From: a virus
Strand: one strand, 5' to 3'
DNA: 50,323 bases
IMG/VR virus record: IMGVR_UViG_3300010885_003155
Location: 1 to 50,323 of that record
Positions 1-50,323 of this stretch are shown piece after piece; positions within the stretch are counted from its first letter, which is position 1, and every line of letters starts with the position of its first letter. The notes under the pieces were generated by a model, which saw only the letters and a list, made by a program, of their open reading frames with translations, ran no database searches and was not told where the DNA came from. Both the position numbers and the translations under genes were made by a program.

Positions 1-7
1 GAAATTT

Positions 8-253
8 ATGGGGAAACATAAACTGCTGCAACGCCTAACCGCTCAAACCGGTAGTAAGGGTATGGCTCGTGCGATACTTATTAAACGCGGGCAGATGACC
101 CCTGAAGGAGTTCTAACTTCTGAAGGGAAAGCTCGTGATGCTATGACTGCTGCTAGTCGCGCAAAGGATCGAGCAGCTAAGGCTGCTAATAGGTCCCCAG
201 ATGCGTTCGTCTATAACCCTAAGACAAATACCGCTAAGTTGAAGAAGCGGTAG
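8..253 (+). CDS. Small basic phage protein of unknown function
   Basis: An 81-residue, Lys/Arg/Ala-rich protein. The middle (about residues 35-60) is an Ala/Lys/Arg-rich helix-like stretch, and the C-terminus reads YNPKTNTAKLKKR. A similar ending (YNPKTN followed by basic residues) is, from memory, found in small phage proteins beside terminase and portal genes. The ATG is only 7 bases from the window edge, so its ribosome-binding site cannot be judged and a longer upstream start is possible. It lies 9 bases before the next gene and probably shares its transcript. The position suggests a packaging-region accessory protein or the tail of a small-terminase-like gene group, but no function can be assigned. 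Confidence 0.7.
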   Translation: MGKHKLLQRLTAQTGSKGMARAILIKRGQMTPEGVLTSEGKARDAMTAASRAKDRAAKAANRSPDAFVYNPKTNTAKLKKR

Positions 254-262
254 GAGATACTA

Positions 263-994
263 ATGGCTGGGCTGATGGACCTACTAAAGCAAGAACCCGG
301 ATACAAATACGGAGATGTGCTACCGTTACGTCGGCGTACTGACGGCTCTGGTAACCTTGAGTTGGCGGTTCCGGGACTACTTAGTGGTGCTATAAACTCT
401 GCGGCTGATGCGTTTACCCTTCCCGGCGATGTCGCAGCAGGGCGTAGGGTTGGTACCCCCGAAGAGGCCGCTAATCTTGCACTTAATGTTGTAGGCGGGC
501 GTAACGCTGGGCGTTTAACCGCAGCCGCAGCAGATGTTAACGTACCACGAGTGGTTAACAATATAGCCTACCCAGCCCTTGTACCCCGCGATGCACCTAG
601 CTCTATGCTCACCGGCAGAGCGCTACATGACCTTAGCCAAGTAACCCATGCCTCCCGTAAACTATCCGCCGAAGAGCTAGCAGACGCTATGAAAACCGGT
701 TTTTTTCAGGCTCCTAAAGAGGGCAGTAAGCACGCAGGCGGGAAGAACGAGAAGTGGTGGAGTCCCGCTGATGATCAAGGCATATTTGGCCGTGTATGGA
801 ACAAAGGCGGGGTTGGTTCCGCTACAGTGAGGGTGCCTATTGATAAAGTACCCTCAGGGAAGGGTGTTTCCATAAAACACGCAGAAGTTTACGACGAAAC
901 AGCAAAAAAATGGGTACCCGCTAAACAGTATCTTGCTAGTGGTGGCATAGTTGTAGACCACGGTAACCCCGCTAAAAGAGAAAGATTAATCTAA
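263..994 (+). CDS. Hypothetical protein with a polyvalent-type N-terminal segment
   Basis: 243 residues, with GGAG at 252-255 ahead of the ATG. The N-terminal half contains a Gly/Ala-rich stretch around FTLPGDVAAGRRVGTPEEA (about residues 51-70). From memory, near-identical segments occur inside large ejected polyvalent phage proteins. The C-terminal half (about 130-243) is polar, with a KWWSPADDQGIFGR segment and a predicted alpha/beta pattern. It looks like a small stand-alone effector or virion-associated domain, but no catalytic motif can be named. Its last base is shared with the portal start codon (TAATG), so the two are translationally coupled. The long antisense frame beneath it is not credible. 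Confidence 0.65.
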   Translation: MAGLMDLLKQEPGYKYGDVLPLRRRTDGSGNLELAVPGLLSGAINSAADAFTLPGDVAAGRRVGTPEEAANLALNVVGGRNAGRLTAAAADVNVPRVVNNIAYPALVPRDAPSSMLTGRALHDLSQVTHASRKLSAEELADAMKTGFFQAPKEGSKHAGGKNEKWWSPADDQGIFGRVWNKGGVGSATVRVPIDKVPSGKGVSIKHAEVYDETAKKWVPAKQYLASGGIVVDHGNPAKRERLI

Positions 995-3555
995 TGGCCG
1001 TCGACAAGGCTCTTAATCAGGCTCCATTGGGCCTCGACGCTACCCTCTCTTCAGGTGTCATGAAGGGCATTAATGCGCCCGAAGATGATATCGAGATCGA
1101 GATTGAAGACCCTGAAAGCGTTACGATTAACGGGGTAAAGGTTGATCCTAATGAGGTCGAAGAGGGTGATGAAGACGAGGAGTTCAACGAGAACCTAGCT
1201 GATGTGCTAGACGAAGGGCAACTAGCAGAGCTTGCTGGTGACCTCATCGGTGAGTTCGAGGAAGACCTGTCCAGCCGCAAGGAGTGGATGCAGACCTACG
1301 TCGATGGTCTCGACCTGCTTGGTATGAAGATTGATGACCGCACTGAGCCTTGGCCCGGTGCTTGTGGCATCTACCACCCCATGCTGTCAGAAGCTCTGGT
1401 CAAGTTCCAAGCTGAGACCATGATGGAGACGTTCCCAGCCGCAGGGCCGGTAAAGACTGAGATTGTCGGTAAGGAAACGCCTGAGAAGCGGGATGCTGCT
1501 CGGCGCGTTCAAGACGACATGAACTACCAGTTGACCGATGTGATGATCGAGTATCGGCCTGAGCATGAGCGGATGCTGTGGGGCTTAGGCCTCTCAGGTA
1601 ATGCGTTCAAAAAGGTCTACTTTGATCCGTCTATCGACCGTCCGGTTGCAATGTACGTTCCCGCCGAAGACGTCGTTGTACCGTACGGTGCGTCCAGTCT
1701 GGAGAGCGCTGGACGCGTCACCCACGTAATGCGCAAGACCCCGAACGAGATGGCCAAACTGCAGGCCGCTGGGTTCTACCGTGATATTGAGCTTGAAGAC
1801 CCTGTAGATAGCCTCGATGATATCGAGAAGGCTATCGCTGAGAAGATGGGCTTCCGTGCATCAACGGACGACCGCTACAAGCTGCTTGAGATGCAGGTAG
1901 ACTTGGTGCTGCCTGATGACAAGTTCACGAAGGATGAAACCGATGCGGAGATTGCCGTTCCTTACATCGTCACCATCGAGAAGGGTACCAGCACGGTCCT
2001 CTCTATCCGTCGTAACTGGGACCCAGACGACAAGAAGAAGCTCAAGCGCAACCACTTTGTCCACTATGGGTACATTCCGGGTTTTGGGTTCTACGCTTTC
2101 GGCCTTATTCACCTTATTGGTGCTTTTGCTAAGTCTAGCACCAGCCTTATTCGGCAGCTTGTTGATGCTGGTACCCTATCTAATCTCCCGGGTGGTTTCA
2201 AAACTAAAGGGCTTCGGGTAAAGGGTGATGATACCCCCATCGCTCCCGCCGAATGGCGTGACGTCGATGTGGCTAGTGGCACGATGCGCGACAACATCAT
2301 GCCTCTGCCGTACAAGGAGCCGTCACAGGTCCTGTACAACCTACTGAACACCATTGTGGAAGAGGGCCGTAGGTTCGCTGGTGCTGCTGACCTACAGGTT
2401 AGTGACATGTCGGCTAATGCCCCTGTGGGTACAACGCTGGCTATCCTTGAGCGCACGCTCAAGACGATGTCGGCTATTCAGGCCCGCGTCTACTACTCGA
2501 TGAAGCAGGAGTACCGGCTTCTTAAGGGCATCATCCGCGATTATACGCCCCAAGAGTACAGCTACGAGCCACAAGAGGGCGACCGCAAGGCCAAGCAGGC
2601 TGACTATGATCTAGTCACGGTGATCCCTGTCAGTGACCCTAATTCGGCCACTATGGCGCAGAAGATTGTGCAGTACCAAGCCGTGCTTCAGTTGGCACAG
2701 GGGTCTCCACAAATCTATGACATGCCATACCTGCACCGTCAGATGCTGGATGCGCTGGGGATCAAGAATGCCCAGAAGCTCATCCCGCTGAAGGATGATG
2801 AGGATATGAAACCGCGTGATCCCGTGTCTGAAAACATGGATATCATCAACGGTAAGCCAGTTAAGGCGTTCATCTACCAAGATCATGAGGCGCATATCAC
2901 GGTCCATACGACCGCTATGCAGGACCCCAAGATGGCCCAGCTAATGGGTCAGAACCCCAACGCACAAGCGATGCAGGCGGCTCAGCAGGCCCACATTAAT
3001 GAACACTTGGCGTTCTCCTATCGCAAGCAGATTGAAGAGCAGGCTGGCGTCCCACTACCACCACCTGATGCCGAGATGACACCTGACATCGAGCTTCAGA
3101 TTTCACGTCTGGTGGCCGCAGCAGCCCAACAGCTTCTGCAGAAGAACCAAGCAGAGGCTCAGCAGCAGCAAAACCAGCAGACGGCTCAGGACCCAATTAT
3201 CCAGATGCAGATGCAAGAGCTTGAGATCAAGAAGGGTGAACTTGAACTTAAGAAGCAAAAAGTGGCTATCGATGCAGCCGACAAGCAAGACCGCCTTGAG
3301 CTTGAAGCACAGCGCATCAAGTCTCAGGCTGAGATTGCTGGGATGCAAGCTGGTGCCAAGATGGCAACTGACAAAGCTAATCTGTCTGCTCAGCAGCAAG
3401 AGGCAGGGCTGCGGATGGGTATCGATGTCGCTCGTACTGAGTTGGATCATCAGCACCGCACTAATGAGTCCCAGAAGGATACTGGCTTGAAGATGCTGCA
3501 GATGGCACAGCAGACACAACCCACCCCTCCAGCACCTCCTGAGGAACCAGAATGA
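994..3555 (+). CDS. Portal protein (P22-like, 853 aa)
   Basis: The portal forms the dodecameric ring at the capsid vertex through which DNA is packaged and ejected. The protein is long, as in P22-type podoviruses. An acidic N-terminus (about 30-80) precedes a conserved core starting near WPGACGIYHPMLSEAL (about 119-135) and running through an EHERMLWGLGLSGNAFKKVY block near 190. The C-terminal part (about 680-830) is Gln/Glu/Lys-rich and predicted to be a long coiled coil, matching the P22 barrel. It is followed by a Pro-rich tail. Neighbours (scaffold, capsid, GroES-like) fit a head-assembly operon. Its ATG overlaps the previous stop by one base, and its own stop overlaps the next ATG (ATGA). 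Confidence 0.9.
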   Translation: MAVDKALNQAPLGLDATLSSGVMKGINAPEDDIEIEIEDPESVTINGVKVDPNEVEEGDEDEEFNENLADVLDEGQLAELAGDLIGEFEEDLSSRKEWMQTYVDGLDLLGMKIDDRTEPWPGACGIYHPMLSEALVKFQAETMMETFPAAGPVKTEIVGKETPEKRDAARRVQDDMNYQLTDVMIEYRPEHERMLWGLGLSGNAFKKVYFDPSIDRPVAMYVPAEDVVVPYGASSLESAGRVTHVMRKTPNEMAKLQAAGFYRDIELEDPVDSLDDIEKAIAEKMGFRASTDDRYKLLEMQVDLVLPDDKFTKDETDAEIAVPYIVTIEKGTSTVLSIRRNWDPDDKKKLKRNHFVHYGYIPGFGFYAFGLIHLIGAFAKSSTSLIRQLVDAGTLSNLPGGFKTKGLRVKGDDTPIAPAEWRDVDVASGTMRDNIMPLPYKEPSQVLYNLLNTIVEEGRRFAGAADLQVSDMSANAPVGTTLAILERTLKTMSAIQARVYYSMKQEYRLLKGIIRDYTPQEYSYEPQEGDRKAKQADYDLVTVIPVSDPNSATMAQKIVQYQAVLQLAQGSPQIYDMPYLHRQMLDALGIKNAQKLIPLKDDEDMKPRDPVSENMDIINGKPVKAFIYQDHEAHITVHTTAMQDPKMAQLMGQNPNAQAMQAAQQAHINEHLAFSYRKQIEEQAGVPLPPPDAEMTPDIELQISRLVAAAAQQLLQKNQAEAQQQQNQQTAQDPIIQMQMQELEIKKGELELKKQKVAIDAADKQDRLELEAQRIKSQAEIAGMQAGAKMATDKANLSAQQQEAGLRMGIDVARTELDHQHRTNESQKDTGLKMLQMAQQTQPTPPAPPEEPE

Positions 3556-3746
3556 GCATTGATTTGTTAAGGCATCTTTCAAACAAGATGCAAGAAGAAC
3601 TTAGGCGTATCGAAGCAGACATGGCCATGGGCAATGCTGAAGACTTCGGTGCGTACAAGTACGCCTGCGGCATTTATCGCGGTTTGCTGGTGGCGAATAA
3701 TATACTTATGGAAACTGCGCAGCGAATGGAACAAGATGATGACTGA
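3552..3746 (+). CDS. Small helical protein between portal and GroES
   Basis: 64 residues, charged and almost entirely helix-like, with heptad-like hydrophobics in SIDLLRHLSNKMQEELRR. Residues 33-50 hold an aromatic/Gly patch (YKYACGIYRGLLVANN). It starts inside the portal stop codon (ATGA) and ends 8-11 bases inside the next gene, so it is clearly part of a coupled operon. Small proteins of this kind often sit directly after portal genes in related phages, but the role is unknown. A portal- or scaffold-associated helper is one possibility from position only. Confidence 0.75.
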   Translation: MSIDLLRHLSNKMQEELRRIEADMAMGNAEDFGAYKYACGIYRGLLVANNILMETAQRMEQDDD

Positions 3747-4173
3747 GATTATTGGTGCGGCCAAACCCGCGCTCGTTAACCTCGATGGTAAACCAATTAA
3801 GCCTATCCCTGTTGAACCGGAAGTTCCGGTTGAAGACCGGGCTAAACAGCTTCCAGCACCTTCTGGCTATCGCATTCTGTGCGCTATCCCTGAAGTGGAA
3901 GAGAAGACTTCTGGCGGTATCATCAAATCTGATGAAACCAAGAAGTTTGAAGAACTCTCCACCCCCGTTCTATTCGTTGTCGCTCTAGGCCCTGATGCCT
4001 ATGCAGACGAGCGAAAGTTCCCCACTGGCCCTTGGTGCAAGCAAGGAGACTTTGTCCTCACCCGCCCGCACGCAGGTAGCCGTGTAAAAATTCATGGTCG
4101 TGAGTTTCGGCTTATCAATGATGACAGCGTTGAGGCTGTTGTTGAAGACCCCCGTGGCATTTCACGCGGGTAA
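3739..4173 (+). CDS. Phage co-chaperonin, GroES-like
   Basis: About 144 residues, a GroES/Cpn10-type beta-barrel cap for a GroEL chaperonin. The recognisable parts are the GYRILCAIPEVEEKTSGGI segment (about 43-61), which aligns with the GroES barrel start plus mobile loop (SGGI contact motif), and later barrel strands DFVLTRPHAGSRVKIHGREF. It has about 40 extra N-terminal residues, partly Pro-rich, compared with bacterial GroES (about 97). No GroEL gene is in the window, so it would have to cap the host GroEL, as T4 gp31 does during capsid folding. Its location between portal and scaffold fits that role. The start may be the ATG at 3736 or 3739; both overlap the previous gene. The longer open frame from 3634 is unlikely to be used. 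Confidence 0.8.
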   Translation: MTEIIGAAKPALVNLDGKPIKPIPVEPEVPVEDRAKQLPAPSGYRILCAIPEVEEKTSGGIIKSDETKKFEELSTPVLFVVALGPDAYADERKFPTGPWCKQGDFVLTRPHAGSRVKIHGREFRLINDDSVEAVVEDPRGISRG

Positions 4174-4202
4174 AACGGGTAACCGTACAAAGGAGAAGTA
4201 CT

Positions 4203-5111
4203 ATGGCTGAAGACAAAGATGATGACTTCGAAATTGAAGTCGAAGGTGTCGATATAGATATCGATGTAGAAGATGATACTCCCGAGGCCGACCGTGGCCG
4301 TGAGCCTATGCCTAAGGATATCGTTGACGAACTTGAAGCTGATGAGCTTGAAGAATATTCTGATAAGGTCAAAATTCGCCTTAAGCAGATGAAGAAGGTT
4401 TGGCACGATGAACGCCGCGAAAAAGAGCGGTATCAGCGTGAGCAGAATGAAGCCCTTGCTGCTATGCAGCGCGTCCTTGCCGAGAACAAGCAGCTAAAGA
4501 ATACGTTGTCTGAAGGCGAGCAAAACCTTGTAAATAGCTTCAAACAATCAGCTGATCTTGAACTTCAAGATGCCCGCCGTTCGTACCGTGAAGCATACGA
4601 AGCAGGCGACTCTGACCGCATTATTGAAGCGCAAGAGAAGCTCAACAATACACAGTACAGGCTTCAGCAGCTCGCAGGCTATAGACCTACTTTACAAGCT
4701 GTAGATAGCGATGTACAACCATCTCAACAGCAGGTCCCAACTCCGGACGCCAAAACGACTGCGTGGCAAGAGCGCAATGCGTGGTGGGGTACCGATCCAG
4801 AGATGACGGCCTCTGCTCTTGGGCTTCACCAGAAGCTGGAGACAGAACGTGGCCCGCGCTTCGTGGGTACCGACGAATATTGGCAGACTATCGACAAAAC
4901 GATGAGTCGGCGCTTCCCCGAGTATTTCGGGGAGTCAGAGAAGCAAGTTTCGGACACTCCGAGGCCTAAAGCTGCAACTATAGTTGCATCCGCTTCACGC
5001 AGCACGGCCCCCAAAAAGATCATGTTGTCACAGTCCCAACTTACAATTGCTAAGAAATTGGGTCTCACCCCGAAGCAATATGCTTTGGAAGTCATGAAGA
5101 TGGATCGTTAA
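4203..5111 (+). CDS. Capsid assembly scaffolding protein
   Basis: 302 residues, preceded by a strong AAAGGAGAAG ribosome-binding site. The N-terminal 45 residues are extremely acidic (runs of D/E). Residues about 50-160 are a long charged coiled coil rich in E, K, R and Q, and the C-terminus is a short basic helix (SQLTIAKKLGLTPKQYALEV). This acidic-N-terminus, coiled-coil and basic-C-terminal-helix plan is typical of phage scaffolds, which nucleate the capsid shell and then leave. Its place between portal and capsid genes supports the call. The middle (about 180-245) is less conserved and polar. No protease motif is seen, so maturation by an internal protease is not suggested here. Confidence 0.8.
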   Translation: MAEDKDDDFEIEVEGVDIDIDVEDDTPEADRGREPMPKDIVDELEADELEEYSDKVKIRLKQMKKVWHDERREKERYQREQNEALAAMQRVLAENKQLKNTLSEGEQNLVNSFKQSADLELQDARRSYREAYEAGDSDRIIEAQEKLNNTQYRLQQLAGYRPTLQAVDSDVQPSQQQVPTPDAKTTAWQERNAWWGTDPEMTASALGLHQKLETERGPRFVGTDEYWQTIDKTMSRRFPEYFGESEKQVSDTPRPKAATIVASASRSTAPKKIMLSQSQLTIAKKLGLTPKQYALEVMKMDR

Positions 5112-5113
5112 TC

Positions 5114-5593
5114 ATGGTACAGAATAAGCTTATGGAAGAACTTAATGAGGTCGATGTGGCGCGTGCGCCCCGTCAAAGTCGTGAACAGGCAAGCCGCCCG
5201 AAGGTTTGGCAACCAGCTTCAACGCTGCCCGAACCAGACAAGCAGCCGGGATATGCGTACCGATGGGTTCGTGTCTCCACGCTCGGTCAGAACGATGCTC
5301 GTAACATCTCGTCGGCTCTCCGCGAAGGCTGGGAACCAGTGGGAATTGAAGAGCAACCGCAGTTTAAGTTCATGGTGGACCCTGACAGTCGTTTCAAAGA
5401 CAACATCGAAGTCGCAGGTTTGCTGCTGTGTAAGGTACCTCAAGAGCTTATGGATCAGCGTCGAGCACATTTCGAACGCCTAACCCAAGCCCAGACAGAG
5501 TCCGTGGACAACAACTTCATGCGAGAGAACGACCCGAGGATGCCCCTCTTTAAAGAGCGGCAGACCAAAACGTCGTTTGGTTCAGGCAGATAA
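5114..5593 (+). CDS. Conserved head-module protein of unknown function
   Basis: 159 residues, starting 2 bases after the scaffold stop and therefore coupled to it. The visible core is GYAYRWVRVSTLGQNDARNI (about 47-66), followed by a REGWEPV segment and a DPDSRFKDNIEVAGLLLCKVP strand region. It ends in a charged tail with repeated F/R/K. The fold looks like a small alpha/beta structural protein. Genes of this type lie between scaffold and capsid genes in related aquatic phages, from memory. It may be a minor head component or assembly factor; nothing more specific is supported. Confidence 0.7.
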   Translation: MVQNKLMEELNEVDVARAPRQSREQASRPKVWQPASTLPEPDKQPGYAYRWVRVSTLGQNDARNISSALREGWEPVGIEEQPQFKFMVDPDSRFKDNIEVAGLLLCKVPQELMDQRRAHFERLTQAQTESVDNNFMRENDPRMPLFKERQTKTSFGSGR

Positions 5594-5611
5594 TCTCAGG
5601 AGCTTAGAGAT

Positions 5612-6205
5612 ATGGCATATCCTTCCGTCTCGGGGCCTTACGGCCTCATTCCGATCAACTTGATCGGCGGGCAGGTTTTTGCTAGTGCTACTCGTTCGAT
5701 CCCAATCGCTACCAACTCTTCGACCACCATTTTCTTTGGTGACATCGTGAAGTTGAACAGCTCGGGCACGCTCGACAAAGACACTGGCACGAACTCGGCC
5801 ACCCCTGTTGGCGTTTTCCTTGGTTGCTCGTACACCGACCCAACCTTCGGCAAGACGTTCCGTCAGTACTATCCCGGTACTACGAACATCACTGACGTCG
5901 TTGCATTCGTGCAGGACGACCCAGATGCGCTGTTCAAGGTTGCTGTGGTTTCGACTGGTACCAATATCAGCTATGTCACCCGTGCAAACGTCGGTGAAAA
6001 TGCTGTTCTGGTTCAGACTGCTGGTTCGACCACCACTGGTGACTCCAAGGTTGCTGTTAGCAGCACTACGGGTACCACCTCGACGTGGCCGATCCGCATC
6101 ATCGATGTCATTGCTGAAACCACCTCAGCTGCAGGTTCCTACACGGAAGTTGTGGTCAAGTGGAACCAAGGAATGCATCCTTATCTCAACCCGACCGGCG
6201 TCTAA
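5612..6205 (+). CDS. Probable capsid decoration / head stabilisation protein
   Basis: 197 residues, with GGAG in TCAGGAGCTTAGAG before the ATG. It is almost wholly beta-strand-like and rich in Ser, Thr, Gly and Val, with few charged residues. It starts MAYPSVSGPYGLIPINLIGG and ends in a KWNQGMHPYLNP segment. Its position immediately before the major capsid gene, plus the composition, fits a decoration protein that binds the outer surface of the capsid. No diagnostic motif proves this; a minor capsid protein is the alternative. Confidence 0.6.
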   Translation: MAYPSVSGPYGLIPINLIGGQVFASATRSIPIATNSSTTIFFGDIVKLNSSGTLDKDTGTNSATPVGVFLGCSYTDPTFGKTFRQYYPGTTNITDVVAFVQDDPDALFKVAVVSTGTNISYVTRANVGENAVLVQTAGSTTTGDSKVAVSSTTGTTSTWPIRIIDVIAETTSAAGSYTEVVVKWNQGMHPYLNPTGV

Positions 6206-6219
6206 GAGGAGTTTGACCC

Positions 6220-7131
6220 ATGGCGATTTCACGCGCACAACTTCTCAAAGAACTCCTTCCCGGCCTGAACGCCTTGTTCGGTCTGGAATACTCGCGCTAC
6301 GGCGAAGAGCATAAGGAAATCTTTGAGATCGAAACCTCCGAGCGCTCGTTCGAAGAAGAAACCAAGCTGTCGGGCTTCTCCGCTGCTCCGGTTAAGAACG
6401 AAGGTTCGGCCATTGCATACGACAACGGTCAGGAAGTCTTCACTGCTCGCTACACCCACGAAACGATTGCCCTCGGGTTCTCGCTGACTGAAGAAGCGAT
6501 TGAAGACAACCTGTATGACAGCCTCTCGGCTCGTTATACTAAGGCCCTCGCCCGTGCGATGTCCTATACCAAGCAGACCAAGGCTGCTGCAGTCTTGAAC
6601 AACGGCTTCAGTGCATCCTACCCCGGTGGCGATGGCGTGGCTCTGTTCTCGGCCTCGCACCCGCTGGTTAACGGTGGTACCAACTCCAATACGCCTTCAA
6701 CGCAGGTTGACCTTAACGAAACCTCGCTCGAAGCCGCAGTCATTCAGATTGCTGCTTGGACCGACGAACGTGGTCTGCTGATTGCCGCGAAGCCTAAGAA
6801 GCTGGTTATCCCACCTAGCCTGATGTTTGTTGCTACTCGCTTGCTCGAAACCGAACTTCGCGTCGGTACCTCGGACAACGATATCAACGCCATCAAGAAT
6901 AACGGTTCGATCCCTGAAGGTTACACCGTCAACCACTTCTTGACCGATACGAACGCATGGTTCTTGACCACTGATGTTCCTAATGGCCTGAAGAACTTTA
7001 TCCGTACTCCTATGAGCACGGGTATGGACGGTGACTTCGATACCGGTAACGTCCGGTATAAGGCTCGCGAGCGTTACTCGTTCGGCTGGTCTGATCCTCT
7101 CGGTATGTGGGGTTCTTCCGGTTCTACCTAA
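6220..7131 (+). CDS. Major capsid protein (HK97-fold type)
   Basis: 303 residues, with an AGAGGAG site before the ATG. Features typical of this capsid family are the early ALFGLEYSRYGEEHKEIFE helix region (about 17-35), the acidic EETKLSGF loop (about 46-56), GFSLTEEAIEDNLYD (about 86-100), a long helix, FSASHPLVNGG (about 145-155), the ETELRVGTSDNDINA segment and a C-terminal RYSFGWSDPLGMWGS. The order scaffold, small protein, decoration, capsid, terminator is the classic head cassette. Codon use is the most GC-rich and regular in the region, as expected for a highly expressed protein. No cleavage site is obvious. Confidence 0.88.
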   Translation: MAISRAQLLKELLPGLNALFGLEYSRYGEEHKEIFEIETSERSFEEETKLSGFSAAPVKNEGSAIAYDNGQEVFTARYTHETIALGFSLTEEAIEDNLYDSLSARYTKALARAMSYTKQTKAAAVLNNGFSASYPGGDGVALFSASHPLVNGGTNSNTPSTQVDLNETSLEAAVIQIAAWTDERGLLIAAKPKKLVIPPSLMFVATRLLETELRVGTSDNDINAIKNNGSIPEGYTVNHFLTDTNAWFLTTDVPNGLKNFIRTPMSTGMDGDFDTGNVRYKARERYSFGWSDPLGMWGSSGST

Positions 7132-7140
7132 GAAGTTAGG

Positions 7141-7173
7141 GGGGAAGAGGGAAACCTCTTCCCCTTTTTCTTT
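7141..7173 (+). terminator. Rho-independent terminator after the capsid gene
   Basis: A perfect 10-bp stem, GGGGAAGAGG (7141-7150) and CCTCTTCCCC (7155-7164), closes a GAAA tetraloop. It is followed directly by TTTTTCTTT. It lies 9 bases after the capsid stop and would end or attenuate the head-gene transcript. Confidence 0.9.
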
Positions 7174-7232
7174 GTCTGGTGTACGTCTTATATCTTCTAG
7201 GGTTTTCTCCCGCATCAACTGTCCTAGCAGAC

Positions 7233-7264
7233 GTAGTAGCGATGATGTGGGAATGTGCTACTAC
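7233..7264 (+). promoter_or_regulatory. Possible 5'-leader hairpin before the 7279 gene
   Basis: An 8-bp perfect inverted repeat, GTAGTAGC (7233-7240) and GCTACTAC (7257-7264), with a 16-base loop, ends just before the GGAG ribosome-binding site at 7267-7270. It sits in the 105-base gap after the terminator, where a new leader would be expected. No convincing -35/-10 pair was found here. The hairpin may tune translation or may be chance. Confidence 0.3.
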
Positions 7265-7278
7265 ACGGAGAGATTAAA

Positions 7279-7803
7279 ATGGCTCAAGCTACCTTTCAGG
7301 GTCCTGTCCGCTCTTTGAGCGGGTCTTATGCCCAAGGTCCTAATACTGTCGTTAACGTAGCTGCCGCTACGCTAACCCTCAACCCCGCTGATCACGGTGG
7401 ACGTATTCTTAACGTCACCGCAGTGACAAGCACAATCACGCTACCAGCTGCGAATGTGTCGGCTAACCAAGTTCAGTCAGGTCCGGGTCAAGACCCAAAT
7501 ACCCTGAATAACCAAGGTGTGCTGTACACGTTCTTCATCCCAGCCACTGCCACTACAGTTAAGGTCATCACTGGTGCGGGCGACTTCTTGCTCGGCGGTG
7601 TTAACCTCGCAGCCAGTGCAGGTAGCCCTAGCGTCTTCCTTGCTAACGGTACAACCATTCGCTCTATCAACCTGAACGGCACGACCACTGGTGGCGCTGC
7701 TGGTTCGTACTTCACCGTCATGGTGACCGCTGCGAACGTCTATATGGTTCAGGGCAACTTGGTTGGTTCGAGCACTCTGGCTACTCCGTTCGCCACGTCC
7801 TAA
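7279..7803 (+). CDS. Beta-rich virion protein
   Basis: 174 residues from the ATG at 7279, chosen over an upstream ATG at 7255 because GGAG (7267-7270) is correctly spaced only for the former. The protein is Gly, Thr, Val, Ala and Asn rich with almost no charge, and predicted as all-beta (for example HGGRILNVTAVTSTITLPAA). This composition fits a capsid decoration, head-fibre or tail protein. It follows the capsid terminator and is spaced 26 bases from the next beta-rich gene, suggesting a small virion-surface group. No family could be named. Confidence 0.65.
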   Translation: MAQATFQGPVRSLSGSYAQGPNTVVNVAAATLTLNPADHGGRILNVTAVTSTITLPAANVSANQVQSGPGQDPNTLNNQGVLYTFFIPATATTVKVITGAGDFLLGGVNLAASAGSPSVFLANGTTIRSINLNGTTTGGAAGSYFTVMVTAANVYMVQGNLVGSSTLATPFATS

Positions 7804-7829
7804 TAGCCACTTAATAGGAGGCCAATCCT

Positions 7830-8345
7830 ATGGCTATGCAAACTGATGTTAAAGCAGCCCACCTCAATGCAAGTGGTATCCTTGTCTCGGCTCGTACGCG
7901 GCTTCGGGGTATCACTGGGGTGGGTAGTGCTACTGCTGGTACGGTAAATATTTGGGACTCAGTTACGGCTCCCACAGCAGCTACTTATGCCCGCTCAACT
8001 AATACTATTACCGTAACTCTCGCTTCCCATGGTTTTGCCATTGGGCAGACTGTTGGGCTTACCTTCGCTGTTGCGGGTGGCGCTGGCGGTACTAATGGCA
8101 ACTATGTGATCCAGTCTTCTGGTTTCACCACTGGTGCCTTTACTGTTATTGATATCAACTCGGGTACAGTGGCAGCTAGCACTGGCTGTTCAGTATCTGC
8201 TAGCCTGTGGATGACCTCATACGACACGAGTGCTACTTCCACAGAAGTAGTTAACACCTTGATCCCCGGTGAAGGTATGCTTGCGCAAACGGGTCTTTAC
8301 GCGCAGCTGTCAAACCAAACCGGCATTACAGTCTATTATGGGTGA
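7830..8345 (+). CDS. Beta-rich virion protein with FCCH-like segment
   Basis: 171 residues, preceded by AGGAGG. The middle (about 50-125) reads as an Ig- or beta-barrel-like module: NTITVTLASHGFAIGQTVGL, then GGTNGNYVIQ and a valine/threonine strand. This strand pattern resembles the short FCCH-type domain often inserted in phage tail proteins, and a similar stretch occurs in the tail nozzle at 23952. The ends are Thr/Ser/Gly rich. It is probably a surface component of the particle. No enzymatic motif is visible. Confidence 0.6.
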   Translation: MAMQTDVKAAHLNASGILVSARTRLRGITGVGSATAGTVNIWDSVTAPTAATYARSTNTITVTLASHGFAIGQTVGLTFAVAGGAGGTNGNYVIQSSGFTTGAFTVIDINSGTVAASTGCSVSASLWMTSYDTSATSTEVVNTLIPGEGMLAQTGLYAQLSNQTGITVYYG

Positions 8346-8348
8346 CAC

Positions 8349-9086
8349 ATGCAAAACGAAAAAGGTTACGATCTAGCTGGCCGCAGTCTCTTCATTGCGC
8401 TTCCGGCCTATGACTTCAAAGTCTCTTTGAAGCTTGCTATTTCGCTAGCCCAATTCGCGCAGCAGGCTCAGCAGCACGGGGTATCCATCCAGATTGGCAG
8501 CATTTGCGGCTGTTCGGTGGTATCCCGTGCTCGCAACCTCCTCGCGCAAGATATGCTCGACTCCGACTGCACCGACCTGATGTTCATCGATAGTGACATC
8601 AACTTCGAAGCAGTGGATATCTTCCGTCTGATGGCTTGGACCTCGGACCCTAAGAAGGGCATTGTTGCTGGTGTACCTCGTACACGTAGCACGACCAAAA
8701 CTTATATCGGCACGCTTGATGCGGACGAGAATGGTGAGCTTACGATGAATAGCATGGGCCTTGTCCGTGCTAAGCGCGTGGCTACTGCCTTCATGATGGT
8801 TCGCCGCGATGTCTTCGAAACCCTTGATGCAGCCCACCCCGAGTGGCGCTACTACGATGAGCGTACGGAACGCACTGTCCCCTGCATGTTTGATTTCATG
8901 CTGACCGAAGAAGGTTACGTCGGAGAGGACTACCTCTTCTGTGACCGTGTTCGCGAACAGGGTTTTGAAGTCTGGATCGACCCAACCATCAAGTTGGGGC
9001 ACATGGGTGTGCAAGAATACGAAGGCGAGTTTGGTAGAGATGTCCTCTACCCGATGCTTATCCCATCACAGAAGGAAGTAGCCTAG
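8349..9086 (+). CDS. Glycosyltransferase, GT-A fold (virion module copy)
   Basis: 245 residues. A GT-A type nucleotide-sugar transferase is indicated by an N-terminal strand SLFIALPAYD, the helix motif SRARNLLAQDML (59-70) and the metal-binding D-x-D in LMFIDSDINF (Asp81, Asp83). A later EDYLFCDRVREQG segment carries the acidic EDY motif of family-2-like enzymes. Length and motif spacing match the second enzyme at 46124-46894, in which the D-x-D lies at the same residue numbers. It starts 3 bases after a beta-rich virion gene and is followed with no gap by the tagged-protein cluster. A likely substrate is a virion protein or host glycan, but this is inference. Confidence 0.8.
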   Translation: MQNEKGYDLAGRSLFIALPAYDFKVSLKLAISLAQFAQQAQQHGVSIQIGSICGCSVVSRARNLLAQDMLDSDCTDLMFIDSDINFEAVDIFRLMAWTSDPKKGIVAGVPRTRSTTKTYIGTLDADENGELTMNSMGLVRAKRVATAFMMVRRDVFETLDAAHPEWRYYDERTERTVPCMFDFMLTEEGYVGEDYLFCDRVREQGFEVWIDPTIKLGHMGVQEYEGEFGRDVLYPMLIPSQKEVA

Positions 9087-9518
9087 ATGTCTCTCCCAAT
9101 GATGCCTCCCCCTCAGACGCTTCCCCCGCCTATTCCTGCAGGTCCAAGCCCCACGGCTCCTCAGGTTGCGCCTACGGGTATGCCTACGCCTCCACCTTCT
9201 CCTTCTATGGGGGGTGTTAATCCGGCCATTCTTGCCGCTCAGGCTGCTGTTGCTCGAATGAATGCTCAACCTACGCCCCCCGCTGCTCCCGCAGGACCTA
9301 CTCCTGCTCAGCTAGCCGCTCAGCAGGCTGCTCAAGCTAATGCCCGCAAGCAAGCTCTCGGTGCTGCTGTAGGCCCCCGTCGTGCCAAGGGTGGCACGAT
9401 CAAGAAGGCTAAGGGCGGTACAATCAAGAAGATGGCCAAGGGCGGCTCTGTCTCCTCAGCTTCCAAGCGCGGTGATGGCTGCTGTTCCAAGGGTAAGACT
9501 AAAGGGCGGTTTGTGTAA
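9087..9518 (+). CDS. Pro/Ala-rich protein with KGG repeats and C-terminal Cys tag
   Basis: 143 residues, beginning at the base after the previous stop. Residues 1-100 are a disordered Pro/Ala/Gln-rich region. Three basic KGG repeats follow (AKGGTIKK, AKGGTIKKM, AKGGSV), and then a tag ending in RGDGCCSKGKTKGRFV. The last 27 residues are also the last 27 of the next protein, with almost identical DNA. The protein is strongly basic. It may be a virion-associated or nucleic-acid-binding protein; the function of the tag is unknown. It overlaps the next ATG by one base. Confidence 0.75.
   Translation: MSLPMMPPPQTLPPPIPAGPSPTAPQVAPTGMPTPPPSPSMGGVNPAILAAQAAVARMNAQPTPPAAPAGPTPAQLAAQQAAQANARKQALGAAVGPRRAKGGTIKKAKGGTIKKMAKGGSVSSASKRGDGCCSKGKTKGRFV
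9435..9517 (+). repeat. 83-bp direct repeat, copy 1 (C-terminal tag)
   Basis: Encodes the tag at the 3' end of the 9087 gene. The second copy at 9788-9870 is 353 bases downstream and differs only at 9443 (C) versus 9796 (T), a silent change. The match begins and ends with the tag-coding region. Confidence 0.95.
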
Positions 9519-9871
9519 TGCCAGAATATAAAGGCAGTAAAAAATTAGGGGTATCCTCTAACGCTGATGCAACTGAAGACAGCGATAAGATGGATCGTGC
9601 GCGGAAAAAGCTTGGTGATATGGCGGGTGTATATTCCGGCTATAACGGTGCTGATCCTAATGATCCTTATTTTAAAGAAGCTGCTGTACGGGTGAAGCAG
9701 GCAGACACGCTGAAGAAGCTATCCAAGGATACTGAGACCAAAATTAGCCGCGCCAAGGAGAAAGACGCTCCTAACGTCGTTGCATATGCCAAGGGTGGCT
9801 CTGTCTCCTCAGCTTCCAAGCGCGGTGATGGCTGCTGTTCCAAGGGTAAGACTAAAGGGCGGTTTGTGTAG
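9518..9871 (+). CDS. Small charged protein with the same C-terminal Cys tag
   Basis: 117 residues. The body (1-88) is mixed charged and helix-like (MDRARKKLGDMAGVYSGYNG; ADTLKKLSKDTETKISRAKE) and unrelated to the preceding protein. The last 27 residues repeat that protein's tag exactly (GGSV, then DGCCSKGKTKGRFV). The tag DNA differs at one of 83 positions, so it was copied recently or is held by conversion. The ATG overlaps the previous stop by one base, and the stop overlaps the next GTG. Unknown function. Confidence 0.75.
   Translation: MPEYKGSKKLGVSSNADATEDSDKMDRARKKLGDMAGVYSGYNGADPNDPYFKEAAVRVKQADTLKKLSKDTETKISRAKEKDAPNVVAYAKGGSVSSASKRGDGCCSKGKTKGRFV
9788..9870 (+). repeat. 83-bp direct repeat, copy 2 (C-terminal tag)
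   Basis: Encodes the tag at the 3' end of the 9518 gene. It is identical to 9435-9517 except for one silent base. Sequence identity stops at the edges of the tag, so only this segment was duplicated or homogenised. Confidence 0.95.
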
Positions 9872-10125
9872 TGGCCAACTCTCCTGCTTGGACCCGTAAG
9901 GAAGGCAAGAACCCTAAAGGCGGCTTGAACGCCAAGGGCCGTGCGTCTTACAATAAAGCCAATCCGGGGAAGCCGGGGCTTAAAGCCCCACAGCCTGAAG
10001 GCGGCTCTCGCAAGAAGTCATTTTGTGCCCGCATGTCGGGTATGAAAAAGAAGCTTACTAGCGCCAAGACTGCCAATGACCCCAATAGCCGTATCAACAA
10101 ATCCTTACGGGCTTGGAAGTGCTAA
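9871..10125 (+). CDS. Small basic phage protein (DUF6321-like)
   Basis: 84 residues with a GTG start overlapping the previous TAG by one base. It has a clear conserved pattern: SPAWTRKEGKNPKGGLNAKG at the N-terminus (3-22), then RKKSFCARMSGMK in the middle (about 47-59), and an NKSLRAWKC end. This matches, from memory, the phage/bacterial family DUF6321, whose function is unknown. Two conserved Cys (in SFCARM and the terminal residue) and many basic residues suggest nucleic-acid or metal binding, as inference only. It is part of the small-basic-protein run, but lacks the GKTKG tag. Confidence 0.8.
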   Translation: MANSPAWTRKEGKNPKGGLNAKGRASYNKANPGKPGLKAPQPEGGSRKKSFCARMSGMKKKLTSAKTANDPNSRINKSLRAWKC

Positions 10126-10126
10126 C

Positions 10127-10297
10127 ATGATTAGAGAAGAAACCTTTAAACACATCATCGATGCACTGTCCTTTGCGACGGTCCTAGGGACTATTGTAAA
10201 CATGCTTCCCGCTGTCGCAGCAGTATTCACAATCATTTGGACAGCAATTCGTATTTACGAAACTAAGACTGTCCAAAATTGGCTGAGGAAAAAGTGA
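10127..10297 (+). CDS. Small membrane protein, possible holin
   Basis: 56 residues from the ATG at 10127, the base after the first residue following the previous stop; a longer frame from 10076 would overlap that gene heavily. A hydrophobic segment covers about residues 14-42 (FATVLGTIVNMLPAVAAVF), long enough for one or two membrane spans. It is flanked by charged ends and a basic C-terminus NWLRKK. Size and topology suit a holin or a spanin-like protein, but it is about 10 kb from the endolysin, which has its own holin-like neighbour. It overlaps the next gene by one base. Confidence 0.6.
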   Translation: MIREETFKHIIDALSFATVLGTIVNMLPAVAAVFTIIWTAIRIYETKTVQNWLRKK

Positions 10298-10488
10298 TGG
10301 ATATGGAAAGCTCTAAGAAAGATATGGCTCAAGACAAAGCTGTTGTGAAGAAGGCATTTAAAATGCACGACGCACAAGAGCACAAGGGTGAGCATACAAA
10401 CCTATCAAAACTTAAGTCTGGCGGCTCTGTTTCGGCTCGCGCCGACGGTTGTTGCAGCCGTGGTAAGACTAAAGGAAAGATGGTATAA
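10297..10488 (+). CDS. Small protein with a variant of the Cys tag
   Basis: 63 residues from the ATG at 10297, which overlaps the previous TGA by one base and follows a GAGGA site. A TTG at 10279 is a weaker alternative. The N-terminal 40 residues are charged and helical. The C-terminus carries GGSVSARADGCCSRGKTKGK, the same tag as the 9087 and 9518 genes but with clearly different codons. The protein sequence of the tag is therefore kept while the DNA diverges. The stop overlaps the next ATG (TAATG). Confidence 0.75.
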   Translation: MDMESSKKDMAQDKAVVKKAFKMHDAQEHKGEHTNLSKLKSGGSVSARADGCCSRGKTKGKMV

Positions 10489-11060
10489 TGCCCTCGTCGA
10501 GCGCCAAGCAGGCTAACTTTATGCGTGCTATCGCTCATAGCCCATCATTCGCCAAGAAAGTTGGCGTGAAGCAATCAGTAGGTAAGGACTTTGAAATGGC
10601 CGATAAGAAAATGAAAAAGTTTGGTTCTGGTGGTATCACTAAGGACATGCCAACTTCTAATGCTATGGGTGATATGGGTATGGCTAAGGGTGGTAGCGCT
10701 AAGGCTAAGGCTAAGGCCAAGGCCAAGGGCATGATGGCTATGTCCATGATTAAGGACCGTATTGGTCGCGCTATGGCTTCTCGCGGTGCAGAGGCTCCTA
10801 TGGCTGCACCTCCTTCCGCCCCTATGGATGCCGCACCTCCTCCCGCTCCACCCCCCGCTCCACCCCCCGCTGGCCCTCCTATGGGTGGCGCTCCCGGCAT
10901 GAAAAAGGGCGGCAAGACCAAGATGGCCAAAGGCGGCGGTATCGAGCGCAAAGGCAAGACCAACACCAAGATGGTCAAGATGGCCAAGGGTGGTTCCATC
11001 GACGGCATCGCTCAGCGCGGTAAGACTCGTTGTGCTGGTGCACATCTAGGCGCTAAGTAA
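10488..11060 (+). CDS. Lys/Gly/Pro-rich basic protein with KGG repeats
   Basis: 190 residues. The N-terminus (2-35, SSSAKQANFMRAIAHSPSFA continuing to a KKVGVKQSVGKDF block) is a conserved phage motif whose function I do not know. There follow an AKAKAKAKAKG run (about 70-80), a Pro-rich segment (110-140), and KGG-type repeats ending in KGGSIDGIAQRGKTRCAGAHLGAK. The last part is a variant of the tag in which Cys-Cys is replaced by Ile-Ala. It is extremely basic. Simple codon repeats (GGCTAAGGCTAAGG) explain the large antisense frames here, which are not genes. Confidence 0.75.
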   Translation: MPSSSAKQANFMRAIAHSPSFAKKVGVKQSVGKDFEMADKKMKKFGSGGITKDMPTSNAMGDMGMAKGGSAKAKAKAKAKGMMAMSMIKDRIGRAMASRGAEAPMAAPPSAPMDAAPPPAPPPAPPPAGPPMGGAPGMKKGGKTKMAKGGGIERKGKTNTKMVKMAKGGSIDGIAQRGKTRCAGAHLGAK

Positions 11061-11061
11061 A

Positions 11062-11325
11062 ATGCGTCCGTCTCGGGGTATGGGCGATATGAAAGCGTCA
11101 AAGATGCCTAAGAAAGCATGTGGTGGGGGTAAGATGATGGCCAAGGGTGGGAGTGCAAACTTTATCCAGAAGGCTATCAAGAAGCCCGGTGCTCTTCGCG
11201 CTGAGCTTGGAGCCAAGAAGGGTGAGCCAATTCCAGCTAAGAAGCTCGCCGCCGCAGCCAAGAAGCCCGGTAAGGTCGGCCAACGCGCCCGGTTTGCTGA
11301 AGTTCTGAAAGGCTTCAAGAAGTGA
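11062..11325 (+). CDS. Small basic phage protein with FIQKAIKKPGALR motif
   Basis: 87 residues, starting one base after the previous stop. It has a KKACGGGKMMAKGGS basic/KGG lead, then a conserved core NFIQKAIKKPGALRAELGAK and a KKPGKVGQRARFAEVLKGF end. The core resembles, from memory, a small phage protein found in head or tail regions of aquatic phages. The KGG element links it to the preceding tagged proteins. Probably helical and DNA- or virion-associated; no function is established. It overlaps the next GTG start. Confidence 0.75.
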   Translation: MRPSRGMGDMKASKMPKKACGGGKMMAKGGSANFIQKAIKKPGALRAELGAKKGEPIPAKKLAAAAKKPGKVGQRARFAEVLKGFKK

Positions 11326-12032
11326 CCACGACTGGTACCACTGCGTTCAATTTGAACCTCAATGACCTCGTTGAAGAGGCTTTTGAGCGCTGTGGTGCTG
11401 AGCTTCGTTCGGGCTATGACCTGCGCACGGCGCGGCGTAGCCTCAACCTACTGACCATTGAGTGGGCTAATCGGGGCATTAACCTGTGGACTATCGAGCA
11501 AGGCTCGATTGCTATGGTTCAAGGGACATCTACGTACGATCTTCCTATCGATACGATTGACCTACTCGACCATGTAATTCGTACAAATACAGGTCAGGCA
11601 CAGCTTGATATCAATATCAACCGTATCAGTGCTGATACCTACATCACGATCCCGAACAAGAATGCTCAAGGGCGTCCTATTCAGGTCTGGATCAACCGTC
11701 AGTCAGGTGCGACCTATCCGGTGACTGGGATAGCTGCACCACAGATTAACGTGTGGCCGATGCCGGATCAGAGCAACTACTACACCTTCTTCTATTACCG
11801 TCTGCGCCGTATGCAGGACGCAGGGGATGGTATCAGTACTCAAGATATCCCGTTCCGCTTCCTTCCTTGTATGGTGGCAGGACTAGCATATCATCTGTCG
11901 CTTAAAATCCCCGGCGCTATGGAGCGTACGATGATGCTAAAGCAGATGTACGATGAGGCATGGCAACAGGCCGCTGATGAAGATCGTGAGAAGGCCCCCC
12001 TGCGGATCGCTCCGCGCCAGATGTTTATCTAG
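11322..12032 (+). CDS. Head-tail adaptor (P22 gp4-like)
   Basis: 236 residues, starting at a GTG within the previous stop codon region. It opens with a helical segment (LNLNDLVEEAFERCGAELRS, about 11-30), continues with an RSLNLLTIEWANRGINLWTI helix, a beta region (TYDLPIDTIDLLDHVIRT) and a NVWPMPDQSNYYTFFYYR strand. It ends with a helix-rich C-terminus around PCMVAGLAYHLSLKIPGA. This is the layout of the adaptor ring proteins that bind the portal in podoviruses (gp4 of P22, gp11 of T7). Position before the second adaptor at 12800 supports the role. Confidence 0.75.
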   Translation: MTTTGTTAFNLNLNDLVEEAFERCGAELRSGYDLRTARRSLNLLTIEWANRGINLWTIEQGSIAMVQGTSTYDLPIDTIDLLDHVIRTNTGQAQLDININRISADTYITIPNKNAQGRPIQVWINRQSGATYPVTGIAAPQINVWPMPDQSNYYTFFYYRLRRMQDAGDGISTQDIPFRFLPCMVAGLAYHLSLKIPGAMERTMMLKQMYDEAWQQAADEDREKAPLRIAPRQMFI

Positions 12033-12040
12033 GGGGTCTT

Positions 12041-12472
12041 ATGCCTAATCCATTTGCTTCAGGTAAGTGGGCTATCTCAGAGTGCGACCGATGCGGTCAG
12101 CGCTATAAGCTCAAGCAGCTTAAGAAGCTCACCATCAAAACCAAAACTACGAATATCCTCGTATGCCCATCGTGCTGGGAACCTGATCAGCCACAGCTGC
12201 AGATCGGCATGTATCCGGTTGATGATCCCCAAGCGCTGCGTAATCCACGCCCTGATATCAGCTATTGGCAAGCGGGCCTCAACGGTATTCGCACCGAGCA
12301 GTATTCAGTACCCAACAGTAATGTGCTAGCCTTCGGTACCCCAACTATGGGGAGCCGTGATATCCAGTGGGGATGGAACCCGGTGGGGCTAAATAATGCT
12401 TTGTCTTTGCCTGATCTTCCAAATACGCTATTAGCTACAGGTACAGTCGGTACCGTAACGGTACAAACATAG
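12041..12472 (+). CDS. Small zinc-ribbon virion protein
   Basis: 143 residues. Two Cys pairs, CDRC (Cys15, Cys18) and CPSC (Cys42, Cys45), separated by a basic stretch (KLKQLKKL), form a probable zinc ribbon. The rest (about 60-143) is Pro/Asn/Gly-rich and ends in a Thr/Val strand. Because it sits between the two head-tail adaptor genes it is probably a connector or virion component and not a transcription factor, though the ribbon itself would not exclude DNA contact. Confidence 0.7.
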   Translation: MPNPFASGKWAISECDRCGQRYKLKQLKKLTIKTKTTNILVCPSCWEPDQPQLQIGMYPVDDPQALRNPRPDISYWQAGLNGIRTEQYSVPNSNVLAFGTPTMGSRDIQWGWNPVGLNNALSLPDLPNTLLATGTVGTVTVQT

Positions 12473-12481
12473 GAATAAGTC

Positions 12482-12610
12482 ATGGCCAAGGGTGGTAAGA
12501 CCAACGAGCAGATGCTGAAACTGGGCCGCAACCTCGCTAAGGTTGCCAATCAAAAGAACTCCGTGCGCAAGGTGCCCACAAACGAAGTAAAGGTGAACCC
12601 AAATGGCTAA
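12482..12610 (+). CDS. Very small KGG protein (42 aa)
   Basis: Reading from the ATG at 12482 gives 42 residues beginning MAKGGKTNEQMLKLGRNLAK and ending VKVNPNG. It fills the otherwise empty gap, overlaps the next ATG by 8 bases, and begins with the same KGGK element as the small proteins at 9087-11325. A helix-like core with basic residues follows. Similar tiny KGGK...NEQM proteins occur in related phages, from memory. Unknown function. Confidence 0.65.
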   Translation: MAKGGKTNEQMLKLGRNLAKVANQKNSVRKVPTNEVKVNPNG

Positions 12611-12800
12611 TTCCGATAAGTGGTCGTACCTTTCAGCGGACGCTAACCCGCTTCCTTCGCGTCGTCAGCAGACGATGGATTATTCGGTCGGTACGGGTGA
12701 CAATGGCTATCCCAATAAGATTGCCAACACTCAGACCCTGCGTACCCGTGGTACCAAACTGGCTACCAAAGGTAACAGCAGCAGCACGAAGATGGGCTAA
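12603..12800 (+). CDS. Small hypothetical protein
   Basis: 65 residues, polar and Ser/Asn/Thr-rich, with RRQQTMDYSVGTGDNGYPNK in the centre and a basic Thr-rich end. It overlaps the gene before by 8 bases and shares its last base with the next ATG (TAATG), so it is a member of the coupled connector operon. No recognisable motif. Confidence 0.65.
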   Translation: MANSDKWSYLSADANPLPSRRQQTMDYSVGTGDNGYPNKIANTQTLRTRGTKLATKGNSSSTKMG

Positions 12801-13459
12801 TGAACTACGCTGCTCTTGTCTCTGCCATCAAGGCGTATACCGAAAACGACTTCCCGGATACGGCGGGGTCTGGCGGTCTGACGTCTACTGAGCAGATCAA
12901 TATCTTCATCCAAGAAGCAGAGCAGCGTATTTTTAACACAGTCCAGCTACTGGACCTACGTAAGAACGTGACGGGTTACCTGACGTCGGGTAACAAGTAC
13001 CTGACCGTCCCCGCAGATTGGCTTGCCAACTTCTCGCTTGCGGTCATCGACGCTAGTGGGGCCTATAGCTACCTGCTTGATAAGGATGTGAACTTTATCC
13101 GTGAGTCGTTCCCAAATCCTACAGCTGTAGGGCTTCCAACTCACTACGCATTCTTTGATCAGAACTCTTACATCATCGGCCCTACGCCTGATAATTCCTA
13201 TCAAGTTGAGCTACACTATTTCTATTACCCACAGTCCATCGTGACAGCGGGCACATCGTGGCTCGGGGATAATTTTGACAGCGTGCTGCTCTATGGTTCT
13301 TTGCTCGAAGCCTACACCTTTATGAAAGGTGAAGCAGATGTTATAGGTGGCTACCAGAAACGGTACGACGAAGCGATGGCTATGCTCAAGCAACTCGGTG
13401 AGGGCAAGAACCGTCAGGATATGTACCGTACATCACAAGTTAGGTACCCTGTCCGATGA
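12800..13459 (+). CDS. Head-tail adaptor (SU10-type)
   Basis: 219 residues. It begins with a helical LVSAIKAYTENDFPD segment, then TEQINIFIQEAEQRIFNTVQ (about 31-50), a beta region with YLTVPADWL and FPNPTAVGLPTHYAFF, a VELHYFYYPQSI strand, and a C-terminal helix ending in RTSQVRYPV. This plan is that of the phage adaptor family typified by Escherichia phage SU10, whose members join the portal to the tail. The pairing with 11322 (gp4-like) suggests two stacked adaptor or connector rings. The stop overlaps the next ATG (CGATGA). Confidence 0.75.
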   Translation: MNYAALVSAIKAYTENDFPDTAGSGGLTSTEQINIFIQEAEQRIFNTVQLLDLRKNVTGYLTSGNKYLTVPADWLANFSLAVIDASGAYSYLLDKDVNFIRESFPNPTAVGLPTHYAFFDQNSYIIGPTPDNSYQVELHYFYYPQSIVTAGTSWLGDNFDSVLLYGSLLEAYTFMKGEADVIGGYQKRYDEAMAMLKQLGEGKNRQDMYRTSQVRYPVR

Positions 13460-13740
13460 TTGCTCAACTTGAAACCGCCCTTGGTACTGTGCAGGTTATG
13501 ACCACGAATGGTCGTGGCTTTTCTGCTGAAGAGCTTGCTGAACGCGCTCTAAACCAGATCATCAACGTAGGCGATAATGCACCCCCGGTGATTGCGGAGC
13601 AGGCTCGCGCCTTCCGTGAAAACCTGCGTGAAGTGCTTATCTACTATATGAACGAAGCCATGCGCTCTCGTAACGTAACTCTGGCAGCTAAACTCAATGG
13701 GGCTGGCTATCCTGAGTTTGTAAAACTCATTGATCTGTAA
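13456..13740 (+). CDS. Conserved small helical phage protein
   Basis: 94 residues. The pattern TNGRGFSAEELAERALNQII, then VIAEQARAFRENLREVLIYY, then AKLNGAGYPEFVKLI is a conserved phage family known to me only as hypothetical; it is widespread near tail genes. It is entirely helical, without Cys, and starts 4 bases inside the previous gene. Likely structural or chaperone-like for the tail; not provable from the sequence. Confidence 0.75.
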   Translation: MIAQLETALGTVQVMTTNGRGFSAEELAERALNQIINVGDNAPPVIAEQARAFRENLREVLIYYMNEAMRSRNVTLAAKLNGAGYPEFVKLIDL

Positions 13741-13751
13741 GGAGATTATCG

Positions 13752-14225
13752 ATGGCTATCCAACAGGCTATGTGTACGAGCTTTAAGGCAGAAATTCTGC
13801 TAGCTGTACATGACTTCCGCAACACTGGCGGCGACACCTATAAGCTGGCGATGTATACCTCATCGGCTACGATTGACGCCAACACGACCGCTTACACGGC
13901 TACCAACGAAACTACCGGTACGAACTATACCGCTGGCGGCGGTACACTAGTTAATGGTGGTGTGACGGCTACAAACACCTCGACTTCGGCTGGTACGGGT
14001 TTCACAACCTTCAGCAATTTAACTTTTTCAAATGCAACGGTTACGGCTCGCGGTGCACTAATCTACAACACGACCCCTTCGGCTAACGGTACAGCGAATA
14101 CCACGCTAACCAATGCTGCTGTGGCTGTGCTGGACTTTGGTGCAGATAAGACCTCAACGGCTGGTGACTTCACCATCATCTTCCCGACGAATAACAACAC
14201 CTCGGCTATTATCAGGATTGCGTAA
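13752..14225 (+). CDS. Beta-rich virion protein
   Basis: 157 residues, with AAGGAG before the ATG. It starts with a conserved-looking CTSFKAEILLAVHDF segment (8-22), then YKLAMYTSSATIDANTTAY, followed by a Thr/Asn/Gly/Ala-rich beta region that ends in NNNTSAIIRIA. The N-terminal pattern (FKxELLxGxHDF...YKLALYTSSA) is common in tail/virion proteins of related phages, from memory. The next gene begins in its stop codon (TAATG). Probably a tail or fibre-attachment protein. Confidence 0.7.
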   Translation: MAIQQAMCTSFKAEILLAVHDFRNTGGDTYKLAMYTSSATIDANTTAYTATNETTGTNYTAGGGTLVNGGVTATNTSTSAGTGFTTFSNLTFSNATVTARGALIYNTTPSANGTANTTLTNAAVAVLDFGADKTSTAGDFTIIFPTNNNTSAIIRIA

Positions 14226-15457
14226 TGGCTCTTGTTCTCGCCAACCGCGTACAAGAAACGACGACCACTACTGGCACTGGCACGGTTACTCTTGCTGGTG
14301 CTGTTAGTGGTTATCAGTCGTTTGCGGCTATTGGGGACACTAACACTACGTATTACACGATCACTAGTGGTACCGCTTGGGAAGTTGGAATTGGTACATA
14401 CACGTCTGCTGGTACTACATTATCCCGTGATACCGTCCTATCGTCCAGCGCAGGTGGTACAACTAAGATTACCCTAGCGGGTACGAGCACGGTGTTCGTT
14501 ACCTACCCGGCTGAGAAGTCGGTTAATCTGGACGCTTCCGGTAACGCAACAGCACTAGGCATACCAGCTAGTGGTACTGTGACAAACCTGACGGGTACAG
14601 CCTCAATCAATATAAACGGCACCGTGGGTGCTACGACGGCGAACACGGGTGCGTTTACGTCGCTGTCCTACACGACCACGCTGACGGGCGGCACAGGCAT
14701 CGTCAATCTTGGCAGCAGTCAGTTTTATAAGGACGCTAGCGGCAACGTCGGAATTGGCGTTACTCCATCCTACAGGCTGCACGTTGTGGGCGGCTACAGC
14801 GTTATTGGCGCTCACAACACCGCTACGCTTGTCGCGTCGTCAGCAACCGGCGGTGCCGCGTTTTCATGGAATAAATCTGCGGGCAGCGCCGAAACTAACA
14901 TCGCAAACATCTTTGATAATGCGCCGATTTCTTTTGAATTTTTGCAAAAGACGGGCGCAAGTACGGCCAACACGCTTTATCAAATGGCGTCAACGTCTCA
15001 TATCTTCTACACTGCCAATGCCGAACGTATGCGCCTCAGCAATGCGGGCGGTGTTTCCATCGGCACTACAACTGATCCCGGCGCAACTAATCTGCTGGTT
15101 GCCGGTACGATATCAGGAACTGTTAAAGCCTATAAAGAATTTGTCACCGCTGCCTCATCGAGCACAGCCTACACGGTTGACCTATCTACGGCCAACATTT
15201 TCAATATCTCTATGACGGGTAACTGTACATTCACATTCACTAACCCGCCGGTTTCAGGTACCTCGTTTAGCTTCACGTTGATCTTGAAGCAAGATGCTAC
15301 TGGATCGCGGACTGCGACGTGGCCCGCATCTGTGAAGTACCCTAATGCTTCAACCCCCACATTGACCACGACAGCCAGCAAGACTGATATCTTTAACTTC
15401 ATCACTGTTGATGGCGGCACGACCTATTTCGGTGCGCTGTCACTGGCCAATATGTAA
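14225..15457 (+). CDS. Tail fibre protein
   Basis: 410 residues. The N-terminal ~110 residues (MALVLANRVQETTTTTGTGT, later WEVGIGTYTSAGTTLSRDTV) are the conserved virion-attachment module of many phage fibres. Residues about 110-290 are a Gly/Thr/Ser/Asn-rich shaft with a YKDASGNVGIG repeat-like motif. The C-terminal ~110 residues (AYTVDLSTANIFNISMTGN onward) form a beta-sheet tip. It is probably exposed and involved in receptor binding. First member of a group of five fibre-type genes. Confidence 0.8.
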   Translation: MALVLANRVQETTTTTGTGTVTLAGAVSGYQSFAAIGDTNTTYYTITSGTAWEVGIGTYTSAGTTLSRDTVLSSSAGGTTKITLAGTSTVFVTYPAEKSVNLDASGNATALGIPASGTVTNLTGTASININGTVGATTANTGAFTSLSYTTTLTGGTGIVNLGSSQFYKDASGNVGIGVTPSYRLHVVGGYSVIGAHNTATLVASSATGGAAFSWNKSAGSAETNIANIFDNAPISFEFLQKTGASTANTLYQMASTSHIFYTANAERMRLSNAGGVSIGTTTDPGATNLLVAGTISGTVKAYKEFVTAASSSTAYTVDLSTANIFNISMTGNCTFTFTNPPVSGTSFSFTLILKQDATGSRTATWPASVKYPNASTPTLTTTASKTDIFNFITVDGGTTYFGALSLANM

Positions 15458-15469
15458 GGAGGATTTACA

Positions 15470-15811
15470 ATGGCTATCACAAAGATCGACGCTATTTATC
15501 TCCACACCGACATGACTTGGGTGGAAGGTGAAGACACGGATAGCACGAAGGCTCGCAATTATCTTGACGCCGAAGGTGTCGAGTACATCCTGCTAAACTA
15601 CGCCGATCCTGCTCAGCATGAAGCTGCTACTAGCCCCCTACATACTTGGGAGTTTGTTGATGGGTATCATGATGTGCAAGCCTTCCCTTTCGTGATTTAC
15701 ACAGAAGTTCACGATGATAGGTCGATGGTAGATTGGCCTAAGGTAATGCTCTACGGCCTGAATGATATCATCACATCGAACATCTCAGACCTCTATAAGC
15801 TTGGGAGGTAG
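15470..15811 (+). CDS. Small protein of possible thioredoxin-like fold
   Basis: 113 residues, with a strong AAGGAGG site. The order of secondary structure (helix ARNYLDAEGVEYI, strand LLNYADPA, helix, then a strand AFPFVIYTEV with Phe-Pro as in the cis-Pro loop) resembles a thioredoxin/glutaredoxin fold. There is no Cys-X-X-Cys, so no redox activity is indicated. It lies between the first fibre and the collagen-like fibre gene, where small chaperone or fibre-assembly proteins are often found. The fold assignment is weak. Confidence 0.65.
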   Translation: MAITKIDAIYLHTDMTWVEGEDTDSTKARNYLDAEGVEYILLNYADPAQHEAATSPLHTWEFVDGYHDVQAFPFVIYTEVHDDRSMVDWPKVMLYGLNDIITSNISDLYKLGR

Positions 15812-15813
15812 TC

Positions 15814-18051
15814 TTGCCTCTCAGCCATCTTGGCAGCACGGGGAGCGCGGCTAGTAGCTTGGTGTTTAACGCACCCGGTACCTTCACCGTGCCCACGGGT
15901 ATCTATAGCGTAAACCTCTCAGGTAGGGGCGGCACTGGTAACGCAGGCACATCTGGTAATTCCGGCACTGCGGGAAACATTGGCAACTCTGGCAACAACG
16001 GTACTGGTGGTGCTGGCGGAAGCGCTGGTGGTGCAGGCAATTCTGGTACTATTGGTAACGCTGGAAACGCGGGTAACAATGGCACTGGCGGCGCTGGTGG
16101 CCCTCGCGGCAACGCAGGCAATTCTGGAGCGATAGGCAACTCAGGTAATACAGGCAACAATGGCGCTGGTGGCGCTGGTGGCCCTCGCGGCAACGCAGGC
16201 AATTCTGGTACTATTGGTAACGCTGGAAATGCGGGTAACAACGGTGCTGCGGGTAATGCTGGTACTGGTGGCGCTGGAGGTAATGGCGGCGGTGGCGGCG
16301 GCTTATCTACTAGCCCTTCTTCTGGTGGTGCAGCAGGTAATCCCGGAGGCACAGCAGGTACGCCGGGTACAGCACTAGGTCCCGGTGGTGCTGGAGGTCC
16401 CGGTGGTTCTCCCGGTGGTGGCGCGGGTGGTAGTGGTGGTACTGGTGCCGCAAAGTCTCCTAACCCCGGTGGTAGTGGCGGTGGTGGTGGTGGCTCTGGT
16501 ACAGCAGGTAACTCTGGTGGCGCTGGTGGCGCTGGCGCTGCGGGTACTGCTGGTACAACGGGTGCTGCTGGTACTGGTGCCACTGCTGGCACTGCTGGTT
16601 CTCCCGGCAATGCGGGCGCTGCGGGTACTGCTGGTACGACGGGCGCTGCTGGCACAGGCGCTACCGCTGGCTCTGCTGGTTCTCCCGGCAATGCGGGCGC
16701 TGCGGGTACTGCTGGTACGACGGGCGCTGCTGGCACAGGCGCTACCGCTGGCTCTGCTGGTTCTCCCGGCAATGCGGGCGCTGCGGGTACTGCAGGTACA
16801 ACTGGTGCCGCAGGTACAGGAGCAACGAGCGGTGGTGCAGGGACCCCGGGTAATGCTGGTGCCGCAGGAAATGCTGGTACAGGCGCAGCTAATGGCACTG
16901 CGGGTGCTGCGGGCAATACAGGCAACGCAACCACTTTTGGTGCGTACCTCACTATGCCGGGAGGTGCTGGGGGTAATCCGGGCGCTGCCGGTACGGGGAG
17001 CAATGGTGTAGGTGGCTCTGCAGGTAACTCCGGGGCTATAGGTAACTCAGGTAATCCCGGCAACAACGGCACTGGTGGCCCGGGCGGAAGCGCGGGTGGC
17101 GCAGGTAACTCCGGGGGTATCGGCGGTACTGGGAACCCCGGCAACAACGGCACTGGTGGCCCGGGCGGAAGCGCGGGTGGCGCAGGTAACTCCGGGGGTA
17201 TCGGCGGTACTGGGAACCCCGGCAACAACGGTGCTGGTGGCCCGGGCGGAAGTGCTGGCGCTGCGGGTAACTCTGGCGGTATCGGTGGTACTGGTAACCC
17301 CGGCAACAACGGCACTGGTGGTCCGGGCGGTAACGGTGGAGCAGCGGGTAACACAGGCACCGCCGGTAATGCTGGTACTAGTGGCGGTGGCGGTGGCGGT
17401 GGTGGCGGTGGCTCTGGAGGTAATGGTGGCTCCGCAGGTAGTATATCTGGTGGCGGCACTAACGGTAACGGTGGCTCTACTGGCGCTGCCGCTTTTGCAG
17501 GTAATCCCGGTAATGCTGGCGGGACAGGTAATAGTGGCGCCGCAGGTTCTGCAGGTACGGGTGCCACAGCGGGTAATGCTGGAACCCCGGGTAGTGCGGG
17601 TGCTAATGGCAACGCAGGTGCTACAGGCAATGCAGGTACGGGTGCCACAGCGGGTAATGCTGGAACCCCGGGTAGTGCGGGTGCTAATGGCAACGCAGGT
17701 GCTACAGGCAATGCTGGTACAGGTGCCACAGCCGGTGGTGCGGGAACCCCGGGTAGTGCTGGTGCTAATGGCAACGCAGGTGCTACAGGCAACGCTGGTA
17801 CTGGTGCAACAGGCGGCGGTGCAGGAACCCCGGGTAATGCTGGTGCTGCAGGCACTGCGGGGAATACAGGCGCTTCTGGATCAGGTGCTACAGCAGGTAA
17901 CCCCGGTAGCTCAAATGCGGGCGGCGCGGGCGGCGCAGGTACCACAGGTTCGACAACCACGGCTAATGCTGCGAAGGTCTGGCCGTTCCAGCAGGTTACG
18001 GTAACAGTTGGTAGTGGGGGCGCGGCGGGGCAAGTCACCGTTTCTTGGTAG
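15814..18051 (+). CDS. Collagen-like Gly-X-Y repeat fibre protein (745 aa)
   Basis: The start is a TTG at 15814 supported by GGGAGG nine bases upstream. Residues about 10-35 (SSLVFNAPGTFTVPTGIYSV) and the last 25 (VWPFQQVTVTVGSG through QVTVSW) look like the two ends of one Gly-rich beta domain. Between them almost everything is Gly-X-Y triplets (GNA, GNS, GNN, GTG, GAG, GSP, GNP) with few interruptions. At least fourteen triplets are Gly-X-Pro, with Pro in the Y position. Asn, Ser, Thr and Ala fill most other sites. It should form a trimeric collagen-like fibre on the virion. The repeats fall in blocks with a 27-residue period. Rare charged residues and high GC are unusual for this genome. 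Antisense and alternative frames stay open because of the repeats. Confidence 0.85.
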   Translation: MPLSHLGSTGSAASSLVFNAPGTFTVPTGIYSVNLSGRGGTGNAGTSGNSGTAGNIGNSGNNGTGGAGGSAGGAGNSGTIGNAGNAGNNGTGGAGGPRGNAGNSGAIGNSGNTGNNGAGGAGGPRGNAGNSGTIGNAGNAGNNGAAGNAGTGGAGGNGGGGGGLSTSPSSGGAAGNPGGTAGTPGTALGPGGAGGPGGSPGGGAGGSGGTGAAKSPNPGGSGGGGGGSGTAGNSGGAGGAGAAGTAGTTGAAGTGATAGTAGSPGNAGAAGTAGTTGAAGTGATAGSAGSPGNAGAAGTAGTTGAAGTGATAGSAGSPGNAGAAGTAGTTGAAGTGATSGGAGTPGNAGAAGNAGTGAANGTAGAAGNTGNATTFGAYLTMPGGAGGNPGAAGTGSNGVGGSAGNSGAIGNSGNPGNNGTGGPGGSAGGAGNSGGIGGTGNPGNNGTGGPGGSAGGAGNSGGIGGTGNPGNNGAGGPGGSAGAAGNSGGIGGTGNPGNNGTGGPGGNGGAAGNTGTAGNAGTSGGGGGGGGGGSGGNGGSAGSISGGGTNGNGGSTGAAAFAGNPGNAGGTGNSGAAGSAGTGATAGNAGTPGSAGANGNAGATGNAGTGATAGNAGTPGSAGANGNAGATGNAGTGATAGGAGTPGSAGANGNAGATGNAGTGATGGGAGTPGNAGAAGTAGNTGASGSGATAGNPGSSNAGGAGGAGTTGSTTTANAAKVWPFQQVTVTVGSGGAAGQVTVSW
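16000..16242 (+). repeat. Collagen-like DNA repeat, block A (81-bp period)
   Basis: Three tandem units start at 16000, 16081 and 16162, each 81 bases or 9 Gly-X-Y triplets, with the pattern GGT/GGC-aCT/GCT-GGT-GGC..., AACAAY. Copies differ by scattered mostly silent changes. Confidence 0.9.
16540..16863 (+). repeat. Collagen-like DNA repeat, block B (81-bp period)
   Basis: Four 81-base units start at 16540, 16621, 16702 and 16783. The second and third are essentially identical; the first and fourth are diverged. Each contains one triplet in which Ala replaces Gly, giving a regular interruption of the Gly-X-Y series, and a Gly-Ser-Pro or Gly-Thr-Pro triplet. Confidence 0.95.
17068..17391 (+). 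repeat. Collagen-like DNA repeat, block C (81-bp period)
   Basis: Four 81-base units start at 17068, 17149, 17230 and 17311. The first two are near-identical. Each encodes GTG/GAG-GPG-G..., ending in GNP-GNN. Confidence 0.95.
17560..17883 (+). repeat. Collagen-like DNA repeat, block D (81-bp period)
   Basis: Four 81-base units start at 17560, 17641, 17722 and 17803. The first two are almost identical, the fourth is the most diverged. Each carries a Gly-Thr-Pro triplet. Confidence 0.95.
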
Positions 18052-18248
18052 TGGATAACCCACGCCTTAAAATCGTGATGGCCTGCTACGATAAACTACC
18101 GCCGCACTTGCGTGATTGGGTAGCTGAGCTATCCTTCAGTCTCCACGACGATCACATTTTACGTGGTGCTTCTGAGGTCGAACGGTGTAAAGCGTTCTTA
18201 GAAAGCGGAGGGCAACCCGACTTCCGCCCCGGAAATGGACAGAATTGA
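18051..18248 (+). CDS. Small hypothetical protein
   Basis: 65 residues from the GTG at 18051, which overlaps the TAG of the collagen-like gene by one base; a TTG six bases earlier is less likely. The core is LKIVMACYDKLPPHLRDWVA followed by ELSFSLHDDHI, then an Ala/Glu/Arg-rich helix and a Gly/Pro/Asn-rich end. Not recognised. It links the collagen-like fibre to the downstream enzyme genes. Confidence 0.6.
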   Translation: MDNPRLKIVMACYDKLPPHLRDWVAELSFSLHDDHILRGASEVERCKAFLESGGQPDFRPGNGQN

Positions 18249-18251
18249 CCT

Positions 18252-18956
18252 ATGTTTTGGACCCCAAAACCGAAGCTAGAGTTCCTCACATACGACCGAT
18301 ACCTAGGCAATATCCCGGCACCCTATGCTGCCCGCAAGCTAATCCCTGATTGGTATAAGGCGCTTCCTAAACGGATGCACCCGGGCCTCGATAGTGGGAC
18401 GCTCAAGCGCTGCCCACCGTTCTTAGATGCTATGGTTACAGGGTGGATTATCCCCCTCGTTGCAGATGTCGAGCTTAAGGTTAATGAGGATGCGTCAGGC
18501 GTGTCCTACAGTTGGCAATTTGACCAACCCATGATCGAGAACCATAACCCTGATCAGGTTAGCAACAGCAAGTGCCCCGCACCGCATAAAGACCAACCAC
18601 CTATGAAGTGGATGAACTACTGGGGGATTAAGTGTCCTCCGGGTTACTCCCTGCTGTTTATGCCGCCCCTCAACCGCCCTGATCCACGCTTTACGGTGTT
18701 CTCAGGCTTGGTCGATGCTGATGGCTACGGCGAGTTCATCAATTTTCCCTTCGTATGGAATGAGCCAAACTTCCACGGCATCATCCCTGCGGGTACCCCG
18801 CTGGTCCAAGTCATCCCTGTGAAGCGCTCTACTCTGTTTCGAGACCATGAAGTCCGCGCCTTTTCGGCCCAAGACCTACGTGACCTAGATGCTGTACGTA
18901 TGAAACGCAGCAGCCGGATTAGCCTGTACCGGGATGAAATCTGGGAGCGTAAATGA
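18252..18956 (+). CDS. Conserved phage protein (DUF6065-like)
   Basis: 234 residues, 3 bases after the previous stop. A Trp/Pro/Tyr-rich protein with recurrent motifs: APYAARKLIPDWYKALPKRM (about 23-42), RCPPFLDAMVTGWIIPLVAD, a NYWGIKCPPGYSLLFMPPLN segment (about 122-141), and FVWNEPNFHGIIPAGTPLVQ, ending in a basic/helical region. The overall look matches a phage family I remember as DUF6065, usually found beside 2OG-Fe(II) oxygenase genes in aquatic phages. It could be a small-molecule or glycan-binding beta-barrel. It overlaps the oxygenase start by 4 bases, implying joint action. Confidence 0.7.
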   Translation: MFWTPKPKLEFLTYDRYLGNIPAPYAARKLIPDWYKALPKRMHPGLDSGTLKRCPPFLDAMVTGWIIPLVADVELKVNEDASGVSYSWQFDQPMIENHNPDQVSNSKCPAPHKDQPPMKWMNYWGIKCPPGYSLLFMPPLNRPDPRFTVFSGLVDADGYGEFINFPFVWNEPNFHGIIPAGTPLVQVIPVKRSTLFRDHEVRAFSAQDLRDLDAVRMKRSSRISLYRDEIWERK

Positions 18957-19549
18957 TGGCTATCTATTCGTTAGTCCCCTCTCCCTCCTTAGGTGTGGGG
19001 GAGCATGGCTTTGCTACATGGGAAAAAGGTTTTAGCCCCGAACAGATTGAAGCTATCCGCACTCTTGGGGACGCACTGCCTCTCGCCCCTGCTGTGGTCG
19101 GTGAAGGTGAAGTTTTAACTGATGTTCGGCGGTCAGAGACAGGTTGGATTGATCTTAACCCAAACAGCACATTTATCTACGATAGCCTTGGGTTTATCGC
19201 TCGGCAGCTAAACGGGCAATTCTTTGACTTTGACCTCTTTGGGTTCGTTGAGGATATCCAATATACCGTCTACCGTGCAGATGGTGGGCACTATGACTGG
19301 CACCTAGATCGCGGTGTCAGCGGCGGGCAAGCCCCTCGTAAGCTATCCCTTGTGCTCCAGTTATCTGATCCTTCTGAATATGAAGGTGGTGAGCTTGAAG
19401 TCTTTTTGGGTGGTGAACCTACACAAATGAAGAAAGAACAGGGGCTTGTTGTGGCGTTCCCTAGCTTTGTGCTCCATAGGGTTACCCCCATTACATCTGG
19501 TACAAGGCGCACGCTTGTAGTATGGCTATCAGGTCCGAAGTTTCGGTAG
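18953..19549 (+). CDS. 2OG-Fe(II) oxygenase, prolyl-hydroxylase-like
   Basis: 198 residues. It is a non-haem iron and 2-oxoglutarate dioxygenase with the double-stranded beta-helix fold. Visible metal-binding residues are the H-x-D in DGGHYDWHLD (His117, Asp119) and the distal His175 in FVLHRVTPI. Arg185 in GTRRTLVVWL would bind 2-oxoglutarate. Layout and length fit the PKHD/prolyl 4-hydroxylase-type family. It needs Fe(II), O2 and 2-oxoglutarate and would hydroxylate a protein side chain or small molecule. It starts 4 bases inside the previous gene and follows the collagen-like fibre by about 900 bases, which makes the fibre a plausible substrate (inference). No signal peptide. Confidence 0.88.
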   Translation: MMAIYSLVPSPSLGVGEHGFATWEKGFSPEQIEAIRTLGDALPLAPAVVGEGEVLTDVRRSETGWIDLNPNSTFIYDSLGFIARQLNGQFFDFDLFGFVEDIQYTVYRADGGHYDWHLDRGVSGGQAPRKLSLVLQLSDPSEYEGGELEVFLGGEPTQMKKEQGLVVAFPSFVLHRVTPITSGTRRTLVVWLSGPKFR

Positions 19550-19559
19550 GAACGGTTAT

Positions 19560-20075
19560 ATGTTTACCTGCGAACGTATATTATCTGTAGATGATGACGC
19601 TGATTTTGAGCGGTTAGCTATGGAATGTATGCGTTTTATACGCACCCGCGATGCGTATCCGTGGTCATCCCTAGACCTTACAGATGAAGAGCGTATAGCC
19701 GAGCTACGAACCCATGTGAAAGAGCACGAGCTTAACCCCCGTACCCCCCAAACCTTTGCCTACAAAATGCTGCTAGATGGCTATGCTGTTGGTAGCTGCT
19801 ATGGTTTTGCCCATGAAGGGGTATTCTATGCAAGTATTGCTTTCTTAGGGTACGATAGCACCGGGTCGCGGCGGTGGATATGGGATCGTAGCCAGCAAAT
19901 CCCGTTGAAAGCATTATGCGCGGCTCATGGTATAACTACCTATATGGCAGAGTCTCATGCTGCTAATATGCCTATGAGAAATTACATAACTAACGCCAAA
20001 GGTATCAAAGACTTTACGTATAGACCCGCTGCACATGACGAAGATATTGATCGGGTTGTCGTTAAAATTTTCTAA
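19560..20075 (+). CDS. Hypothetical protein, possible acetyltransferase-like
   Basis: 171 residues. The N-terminal third is acidic and helical; the C-terminal half has strand/helix alternation (VFYASIAFLGYDSTGSRRWI, LKALCAAHGITTYMAESHAA, MRNYITNAKGI) that loosely recalls GNAT-type acetyltransferases. It lacks a clear acetyl-CoA-binding Q/R-x-x-G-x-G/A loop, so the match is weak. It starts 10 bases after the oxygenase and precedes the endolysin. Either a modifying enzyme or an inactive relative; not certain. Confidence 0.6.
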   Translation: MFTCERILSVDDDADFERLAMECMRFIRTRDAYPWSSLDLTDEERIAELRTHVKEHELNPRTPQTFAYKMLLDGYAVGSCYGFAHEGVFYASIAFLGYDSTGSRRWIWDRSQQIPLKALCAAHGITTYMAESHAANMPMRNYITNAKGIKDFTYRPAAHDEDIDRVVVKIF

Positions 20076-20091
20076 AATAGAAAGCTAACTC

Positions 20092-20493
20092 ATGTCTATT
20101 ATCCTTGGACAGCGTTCACTACTACGGCTTGAAGGGGTACATCCCGATCTTGCACGTGTAGTTAAGAAAGCTGCAGCTATGTCAGCCATTGACTTCACAG
20201 TGTTGGAGGGGCTGCGTACACTTGAGCGGCAGAAACAACTTATGGCCTCTGGTGCATCGAGCTTAAAAGACCCCCTAAGGTGTCGGCACCTTACAGGCCA
20301 TGCAGTAGACCTTGCACCTATGGTCGGTGATGAGGTACGTTGGGACTGGCCACTCTATACTAAGCTAGCCCCAATTATCAAAGCCGCCTCTGCTTTAGAA
20401 AACGTACCCATTGAATGGGGTGGGGATTGGCGGACATTTAGAGATGGCCCGCATTGGCAGCTTCCTTGGAAGCAATACCCGAAAGGTGATTAA
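20092..20493 (+). CDS. Endolysin, M15-type peptidase
   Basis: 133 residues. A zinc-dependent peptidoglycan peptidase of the M15 group (L-alanyl-D-glutamate or VanY-like), cutting peptide cross-links. The zinc ligands are visible as HLTGHAVD (His66, Asp73) and the distal GPHWQL (His121). Glu108 in IEWGGDW is the likely general base. LEGLRTLERQKQL (38-50) is the typical family lead. The protein lacks a signal peptide, so it needs a holin. The next gene, one base after its stop region, encodes a small two-helix membrane protein. Single-domain and short, as usual for phages of Gram-negative hosts. Confidence 0.85.
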   Translation: MSIILGQRSLLRLEGVHPDLARVVKKAAAMSAIDFTVLEGLRTLERQKQLMASGASSLKDPLRCRHLTGHAVDLAPMVGDEVRWDWPLYTKLAPIIKAASALENVPIEWGGDWRTFRDGPHWQLPWKQYPKGD

Positions 20494-20494
20494 T

Positions 20495-20653
20495 ATGCTT
20501 GAGATGCTTAAAGGCAAGAAAACGTACCTCGTTGCAGCACTTGCCGCTGCTGGTGCTGTTGCGCAGGCCCTTGGCCACCCAATCCCGGAGTATGTCTGGA
20601 TTTTGCTAAGCGCCGCTGGCCTCGGTGCTGTACGTAGCGCACTCGGCAAGTAA
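20495..20653 (+). CDS. Small membrane protein, probable holin
   Basis: 52 residues from the ATG at 20495, with AAAGG upstream; the longer frame from 20411 is an overlap artefact. There are two hydrophobic segments, TYLVAALAAAGAVAQAL (about 10-26) and YVWILLSAAGLGAV (about 33-46), joined by a short His/Pro turn, with charged ends. The N-terminus MLEMLKGKKTY and C-terminal arginine/lysine give a class II-like topology. Directly after the endolysin, it probably forms the membrane pores that release it. Small size and Ala/Gly-rich helices are usual for this class. A host-membrane-associated protein of another kind is possible but less likely. Confidence 0.7.
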   Translation: MLEMLKGKKTYLVAALAAAGAVAQALGHPIPEYVWILLSAAGLGAVRSALGK

Positions 20654-20672
20654 CTAACCTACCCGTAGTCTA

Positions 20673-20715
20673 GCGAAGGAGGGGGCTTACATATGTTTGG
20701 TTTTACCTCCTTCGC
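20673..20715 (+). promoter_or_regulatory. Hairpin that pairs the ribosome-binding site with the start of the next gene
   Basis: A perfect 10-bp inverted repeat: GCGAAGGAGG (20673-20682) contains the Shine-Dalgarno core, and CCTCCTTCGC (20706-20715) lies in codons 5-8 of the gene starting at 20693. The ATG is in the 23-base loop. Folding would hide the ribosome-binding site and lower initiation until the mRNA is opened, for example by a ribosome or helicase. The stem is seen; its effect is inferred. It lies just after the lysis genes, where delayed or low fibre expression could matter. Confidence 0.4.
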
Positions 20716-21457
20716 GTCTGCACCTTTTGCTGATCTAGGGATTATCCCTGACGTTGCAGTTACCCTTACTGGCGTCTCAGCTACTGGGTCTATTGGCACA
20801 GTTGCAGTCTCAGCGGGCGTAAGTGTTGCCCTAACAGGGGTCTCCGCTGCTGGGTCTATCGGGACAGTTAGTGCCACTGGGCTTGCTAACGTCACTCTCA
20901 CTGGCGTCTCAGCCACTGGGTCTGTTGGTAGCGTAGCTTTCCCCGGTAGTGCAGTTGTTACTCTTACTGGTATCTCAGCTACCGGGTCTATTGGTACAGT
21001 TAGTGTCACTGGGTTTGCTAATGTCACCCTTATCGGCGTCTCAGCTGCTGGTTCTATTGGTACAGTTAGTGTCACTGGGTTTGCTAATGTCACCCTAACT
21101 GGCGTTTTGGCTGCTGGGTCTATTGGTACGGTTGTAGCCTCCTTACCTAAAAGCGTAACCCTAACAGGCGTCTCAGCTACTGGGGCTATTGGTACAGCTA
21201 CAGTTTCGCTCCCCAGAAGTGTAACCCTTACTGGCGTCTCAGCTACTGGGTCTATTGGTACCACTAGCGTAACGCTAAGCGCTAATGTATATCCTACTGG
21301 AGTATCTGCTACTGGCAGCATAGGGTTTGTGTTTGTTTGGAGCCAGATCAACGATAACCAGACACCTAACTGGACACCTGTCATTGATAGCCAGACCGGG
21401 ACATGGACACAAGTCAATGACGGTAATACAGTGACGTGGGTGCAAATCCCAACGTAA
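20693..21457 (+). CDS. Tandem-repeat fibre protein (22-residue repeats)
   Basis: 254 residues; a very strong GAAGGAGGGGG site is partly hidden in a hairpin. From about residue 23 to 210 it consists of nine tandem 22-residue repeats with the pattern V-T-L-T-G-V-S-A-T-G-S-I-G-T-V, a beta-strand-turn unit, with only conservative changes among copies. The C-terminal ~50 residues are different, with three NxxTxxWTxV/I-like Trp motifs (PNWTPVIDSQTGTWTQV). This is a beta-solenoid-like shaft with a small tip. The near-identical repeats suggest recent duplication and possible length variation. No enzyme motif. It belongs to the fibre group with 21467 and 23389. Confidence 0.75.
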   Translation: MFGFTSFASAPFADLGIIPDVAVTLTGVSATGSIGTVAVSAGVSVALTGVSAAGSIGTVSATGLANVTLTGVSATGSVGSVAFPGSAVVTLTGISATGSIGTVSVTGFANVTLIGVSAAGSIGTVSVTGFANVTLTGVLAAGSIGTVVASLPKSVTLTGVSATGAIGTATVSLPRSVTLTGVSATGSIGTTSVTLSANVYPTGVSATGSIGFVFVWSQINDNQTPNWTPVIDSQTGTWTQVNDGNTVTWVQIPT

Positions 21458-21466
21458 GGAACGAAG

Positions 21467-23389
21467 ATGGCAAGCACATATAGCAACCTTAAAATCCAGC
21501 TTATGGCTACAGGTGAGAACACCTCGACTTGGGGTAACGTCACCAACGTCAACCTTGGTACTGCTATTGAAGAGGCTATCACTGGCTCGGCTTCAGTTGT
21601 GTTTGCTAGCGCAGATCAAACCCTTGCGCTGACCGATAGCAATGCTTCCCAGACTGCGCGTAACCTACGCCTTAATATCACGGGTGTTGCAATCGCAGGC
21701 TACAACCTCATCGTCCCTGCGATTGCTAAAGTGTACATCGTCAACAACGGCAGCAATGGAACTATCACGGTTAAGAACGCTACGGGCACCGGAATTGCTG
21801 TCCCTACCGGCAAAACGACGTGGGTGTTTAATAACGGCACCAATGTTGTCGATGTCGTTACCCACCTAACTTCGCTTACCCTAGCCTCTCCTCTACCTGT
21901 TGCCTCGGGTGGTACGGGGGGCAATACAGCTATTGCCGCACGAACAGCCCTTAGCGCCGCTAATTCTGGCGCTAACACAGACATCACGTCCCTCAACCCT
22001 ACTGGTAGCCTCCTGCTTAGCCCTACTACGGGTACGATAGTTGGCTCACCAACAGGGGGCGTACAGGGCGCAGGCACCATCAATGCAACGGGCTTGTTCG
22101 TTAATGGTGTAGCCGTTGGTGTTTCCGGTGGTTCTGTCTCCTCTATCAATGCTTCGGGCGGTAGCACGGGGATGTCCTTCTCAGGCGGTCCCGTCACTAC
22201 TACAGGCACTCTCACCCTTGGCGGTACTCTCAACACTGGTAGCGGTGGTACTGGGTATACCACCTACAGCAATGGGCAGCTGCTGATCGGTAATAGCGGT
22301 ACCACTCTAACTGCGGCTACATTGACCGCAGGCTCGGGTATCACGATCACCAACGCGTCTGGGGGCATTACTATTGCCGCTTCAGGGGGAGCCGGTACTG
22401 TAACGTCAGTCGGTACCACGGGCACGGTTAACGGGATTACCCTTACAGGTACCGTGACGACTGCAGGAACCCTAACCCTTGGTGGCACACTATCTGGTGT
22501 CAGCCTCACCACACAGGTTGCTGGTACGCTTAGCGTTGGTAACGGCGGTACTGGATACACTAGCTTTACTAACGGGCAGCTGTTGATTGGTAATGGTAGC
22601 GGACTAACTGCGGCCACATTGACTGCAGGCTCTGGCGTATCTATCACAAACAGCGCGGGCGGCATTACTATCGCTGCCACTGGCAGTGGAGGTTCCGTAA
22701 CTTCGGCCTCTGTTGTTTCTTCCAACGGCTTTGCGGGCACGGTAGCCACAGCTACTACGACACCTGCTATAACGCTTACGACCACTGTAACGGGCGTCCT
22801 TAAAGGTAACGGTACTGCAATCTCAGCGGCTACCGTTGGCACGGACTATGTGGCTCCGGGCGGCGCACTCGGCACACCTTCATCCGGTACGCTCACAAAC
22901 TGTACGTTCCCAACGCTCAACCAGAACACCACAGGTAACGCTGCCACGGCGACAACTGCTACAACTGCTACAACTGCTACAACCGCAAACGCACTAAATA
23001 CTGCCCTTGGCTATACGGTAGCAGGTCTAACGTGTAATGGCGTTATCAACGCAACAGGCGACATTACGGCTTTCTACACCTCGGATAGGCAATTTAAAGA
23101 AAACGTCAGTCCTATCTACAATGCCCTCAGCATTGTGTCTGCCGTTGGCGGTAAGACGTTTGATTGGACTGATGCTTATATCACCGCAAACGGCGGTGAA
23201 GACGGTTACTTCGTACGTAAGTCAGACTTTGGTGTCATCGCGCAAGATGTGCAGGCCGTGTTCCCTCACGCAATCCGTAAGCGCGAAGACGGCACTCTAG
23301 CTGTTGACTACGCAAAGCTAGTAGCCGTGGCCTTCCAAGCTATTGCTGAGCTTAAGGCTGAGATTGAAACGCTAAAAGGGGCTAAGTAA
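21467..23389 (+). CDS. Tail fibre/spike with C-terminal S74 chaperone
   Basis: 640 residues. The N-terminus (YSNLKIQLMATGENTSTWGN, 4-23) is a conserved attachment module. Residues ~120-520 are a Gly/Thr/Ser-rich beta shaft with two longer repeated segments (NGQLLIGNxG...LTAATLTAGSGI...). The last ~100 residues are the intramolecular chaperone of endosialidase-type spikes (peptidase S74). The self-cleavage Ser539-Asp540 lies in YTSDRQFKEN, and GVIAQDVQAVFPHAI follows. This domain trimerises the fibre and is then cut off. The start is preceded by AAGGAACGAAG, and the stop overlaps the next ATG. Long minus-strand frames here come from the repeated codons. Confidence 0.85.
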   Translation: MASTYSNLKIQLMATGENTSTWGNVTNVNLGTAIEEAITGSASVVFASADQTLALTDSNASQTARNLRLNITGVAIAGYNLIVPAIAKVYIVNNGSNGTITVKNATGTGIAVPTGKTTWVFNNGTNVVDVVTHLTSLTLASPLPVASGGTGGNTAIAARTALSAANSGANTDITSLNPTGSLLLSPTTGTIVGSPTGGVQGAGTINATGLFVNGVAVGVSGGSVSSINASGGSTGMSFSGGPVTTTGTLTLGGTLNTGSGGTGYTTYSNGQLLIGNSGTTLTAATLTAGSGITITNASGGITIAASGGAGTVTSVGTTGTVNGITLTGTVTTAGTLTLGGTLSGVSLTTQVAGTLSVGNGGTGYTSFTNGQLLIGNGSGLTAATLTAGSGVSITNSAGGITIAATGSGGSVTSASVVSSNGFAGTVATATTTPAITLTTTVTGVLKGNGTAISAATVGTDYVAPGGALGTPSSGTLTNCTFPTLNQNTTGNAATATTATTATTATTANALNTALGYTVAGLTCNGVINATGDITAFYTSDRQFKENVSPIYNALSIVSAVGGKTFDWTDAYITANGGEDGYFVRKSDFGVIAQDVQAVFPHAIRKREDGTLAVDYAKLVAVAFQAIAELKAEIETLKGAK

Positions 23390-23946
23390 TGACCCTACCT
23401 ACTAGCGGCGCACTTGCTTTTAGTAACATCCAAACAGAGTTTGGTGGGGCAAACCCTATTGCTCTGAGTGAGTATTATGCTGGTGGTGCTTATGTTCCTG
23501 CTGGTACTTCGGGTACGAACGGTGCTGTTCCTGCAAGTGGCGCAATTAGTGTTAGTAAATTCTATGGTACAAGCCAAACCGTTGTTAACTTTAATGACGT
23601 TACTGTATATGCTATTGTTATTGGTGGTCCCGCTTCTGCTTCTTATAAAGTAGACACAAATGGTTCTGACTATAGAGGCGACGGTGGGGTTTATACCGTA
23701 AATAGTCAATGGGTTACACCAGCAGCACAGGGTGGAAACTACGAAGTTTATGCGTCTATTGTTTCCGGAACATTAACATCTGGTACCACAGGATCATGGG
23801 TTGCCACATCTGGTTCTCCTCTCTGGGTTAAAACAAGGATATTTAACGGCGTTGATAGCGTAAGCCTATCTATGCAAGTTCGCCGTGCGGGTTACACAAC
23901 GGTCCTTGATACGTGGAATGTGTCCCTAACCGCTGAGAATGGATAA
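23389..23946 (+). CDS. Fibre-type protein with conserved N-terminal module
   Basis: 185 residues, sharing a base with the S74 fibre stop. The first ~65 residues (SGALAFSNIQTEFGGANPIA, then SEYYAGGAYVP and SGAISVSKFYG) form a module very common at the N-termini of phage fibres and tail proteins. The rest is a beta-rich domain (about 66-185), Ser/Thr/Val rich, which may be a small receptor-binding head. It lacks repeats. It is the last of the fibre-type genes before the tail nozzle. Confidence 0.75.
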   Translation: MTLPTSGALAFSNIQTEFGGANPIALSEYYAGGAYVPAGTSGTNGAVPASGAISVSKFYGTSQTVVNFNDVTVYAIVIGGPASASYKVDTNGSDYRGDGGVYTVNSQWVTPAAQGGNYEVYASIVSGTLTSGTTGSWVATSGSPLWVKTRIFNGVDSVSLSMQVRRAGYTTVLDTWNVSLTAENG

Positions 23947-23951
23947 ACCTA

Positions 23952-25877
23952 GTGGCTTTTATCAAGCTTCAATTTCGCCCCGGCGTTAACCGCGACCAGA
24001 CTGACTACACTGGTGAGGGCGGCTGGTATGCGTGCGACAAAATTAGGTTTCGCTCTGGCTACCCCGAGAAAATTGGCGGTTGGACAAAATCATCCTCTAC
24101 AACATTTTACGGTACCTGCCGTCAGATGTGGAGTTGGATCACCACGTTTAACGATGACTTCCTTGGACTAGGCACAAACCTTAAGCTCTACATCCAGAAC
24201 GGTCCCGGCGGCGACTTCTCAGATATCACCCCTCTGCGCCTCGTCAACCCAACCTACACTGGGGCCAATACCACTAACTCAATCTACACCACTAACGGGT
24301 CAAACACTGTGTGTGTCACCCTTGCCGTAGACCCTAGCGGAATTGTCGATAACTTCTTCGATATCTCTGGTGCTGCAACAGTGGGCGGTATTCCTGCCTC
24401 TGAGCTTAACGGTACTCATCAGATTGTCACAGCAGGCACGCCTGCCAATTCCGTTACCTTTACTACGACCACTACTGCTACTTCAACAGTGGCTGGTGGT
24501 GGCGGCGCTGGGATCACGGTCAGCTTTGAGATTACTGTTGGGTACGCTAGTGCTACTCTGGGCTATGGCTGGGGTACAGGTGCATGGGGGCATGACAGCT
24601 GGGGTTCTAGCTCATCTGTGCCTATCTACTTGCCGCAGCGTGACTGGTGGCTAGACAACTTTGACAACGACCTTGTAGCTAACATCCGCAACGGTGCGCC
24701 ATATTACTGGGAGCGGGGGGCTACAAGTAGCCCTGTCACTGCGCTTGCTACGCGAGCTATTACGCTACAGGCATACGCTACTAGCCAAAGCTATAGCGCA
24801 AACGATGTCCCTATACAGGTTATGCAGCTGCTAATCTCGCAACAGGATAAACACCTGCTAGCCTTTGGGGCAGTGCCTTATGGTAGCACAAGCACGACTG
24901 ACTTTGATCCTCTCCTTATTCGTTGGGCATCGCAGGATAGCCCCGGTGAATGGGGGCCAACTGTTACCAACAGTGCCGGTTTCCTACGTGTGTCTAGGGG
25001 TTCGCGTATCGTGCGTGCTCTCTCAACCCGGCAAGAAATCTTGGTTTGGACTGATAGCAACCTCTATGCGCTGCAGTTCCTTGGAACGACTGATGTCTTT
25101 GGCTTGCAGGAGTACGCAGACAACATCTCTATCGCCTCTCCCCGGTCTATGGTGACCGCCGCCAACATCGTCTACTGGATGGGGCAGGATAAGTTCTACG
25201 CTTACACAGGCCGCGTGGAGACGCTACCGTGCACCTTGCGCAACCACGTTTTCATGAACATCAACTTCTCCCAGTCTGATCAGATCATCTGCGGGACCAA
25301 TGAGCAGTGGAACGAGGTTTGGTGGTTCTACCCCACCGCAGACTCCGCATGGAACAATGCCTATGTCGTGTACAACTACCTCGATAAGGTTTGGTACTAT
25401 GGCACTATCGAGCGTACGGCTTGGCTTGATACCCCACTACGTCACTTCCCACAGGCAGCAGATACAGCAGAAAACTCCACGTCGGGTTATGTTTATAACC
25501 ACGAAGATGGTGTTAACGACGACGCTATAGCTATGGAAGCTTACATCCAATCAAATGACTTTGACCTCGATGACGGTGAGCAGTTCATGCTCTCACGGCG
25601 TATCATCCCTGACATTGACTTTGCCGGGTCTGATACTTCACCTACTCCTGAAGTGACGCTAGAAATCAAGAGCCGCAATTTCCCGGGCAATGCGTTCAAC
25701 ACTAATACGGACGACACGGCGAAGGTAACCCAGACTTCAGTCGGTGCCTATACAGGGCAGGTCTTCATGCGTATCCGTGCACGTCAGATGGCGTTTAAGA
25801 TTATCTCAGATCAGCTAGGCACCCAGTGGCAGCTTGGCTCGCCGCGCCTTGATGTTCGACCAGATGGGAAACGCTAA
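23952..25877 (+). CDS. Tail nozzle protein (P22 gp10 / tail tubular B-like)
   Basis: 641 residues from a GTG. A large beta-rich protein. The N-terminus (IKLQFRPGVNRDQTDYTGEG, 4-23), WYACDKIRFRSGYPEKIGGW, a central LLIRWASQDSPGEWGP segment and EVWWFYPTADSAW are features of the podovirus nozzle that closes the tail tip (gp10 of P22, gp12 of T7). Residues ~100-200 are an inserted Thr/Ser/Gly-rich domain with a DISGAATVGGIPASELNG motif, like the FCCH-type insert. It stabilises packaged DNA with the adaptors. The last base is shared with the next ATG. Confidence 0.78.
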   Translation: MAFIKLQFRPGVNRDQTDYTGEGGWYACDKIRFRSGYPEKIGGWTKSSSTTFYGTCRQMWSWITTFNDDFLGLGTNLKLYIQNGPGGDFSDITPLRLVNPTYTGANTTNSIYTTNGSNTVCVTLAVDPSGIVDNFFDISGAATVGGIPASELNGTHQIVTAGTPANSVTFTTTTTATSTVAGGGGAGITVSFEITVGYASATLGYGWGTGAWGHDSWGSSSSVPIYLPQRDWWLDNFDNDLVANIRNGAPYYWERGATSSPVTALATRAITLQAYATSQSYSANDVPIQVMQLLISQQDKHLLAFGAVPYGSTSTTDFDPLLIRWASQDSPGEWGPTVTNSAGFLRVSRGSRIVRALSTRQEILVWTDSNLYALQFLGTTDVFGLQEYADNISIASPRSMVTAANIVYWMGQDKFYAYTGRVETLPCTLRNHVFMNINFSQSDQIICGTNEQWNEVWWFYPTADSAWNNAYVVYNYLDKVWYYGTIERTAWLDTPLRHFPQAADTAENSTSGYVYNHEDGVNDDAIAMEAYIQSNDFDLDDGEQFMLSRRIIPDIDFAGSDTSPTPEVTLEIKSRNFPGNAFNTNTDDTAKVTQTSVGAYTGQVFMRIRARQMAFKIISDQLGTQWQLGSPRLDVRPDGKR

Positions 25878-26179
25878 TGGCTCTCGATAAGTTCAATGCA
25901 CCGCCGCTCCCTAACCCTCCGGGTGAATGGGATGCGCAGTATATGCGGCAGGTGTTGCGGGTAATTGAAATTTATTTTTCGCAGTTGGACTCCAACACTC
26001 CTAACCATGCCCAGAAGTACACGGCAGATACTTTTAACGGTATCTTCGCTGCCAAAAATGTTACCACAACAGCGAAGAACGCTCTTACTCCTAGCGCAGG
26101 TTGGGTTGTTTTTGACACCACACTGGGTAAGCTTTGCGTCTATAGCGGGTCTGCGTGGCAGACCGTGACTTCCGTCTAG
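25877..26179 (+). CDS. Small conserved tail-module protein
   Basis: 100 residues, overlapping the nozzle stop by one base. It starts with a Pro-rich NAPPLPNPPGEWD and a helix YMRQVLRVIEIYFSQLDSN (28-46), then a short beta region (VVFDTTLGKLCVYSGSAWQT). This pattern occurs in small proteins next to the nozzle gene in related phages, from memory. It could be a tail-tip or fibre-attachment protein. Function unknown. Confidence 0.7.
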   Translation: MALDKFNAPPLPNPPGEWDAQYMRQVLRVIEIYFSQLDSNTPNHAQKYTADTFNGIFAAKNVTTTAKNALTPSAGWVVFDTTLGKLCVYSGSAWQTVTSV

Positions 26180-26218
26180 GTTAGTAGTATAAACGCTTTG
26201 ACATTCTAAGGACCCGCC

Positions 26219-27751
26219 ATGCAGTCGTTTGACACTCCAATGCAGTCTAGCGAACCTCCTGTTTCTGAGGGCAACGGCGCAGGTCTAAACTCCTTAGCGC
26301 AGCATCTGCAGTCGCATGGGCGTGGCGAAGACTCGATGCTCATCCACATGACCCCCGGTGAGGTCAATGGATTGCAGGCTCTTGCTGTAGCGCATGGTGG
26401 TTCGCTAACGATTAACCCGCATACTGGCCTGCCTGAAGCTGGTTGGTTGAGCAAGTTGCTCCCAACGCTTATTGGCCTTGGCTTGAACTTCTTCCTGCCC
26501 GGTGTTGGTAGCGCTATTGGCGCTGCGCTCGGCGGTATCGGTGCAACAGCTGGTACTGCAATAGCCGTAGGCGCAGGTACAGCCCTAGCTACAGGTGACC
26601 TAAAACAAGGGTTTATGGCTGGCCTCGGCGCGTACGGCGGTGCTTCACTGGCTGGTGGTCTTAAAGCTGTTGCTGCTGGCGCTGCCGCACCTATTGCTAC
26701 GGGAACAGCAACTGGTAATGCGTTTGTTGCTAACCAAGCTAATCAGGCAATGTTGGCTGGCGGTACTGGGATCGGTAGTGCAGTTGATGCGGGTACTGCT
26801 GTCACTAATGCAGCAAAATATGCCGTACCCAATACAGTTACTAATGTAGCAAAAACAGGAATTCCGGGTTTTATGCAGGGCTTCTCTAATGCTGCCCAAG
26901 GTCTTCCTGCTACCGGCGGTATCGCACCTACTGGTCTTAATGCTATCGCTGCTAAAGCTGCTGTTCCTTTGGCTATGTCTGGTTTGACAGGTGCACTTAC
27001 CCCACCAATGACGGGCGTTAAAGACCCACAGACGGGGGCAATCAATAATGCCTACCAAGGGCCTTATTACAATGAAGAACGTAATGTTATCGCTAACCCA
27101 ACGTCTGAAGAGCTTAAGTCTCCTGCTTCTTCAGGCGAACGTAAGTGGTTTGATAAGTCTGTCCCAGCTGTGTTTAACATGCAGGGGCAAATGGTTCGTC
27201 CGGGGTCCGATACTGCTGCGGGTACACCGATTATGATGCCAGTGCTAAACCCAAAGGCTAAGAAGGGTGAGCCAATGTTTACGTTCACTCCTCAGCCTTG
27301 GAAAGGTAATACCTACGCTCAAACACCAGAGCAGCAGCAGCAATCTGAATTGCAGATGATGATTGACCAGCAGCAGCGCGGCTACGCCGAAGGCGGTATG
27401 GTCCATATGAGTGCTGGCTCGTTCGTCATGCCTGCCCGAGAGACTGCTGAGTTTGGTAATGGAAGCACGGATGCTGGACAGCAGGCTCTCTCTGGTCTTG
27501 GTGGTATTCCTATTCGGGGTATGGGTAACGGCACGAGCGATGATATCCCTGCTAGTATCGGTGGGCAGGGAGCGCGTGTTGCAAACGGTGAAGTTCACTT
27601 CCCCCCTGAAGCTGTCCGCCGTATTGGTCGGGGTAGCGAGCAGCGTGGTACAAACAAGCTATACGCAATGATGAAACAGGCAGAGCAGTCGCGCAAGCAA
27701 GTGGCGCGTGGCGGTAATGCTAAGGGTCTTCGCGGCCTGCAAGCGGTCTAG
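26219..27751 (+). CDS. Virion protein with glycine-zipper region and AEGGMV motif
   Basis: 510 residues, with a modest AAGGA site. It has an acidic/polar N-terminus (1-60), a Gly/Ala-rich hydrophobic region (about 75-165) of glycine-zipper type that could insert in a membrane, and a polar Gly/Pro middle. The C-terminus contains YAEGGMVHMSAGSFVMPARE (about 390-409) and IGGQGARVANGEVHFPP, ending in a basic helix. The glycine-zipper suggests an ejected or membrane-interacting virion protein. The AEGG motif also occurs in 29482. Confidence 0.7.
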   Translation: MQSFDTPMQSSEPPVSEGNGAGLNSLAQHLQSHGRGEDSMLIHMTPGEVNGLQALAVAHGGSLTINPHTGLPEAGWLSKLLPTLIGLGLNFFLPGVGSAIGAALGGIGATAGTAIAVGAGTALATGDLKQGFMAGLGAYGGASLAGGLKAVAAGAAAPIATGTATGNAFVANQANQAMLAGGTGIGSAVDAGTAVTNAAKYAVPNTVTNVAKTGIPGFMQGFSNAAQGLPATGGIAPTGLNAIAAKAAVPLAMSGLTGALTPPMTGVKDPQTGAINNAYQGPYYNEERNVIANPTSEELKSPASSGERKWFDKSVPAVFNMQGQMVRPGSDTAAGTPIMMPVLNPKAKKGEPMFTFTPQPWKGNTYAQTPEQQQQSELQMMIDQQQRGYAEGGMVHMSAGSFVMPARETAEFGNGSTDAGQQALSGLGGIPIRGMGNGTSDDIPASIGGQGARVANGEVHFPPEAVRRIGRGSEQRGTNKLYAMMKQAEQSRKQVARGGNAKGLRGLQAV

Positions 27752-27778
27752 GCATTAGGTAAGGGCTAGGTAACGGCA

Positions 27779-29476
27779 ATGGGCACTTCAACTTCATACG
27801 TCAATCAGACTACGACGAACTTACCGACGTATGCTGAGCCTTATTATAACGACCTCATGCAGAGGGCGCAGGCGAACCTGACGCAGGGTTATACAGAATA
27901 CCCGGGACAACGTATTGCTGACTTCACGGCTGAGCAACAAAAAGTCCAACAGGATATTCTGAACCAACAGACCCCGGGTCAGTTTGGCGCGGGTTCGCAG
28001 CTTGCCGCTGCTTCAGGTCTTGGTGCGCTTAATGCAGGTCGGTATACTCCCGGCCAGTTCAATGCCCAACAGATTGGCCAACCAAACCTAAACCAGTACT
28101 CTATGTCCGGTCCCGCTAATGTACAGGGGGTGTCTCAAAGCGCACCTATGATGGGTGCCGCGCAGACAAACTATAACCCAAGCCTAAACTATTTCCAGAT
28201 GCAGCAGCCGCGTGATGTGCAGGGTAATAATGTGCAAGCGAAGGATATGCAGGCTGCGCAGACGGACTATAATCCTACGCTCAACTACTACCAGATGTCG
28301 GGTCCGGGGACCTTTGGGTCTACTCAGGCTCAGCAATTCATGTCTCCGTACATGCAGAACGTGGTTGATGTTCAAAAGAACGAAGCTATCCGTGATGCAC
28401 AGAAGGGACAACTTGCCCAAAACCTTGGCTCCGTGCGTCAGGGGACCTATGGCGGTGCCCGCCAGCTTCTTGCTCAGACAGAAAATCAACGCAATCTTGA
28501 TACCCAACTTGGGAACATCCAAGCGCAAGGGTCACAACAAGCGTTCCAGAATGCCCAGCAACAGTTCAATACTGAGCAGGGGCTGCAGCAGCAGGCGGGA
28601 CAACAGAACCTTGCGGCTAATCTTGGTGTACAGCAGCTTGGTACCCAGACGAACACACAGACTGCATTAGCTAACTTGTCAAACGAACAGCAGGCGCGGG
28701 TTAACAATCAGGCGCAGCAGTTCCAAGCTCAGGGTATGAATGCCCAACAGGCGCTACAGGCTGCATTAGCTAATCAGCAAGCAGGTCTGACTACAGGCCA
28801 GCAGAACCTTAACGCTAATCTGCAAACCCAAGGACTTCAAACCCAGACAGGTCTTCAAACTTCGCTGGCTAATCTTTCGTCTCAGCAGCAAGCTAACGTC
28901 CAGAACCAAGCATCGCAACTGCAGACCCAAGGGCTTAATGCCCAACAGGCTATGCAGGCGGCTCTTGCCAACCAGCAGATGGGCTTCAACACGGGCCAGC
29001 AGAACCTTAACGCTGCCCTACAGACGCAGCAGCTTGGTACTCAAACTGGCCTTCAAGCGATGATGGCTAACCAGCAGTACAATATGCAGGGTCAGCAGCT
29101 GGGTGAGCAGTCGCGTCAGTTTGGTGCGCAGCAGGGGCTTGCTGGCTTACAGCAGGCTAACCAGTCGGCTCAGACGCTTGGAAACCTTGGCGCTATGCAG
29201 CAGCAGGGCAATCAGGCCATGTACAACCAGCAACAGGGTACGGCGGCTCAGCAGCAAGCGCTACAACAGCAGACAATGACGCAGCAGTATCAGGACTTCC
29301 TGAACCAGCGTGACTACTATAACAATCAGTTGCAGAACTACAGCAGCCTGCTGCATGGTGTGCCAGTGCAACCGAACACAACTTCGACACAGACAGCACC
29401 TCAGCCGGGGCTTGCTTCTCAGCTTGTTGGCGCGGGTCTTGGTGCTGCTGGCATTTACAATACCTTTAAGGGATAA
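27779..29476 (+). CDS. Gln-rich internal virion protein
   Basis: 565 residues with an AACGGCA lead, preceded by GGGCTAGG. The N-terminal ~120 residues are polar with YAEPYYNDLMQRAQANLTQG. Residues ~185-210 contain QQFMSPYMQNVVDVQKNEA. From about 297 to 428 there are two 66-residue repeats, Gln/Asn/Ala/Leu-rich and helix-like (28667-29062). Low charge and high Gln (about a quarter) suggest a long helical or coiled protein in the virion, such as an ejected core protein. It ends in a Gly/Ala hydrophobic patch. No enzyme motif. Confidence 0.7.
   Translation: MGTSTSYVNQTTTNLPTYAEPYYNDLMQRAQANLTQGYTEYPGQRIADFTAEQQKVQQDILNQQTPGQFGAGSQLAAASGLGALNAGRYTPGQFNAQQIGQPNLNQYSMSGPANVQGVSQSAPMMGAAQTNYNPSLNYFQMQQPRDVQGNNVQAKDMQAAQTDYNPTLNYYQMSGPGTFGSTQAQQFMSPYMQNVVDVQKNEAIRDAQKGQLAQNLGSVRQGTYGGARQLLAQTENQRNLDTQLGNIQAQGSQQAFQNAQQQFNTEQGLQQQAGQQNLAANLGVQQLGTQTNTQTALANLSNEQQARVNNQAQQFQAQGMNAQQALQAALANQQAGLTTGQQNLNANLQTQGLQTQTGLQTSLANLSSQQQANVQNQASQLQTQGLNAQQAMQAALANQQMGFNTGQQNLNAALQTQQLGTQTGLQAMMANQQYNMQGQQLGEQSRQFGAQQGLAGLQQANQSAQTLGNLGAMQQQGNQAMYNQQQGTAAQQQALQQQTMTQQYQDFLNQRDYYNNQLQNYSSLLHGVPVQPNTTSTQTAPQPGLASQLVGAGLGAAGIYNTFKG
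28667..29062 (+). repeat. Two 198-bp coding repeats (66 aa each)
   Basis: Copies at 28667-28864 and 28865-29062 encode LANLS-x-x-QQA...NAQQA-x-QAALANQQ...GQQNLNA segments. They are similar at the protein level and moderately at the DNA level; a third partial copy follows (MANQQ). They are Gln-rich helices in the 27779 protein. Confidence 0.8.
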
Positions 29477-29481
29477 ATTAG

Positions 29482-30852
29482 GTGGAAACTAAGCCATTTA
29501 GCATTCAGTCCCCCGAGGCTATTGCCAAGGACTACGGCGGCAACAAACAGAAGATTGCTCAAGCCATGCAGATGGGGATTATTGACCCTACTGCGGGTAC
29601 GTTGGCTGGTATGTTCATTGACCGGATGCGTGCAGCTGCGCAGCAGGAACAGGCACCTCAGCAGACTGTTGCTCAGCAGGTTATGGCCCCTCAGCCTCCA
29701 CCCGCTCCTCCTGCGCCGCCTGCTGGTCCTCCCGCAGGGCTTGGTGCTACGCCGCAAGCGGCACAGATGGGTCCACCACCCGAGATGGGTCAACCTAGCG
29801 CTCCACCTCCCGGCATGGCTGAGGGTGGCATGGTGCCTTCCTATATGGGCGGCGGCATTGCTGACTTGCCCGTCCCTAATGATATGTTCAACTCTGCCGC
29901 AGGCGATAGTGATAGTCAGCAGTATGCTGGTGGTGGGATTGTTGCATTTGCTCGTGGTGCAAATGGTGATCAGCAGGATGATGATACTGAAGAAACAACG
30001 GTAACTGCAGCACCTAAAGCTCCGCTTATGGCAACTACCTATGCAGTTCCTAATGTAATTAGTAATTATGCTGCAGACCCATCAAAAAATCTTGCCGCTA
30101 TTCAGGCGCTAGCTCCGCTTCAAACTAAGCAAGCAGACCGAGCTACAAAAGCCTATGAAGCAGAACTTACTCCTGAAAGCCTTAAGAAAGCTAAACGGGA
30201 TGATATGTGGATGGCGCTAGGACAGATTGGTGCGACGATGGCTACTACTCCGGGTAGCTTCTTGCAGGCTGCTGGTGCGGGAATTGGTAGCGCCCTTCCG
30301 GGTATCCGTGCTGCTGCTTCAGAACGTAAAGCTGATGAACGACTAATGTTAAAAAACCTTCAAGAGCAGGAAGGTCTTAGCAATAAGGATGCTAAAGAAG
30401 CTAGGACTCTCGCTATGGAAATGCAGAGCAAATATGCTTCGCTTGCGGACGCACTGCAGGACCGTGCCTTTAAGGATAAGTGGGAAAATATGAGCGATGA
30501 TGCTAAGCGCTACATCGCTAAACTTGAAACTGCAGCTACTATTCAAGGACATCAAATCGGTGCTGGTGCTACAGTAACGGCAGCTGGTCTTGGCCTTGAT
30601 CGTGAATATCAGCAGCAAAGAACTTCTATCCTTAAAATGGTAACAGAAGCAGCTGGTATAGGTGGTCCACTACATAAGGATTATCAAGTAGCTGTAAAAT
30701 TAGGTGGACCAGCTGCGGGCAACAAATTTATTAACGATAATGTTGATGCACTTACTGGTAAGGGTATGGGTACCACTCCAGCCGTACCTAGTGTACCAAG
30801 TATACCACCACCTCCTGCGGGAGCCGTTAGAGTTCGAAAAGCAGGAAGCTAA
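29482..30852 (+). CDS. Internal virion protein with AEGGMV and GGG motifs
   Basis: 456 residues from a GTG, with AGGGA upstream. The N-terminus SIQSPEAIAKDYGGNKQKIA (6-25) leads to an IIDPTAGTLAGMFIDRMRAA helix. A Pro/Ala/Gln region (about 55-115) is followed by AEGGMVPSYMGGGIADLPVP (113-132) and a GGGIVAFARGANG motif (about 152-164). The middle is helical, with a MATTPGSFLQAAGAGIGSAL segment (about 253-272). The C-terminal 200 residues are helical. Base composition becomes AT-richer toward the 3' end. It probably belongs to the ejected protein set. Confidence 0.7.
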   Translation: METKPFSIQSPEAIAKDYGGNKQKIAQAMQMGIIDPTAGTLAGMFIDRMRAAAQQEQAPQQTVAQQVMAPQPPPAPPAPPAGPPAGLGATPQAAQMGPPPEMGQPSAPPPGMAEGGMVPSYMGGGIADLPVPNDMFNSAAGDSDSQQYAGGGIVAFARGANGDQQDDDTEETTVTAAPKAPLMATTYAVPNVISNYAADPSKNLAAIQALAPLQTKQADRATKAYEAELTPESLKKAKRDDMWMALGQIGATMATTPGSFLQAAGAGIGSALPGIRAAASERKADERLMLKNLQEQEGLSNKDAKEARTLAMEMQSKYASLADALQDRAFKDKWENMSDDAKRYIAKLETAATIQGHQIGAGATVTAAGLGLDREYQQQRTSILKMVTEAAGIGGPLHKDYQVAVKLGGPAAGNKFINDNVDALTGKGMGTTPAVPSVPSIPPPPAGAVRVRKAGS

Positions 30853-30854
30853 AC

Positions 30855-33800
30855 GTGACTGAATATACGGTTAAAGTTGGCAATACTGAGTATGATGTAA
30901 CTGCCCCTGATGCCGATACAGCATGGCAGTGGGCATATATGACTCACCAACAGGAAGCCACTCCTGCTCCTACTCCTGCTCCTACTCCTGCTCCTACTGT
31001 TGAACCTGTTAAAACTGGGCAAGAGGATGAAGGCGGCTTTTTCCATGAGCTTGGTAAAGGTTTGCGAACTGGTATCAGCCAGATTGCCTCTACACCTGCG
31101 GCCTTTAAGCTACAGTTAGCTGCAACAGGTGAGCATGAAGTTGCTCATACGCTTAGTTTGTTCGACCAGATTGATGCTGGAAAATATAAACCCCAAGAAA
31201 CTATGTCTGCAGCACAAGCAGCAATGTTTGGGGGGGAGGCAAATACCGACCCAGCAGTTGCTACTGAGCGTGCAGCATATGAGTATGCAAAGGCATCCTC
31301 AGCGCAACGTAAAGCTATTCGCGAAACCTATGTAAACGCTAATACGCAAGGCATCAAAGACGTTCAGTCTGGCGTTGCTGCAGAAGCTACAGAAGCTGCA
31401 AAGATGGCTCCCTACCAACCACGCGTAGGAAGTTTTTCAAGTATCAAAAATCTCGGGGATGTTCGTGACTATCTTGGTGCTACCGTTGGTCAGGTCCTAC
31501 CACAAGCTGCAGCAGTTATGGGTACTGCTGCAATTACAAAATCCCCTGCTGCTACTGCCGCTATCAGTGGAGCGATGACCTATGGGTCAGAAACAGAGGA
31601 TCGTGTTCGTTTTATTCAAGATCAGGTAAAAGACCTACCCCCTGAAAAGCAAGCTATTGCGATTGCTGACTACTTACGTAAAACTAAAGATACCACAGCA
31701 ATGGTAGCTATTGCTTCTGGTGCGCTCGATCTTGCTGGTCCTACTGGTAGTATCCTTAAAAAAGCTTTTGCTAAGGAAGTAGGTGAAGAGGTTATCCATA
31801 AAACTGTTGGTGAAACAATTAAAGCCGGTCTTAAGGAAGCCCCTAAGGAAATTGGTGAAGAACTCCTAACTGGTGGTGCACAGGAAGCCGTTTCGATTGC
31901 TGGTGAACGTAATATTGGCGAACAAAAAGGCCCTGCACTAACTAACGCAAACTTTATGCGAGTGTTAGACTCCGCTATTGCTGAGGGTATTGGTGGTGCT
32001 GCGGGAACAGTAATTAATACAGGTGTAGAAACCGGTGAAACTGTACTAAGAAATAAAGAACAAGTACGACTTGATCGAGAGCTAGTACGGCAGGCTAAAG
32101 CTGCAGGTATTGATCTCGATAATAAATCAATCAAGGATACTTATAACGCTGCTGTAGCTAAATTTAAAGCCGAAGGGAACTCCGAGGACCAAGCACTTAT
32201 CCTAGCTAGCCGTGAGCTACCTCGTCTTATTGGTGTCACTCCTGAAAACCTTGGTGAGGTTCCCGGTAATGCGTCTGCAGCCCCTGCGCCTACAGTGCGC
32301 GTGGCTAATGTCAATCAGGCAGCTCCTCTCCCTGAGACCGTGCGTACGCCACTTCAAGAGGTTACCCCCGAAGCGCTTAATGCTGCTCTGCCAGCTATTG
32401 ATGCTGGGTTTGAAGAGTATGCAGACGAGTTCAACGATGCGTACGGGGTCACAGAGCTTACACCTGATGTTCGTCAAGCCGCTGCAAAGATGATCGTCGC
32501 GGAGCCTAACATCGCTCCATACGATGCGCTGCATAGCGTGCTTCAAAATGTTCAGCAGGCTGCGCCTACGGCTGCTCCTGTAGTAACTCCAGTTGACGTA
32601 CAGGCTACCCAGCCTGTCACGCAAGCCATCGAGCAGGCGACTGCACCGACTGGCTCTAACATCCCTTCGCTGGCTGAGGCCGCTGCGCGAGATACGGGTA
32701 TTGTTGAACCCCCTGCCCCCGCCACTGCCCTTGCTACCTCCGTACCACTTACAGTCACTAACGGTAACAAGATTAAGAAAGACCCTATCAGTGGTGCTGT
32801 GAACCATGTGGTTGACCTAAGTGATGGCACTACCGTCACCATGTACCGGGACACTGAGCAGTTTGGTAAGAGCAATCCTGTTTGGTATGTGGAAGACCCA
32901 CTTATTCCAAACACACCTGAAGGGCCTTACCAAGGCGGTATTGGCTCTACTAAACAAGAAGCACTGGCAAACGTAGCAAAATACGTAGAAAGAAACCGCC
33001 CACAGAAGATTGCCCCTACGGAAACGGTTGATCAGACTGCAGCAACCCAAGAAGAACCCGCGCCCGTAGAAGAGCAGGTGCAGGAAGAGCAGACCCCTAC
33101 TGAGCCTACAGCAGGTGAAGTGGCAAGGGAGCGTAACCTTGACCCGGGAATGTTTACTGAAGGCGTTCGTGACGTAGAGCGCGGTGCTGAACCGTTAGCT
33201 GATGAGCAAGTCCTTGATGCTGGAGGGCAAGAAGCCCTTGATGCCTATAAGGCCGGTATAGAGTACGCTACCCAGCAAGAGGCTACCAACGAAGAAGCCA
33301 CCGCCGAACCTGCGCCTCAGGAGCAGGAGCAGGAGCAACCTGCTAACCTACCCGCTGTTGTCCAAGAAACACCACAACCGTCGCGTAAAATGAAAGCGCG
33401 GATTATAGGTTTGAATGCTGTCTTTGATGATATTGCAGAGCAGTTTGATGCTGCCGCTACACGGGGTGATGTAAAGAAATTCATCGAAGGTCTAGTTAAA
33501 GACAAAACCATCGATGCAAGCGAAGCAGCTGAAATCCTTTATACGCTACAGGACCAAAGCGTGGGGGCACTTGATGCCGCTAAGGAAGACCTGCAGGGCC
33601 TAATCAGCACTGCCTACGAAGATCGTCTGAACAAAATCCAAAAAGAAGAAGCTCCCAGCCAGCGCTACCGCCGCGAAGGCACGGGGCAAGGGGTCACCAA
33701 GGAAGCCGTTCAGGATTACGTCAATGGCCTAATTGCGAACTGGAAGGCAAACCTCAACGTCAACGTCATCAACTCGATTGATGACCTTCCTGCTAATTTA

Positions 33801-36800
33801 AAAGAAGCTGTCATTAGCGACGGTGCGCAGGAAGCGCAGGGTTTTGTCACTGCTGAGGGCGATATCTACATCCTTGCATCCAACCTCAATGAGGTCAGCG
33901 ATGCTGCGTCTACCATCTACCATGAGGGTCTAGGGCACCTTGGCCTACGTGCGCTCTTCAATGAGCGCCTCGATAAGGTCCTGCAGCAAATCTACGACGG
34001 CAATAAGAAGCTGCGGGATGAGGCTGACACTTGGTTCGACGAGAACACTAACGCATACCCCGAGAACTCGAACCCCCGCCTGCGTGCACTAGAAGAGGTT
34101 CTGGCTATCCAGTCAGAGGAAGGCCGCGTAGACGCAAGCATCTGGGCAAAGCTCACTGCGGTCATCAAGGACATGGGTCGCCGCCTAGGTATCAAGTCCA
34201 ACTTCTCGGATAGCGAAGTGCGAGCCATTCTGGCTATGGCACACGACCAGATCATTAACGGCCCCCGTGAGAGCGCTGTCGTTAAGGGCCTGCGCTACAT
34301 GATCAATGCGTGGCACGGAGGGCATAACTTCGATAGGTTCAGCCTTGAGCATATTGGGTCGGGTTCAGGTGCGCAGCTTTTCGGCTGGGGTCTGTACTTT
34401 AGTTCTAAAAGGTCCCTCGCTGAACATTATCGGAATAGGGTAGCTAATCCAGCAACCCGAGATATTATTATTGATACACCAGATGGTACGCAAGGTGTTC
34501 TGTATTGGAATGTTAATGCTCTTTTGCCTTATTTAAATCTTTCTGGAACAGATCAAAATTACCCAGCAGAATTTGCTTTAAACAATATTCGTCAAGGGAT
34601 GAGCCTTAATGAAGCAATTGAAGATATGCGTTTAAACTACCCTCATTACCCTAAAGAAGATGTAGATAAAGCAGCAGCAGCACTTCGTGCTGCTAACCCA
34701 CGATTGGAAAAAGCAAAAAGTAGCGTATATAATGTTAATATTGATACTGACGAAAGCCACATGCTTGATTGGGATAAACCATTTGATAAGCAATCAAAGT
34801 ATGTTCAAGAACGTCTAGATGAGCTAGGTCTCATTGATAAAACTGAAGAGCTAGATTTAAAACACAAGTTAGAAGTTGCGGAACAAAAAGCTAAATTCTT
34901 CGATAAAGCCTACAATAAATTTGTAAACGCTGGACGAGGAAGTTTAACTGAAGAAGAGTTTATAAATAAAGCCTCGTTGCTTTATCGTAACCTTAACGAA
35001 AATTTAGATGATATACGTTTTCTTAAGAGACAACTAAAAGCCGAAAGGCAAGGGCAATCGTATTATGGACGTTTAGCAGAGAGGCGTGGTTCCGATAAAG
35101 CAGCATCCAAAGCCCTGCTCGAAGTAGGTATCACTGGTACTACATACGAGGGGGATGACACCGGTGCGCGTAACTACGTCGTCTTTGATGACAACGCCAT
35201 CGATATAGCTAACAAGTACCAGCGTAAGAAGAAGACTGACCCCAGTAAGGAACTGCTGCGGGCTGAGCAGCTGCTTGCACGATCTCGTAACCCGGGTAAT
35301 ATGATTGAAGCAACTTCAACTATGATGAAGGTGCAGCGCAGCAAGCGTCGCCTAGAGCACTTGATGCAAATCATTCCAAACTACCTCACGACTAAACAGG
35401 GTCGTTTGATGTTGCAGTTTCTGTCTCCCGCAGATGTCGTGCATATGGCTACCCGTGCCTCTGCTGCTCTTGGGGGTCGCCTTAATAAGCTCAATACTGC
35501 GCTACAGGAGATGCGGGATACGTCTGCAAGTATGCGGGCAACGATCCAAGATAGAGCATATCGATGGGATAAGTTTAATGTCCGCTTTAAGGAAGGTGGG
35601 CAGCAGCTCTCTGATCTCTTGAACCTTTCTACGCTCTACGACATCGATGTACGTCGTGCAGACAATGTTCAGGATTTCCTCGCGCAGGATGACAAGATTA
35701 AAGAGATTAAGGCGGATACTAAGCTTGGAAATATTGCCAAGACTAGACGTATCAAGACCCGTACTGATCTAGTTGGAGCCGCCTATAAACGGCGAAATGC
35801 CCTTATGACCCCTGCTAATGGTAAGGGTGAAGGACTTAAAATTTACGATATAGCTATCAAAGCTGGTCGGGAAGTTTTCGACCGACAACTAGCTGGGACG
35901 ATAGCTCGGGTTGAACAGTCAAAACTGTCTGATACCCGTAAGGTTACTGCTGTTAAGGCAGTGAAGGCCCTATTTGCAGCGGCTGAGAAGATCGGCCTTT
36001 ACTTCCCACTTGGGCGTGAAGGTGACTTCTGGATGCGTGTTGGTATGGGTAAGGACCGAGGCTACCACTCATTTGCAAGCCAAATTGAACGCGATCTTGC
36101 TATGCGGGAGCGCTACGATGAAATGGTAACAAAGGGTGAGAAGCGTTCTTATGATGAAATTATCTACGCTGGTGAGATGAGTTCAGGGGATAATACCAAT
36201 ACCCTACAACAGGATATCATCGATAACGATCCCACAGGTATGTTCCAAAAGGTTCTCAATGAGCTAGATGCTGGGAAAATTTCAGACCTTAAAGCTGTTA
36301 AAGAGCAGCTGACAGAGATGTACCTACAGACGCTGCCTAAGCTTGCACAGGACGCTGCTATGCAGCATCGGCAAGGTATTGCGGGCTTTACAGCTAATAC
36401 CCTTCGAACCTTTGTGAACGCACAGAACTCAGCGGCAAGCCGCCTTGCGCGTCTTGAGCATAGCGGAGCTATCCGTGATAATCTCGCTACAGCCTATGCT
36501 ATCCTACAGAATGACCCTGATCAGGACCAGTTGAGACCCTATGTCGATCAGATGGCTGAGTTTGCTGGTCAGCAGCTAGCCCCAACTAAAGGTAATCCAA
36601 GCGCAGAAGCAGCATCGAATGCAGCGAACCAGCTTGTATTCCACTACACTATGACCAGCATCAAGACAGCTATGATCCAGATGCTTCAGCTGTCTATCGG
36701 CATGAATGCCCTTGTACGAGACTATGGCTGGCGTGCCCCTGCACAAGCCTATCGCTATATGACTAACCTTAATCATATCTTTAGCACGACAAGACTTGAT

Positions 36801-38408
36801 GAAGATGGAAATGTTATTACTAATTGGGGTCAGCCTTCTATTAGGAATAGCGGTTATATTAAGAACACACGGAACGCTGAAAAGCGTGCCGCACTAGAAG
36901 CTATCTGGGAAGGTGGTAATAGTCGAGGAGCTTACTCCCATAACTATACTGGCGATGTTATGGGTACTCCGCATGTAGATACTAATACATACGGTAATGG
37001 GCTATTGGATAGCACTCGCAAGACCTATAACTTTGTGAGTAAATTTATGTCGGGAGCAGGCTTCCATACAGAACGGTTGTCCCGTGAGATTATGTTTATG
37101 TCTGCTGGTGAACTTGAATACAATAAACTTCGTAAACAAGGTGTTAGCCATATAGATGCCATCAAACGTGCAGAGCAGAGAGCAGCTGAGCTTACTACTG
37201 AAACCATGTTTGACTATGATCCTAATGTAAAGCCCATGATTGCTCGTGGCCCTATTGGTCGCGTTATGTTTAAATTTACAACCTATCCAATGAATATGAC
37301 TTCATTACTCGTTCGAAACTTCTATAACGCTGTGAAGCTCAAGTCCTCACTACAAGAACGTCGTGACGCTTCGATCATGTTCTTTGGTACGCTAGCCAGT
37401 ACCTATATGTTTGCAGGTATGACTGGTCTTCCTCTTTATAGCATGTTCATGGGGCTTGCTGACCTTGCTCGTGAATTGTTCCGCCCACTATGGGAGGATA
37501 AGGATAATCCTGACGAATATAATGAGGACTCTGGGAACCCACTGGCCTATGCCAATATGGACCTTTGGTTCCGTACATACTTCATCCCTCGGTACCTTGG
37601 TGGTGCTACACAGGATGAGGCCGTTGAGCGGCAGGGTACACCTGAACAGCAAGAAGCTGCTGACAAGCAACGTGCGCTTAACCAAAGAACAGTAGAGATG
37701 GGACCGATCTCTGCCTACACAGACCTTAATTTTAGTGGATCGATGTCTCTCAATGATATGTTCCACCATGATCCCGGTCAGGTGAAAAGCGTAACAGATG
37801 CGGTAAAGAACCTTCTACTGAGCACAGGGTTTGCTGCTGCTGGTAGCGTAGCTACACAGATGGCACAAGGTATCGATCTAATGTTGCAAGGGCAGTATGA
37901 GCGAGGGGCTGAGAAGCTCATCCCATCTAACTTCCTACGGCAGCCCCTGATTGCTCAACGTCTTCAGCAGGAGGGATATATTACTCCTAAAGGCGTAGTC
38001 CTTAAGGAACCCGAGTTCTACACTGCGGGTAAGGTAGCCGCACAGTGGGCTGGGTTTGGCTCGACTGAAATTGCGCAGATGCAACAGCAGAATAACCTCT
38101 TCAATGAGGTCACTGATAAAGTCGATCAGAAACGATCTAGCATCCTTAACCGCTATAGCCTTACACACTACAAATATGAGCTAAACCCTACAGATGCGAA
38201 TGCTGCCACTGCCGAAAAGGCTGAAGAGCTACTCGATGAGTACAATTCAGACTATGGGGCTATCAATCCGATTACAGGTAAGCAGCTAAAAGAAGCAATC
38301 GATGCGTTCATGACAAACCGTGAAATTGCTAAGGAATTGGGTGGCCTACAGACCAACAAAAAATATTGGGATGCTGCTCAGGCTATGCGAGAACCCAAGA
38401 CCAAATAA
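30855..38408 (+). CDS. Giant polyvalent virion protein with ADP-ribosyltransferase-like domain
   Basis: 2517 residues from a GTG with AGGAAG upstream. N-terminus: a small domain (1-34, EYTVKVGNTEYDVTAPDADT) followed by an APTP linker. Then come hydrophobic Ala/Gly segments (about 205-385), a Pro/Glu/Gln-rich low-complexity region (to about 850), and a HEGLGH motif (His1023-His1028) like the conserved HE-x-x-G-H of polyvalent proteins. An ADP-ribosyltransferase-like block follows (about 1150-1455): WHGGHNFDRFS, GAQLFGWGLYFS and NYVVFDDNAID match ART-PolyVal. Long helical regions and a C-terminal LPD38-like segment (about 2135-2260) with hydrophobic stretches complete it. Such proteins are carried in the virion and ejected with DNA. 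Activity of the ART and the metalloprotease-like motif is not proven. Confidence 0.85.
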   Translation: MTEYTVKVGNTEYDVTAPDADTAWQWAYMTHQQEATPAPTPAPTPAPTVEPVKTGQEDEGGFFHELGKGLRTGISQIASTPAAFKLQLAATGEHEVAHTLSLFDQIDAGKYKPQETMSAAQAAMFGGEANTDPAVATERAAYEYAKASSAQRKAIRETYVNANTQGIKDVQSGVAAEATEAAKMAPYQPRVGSFSSIKNLGDVRDYLGATVGQVLPQAAAVMGTAAITKSPAATAAISGAMTYGSETEDRVRFIQDQVKDLPPEKQAIAIADYLRKTKDTTAMVAIASGALDLAGPTGSILKKAFAKEVGEEVIHKTVGETIKAGLKEAPKEIGEELLTGGAQEAVSIAGERNIGEQKGPALTNANFMRVLDSAIAEGIGGAAGTVINTGVETGETVLRNKEQVRLDRELVRQAKAAGIDLDNKSIKDTYNAAVAKFKAEGNSEDQALILASRELPRLIGVTPENLGEVPGNASAAPAPTVRVANVNQAAPLPETVRTPLQEVTPEALNAALPAIDAGFEEYADEFNDAYGVTELTPDVRQAAAKMIVAEPNIAPYDALHSVLQNVQQAAPTAAPVVTPVDVQATQPVTQAIEQATAPTGSNIPSLAEAAARDTGIVEPPAPATALATSVPLTVTNGNKIKKDPISGAVNHVVDLSDGTTVTMYRDTEQFGKSNPVWYVEDPLIPNTPEGPYQGGIGSTKQEALANVAKYVERNRPQKIAPTETVDQTAATQEEPAPVEEQVQEEQTPTEPTAGEVARERNLDPGMFTEGVRDVERGAEPLADEQVLDAGGQEALDAYKAGIEYATQQEATNEEATAEPAPQEQEQEQPANLPAVVQETPQPSRKMKARIIGLNAVFDDIAEQFDAAATRGDVKKFIEGLVKDKTIDASEAAEILYTLQDQSVGALDAAKEDLQGLISTAYEDRLNKIQKEEAPSQRYRREGTGQGVTKEAVQDYVNGLIANWKANLNVNVINSIDDLPANLKEAVISDGAQEAQGFVTAEGDIYILASNLNEVSDAASTIYHEGLGHLGLRALFNERLDKVLQQIYDGNKKLRDEADTWFDENTNAYPENSNPRLRALEEVLAIQSEEGRVDASIWAKLTAVIKDMGRRLGIKSNFSDSEVRAILAMAHDQIINGPRESAVVKGLRYMINAWHGGHNFDRFSLEHIGSGSGAQLFGWGLYFSSKRSLAEHYRNRVANPATRDIIIDTPDGTQGVLYWNVNALLPYLNLSGTDQNYPAEFALNNIRQGMSLNEAIEDMRLNYPHYPKEDVDKAAAALRAANPRLEKAKSSVYNVNIDTDESHMLDWDKPFDKQSKYVQERLDELGLIDKTEELDLKHKLEVAEQKAKFFDKAYNKFVNAGRGSLTEEEFINKASLLYRNLNENLDDIRFLKRQLKAERQGQSYYGRLAERRGSDKAASKALLEVGITGTTYEGDDTGARNYVVFDDNAIDIANKYQRKKKTDPSKELLRAEQLLARSRNPGNMIEATSTMMKVQRSKRRLEHLMQIIPNYLTTKQGRLMLQFLSPADVVHMATRASAALGGRLNKLNTALQEMRDTSASMRATIQDRAYRWDKFNVRFKEGGQQLSDLLNLSTLYDIDVRRADNVQDFLAQDDKIKEIKADTKLGNIAKTRRIKTRTDLVGAAYKRRNALMTPANGKGEGLKIYDIAIKAGREVFDRQLAGTIARVEQSKLSDTRKVTAVKAVKALFAAAEKIGLYFPLGREGDFWMRVGMGKDRGYHSFASQIERDLAMRERYDEMVTKGEKRSYDEIIYAGEMSSGDNTNTLQQDIIDNDPTGMFQKVLNELDAGKISDLKAVKEQLTEMYLQTLPKLAQDAAMQHRQGIAGFTANTLRTFVNAQNSAASRLARLEHSGAIRDNLATAYAILQNDPDQDQLRPYVDQMAEFAGQQLAPTKGNPSAEAASNAANQLVFHYTMTSIKTAMIQMLQLSIGMNALVRDYGWRAPAQAYRYMTNLNHIFSTTRLDEDGNVITNWGQPSIRNSGYIKNTRNAEKRAALEAIWEGGNSRGAYSHNYTGDVMGTPHVDTNTYGNGLLDSTRKTYNFVSKFMSGAGFHTERLSREIMFMSAGELEYNKLRKQGVSHIDAIKRAEQRAAELTTETMFDYDPNVKPMIARGPIGRVMFKFTTYPMNMTSLLVRNFYNAVKLKSSLQERRDASIMFFGTLASTYMFAGMTGLPLYSMFMGLADLARELFRPLWEDKDNPDEYNEDSGNPLAYANMDLWFRTYFIPRYLGGATQDEAVERQGTPEQQEAADKQRALNQRTVEMGPISAYTDLNFSGSMSLNDMFHHDPGQVKSVTDAVKNLLLSTGFAAAGSVATQMAQGIDLMLQGQYERGAEKLIPSNFLRQPLIAQRLQQEGYITPKGVVLKEPEFYTAGKVAAQWAGFGSTEIAQMQQQNNLFNEVTDKVDQKRSSILNRYSLTHYKYELNPTDANAATAEKAEELLDEYNSDYGAINPITGKQLKEAIDAFMTNREIAKELGGLQTNKKYWDAAQAMREPKTK

Positions 38409-38413
38409 TAAAA

Positions 38414-38443
38414 AGCCCCCCAGTTGGTGCAAACTGGGGGGCT
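38414..38443 (-). terminator. Strong hairpin terminator between convergent gene blocks
   Basis: A perfect 12-bp stem, AGCCCCCCAGTT (38414-38425) and AACTGGGGGGCT (38432-38443), with a 6-base loop. On the - strand it is followed by TTTTATTATTT, a good U tract. On the + strand there is no U tract but the hairpin is still strong and lies 6 bases after the giant gene's stop. It mainly stops leftward transcription and may help in the other direction. Confidence 0.85.
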
Positions 38444-38497
38444 AGTGGCTCTAAGGGAGAACCGAGGAAGGAGCAACTTCCTGATACTAAGGGATAC

Positions 38498-38695
38498 TCA
38501 CTGACGCCAGATACGTAAACCCCTAATCCCATCGTAGATCACTACTTTCATCAAAATCTTCATCCGCAGACGTCCGCAGACGTCCGCTACCGTCCGCTTA
38601 GCATCGCTGGTATCGAGGCAAGGGAAGAAGATCGACGTGCCCTTTCTGAAGGCCCGCCAGTTAATGTTATAGTCAACCCCCGCTACTCTCATCAA
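38498..38695 (-). CDS. Small conserved phage protein (last gene of replication block)
   Basis: About 65 residues; the frame begins 23 bases inside the 3' end of the primase gene. The pattern NINWRAFRKGTSIFFPCLDT (10-29), then a helix (AKRTVADVCGRLRMKI) and an IYDGIRGLRIWR end is a conserved small family in phages, from memory, with unknown role (small basic, W..F..G.S.F.PCLD). The gene contains an unusual 10-bp tandem repeat (38561-38600). The exact start is uncertain (ATG at 38695 or 38692). Confidence 0.7.
   Translation of the reverse strand: MMRVAGVDYNINWRAFRKGTSIFFPCLDTSDAKRTVADVCGRLRMKILMKVVIYDGIRGLRIWRQ
38561..38600. repeat. Four tandem 10-bp units inside a coding gene
   Basis: Units of the type CGTCCGCAGA start at 38561, 38571, 38581 and 38591 (CATCCGCAGA, CGTCCGCAGA, CGTCCGCTAC, CGTCCGCTTA). 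The period equals one DNA helix turn and is not a multiple of three. The units could be binding sites or slippage products. Confidence 0.85.
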
Positions 38696-41579
38696 CCTGC
38701 TCTGTATCTTCCATATCTTCAGCCCACTCTGACACCTCTGGCGGCACTGGCATATCGATGCCGATAAGGTCGTGCATGTTGAGGAAGCCGTTCACGGACG
38801 TGTCGAACACTAGTGAGTAGACCCCGGGTGTAATGACCTTCATACCCTTCGATAGCCGCTTCACTTCAGTCGTGAGGTAGATACCCTGCTTCTTAAGTTG
38901 GGCTAAAGTTTCCTTGTAGTTGACCTGCATATCAACGCAGTCGTTCTTGAAGTGCTTTGCAGTGAGATACATCCGGTGTGTGTCTGGCTCGTAGCGCACC
39001 AACAGTTCACGGTCTGGCTCAGAGATAGGCAGCATCGGCATCTGGGTGCGCCGATCCACCTTATCATTCACGACGAGGATGTTCTGCATGTGGCGGTTCA
39101 GGTAGTCCCCGAGGATAGTCACGAGGTCCGTAGCTGGCGGCTGCACATCTTCACGCAGGACTAGCAGCATCTGGGTAGCCCACTTATAGATACGCACCAT
39201 GTCCCAGTCGATCAGGCCAAGCTTCTTAGCGATCAGGCCACCAACGATATTTGCAGCAATCACTGCGGACCAGAAGCGCTCGCGCTGCGTCAGCTTAAGC
39301 TCACGGTCCAGCTTGGCTTGCACGGCTTGGAACGTCTTGATGACCTCTGCCTTTTCCTTGATGAGGTACTCGGCATAGATCACCCCTGCATGGCCGTAGT
39401 TGCCAAACAGTTGGTGGTCAAACATCTGCTTAGCAAAGTCCACCTCAAGGACGTCGGTGTAGTCGATCTTGTACTCCAGCATCCGCATCATCTCGCCGTC
39501 TGGCGTGGTCTTCGCCTTAACCAGCTTCTCGTAGAAGGATGCGTTCGAGGAGCAGAGGCTGATTGTCTGCCAGCGCGTGTTATTGACCCGTAGCTTGTTG
39601 CCACTGGCTTCCATGCGCTCCTTGCCCTTACCGTTAGCCATAGCGTAGGCGAAGTCGGAGAAGGCTAGGGGGGCCATGTTGGTCACCTCGTCCACCGTAT
39701 ATGGCAGGTGGTTATACACGCCTAGGCGCATGATGCTGGCGTTCACCGTGTCCTGTGGGGTCGTGCAGAGGTGCCTAGGGTGGCCCCAGACGCTGTTGCA
39801 CATATGGAGGATGGTGGTCTTACCCGTACCCGAATTTTGATGGATGACGTTGATGATGGCACCGCTCTGGCCCGAGAAGCGCAGCAGGGGTGCACCGAAG
39901 GCGGTAAGCGCAGCGAACGCATTACCTTCAAGCCCTTCACGTCCGTAGATGTTGAACACTTCCTTCCACTTCTCAAGGGTACCGACTGCACCCATGTGCC
40001 CAGCGATCTGCTCTGTGGTGGATGAAGGGGGGCTATAGAAGATGCCCTCTGCGGTGACTTCCTTGTCACCTACGATGAATTTGCTGTCGTTGTCAGCCCA
40101 ACCGAATTGAAGTCTCATGAGTTCTGCCTTTGGTCCATGTTGAAAGGTTGCGATTGCTAGGATTAGGTAGTCACAGATAAGATCGAAACGCTTGGCACCA
40201 ACCATCACGCCTTCGCCTGATAGGATTTTGCGTAGCTCTGCTTTGTCTGTGACTTTGTTATTAGGGATAATGAACTCTTTCACACCGTCACTGGGTGTGT
40301 GCAGCCGGATCACTACGACGTCGCGCAGCACGGGGTCGTGCATACGCTTCACGACATAGAGGTCATTCTCGTAGACGAAGACTGGGTCGCCCTCGCCCTT
40401 GAAAGGTTCACGCCAGATGCCACCCTTCTCGCCGCGATAGAACGGCTTGGGGTACTCTGGGATGACAACTGTCTCCATCTCACCCGTCTGCTCGTTAAGC
40501 ATCTCCACTGTGCGATCTTCGACGGTGGCACGAGGAACTATCATGCCTAGTGTGATGGGGTTCTTGATCTTCCCGAGGTGCGGACACCCAGCGCAGCCGC
40601 CCGGGTTATTCCGCTCGATGGTGGCGCAGTTGTGGGGCTGCTCAATGTGAGCGATCTTCTGCACCGTCTTAACGGGGTCGTAGTCGGGGTGCTGGTTAGA
40701 CAGTAGGTGGATGGACTTGTCGGCGTCATTGCAGAACTTCGCTACGGACAGGGCATCGAACCACCGAGGCTCAGAGATAGTCGTCTGGTTATTGAAGCAG
40801 TCCAGAAGCTGCTGGCACCCGTCACCCTTAGCGCTGCGCACCATGATCCGCTTGAAGCTCTTACCAATGCTTTCCTGCATCGCTAGGCCAAGGGCAGTAA
40901 GGGGGCGCTTAGGTGGGACTGGCTGGGGCGACGGCATCTTAATACCCAGCAGCTGGACAAAAATATCAAAGTCGGTCGGCTTGCCCTCATGGATTACCGA
41001 TACGGGGCTAGGCGTAGCGCCCTTAAAATTGTAGGTGCCGGGGATGCGCAGCACCCGGGACACTTCGAAGACTGCTTGGTCAACATAGAGGTCATGGGTG
41101 ACGCAGAGTTCGCGTAGGCGAAGCGCAACAGGCTCCCACTCCTCGCGGGTAATCTCTGCAGTCAGCGGCCAGTACACGTGTAGCCCGCGCCCTGAGTTGA
41201 CGAGGATGGGCTTAGGTAAGCCGATGGTCCTGCAGAACTTCTGCAGTGCGCTTAAGGCCGTAGGCTGATCGATGTAGCCGTCAGGTCTTTTGGTCTTTGG
41301 GTTCACTACTGCCTTGGTAGGTCCGCAGTCGATGTCCAGCCAGAAGGACTTCATGGCTTTGACGTTGGCCTTTTTTCGGCCCGAACCATCGATGTACTTT
41401 GCTACACCGAAGAACACATTCCGTTTCTGCTGCACCAGCAAAGCGGTAACTTCGTCTACTTCCTCGCGGGTCTCGACGAGGTACTGCTTGATATTATCGA
41501 CGCCCTTGATGCCAAGCACGGCGTACCATCCAGAGGACGGCTGTACAGCATTCAAGAGGTCAAATTGGGTCATGTGCAC
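38673..41579 (-). CDS. Primase-polymerase and helicase fusion
   Basis: About 966-968 residues; GTG at 41579 or ATG at 41573. N-terminal domain: archaeo-eukaryotic primase-type, with FWLDIDCG (DID at 82-84) for metal binding and SGRGLHVYW (129-137) with the catalytic His. A Cys cluster (CATIERNNPGGCAGC, about 317-331) suggests a zinc or iron site. The C-terminal part is a DUF927-like helicase ATPase with Walker A SGTGKTT (GTGKT 584-588), Walker B-like YTVDEVTN and an RFWSAVIAANIVGG region. Together it would prime and unwind DNA at the replication fork. It is followed by the small gene at 38498 and preceded by an HTH regulator. Confidence 0.85.
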   Translation of the reverse strand: MHMTQFDLLNAVQPSSGWYAVLGIKGVDNIKQYLVETREEVDEVTALLVQQKRNVFFGVAKYIDGSGRKKANVKAMKSFWLDIDCGPTKAVVNPKTKRPDGYIDQPTALSALQKFCRTIGLPKPILVNSGRGLHVYWPLTAEITREEWEPVALRLRELCVTHDLYVDQAVFEVSRVLRIPGTYNFKGATPSPVSVIHEGKPTDFDIFVQLLGIKMPSPQPVPPKRPLTALGLAMQESIGKSFKRIMVRSAKGDGCQQLLDCFNNQTTISEPRWFDALSVAKFCNDADKSIHLLSNQHPDYDPVKTVQKIAHIEQPHNCATIERNNPGGCAGCPHLGKIKNPITLGMIVPRATVEDRTVEMLNEQTGEMETVVIPEYPKPFYRGEKGGIWREPFKGEGDPVFVYENDLYVVKRMHDPVLRDVVVIRLHTPSDGVKEFIIPNNKVTDKAELRKILSGEGVMVGAKRFDLICDYLILAIATFQHGPKAELMRLQFGWADNDSKFIVGDKEVTAEGIFYSPPSSTTEQIAGHMGAVGTLEKWKEVFNIYGREGLEGNAFAALTAFGAPLLRFSGQSGAIINVIHQNSGTGKTTILHMCNSVWGHPRHLCTTPQDTVNASIMRLGVYNHLPYTVDEVTNMAPLAFSDFAYAMANGKGKERMEASGNKLRVNNTRWQTISLCSSNASFYEKLVKAKTTPDGEMMRMLEYKIDYTDVLEVDFAKQMFDHQLFGNYGHAGVIYAEYLIKEKAEVIKTFQAVQAKLDRELKLTQRERFWSAVIAANIVGGLIAKKLGLIDWDMVRIYKWATQMLLVLREDVQPPATDLVTILGDYLNRHMQNILVVNDKVDRRTQMPMLPISEPDRELLVRYEPDTHRMYLTAKHFKNDCVDMQVNYKETLAQLKKQGIYLTTEVKRLSKGMKVITPGVYSLVFDTSVNGFLNMHDLIGIDMPVPPEVSEWAEDMEDTEQVDESSGG

Positions 41580-41606
41580 CAGTCAGCGGGTTAGCCCCGC
41601 ATATGC

Positions 41607-41837
41607 TTATTCGAACGAATTGATGTAGGACGCGATTGCAGCAACTAGCCAAGGCCGGGGATTAGTCGTGCCCACAAACCAGTTATAAACTGTCTGTCGA
41701 CTAACCCCCATCTCCTCAGCTACTTCCGTAACCGGAACGTCATGCTTGATGCACACGCGCCCAAGGCGGACACCCAGCAAGATACTGGGTGCCCTCTGGT
41801 TAAGCTCGTATAGCCTTCGGCTATAGCCTAGCGACAT
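41607..41837 (-). CDS. HTH DNA-binding regulator
   Basis: 76 residues. A helix-turn-helix covers about 36-55: VTEVAEEMGVSRQTVYNWF, with the typical Ala, Gly and Val spacing of the Cro/C1 type. It is followed by a short helical tail. The basic N-terminal 30 residues may aid DNA contact. It lies between the ssDNA-binding protein and the primase, 27 bases before the latter, and probably controls replication-block transcription. Single-domain, without an effector-binding part. Confidence 0.8.
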   Translation of the reverse strand: MSLGYSRRLYELNQRAPSILLGVRLGRVCIKHDVPVTEVAEEMGVSRQTVYNWFVGTTNPRPWLVAAIASYINSFE

Positions 41838-41839
41838 AC

Positions 41840-42757
41840 TCAGTCCTCGTCATCATTCCAAGCGTTCAAGATAGACACAAGGTCACCGGTCACGGCAGGG
41901 GCTTCTTCGACGGCAGTGGGCTTGGCACTGCGCTTCACTGGCGTAGGTGCGGGTTCATCCTCTTCGTCGTCAGGCTCGTCGGAGCGCACGACTGCAGGAG
42001 CAGCCTTTGCTGCTTCCTTCTTAGGCTCAGCCTTCGCACCATCCATAGCGGCAACAGTCAGCTGCACGTACTTCTTGGTCTCGGGGTCAGCCTGTGCACT
42101 TTGAACAAGCGCATACTCTTCGTCACTGATACCGCGCAGCGGGGTGAACAAAAGCTCCATGCTATCAGCGTTCAAGTCATAGCTGATGTTGGTCACCACT
42201 GTGTCAGGGCTTTCGCCATTGCCTAGCAGGTACTTCACGTAGCTCTCGAACGGATGGACGTTGCCGTTGCCCTTACCAAAGAGGGACTTGGCTGGCACGT
42301 TGAACTGATAGACTTCGCCCGTGGGATCACCTTCGAGTAGGATAGCGATACGGCGCTGGAAGCGGCAAGCGCGACCACCGTTCTCACCCGAACCCTTGAT
42401 GTTCTGCGAGCAGTCAGTGCAGTTAGAGGCTTGCTTGTTAGTAGCACCCGCCTCAGGCTTATCGCCAAGGTTTGACCAACAGTCAGGGAGGGTAGCCTTA
42501 GCATTGGGGTCATACTTACCAGCATAGAACTGGCGCGAGACCTTAGGCAGGGCGTCCACGATGATAGCGTTGAACTCGCCACGGATGGCATTGCCGTTCT
42601 GCTCGCCGTTGATCATGCGCTTGAACGTACCGTTAGTGTTGGTAGCGATGCGGCGCATATTGCTAGTAGCAGCAAGGCTCTTAGCGAGACCGGTAAGCTC
42701 GCGCTTACCAGTGGTCGAGACTGCACCAGCTTGTTTGAAGATAGAGAGGTTAGACAT
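41840..42757 (-). CDS. Probable ssDNA-binding protein (zinc, acidic C-terminal tail)
   Basis: 305 residues from the ATG at 42757, which overlaps the preceding gene by 8 bases; a longer frame from 42811 is less likely. A four-Cys site (Cys93, Cys113, Cys116, Cys131) could bind zinc. The core segment ACRFQRRIAIL and GEVYQFNVPAKSLFGKGNG are beta-rich. The C-terminus is an Ala/Pro/Glu linker ending in the acidic NAWNDDED tail, as in phage ssDNA-binding proteins that contact polymerase or helicase. Placement between nuclease/helicase and primase genes supports this. I know the family by type, not by name. Confidence 0.65.
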   Translation of the reverse strand: MSNLSIFKQAGAVSTTGKRELTGLAKSLAATSNMRRIATNTNGTFKRMINGEQNGNAIRGEFNAIIVDALPKVSRQFYAGKYDPNAKATLPDCWSNLGDKPEAGATNKQASNCTDCSQNIKGSGENGGRACRFQRRIAILLEGDPTGEVYQFNVPAKSLFGKGNGNVHPFESYVKYLLGNGESPDTVVTNISYDLNADSMELLFTPLRGISDEEYALVQSAQADPETKKYVQLTVAAMDGAKAEPKKEAAKAAPAVVRSDEPDDEEDEPAPTPVKRSAKPTAVEEAPAVTGDLVSILNAWNDDED

Positions 42758-42935
42758 TTTCAGCCACTCCAGATAGGAATTGATAGAAGAGGTCGGCAAT
42801 CTCTGTGACAAGAGACGGGCCTACCGTGATTTTGTCTTTAGGAGTTAGGATAGCTACGTAGCTAAGTGCCGCATCCAGCGCCTGTTTGCGCAAGATGTTA
42901 TCGGTGGTTCTCTGTTCCATAATTTTATCGCTCAC
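42750..42935 (-). CDS. Small hypothetical protein
   Basis: 61 residues from a GTG at 42935 that overlaps the previous TGA; an ATG five codons in is an alternative. Mostly helical, with ILRKQALDAALSYVAILTPK and a C-terminal LVTEIADLFYQFL helix. It overlaps the ssDNA-binding protein start. No recognised motif. Confidence 0.6.
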   Translation of the reverse strand: MSDKIMEQRTTDNILRKQALDAALSYVAILTPKDKITVGPSLVTEIADLFYQFLSGVAENV

Positions 42936-43339
42936 TTGTTAGTAGGTTTGCGGACTTGGACAATATATTTGCGGTCGCACTGCAACCCTGCCGGAAAGGC
43001 TTCGGGGTTATCTTGCAGGAACTGCTTCATATTGCCGTTGTGGATACGCTGCTCCAGAAGTTGCGGCGCATCATTCTCTTTGATGAAGCGGTACATCGTT
43101 TCCCAATCACTCGTCCAATAGCGAGCGTTGATACGGCGGCTAATCGTGCCGCTGGGGGTCTTGATGCTATCGGCGTTCTGCTCATTGCAGACCTCCAACA
43201 GCTTGTTCCCAACGATGTCTAGTTGGTCCTTAAGAGCAGTTATTGCTTCCTTGTGCTGCTCTTCCGCTTCATCGATAACGCCTCGGATTTTTCTGTATAC
43301 AGACACCAAGTCGTTAACGGACAAATCAGTTTCGGTCAT
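42932..43339 (-). CDS. Small coiled-coil protein of the replication block
   Basis: 135 residues with GAAGGAG before the ATG. Residues 1-55 are a charged coiled coil (VIDEAEEQHKEAITALKDQL). The C-terminal half has a conserved-looking SGTISRRINARYWTSDWETM and an FLQDNPEAFPAGLQ segment ending in a strand IVQVRK. The layout (coiled coil plus small C-terminal domain) is like phage nuclease-inhibitor (Gam-like) or recombination helpers, but identity is not established. It is the first gene after a 52-base gap with a possible promoter. Confidence 0.65.
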   Translation of the reverse strand: MTETDLSVNDLVSVYRKIRGVIDEAEEQHKEAITALKDQLDIVGNKLLEVCNEQNADSIKTPSGTISRRINARYWTSDWETMYRFIKENDAPQLLEQRIHNGNMKQFLQDNPEAFPAGLQCDRKYIVQVRKPTNK

Positions 43340-43367
43340 AGTTGCTCCTTCACCCTAAGGCCACACC

Positions 43368-43395
43368 AGATTAACTTAACATTTTACAGTGTCAA
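43368..43395 (-). promoter_or_regulatory. Possible leftward sigma70-type promoter
   Basis: On the - strand a perfect TTGACA (43395-43390), overlapping the end of the helicase gene, is followed by 16 bases and TAATCT (43373-43368). The -10 match is only three of six. It is the only gap over 40 bases in the leftward block and stands before the gene at 43339, so a promoter for the primase group is plausible but unproven. Confidence 0.35.
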
Positions 43396-44954
43396 GCGTC
43401 CGCTGTGGCGATCTGGCGATAGAGGTCGATAATTTTCTCGTGGTTCGTGATGTTGTTCTGAAGCATGTGGTAGAGCTTCGCTTCTACGTCACTACCCCGA
43501 ATGTGCACCACCGTCATGGGGTTATGCTGCCCCGGGCGGTTGATGCGGGCATTGGCCTGAAGGTAGGTCTCCACGCTTGTCACGGGCGCATACCATATAA
43601 CAGTGTTAGCTGCCGTGAGCGTCAGCCCATGCGATGCAGCCTGTGGCTGGATGATGAGCACATGCGGGTCCTTGCGGGTCTGGAACTCCTGCACGATCTC
43701 GCTGCGGCGGTTCACTGGCACCCTGCCGTTAATGACGTCGCAGGAGATGCCTTCCTTCTGTAGCCTCTCGCGTAGTAGCTCGATGGTATGTGTGAAGGGG
43801 ACGAAGACCAGCACCTTATGGCTAGCTTCTTCAATGACTTCCAAAACAGCCGTCAAACGGTTGCTTACATCGAACTCGATGACCTCGCCAGTATCCGAGT
43901 AGACCGCGCCTCCGCTGATCTGCAACAGCTTGTTGATCTTGGTGGCGGCGTTGACCGCACTGACCTCCTCGCCCGCTGCTTCGAACAGCATCTCATCCTT
44001 AAGCATCTTGTAGTAGGAGAACTGCATCTTGGTGAGCGGAGCTTCGCGCTCCATATAGGTGACGTCAGGTAGGTCCAGACAGTCCTTTCTCTCAAACCGG
44101 ATGGCAGGTTGCAGCACCCTATGCACGACGCTCTCGGCCTGTGGCTTTGCTGTCCACTTAAACTGGGTCACCTTGTACATGACCATATCGCGGAACGAGC
44201 CGTAGTACTTGGGGCAGTTGTCGGGGTTCACCAGCTTAGCTAGGCCGTAGGCATCCAAGGGTGATTGTGCTGCTGGCGTACCCGTAAGCATCCATAGGCG
44301 GGAATTAGTCGCGCCGACAATGCGGTTCAGTATCTTCCAGCGGGCCGTCTGTGCATTCTTGTAGGCGCTAGCCTCATCCACCACGATCAAGTCAAAGCCA
44401 CCATTGAGAACAGCATCCTCGACAACAGCCAACCCATCGAAGTTGAGGATCACGAACTCACTGCCCGCATTGACGATCTTCTCGCGCTGCTTCGCTGCCC
44501 CGTGGGCGACAGAGCAAGAGCGGTGCATCGCAAAAGTAAACAGGTCCTGCTGCCACGCAGCCTTCATGATGGACAGAGGGCACAGCACAAGGACGCGCTT
44601 GATCTCGCCCAGCTTCATCAGATAGTCCGCAGCCCAGATGACCGATGCGGTCTTACCTGTACCCTGCTCGTTGAAGCAGAACGCCTTATCGTTAAGGGTA
44701 AGGAAGGAGGCGGTTTCCTTCTGGTGATCAAACGGCTTGTGTTTGCCTGTCCATGTGTACCGCCCCTTGATAGGTGAGGGTGGGCTAGCCACGCCAAGGC
44801 GCATAAGCTCCTTGGTCTCCTTGAGACCCCAGTTCACTGCAACTTCATACGTGTCCCCGTCCTGCTTATAGACGGTACTCTTTTTGATATTGTCAGTGAT
44901 GGTCTTGGGGTCGGTCGTTGTGACGAGTAGCACCTTATCGTCAACGCTTTGCAT
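43392..44954 (-). CDS. SNF2/DEAD-type helicase (SF2)
   Basis: 520 residues. Superfamily 2 motifs in order: FDHQKE (75-80), Walker A NEQGTGKTAS (GTGKT 98-102), a VLVLCPLSIMKAAW segment (Ia), DEAS (193-196, DEAD-box-like Walker B), LTGTPAAQSP (TGTP 224-227, motif III), and C-terminal VLVFVPFTHTIELL, HGLTLTAAN and QANARINRPGQ (motifs IV-VI with arginine finger). SNF2-like enzymes use ATP to move along or remodel DNA. In phages of this type they act in recombination or replication. It overlaps the previous gene by one base. Confidence 0.85.
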   Translation of the reverse strand: MQSVDDKVLLVTTTDPKTITDNIKKSTVYKQDGDTYEVAVNWGLKETKELMRLGVASPPSPIKGRYTWTGKHKPFDHQKETASFLTLNDKAFCFNEQGTGKTASVIWAADYLMKLGEIKRVLVLCPLSIMKAAWQQDLFTFAMHRSCSVAHGAAKQREKIVNAGSEFVILNFDGLAVVEDAVLNGGFDLIVVDEASAYKNAQTARWKILNRIVGATNSRLWMLTGTPAAQSPLDAYGLAKLVNPDNCPKYYGSFRDMVMYKVTQFKWTAKPQAESVVHRVLQPAIRFERKDCLDLPDVTYMEREAPLTKMQFSYYKMLKDEMLFEAAGEEVSAVNAATKINKLLQISGGAVYSDTGEVIEFDVSNRLTAVLEVIEEASHKVLVFVPFTHTIELLRERLQKEGISCDVINGRVPVNRRSEIVQEFQTRKDPHVLIIQPQAASHGLTLTAANTVIWYAPVTSVETYLQANARINRPGQHNPMTVVHIRGSDVEAKLYHMLQNNITNHEKIIDLYRQIATADA

Positions 44955-45247
44955 TACTTCTTCCGTTCTCGCTTGCTAGTCTCTGACACCAGATTGTGTT
45001 TGCTGTCCCGCTTGAAGGAGCGGTTCTCGGCGGCGCTCTCGACGCGCACACCCTGCTTATTGCTGCCGCCCTTATCGAAGGCCACCTTGTGAGCGACGTC
45101 CTTGCCGTCCCCCTTGCTGACCTTGCCCTCCTTCATGAGCCTACGACGCTCGGCATTACGGGCAGCGCGGTTCTTCTTCTGCTCGGGGCTGGCTTCGTAC
45201 TTGGCAGCGTTCTCGTACTTGCGGTCAGCTTTGTTCTTGTAGGGCAT
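44954..45247 (-). CDS. Small basic protein with HNH-like motif
   Basis: 97 residues from the ATG at 45247, which has GGAGG correctly placed; the longer frame from 45301 is an overlap artefact. Lys/Arg/Glu-rich with MPYKNKADRKYENAAKYEAS and RAARNAERRRLMKEGK helices. The C-terminal half reads DVAHKVAFDKGGSNKQGVR and NRSFKRDSKHNLVSE. The D-x-x-H plus Gly-Gly-Ser-Asn and later Asn/Arg resemble a shortened HNH nuclease core. The usual Cys pairs are missing. It could be a DNA-binding protein of HNH descent, perhaps linked to the adjacent nuclease and helicase. Confidence 0.65.
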   Translation of the reverse strand: MPYKNKADRKYENAAKYEASPEQKKNRAARNAERRRLMKEGKVSKGDGKDVAHKVAFDKGGSNKQGVRVESAAENRSFKRDSKHNLVSETSKRERKK

Positions 45248-45249
45248 GA

Positions 45250-45918
45250 CTACCTCCGTGGGCGGTGATGTTCGCACTTTACCACAGGGCACCACCCGCA
45301 CAAAGGCCCAGACTTCGGGTTCCAGACGCCGCTCTCCATAGCTGCCTCTAGCTGGTCTAGCTGCTTATCGAACACGGACATATAGGTATCGAGGTTCTCG
45401 CGCAGGTGAACCTTCTTTGGGAACTCATTGCTAACCACGTAGAGCAAACCAGACTTGATCTTGTTCACCTCGGGGAAGTGGCAGAAGATCGCCCCTGCCA
45501 TTAGGTCCAGCTGCTTCATGTCGGCATACTTGGCGTTCTTGCCTGTCTTGTAGTCAATCATAGAGGCCGTATCGCCGTTCACGATCAGCAGGTCCACGAT
45601 GCCACGCCACCAGACGTTCTTACCAAAGAAGGTGGTAGGTGCGTAGCCAGTATTCGTATGGGCCACACCCAGCTTAAGCTCGGTGTACTTATCGCCCGGG
45701 AACTTATCCAGTGCTTCCACTACGCCAGCATACTGTTTGAACTTAGGCGGGATGGGTGTGCCAGCCTTAACGAATAGCTCAGCAGCTTCATGGAACTCAG
45801 TCCCATAGTCAGCCTCAGGGCCAGCCTCGTCCTTGACGTCCTTGACCACCTTGAGATGGAAGTACTTCTTCGGACATTGGTCGAAGGTCTTGATGCTGCT
45901 GTAGGACCAAGCGGTCAT
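45250..45918 (-). CDS. Cas4/RecB-type PD-(D/E)XK nuclease
   Basis: 222 residues. Active-site parts: His43 in GTEFHEAAE, Glu80 in TELKLGV, Asp109 in GIVDLL, and IDYKTGK (Asp122, Lys124); Gln136 in MKQLDLM is the QhxxY-like motif. Four Cys (Cys15, Cys207, Cys210, Cys215) are spaced as in an iron-sulfur cluster of AddB/Cas4-like exonucleases. It probably degrades or processes DNA ends in recombination. It starts within the previous stop (ATGA) and its stop lies 2 bases before the next ATG. Confidence 0.85.
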   Translation of the reverse strand: MTAWSYSSIKTFDQCPKKYFHLKVVKDVKDEAGPEADYGTEFHEAAELFVKAGTPIPPKFKQYAGVVEALDKFPGDKYTELKLGVAHTNTGYAPTTFFGKNVWWRGIVDLLIVNGDTASMIDYKTGKNAKYADMKQLDLMAGAIFCHFPEVNKIKSGLLYVVSNEFPKKVHLRENLDTYMSVFDKQLDQLEAAMESGVWNPKSGPLCGWCPVVKCEHHRPRR

Positions 45919-46127
45919 GGTATTTCCTTTAATTCACGGGCTGCGTTACGCACTTGAGATACGGTATTGAGCACGACGCGCCTATCTGCCTCTTGCCTCC
46001 TACCTCGGGGGAAGACAGCTACCAATCTACCACATAACATCACCTTGTGGTGTTTTGTACCTAGCTTAACATCCCAAGGGAGGCCCGTATTATCTAGGGC
46101 CTCCCGCAATTCGTCCGGTAGTTTCAC
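45915..46127 (-). CDS. Small HicA-like protein
   Basis: 70 residues from the GTG at 46127, which overlaps the glycosyltransferase TGA (GTGA); the longer frame from 46244 is less likely. Pattern: helix (LPDELREALDNTGLPW), a strand with GTKHHKVML (His26, His27), CGRLVAVFP, and a C-terminal helix (VLNTVSQVRNAAREL). The G-x-(K/S)-H-x-K strand and size match the dsRBD-like HicA fold, where His is catalytic in mRNA interferase toxins. No HicB-like antitoxin is adjacent, so it may be a tamed nucleic-acid-binding version. Stop overlaps the nuclease start. Confidence 0.6.
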   Translation of the reverse strand: MKLPDELREALDNTGLPWDVKLGTKHHKVMLCGRLVAVFPRGRRQEADRRVVLNTVSQVRNAARELKEIP

Positions 46128-46894
46128 TTCAGATTTCCCCCCGACTTCAGCATGTCCCCGTTGTAGACGTAGGTCCCAACGTGGTCCAACTTCACGAAGG
46201 GGTGGGCGTGAACCTTCCCCCCGTGTTTGCGAAACAGTTCGCAAAAATGATAATCTTCTGAAAGCAGTGCACCGCTCTCATCAATGCTGGTGGCAAAAAA
46301 CTCATGCGTCAAGGGTTTAGCATATTCCCCATCAGCCTTGATAAACGATGACACTCGATAGGTCGGCACATGCGGCGCGAGGTGGTCGAACACCGCCCGC
46401 TTGATGAGCATGAAGCCAGTACCGCCATGCCGCACCTCAATGACACCCCGCTCGTCTGTCTCGACGTAGCTCTCTCCGATCATGTTGAACACGAACGCGC
46501 CACCGTAATCCTCAAGGTCATCCTTGCCAGCGAGCGCTGCGCGTTTGACGCTATCCCAGTTCACTTCCTTCTTAGGATAGATGCCGCACACGATGTCATC
46601 GTCTACGGCTAGCAGGTGAGCAACAGCGTCCCCATCGAAGCCGATGTCCGCATCGATGAACATCAGGTAGTCACAGTCTGTGGCTAGGAACGTACGGGCA
46701 AGCTCATTACGCGCCCGGGTGATAAGGCTCTCATTGGTCATATGCGCCCAGCGCACCTCGACACCCAGTTCGCGCATCTTGTTCATGGTGTTCAGCAAGC
46801 CCAGCACGTACATGCCAGTGCACATGCCGCCGTACATGGGGGTGGCAATCATGATCTTCGGGCGCTTAGTCTTCACCTTGATCTCATCTAACAT
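46124..46894 (-). CDS. Glycosyltransferase, GT-A fold (replication module copy)
   Basis: 256 residues. Paralogue of the 8349 gene: PKIMIATPMYGG strand, TRARNELARTFL helix (59-70), and D-x-D in LMFIDADIGF (Asp81, Asp83) at identical positions. A later SEDYHFCELFRKHGG matches the EDY segment, followed by KLDHVGTYVYNGD. It lies among replication genes and 2 bases after a SAM methyltransferase, so its target could be DNA, a small molecule or a glycan. Its stop overlaps the start of the HicA-like gene. Function specific to phage is not known. Confidence 0.8.
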   Translation of the reverse strand: MLDEIKVKTKRPKIMIATPMYGGMCTGMYVLGLLNTMNKMRELGVEVRWAHMTNESLITRARNELARTFLATDCDYLMFIDADIGFDGDAVAHLLAVDDDIVCGIYPKKEVNWDSVKRAALAGKDDLEDYGGAFVFNMIGESYVETDERGVIEVRHGGTGFMLIKRAVFDHLAPHVPTYRVSSFIKADGEYAKPLTHEFFATSIDESGALLSEDYHFCELFRKHGGKVHAHPFVKLDHVGTYVYNGDMLKSGGNLK

Positions 46895-46896
46895 TG

Positions 46897-47508
46897 TTAG
46901 GCTCCCCTCTTGCGGATAACCATCTGGTACCCGACGTGGACGATCTCTACCTCTTCAGCGAAGATGTTCATGAAGGCATCAATAGCTAGCTTCGGGCGGT
47001 GCAGGATGTCACGCGACGGCCCCCACACATAATCATCGAATACCATGACACCCGTAGGCTTAAGTAGCGGCCACGCCATACAAGCGTCGGTCAGCACGTC
47101 CTTAGCAATGTGGCTTCCGTCAATGTAGATAAAATCATACCAGCCCAAAATGTCTTCTGGGTGCGATGCTTCGGAATAGATTTTAGAGAGCACCAATCGC
47201 GATGTCCCTTTATACTTAGTAATCTCTACAGCTTGATGCTTTTCCATAGCCAAATTGATGTTGTAATCAAACCGCTTTTCAACTGCGCTCATGTCCTCAG
47301 CGCCGTGCTCTTCGCCGCCTTCCCATGTGTCAATGCAGTCGATATACGCAGTTTCAGACGCCATGTTTTCAGTAATCCAAACGGTGCTGCGCCCTTCAAA
47401 CGAACCAATCTCAAGGAAGTTGTCTCTGTTAGGTAGCAAAGGAATAAGCTGCTGCCAAACTTCTGGTGCCCAGTGGAACCAGTCTTGGGTAAATTGATAT
47501 TCGTTCAT
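46897..47508 (-). CDS. SAM-dependent methyltransferase (class I)
   Basis: 203 residues from the ATG at 47508, which overlaps the previous TGA; a longer frame from 47553 is unlikely. Motif I FLEIGSFEGRSTVW (31-44) binds AdoMet, and the YDFIYIDGSHIAKDVLTD region (124-141, Asp130, His133) is typical of the Methyltransf_24 group. VMVFDDYVWG then follows. This group methylates sugars or other small molecules. Being just before the glycosyltransferase, it may decorate the same product. Confidence 0.8.
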   Translation of the reverse strand: MNEYQFTQDWFHWAPEVWQQLIPLLPNRDNFLEIGSFEGRSTVWITENMASETAYIDCIDTWEGGEEHGAEDMSAVEKRFDYNINLAMEKHQAVEITKYKGTSRLVLSKIYSEASHPEDILGWYDFIYIDGSHIAKDVLTDACMAWPLLKPTGVMVFDDYVWGPSRDILHRPKLAIDAFMNIFAEEVEIVHVGYQMVIRKRGA

Positions 47509-48080
47509 AGTTTTAGTGCCCTTTTGATTGAGTCGATTTGAGCCATGCCCCAAGTGGTAGTAGTGGGCGCAGAGGTAATGGTACCAGTGGTGAGAGTGCC
47601 AACTCTCCCGTTGTTCAGGATATTCATGGCGTATTGGTCTTTGGTATTGCTCATCGCTTGAGCTAGCAGTGCGCTTTGGTCCTGCTGCGCCCCAGCTAAC
47701 GAACTTCCATATGCGTTTGCTTGTGAGTTAGGGCTTGCATAGCCGTACCCCTGTTGCGCTTGCATCACCTGTTGCGATTGCAGTGATCGTTGCCGCTGAG
47801 CGTTCTGGAATGCCTGATCTTGCTCCTCCATTTCCTTGCGGCGGCGGTCGGGTCCGTTGACAAGCTCATCCATCACAGCTTCATGGATTTCATCCATACG
47901 GAATTTCCGCATGGCTTCTCTCATCACAGCCTTATCCTCTGCGCTTCCGAAGTCGTCTATATCGCTCACAAAGATTGCCCAGCGATTAAGGAATGCACCT
48001 CCCCCACGTTTGAACTCTTCGGGATGGCTCTCCATCCGCTTGAGTAGTAGCCGTACAACGGCATGTGGTTCTTCGGTCAT
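47505..48080 (-). CDS. Gln/Ala-rich hypothetical protein
   Basis: 191 residues. The N-terminal 90 residues are charged helices with SHPEEFKRGGGAFLNRWAIF (18-37). The middle is a Gln-rich, low-complexity linker (QNAQRQRSLQSQQVMQAQQG), with a Thr-rich C-terminal part. It starts in the previous stop codon and ends in the next ATG. Not recognised; the Gln-rich linker resembles phage structural or adaptor proteins but it lies in the replication block. Confidence 0.6.
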   Translation of the reverse strand: MTEEPHAVVRLLLKRMESHPEEFKRGGGAFLNRWAIFVSDIDDFGSAEDKAVMREAMRKFRMDEIHEAVMDELVNGPDRRRKEMEEQDQAFQNAQRQRSLQSQQVMQAQQGYGYASPNSQANAYGSSLAGAQQDQSALLAQAMSNTKDQYAMNILNNGRVGTLTTGTITSAPTTTTWGMAQIDSIKRALKL

Positions 48081-48331
48081 CTAATCACTCCACCTAAATA
48101 CTGTTTGCTAAAGGATTTACCCATCTGTCTTTGCAGGTCTAACCTTCCCAACTCACGGCCTCGCTTGATGCCTTCACGGATAAAGGCGGTATAGCACTCA
48201 GGGGTATCGCCCTTTAGACCTTTTGGCCAATCCATTGCCTCATACAAGCGGTCGGCCTCTGCCTCATCAGGATCGACCGGCGGTGGTGTCCAGCCCTGCG
48301 CGATGAGGGCTTCGCGTTCTTCTTCGGTCAC
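48077..48331 (-). CDS. Small acidic protein
   Basis: 84 residues from a GTG overlapping the previous TGA. It starts with EEREALIAQGWTPPPVDPDE, an acidic helix and Pro-rich turn, then an amphipathic helix (YTAFIREGIKRGRELGRLDL) and a basic end. No recognised motif. Coupled to both neighbours. Confidence 0.6.
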   Translation of the reverse strand: MTEEEREALIAQGWTPPPVDPDEAEADRLYEAMDWPKGLKGDTPECYTAFIREGIKRGRELGRLDLQRQMGKSFSKQYLGGVIR

Positions 48332-48507
48332 GGGTTGGGTCCTTTATGGGTGAGGATTTTCAAAGCATGGGCCTTGGGGATTGCTACACCTAGGTAGATA
48401 TCCTGAAGCCCATTGCGCAGCCGCTTGATCTCGGCGTCCCGCGCAGCGAGAGCCACCTTGAGGGCATCATACTCATCTTGCGTGATGGTACTATGATGTT
48501 GGGTCAT
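48328..48507 (-). CDS. Small coiled-coil protein
   Basis: 59 residues from the ATG at 48507, which overlaps the previous TGA; the longer frame from 48528 is less likely. The core is a short coiled coil (ALKVALAARDAEIKRLRNGL), followed by a YLGVAIPKAHALKIL segment. Function unknown. Confidence 0.6.
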   Translation of the reverse strand: MTQHHSTITQDEYDALKVALAARDAEIKRLRNGLQDIYLGVAIPKAHALKILTHKGPNP

Positions 48508-48698
48508 GCCTCTTCTCCATCCTCCCAACCATCTAAAATCCTTTGTAGTGTCTCGCGCACCACCTCTCGTGAGCGCGGATCATCTGCCACGCCTTTGACC
48601 CACATCTCGATATTGTCATCCCAATGGTGTGTGATGATGATCTCGTAGATAACAGGTGGGCGGTGGTCAGCGAGGTTAATGACGTCACCCATCAACAT
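48504..48698 (-). CDS. Small hypothetical protein
   Basis: 64 residues; the start is at 48698 or, with a TGATG overlap to the polymerase stop, at 48692. Core YEIIITHHWDDNIEMWVKG and an REVVRETLQRILDGWED helix, acidic end. A possible beta-alpha fold; no recognised family. Confidence 0.6.
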   Translation of the reverse strand: MLMGDVINLADHRPPVIYEIIITHHWDDNIEMWVKGVADDPRSREVVRETLQRILDGWEDGEEA

Positions 48699-50323
48699 TC
48701 TCCATAGCTGAAGCCGTTCCCTGCCTCACAGGCTAGGGGTAGGTCTGGTGCCCATTTGGGGCGGGTATTCATGCACTGCTCGACATAGGCTTGCGCTTCT
48801 TCGATCTCTGCCTCGGGGGCAATGATAGCGATAGCATCGTGCACGGTCATAACAGGGCGGTAGCGCTGAGCGACCAAGAGCATCTGCTCACCAATGACGA
48901 TGCGGGCGAGAGCCTGACAGACGTTCTCGATTAACTTGCCGCCATAGAGGCGGTTAGGGATGGTGGCGCGACCCTTCCTCTGGTCGTAAACGTACTCAAT
49001 TTTACCTTTGGCCCCCGTCTCTACACGCAGGTTAGGGTACTTTAGGTATAGGCCATTAGGTAGACGGATACCCAGAGCGTTGACCGTCACCACACCTTCC
49101 TTACCAAGCGGTGCTGTTACACCGCGAAGTATGGCGCTAATGGCACTAACCCCCTCGTTCCATAGTGCGACAATTTTTGGGTAGGTCTGGCGGTAGACGT
49201 CGATGATAAATTTGCAGAGGCTTTCGCTCATATCCACGCCAAAGGTCTTTAGCTGCGCCCGAAACTTAAGATGCCCCATGCCATACCCTGCGCCTAGGAT
49301 GGTAGTCTTACCCACGAACCGCTCTTGGTCTGTGATATCCTTGATTGGCTTGCTGTAGATGCGTGAGGCCATGATCTTGTAGACGTCCTCGCCCTTATCG
49401 AACGCATCCACTAGGTCATCTTGCCCAGCTAACCACGCCAAGGTCCGTGCTTCGATCTGGCTGCTGTCACAGTCCACCATCATGTAACCCAAGGGCGGTT
49501 GGATAGCGCTCTTGAGGGGCGACTTGCGCGGTAGGTTCTGCATGTTCACCTTGTCGTCGCCGCCCCAGCGCCCAGTGTGCGCCGCATAGTAACGTAGGGG
49601 GATGGGCAGGGTGCCACGATCCGCGATGTCGATGAACCGCTGCGTCCTTGTCTCTTCCAGCGTAGACTTAACGCCTAGACGGGCCGCGACGATGGCTTGC
49701 ACCATCGGGTTCTCATGCTCCAGCAACTCCTTGAACGCTTCGTCTGACTTGGCAAAGGCATAGGTCGCCTTACCCGTGGCAGGGCTTTCCTTCATTGGGA
49801 CCTCTACCCCGTGGAACTCTAGCAGTGAGGCTAGCTTGGGGTTGCTCATCAGGTCAGCCTTCTCGTAGTTGAGCTTGCTCATAAGCTCAGCCTTCTTGGC
49901 CTGTACGTTGGCGATGTGGTCCTGAAGTGCAGCCTTATCAAGATGCAGCAAGGGTTCGGTGAACATGCGGATCGTCAGGTCCACTAGCCGCTGCTCTAGT
50001 ACAGGGAACTTAGACGCCATACACTCAAACAGTTTCAGCGTCAGGTCACAGTCGTTGATGCAATAGGCCCCATAGCGGGCAAGGTCATAGGCTGAAAAGT
50101 CCAAGCGCCGCTTACCCAGTGCAGCGACAACCTCGTTGCCCTTCTCGCCTATGTTATAGAACTCGGCCAGCGCCTTGAGGCTAACCCCCGTCTCGTTGCC
50201 ATGCAGTGCACGGGCCATAGAGAGAGTATCTGCAATACGCTTGGGTCTTATATCAAAATGCCAGTTCAAAATTGACATATCGAACACGGCATTGTGCGCT
50301 AGGGCTAAGGCATCATCCCAGTC
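48692..50323 (-). CDS. DNA polymerase A family (5' end missing)
   Basis: The frame stays open to the edge at 50323, so the N-terminus is outside the window; at least 543 residues are visible. Exonuclease motifs: HNAVFD (Exo II, near 50285) and YCINDCD (Exo III, near 50050). Polymerase motifs: DCDSSQIEARTLAW (A, around 49440-49480), RFVGKTTILGAGYGMG (B, around 49290-49330), and MTVHDAIAI (C, around 48830-48850). This is a replicative T7-like enzyme with proofreading. Copies the phage DNA with the primase-helicase. Stop overlaps the next small gene. Confidence 0.92.
   Translation of the reverse strand, partial: DWDDALALAHNAVFDMSILNWHFDIRPKRIADTLSMARALHGNETGVSLKALAEFYNIGEKGNEVVAALGKRRLDFSAYDLARYGAYCINDCDLTLKLFECMASKFPVLEQRLVDLTIRMFTEPLLHLDKAALQDHIANVQAKKAELMSKLNYEKADLMSNPKLASLLEFHGVEVPMKESPATGKATYAFAKSDEAFKELLEHENPMVQAIVAARLGVKSTLEETRTQRFIDIADRGTLPIPLRYYAAHTGRWGGDDKVNMQNLPRKSPLKSAIQPPLGYMMVDCDSSQIEARTLAWLAGQDDLVDAFDKGEDVYKIMASRIYSKPIKDITDQERFVGKTTILGAGYGMGHLKFRAQLKTFGVDMSESLCKFIIDVYRQTYPKIVALWNEGVSAISAILRGVTAPLGKEGVVTVNALGIRLPNGLYLKYPNLRVETGAKGKIEYVYDQRKGRATIPNRLYGGKLIENVCQALARIVIGEQMLLVAQRYRPVMTVHDAIAIIAPEAEIEEAQAYVEQCMNTRPKWAPDLPLACEAGNGFSYGEC

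What the first reader, a model, noticed from the sequence alone, without database searches (positions are those of the whole stretch)
9087..11060. A shared C-terminal tag on four neighbouring small proteins
The 9087, 9518, 10297 and 10488 proteins have unrelated bodies but end in variants of GGS-(V/I)-...-(C/I)(C/A)-x-(K/R)-GKT-(K/R). In the first three the tag has Cys-Cys. The third copy keeps the protein sequence with different codons, so selection acts on the tag. A C-terminal sorting, metal-binding, nucleic-acid-binding or capsid-docking signal is plausible. No described role is known to me.
Basis: partly seen in the sequence, partly recalled or inferred. Interest (0 to 1): 0.7.

Follow-up and report, generated by a model that had tools for sequence, protein, structure and literature searches.

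The report
Shared C-terminal tag in aquatic phages
Many otherwise unrelated small proteins of one large group of water-dwelling bacterial viruses end in the same short, tightly conserved tail, nearly always encoded beside the genes for the virus head, which looks like a shared docking label that nobody seems to have described.

Summary
Proteins 9087, 9518 and 10297 end in one ~20-residue tag; 10488 has a related motif short of its C-terminus. In IMG/VR the consensus is R-[AG]-D-G-[IC]-A-x-[RK]-G-[KH]-T-[KR]-G-[RK]-[MFI]-[VCIL]-COOH: 385 exact C-terminal copies, on bodies falling into 178 BLAST clusters. In all 103 loci with several tagged genes the bodies differ. Of 371 tags, 363 lie between the major capsid (MCP) and portal-adaptor genes. 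In samples chosen by MCP, 25/27 window-type loci are tagged, against 0/74 and 0/23 of two relatives. A second 16-residue form (RGxGAAx[RK]GxxFxG[VIT][FKRY]-COOH) marks sister phages, including Pelagibacter phage HTVC023P. Differences between tags are mostly synonymous, so selection acts on the peptide; its last codons also look like a Shine-Dalgarno site for the next gene. Cys-Cys is not conserved, so zinc binding through it is unlikely. AlphaFold2 leaves the tag disordered. Best explanation (about 0.45): a modular docking peptide recruiting small basic proteins to a head-assembly component, probably as internal virion cargo. No partner or virion proteomics was available. I found no description in the open papers searched.

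The parts
9087..9518 (+). tagged protein 1 (143 aa, Pro/Ala-rich basic body, pI 11.8)
   Evidence: no Pfam/PHROG match to the body
9435..9515 (+). class A tag, copy 1: AKGGSVSSASKRGDGCCSKGKTKGRFV-COOH
9518..9871 (+). tagged protein 2 (117 aa); start overlaps the previous stop (TAATG)
9788..9868 (+). class A tag, copy 2; same peptide, last 74 nt identical to copy 1
9871..10125 (+). DUF6321 protein (PF19846), untagged here; tagged in a cluster of 15 orthologues from other loci (13 aligned)
10297..10488 (+). tagged protein 3 (63 aa)
10420..10485 (+). class A tag, copy 3: GGSVSARADGCCSRGKTKGKMV-COOH, with many synonymous codon changes
10488..11060 (+). protein with N-terminal phiKZ PHIKZ165.1-like 47-aa domain and an internal tag-like motif
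10989..11057 (+). degenerate tag-like motif GGSIDGIAQRGKTRCAGAHLGAK, not at the exact C-terminus
12603..12800 (+). small protein whose presumed orthologues in other tag-A phages end in a class-B-like tag (RGxGAATKGxxFxG..); degenerate here (RGTKLATKGNSSSTKMG)
   Evidence: orthology inferred from the shared upstream sequence and position
6220..7131 (+). major capsid protein (Phage_capsid_4 / Mu gpT-like); upstream border of the tag cluster
11322..12032 (+). SU10-type portal adaptor; downstream border of the tag cluster

Best explanation
The tag is a modular C-terminal docking peptide. It is unstructured on its own and is read, together with the free carboxyl end, by one component of the head-assembly machinery of this phage lineage (MCP, scaffold, portal or a close partner). 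Any small, mostly basic and disordered protein carrying it is recruited to the growing head and most likely ends up inside the virion as accessory cargo. Genes can be added or swapped as cassettes: body, tag, and a start codon of the next gene at or beside the stop, with the last tag codons (AARGGR) resembling its ribosome-binding site. Shown: the tag, its exact C-terminal register, modularity, protein-level selection, gene position, restriction to a capsid clade, two forms following capsid phylogeny, and the codon bias. Inferred: that it binds a head component, the identity of that component, loading into virions, and that the AARGGR codons work as a ribosome-binding site.
For: 385 of 533 motif copies end exactly 3 residues after TKG, with D-14, G-13, G-8, T-6 and G-4 essentially invariant. 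359 full tagged ORFs fall into 178 body clusters, and 103/103 loci with several tagged ORFs have all-different bodies. DUF6321 orthologues occur with and without the tag. 363/371 tags lie between MCP and adaptor on the same strand, the other 8 downstream of the adaptor. Samples chosen by MCP: 25/27 tagged vs 0/74 and 0/23 in relatives. MCP tree: class A in one 100/100 clade of 30 (26 A, 2 B, 2 none); class B elsewhere within the enclosing 72-row clade (99/93); all 38 rows outside untagged. Class B: 115/123 copies end exactly 2 residues after the last G; 117/119 loci have head-module genes, with tags mostly in the TerL-portal, portal-GroES or MCP-adaptor gaps. Within-locus tag pairs: 42% of codon differences non-synonymous vs 84% expected, and 1639 third-position vs 640 and 632 differences. 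Tag disordered in AlphaFold2 models. Tagged bodies have median pI 9.5 next to acidic MCP, scaffold and portal, pI 4.7-4.9.
Against: No partner was found: a search for genes specific to tagged genomes gave none that also lacked homologues in untagged relatives. No virion proteomics was located for a tagged phage. Related phages with the same MCP family do without the tag, so it is accessory. Small late genes between MCP and adaptor can be cargo with no head role. In an 80-locus sample chosen by the HTVC023P MCP, strict class B occurs in only 2 of 11 loci complete from portal to adaptor. Class A tags are only slightly more alike within a locus (0.70) than between loci (0.64), so no strong co-adaptation to a genome-specific reader is visible.
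Confidence: 0.45

Rival explanations
1. The tag is a basic nucleic-acid-binding peptide: tagged proteins coat or condense the phage genome (or RNA) and need no protein partner.
For: Strongly basic tag (median net +22 per 100 residues over the last 32 aa) and mostly basic, disordered bodies; Gly-spaced K/R pattern.
Against: A sequence-tolerant electrostatic peptide would not need an exact C-terminal register or conserved non-basic residues such as D-14 and G-13 (class A) and G-15, A-12, A-11 (class B) (partly demanded by the search patterns). Some bodies are acidic (10th percentile pI 5.5). Restriction to one capsid clade is not expected.
Confidence: 0.2
2. The conserved 3' end is kept mainly at the nucleotide level, as ribosome-binding site and stop/start overlap for the next gene, or as a recombination linker that lets cassettes be exchanged.
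For: 387/402 tagged ORFs have a next start within 40 nt, most within 6 nt of the stop; the G-4 codon is GGA/GGG in 237/362 coupled cases vs 12/38 uncoupled (p=7e-5) and about 5% at G-8. Window copies 1 and 2 share 74 identical nt.
Against: It explains only the last 3-4 codons. The rest varies mostly at third positions, invariant Gly and Thr use all four codons, and only 4 of 183 within-locus pairs are DNA-identical over the last 48 nt.
Confidence: 0.1
3. The tag directs proteins to a host target (protease, chaperone, membrane or nucleoid) during infection or after ejection, not to the capsid.
For: C-terminal signals read by host machinery are a known kind (ssrA-type degrons, own knowledge); a few bodies have a hydrophobic segment.
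Against: The tag follows the capsid lineage and head-gene neighbourhood. Named hosts differ (cyanobacteria for Pag-Yong1/MinM2, SAR11 for HTVC023P), so a shared host reader would have to be very widespread.
Confidence: 0.15
4. The Cys-Cys pair makes the tag a metal-binding or redox peptide.
For: All three window copies have CC.
Against: Position -12 is I in 209 and C in 166 of 383; position -11 is A in 336 and C in 23 (-12 is set by the two search patterns, and the second pattern also demanded A at -11, but the first left -11 free and still gave mostly A). Class B has AA there.
Confidence: 0.03

Closest known systems
Encapsulin cargo-loading peptides (C-terminal peptides on cargo of HK97-fold compartments; own knowledge)
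   Same: Short, disordered, modular C-terminal peptide on unrelated cargo; a shell protein related to phage capsid proteins (Pfam match of the MCP) encoded next to the cargo genes.
T4 internal proteins with capsid-targeting sequence (own knowledge)
   Same: A shared short sequence on several small basic proteins carries them into the phage head.
   Different: The T4 signal is N-terminal and removed by the prohead protease gp21; this tag is at the C-terminus, and no prohead protease was recognised here (not searched exhaustively).
DUF6321 proteins (PF19846)
   Same: Found in the same cluster and in 540 phage records; also the C-terminal part of larger proteins in T4-like cyanophages.
   Different: A 72-position domain of its own; in part of the loci it carries the tag behind it.
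phiKZ PHIKZ165.1 and related 44-47-aa domain
   Same: Homologous to the N-terminus of window protein 10488.
   Different: No tag on the two copies read, phiKZ and Serratia phage Yubaba; function unknown.
C-terminal sorting signals of bacteria (PEP-CTERM, GlyGly-CTERM, LPXTG, type IX CTD; own knowledge)
   Same: One short C-terminal signal on many unrelated proteins of a genome.
   Different: Those need a transmembrane helix or a folded domain; here there is no hydrophobic helix in the last 32 aa, and the carrier is a phage.

Membership tests
Encapsulin-type cargo-loading peptide | short C-terminal peptide shared by unrelated cargo proteins | tested here: met
   178 body clusters, exact C-terminal register
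Encapsulin-type cargo-loading peptide | encoded beside an HK97-fold shell protein | tested here: met
   MCP matches Phage_capsid_4 and Mu gpT in Pfam (HK97 fold of these families is own knowledge); 363/371 tags between MCP and adaptor
Encapsulin-type cargo-loading peptide | peptide binds the inner face of the shell | not testable with these tools
   no multimer prediction or binding assay
T4-type capsid-targeting sequence | N-terminal position with protease cleavage site | tested here: not met
   tag is at the C-terminus
Zinc/metal-binding Cys motif | conserved Cys pair | tested here: not met
   -11 is A in 336/383; class B has AA
Walker A P-loop (GxxxxGK[ST]) | invariant GK[ST] lysine | tested here: not met
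   class A reads GxxxxGKT literally but K-7 is H in 35 and R in 12 of 383; class B lacks it
PEP-CTERM / GlyGly-CTERM / sortase signals | C-terminal hydrophobic helix followed by basic residues | tested here: not met
   no hydrophobic segment in the last 32 aa
DUF6321 (PF19846), for window 9871-10125 | score above Pfam gathering cut-off | tested here: met
   73.0 bits vs 28.5

The most novel reading that the evidence does not exclude
A phage-encoded cargo-sorting code: one capsid lineage uses a 16-residue C-terminal label, in two forms (A and B) that follow capsid phylogeny, to load an open-ended, rapidly exchanged set of unrelated small proteins into its virions, with each tag's last codons also serving as the ribosome-binding site of the next cassette.
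Probability: 0.35. Interest if true: 0.88.

Novelty: new variant of a known kind. Interest (0 to 1): 0.7.

Why it matters
If the docking reading holds, the tag marks, by sequence alone, hundreds of unannotated small phage proteins as accessory head or virion proteins in an abundant aquatic lineage related to Planktothrix/Synechococcus and SAR11 phages. It would be a C-terminal counterpart of T4's targeting sequence and a possible handle for loading proteins into phage heads. Even without the mechanism, a peptide so conserved on so many unrelated bodies is a defined problem that isolates such as HTVC023P can be used to settle.

Tried and rejected
Pfam/PHROG matches for tagged bodies: none informative. 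Solved structures: none for DUF6321 or the MCP, chance-level for 10488. AlphaFold2 of two tagged families: tag disordered; Foldseek vs PDB gave nothing significant. Search for a reader gene present in all tagged genomes and absent from untagged relatives: 26219, 27779 and 12041 looked specific by tblastn, but profiles found homologues in CRP-901, DSL-LC04 or other untagged phages, so no candidate. Other lineages with a shared C-terminus of their own: none in CRP-901- or Alcaligenes-type loci; one hit, HTVC023P, led to class B. Walker A reading rejected (Lys not invariant). Rfam in 8000-12500: nothing. Papers: no mention of tag strings, DUF6321, Pag-Yong1 or MinM2 in the held open library; two papers on relatives do not mention C-termini.

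Full report
OBSERVATION. The window is a 50,323-base IMG/VR virus record. ORFs 9087-9518, 9518-9871 and 10297-10488 end in one C-terminal tag. The first two tags are the same peptide and identical in DNA over the last 74 nt; the third matches copy 1 at 14 of the last 22 residues, with many purely synonymous codon differences. No paired shuffle of 200,000 reached the observed score. The fourth protein has a related but non-terminal motif (DGIAQRGKTR followed by CAGAHLGAK). The bodies do not match each other.

HOW COMMON IS IT. Those loci plus the window and a few further records hold 533 motif copies, 385 ending exactly three residues after TKG; most others end 11-13 residues after it with an extension such as MVKMAYGGKTC. 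From the C-terminus the consensus is S-A-S-[KSR]-R-[AG]-D-G-[IC]-A-x-[RK]-G-[KH]-T-[KR]-G-[RK]-[MFI]-[VCIL]-COOH. G-13, G-8, T-6 and G-4 are invariant and D-14 all but once in the 383 copies tabulated, partly because the search patterns demand them; the exact distance to the stop is not demanded. Of 84,980 species genomes, only three MAG contigs carry the pattern searched.

MODULARITY. 359 full tagged ORFs (median 140 aa) form 178 body clusters (blastp E 1e-4), 125 of them singletons; in 103 of 103 loci with more than one tagged ORF all bodies differ. Weak homology may merge some clusters. DUF6321 proteins carry the tag in one 15-member cluster (13 aligned) but not in the window, DSL-LC04 or HTVC023P. 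Homologues of 12482-12610 can carry the same motif near the N-terminus.

SELECTION. Within-locus pairs of tags differ at 33% of nucleotides, yet only 42% of codon differences are non-synonymous against 84% expected, and differences fall at third positions (1639 vs 640 and 632). The comparison is on motif-selected copies, which lowers the non-synonymous count at the fixed positions. Invariant Gly and Thr use all four codons. So the peptide is selected. A second layer: 387 of 402 tagged ORFs are followed within 40 nt by another start, most often at -1 or +2 from the stop. The codon for G-4 is GGA/GGG in 237 of 362 such cases but 12 of 38 where no start is close (p = 7e-5), and about 5% at G-8. 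The AARGGR end therefore looks like a Shine-Dalgarno site for the next gene; this is inferred from codon bias.

WHERE IT SITS. 229 of 233 pattern loci have homologues of the window's head module; 363 of 371 tags lie between MCP and SU10-type adaptor on the same strand, the other 8 downstream of the adaptor (where a locus held only one border, only that side was tested). Thirteen larger records (38-65 kb) hold 1-6 tags each. In samples drawn by MCP instead of by tag, 25 of 27 window-type loci with both borders have it, none outside the interval, against 0 of 74 CRP-901-type and 0 of 23 Alcaligenes-type loci. Among named phages, Planktothrix phages Pag-Yong1 and Pra-JY27 and Synechococcus phage MinM2 match it; the protein read from Pag-Yong1 and MinM2 ends RDGCAKRGRTKGRFI.

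SECOND FORM. Comparing C-termini within untagged relatives exposed HTVC023P gp32 and gp51. It has the same 16-residue span as class A and shares R-16, G-13, A-11, [RK]-9 and G-8. 117 of 119 loci carry head-module genes, with tags mostly in the TerL-portal, portal-GroES or MCP-adaptor gaps. Class B occurs on 34 body clusters (114 ORFs) and hardly overlaps class A: 2 of 233 class A loci and 1 of 119 class B loci hold both, though many loci are fragments. In a sample drawn by the HTVC023P MCP, strict class B is in 2 of 11 loci complete from portal to adaptor, and near variants such as RGTGIAVRGTNFKGIF occur, with Ile at -12 as in class A. Common descent of A and B is likely but not proven. On an MCP tree of 110 rows, A lies in one fully supported clade (26 A, 2 B, 2 untagged), B elsewhere in the 72-row clade around it (99/93), and the 38 rows outside are untagged; labels need 13 changes against 47 when shuffled.

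MECHANISM. The tag is disordered in AlphaFold2 models of two tagged families. Tag and most bodies are basic, while MCP, scaffold and portal are acidic. Many unrelated carriers, exact C-terminal register, protein-level selection and close association with head genes of one capsid lineage are best explained by a docking peptide for one head-assembly component, probably loading accessory proteins into the virion. Nucleic-acid binding and host-directed sorting stay open. Metal binding by Cys-Cys and a P-loop are contradicted by the alignment. Nucleotide-level function explains only the last codons.

KNOWN OR NEW. No Pfam, PHROG or PDB match covers the tag, and text searches for its strings in 5.39 million open papers found nothing relevant; subscription papers were not searched. 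In mode of action it resembles encapsulin cargo-loading peptides and T4's capsid-targeting sequence (own knowledge), but it is a member of neither on present evidence.

Noticed in passing
10488-10628: The N-terminal 47 aa of protein 10488 are homologous to phiKZ PHIKZ165.1 and to the first 44 residues of two PHROG families annotated as virion structural proteins; a small module shared with jumbo phages.
   Followed up: partly
9871-10125: DUF6321 protein; the domain occurs in 540 phage records, beside capsid or tail genes in T7-like cyanophages and as the C-terminus of a 271-aa protein between gp15 and gp16 in P-SSM2.
   Followed up: partly
8349-9086 and 46124-46894: Glycosyltransferase-like protein just upstream of the tag cluster, with a homologue in about 20 related loci; 46124-46894 looks similar by eye.
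   Followed up: no
10127-10297: 56-aa protein with one hydrophobic segment inside the tag cluster; a possible membrane or lysis protein.
   Followed up: no
class A tags, all loci: Cys at -12 and Cys at -1 rarely occur together (4 of 151 when -12 is C, 67 of 197 when -12 is I); no explanation.
   Followed up: no
L169:1681-2232 and family (alignment A2): Tagged families reuse small N-terminal domains: a predicted helix-two-strand unit (SFxEAFxxARxxGxxxFxxxGKxYxT) and a SLRDYxNxxxGLxRR motif, without Pfam or PHROG match.
   Followed up: partly
L251: Tag-bearing contig in a MAG labelled Patulibacter, probably a mis-binned phage contig.
   Followed up: no
30855-38408: 2,517-aa protein, probably a large polyvalent or ejected protein, with a stretch that looked to me like an ADP-ribosyltransferase fold by eye only.
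   Followed up: no
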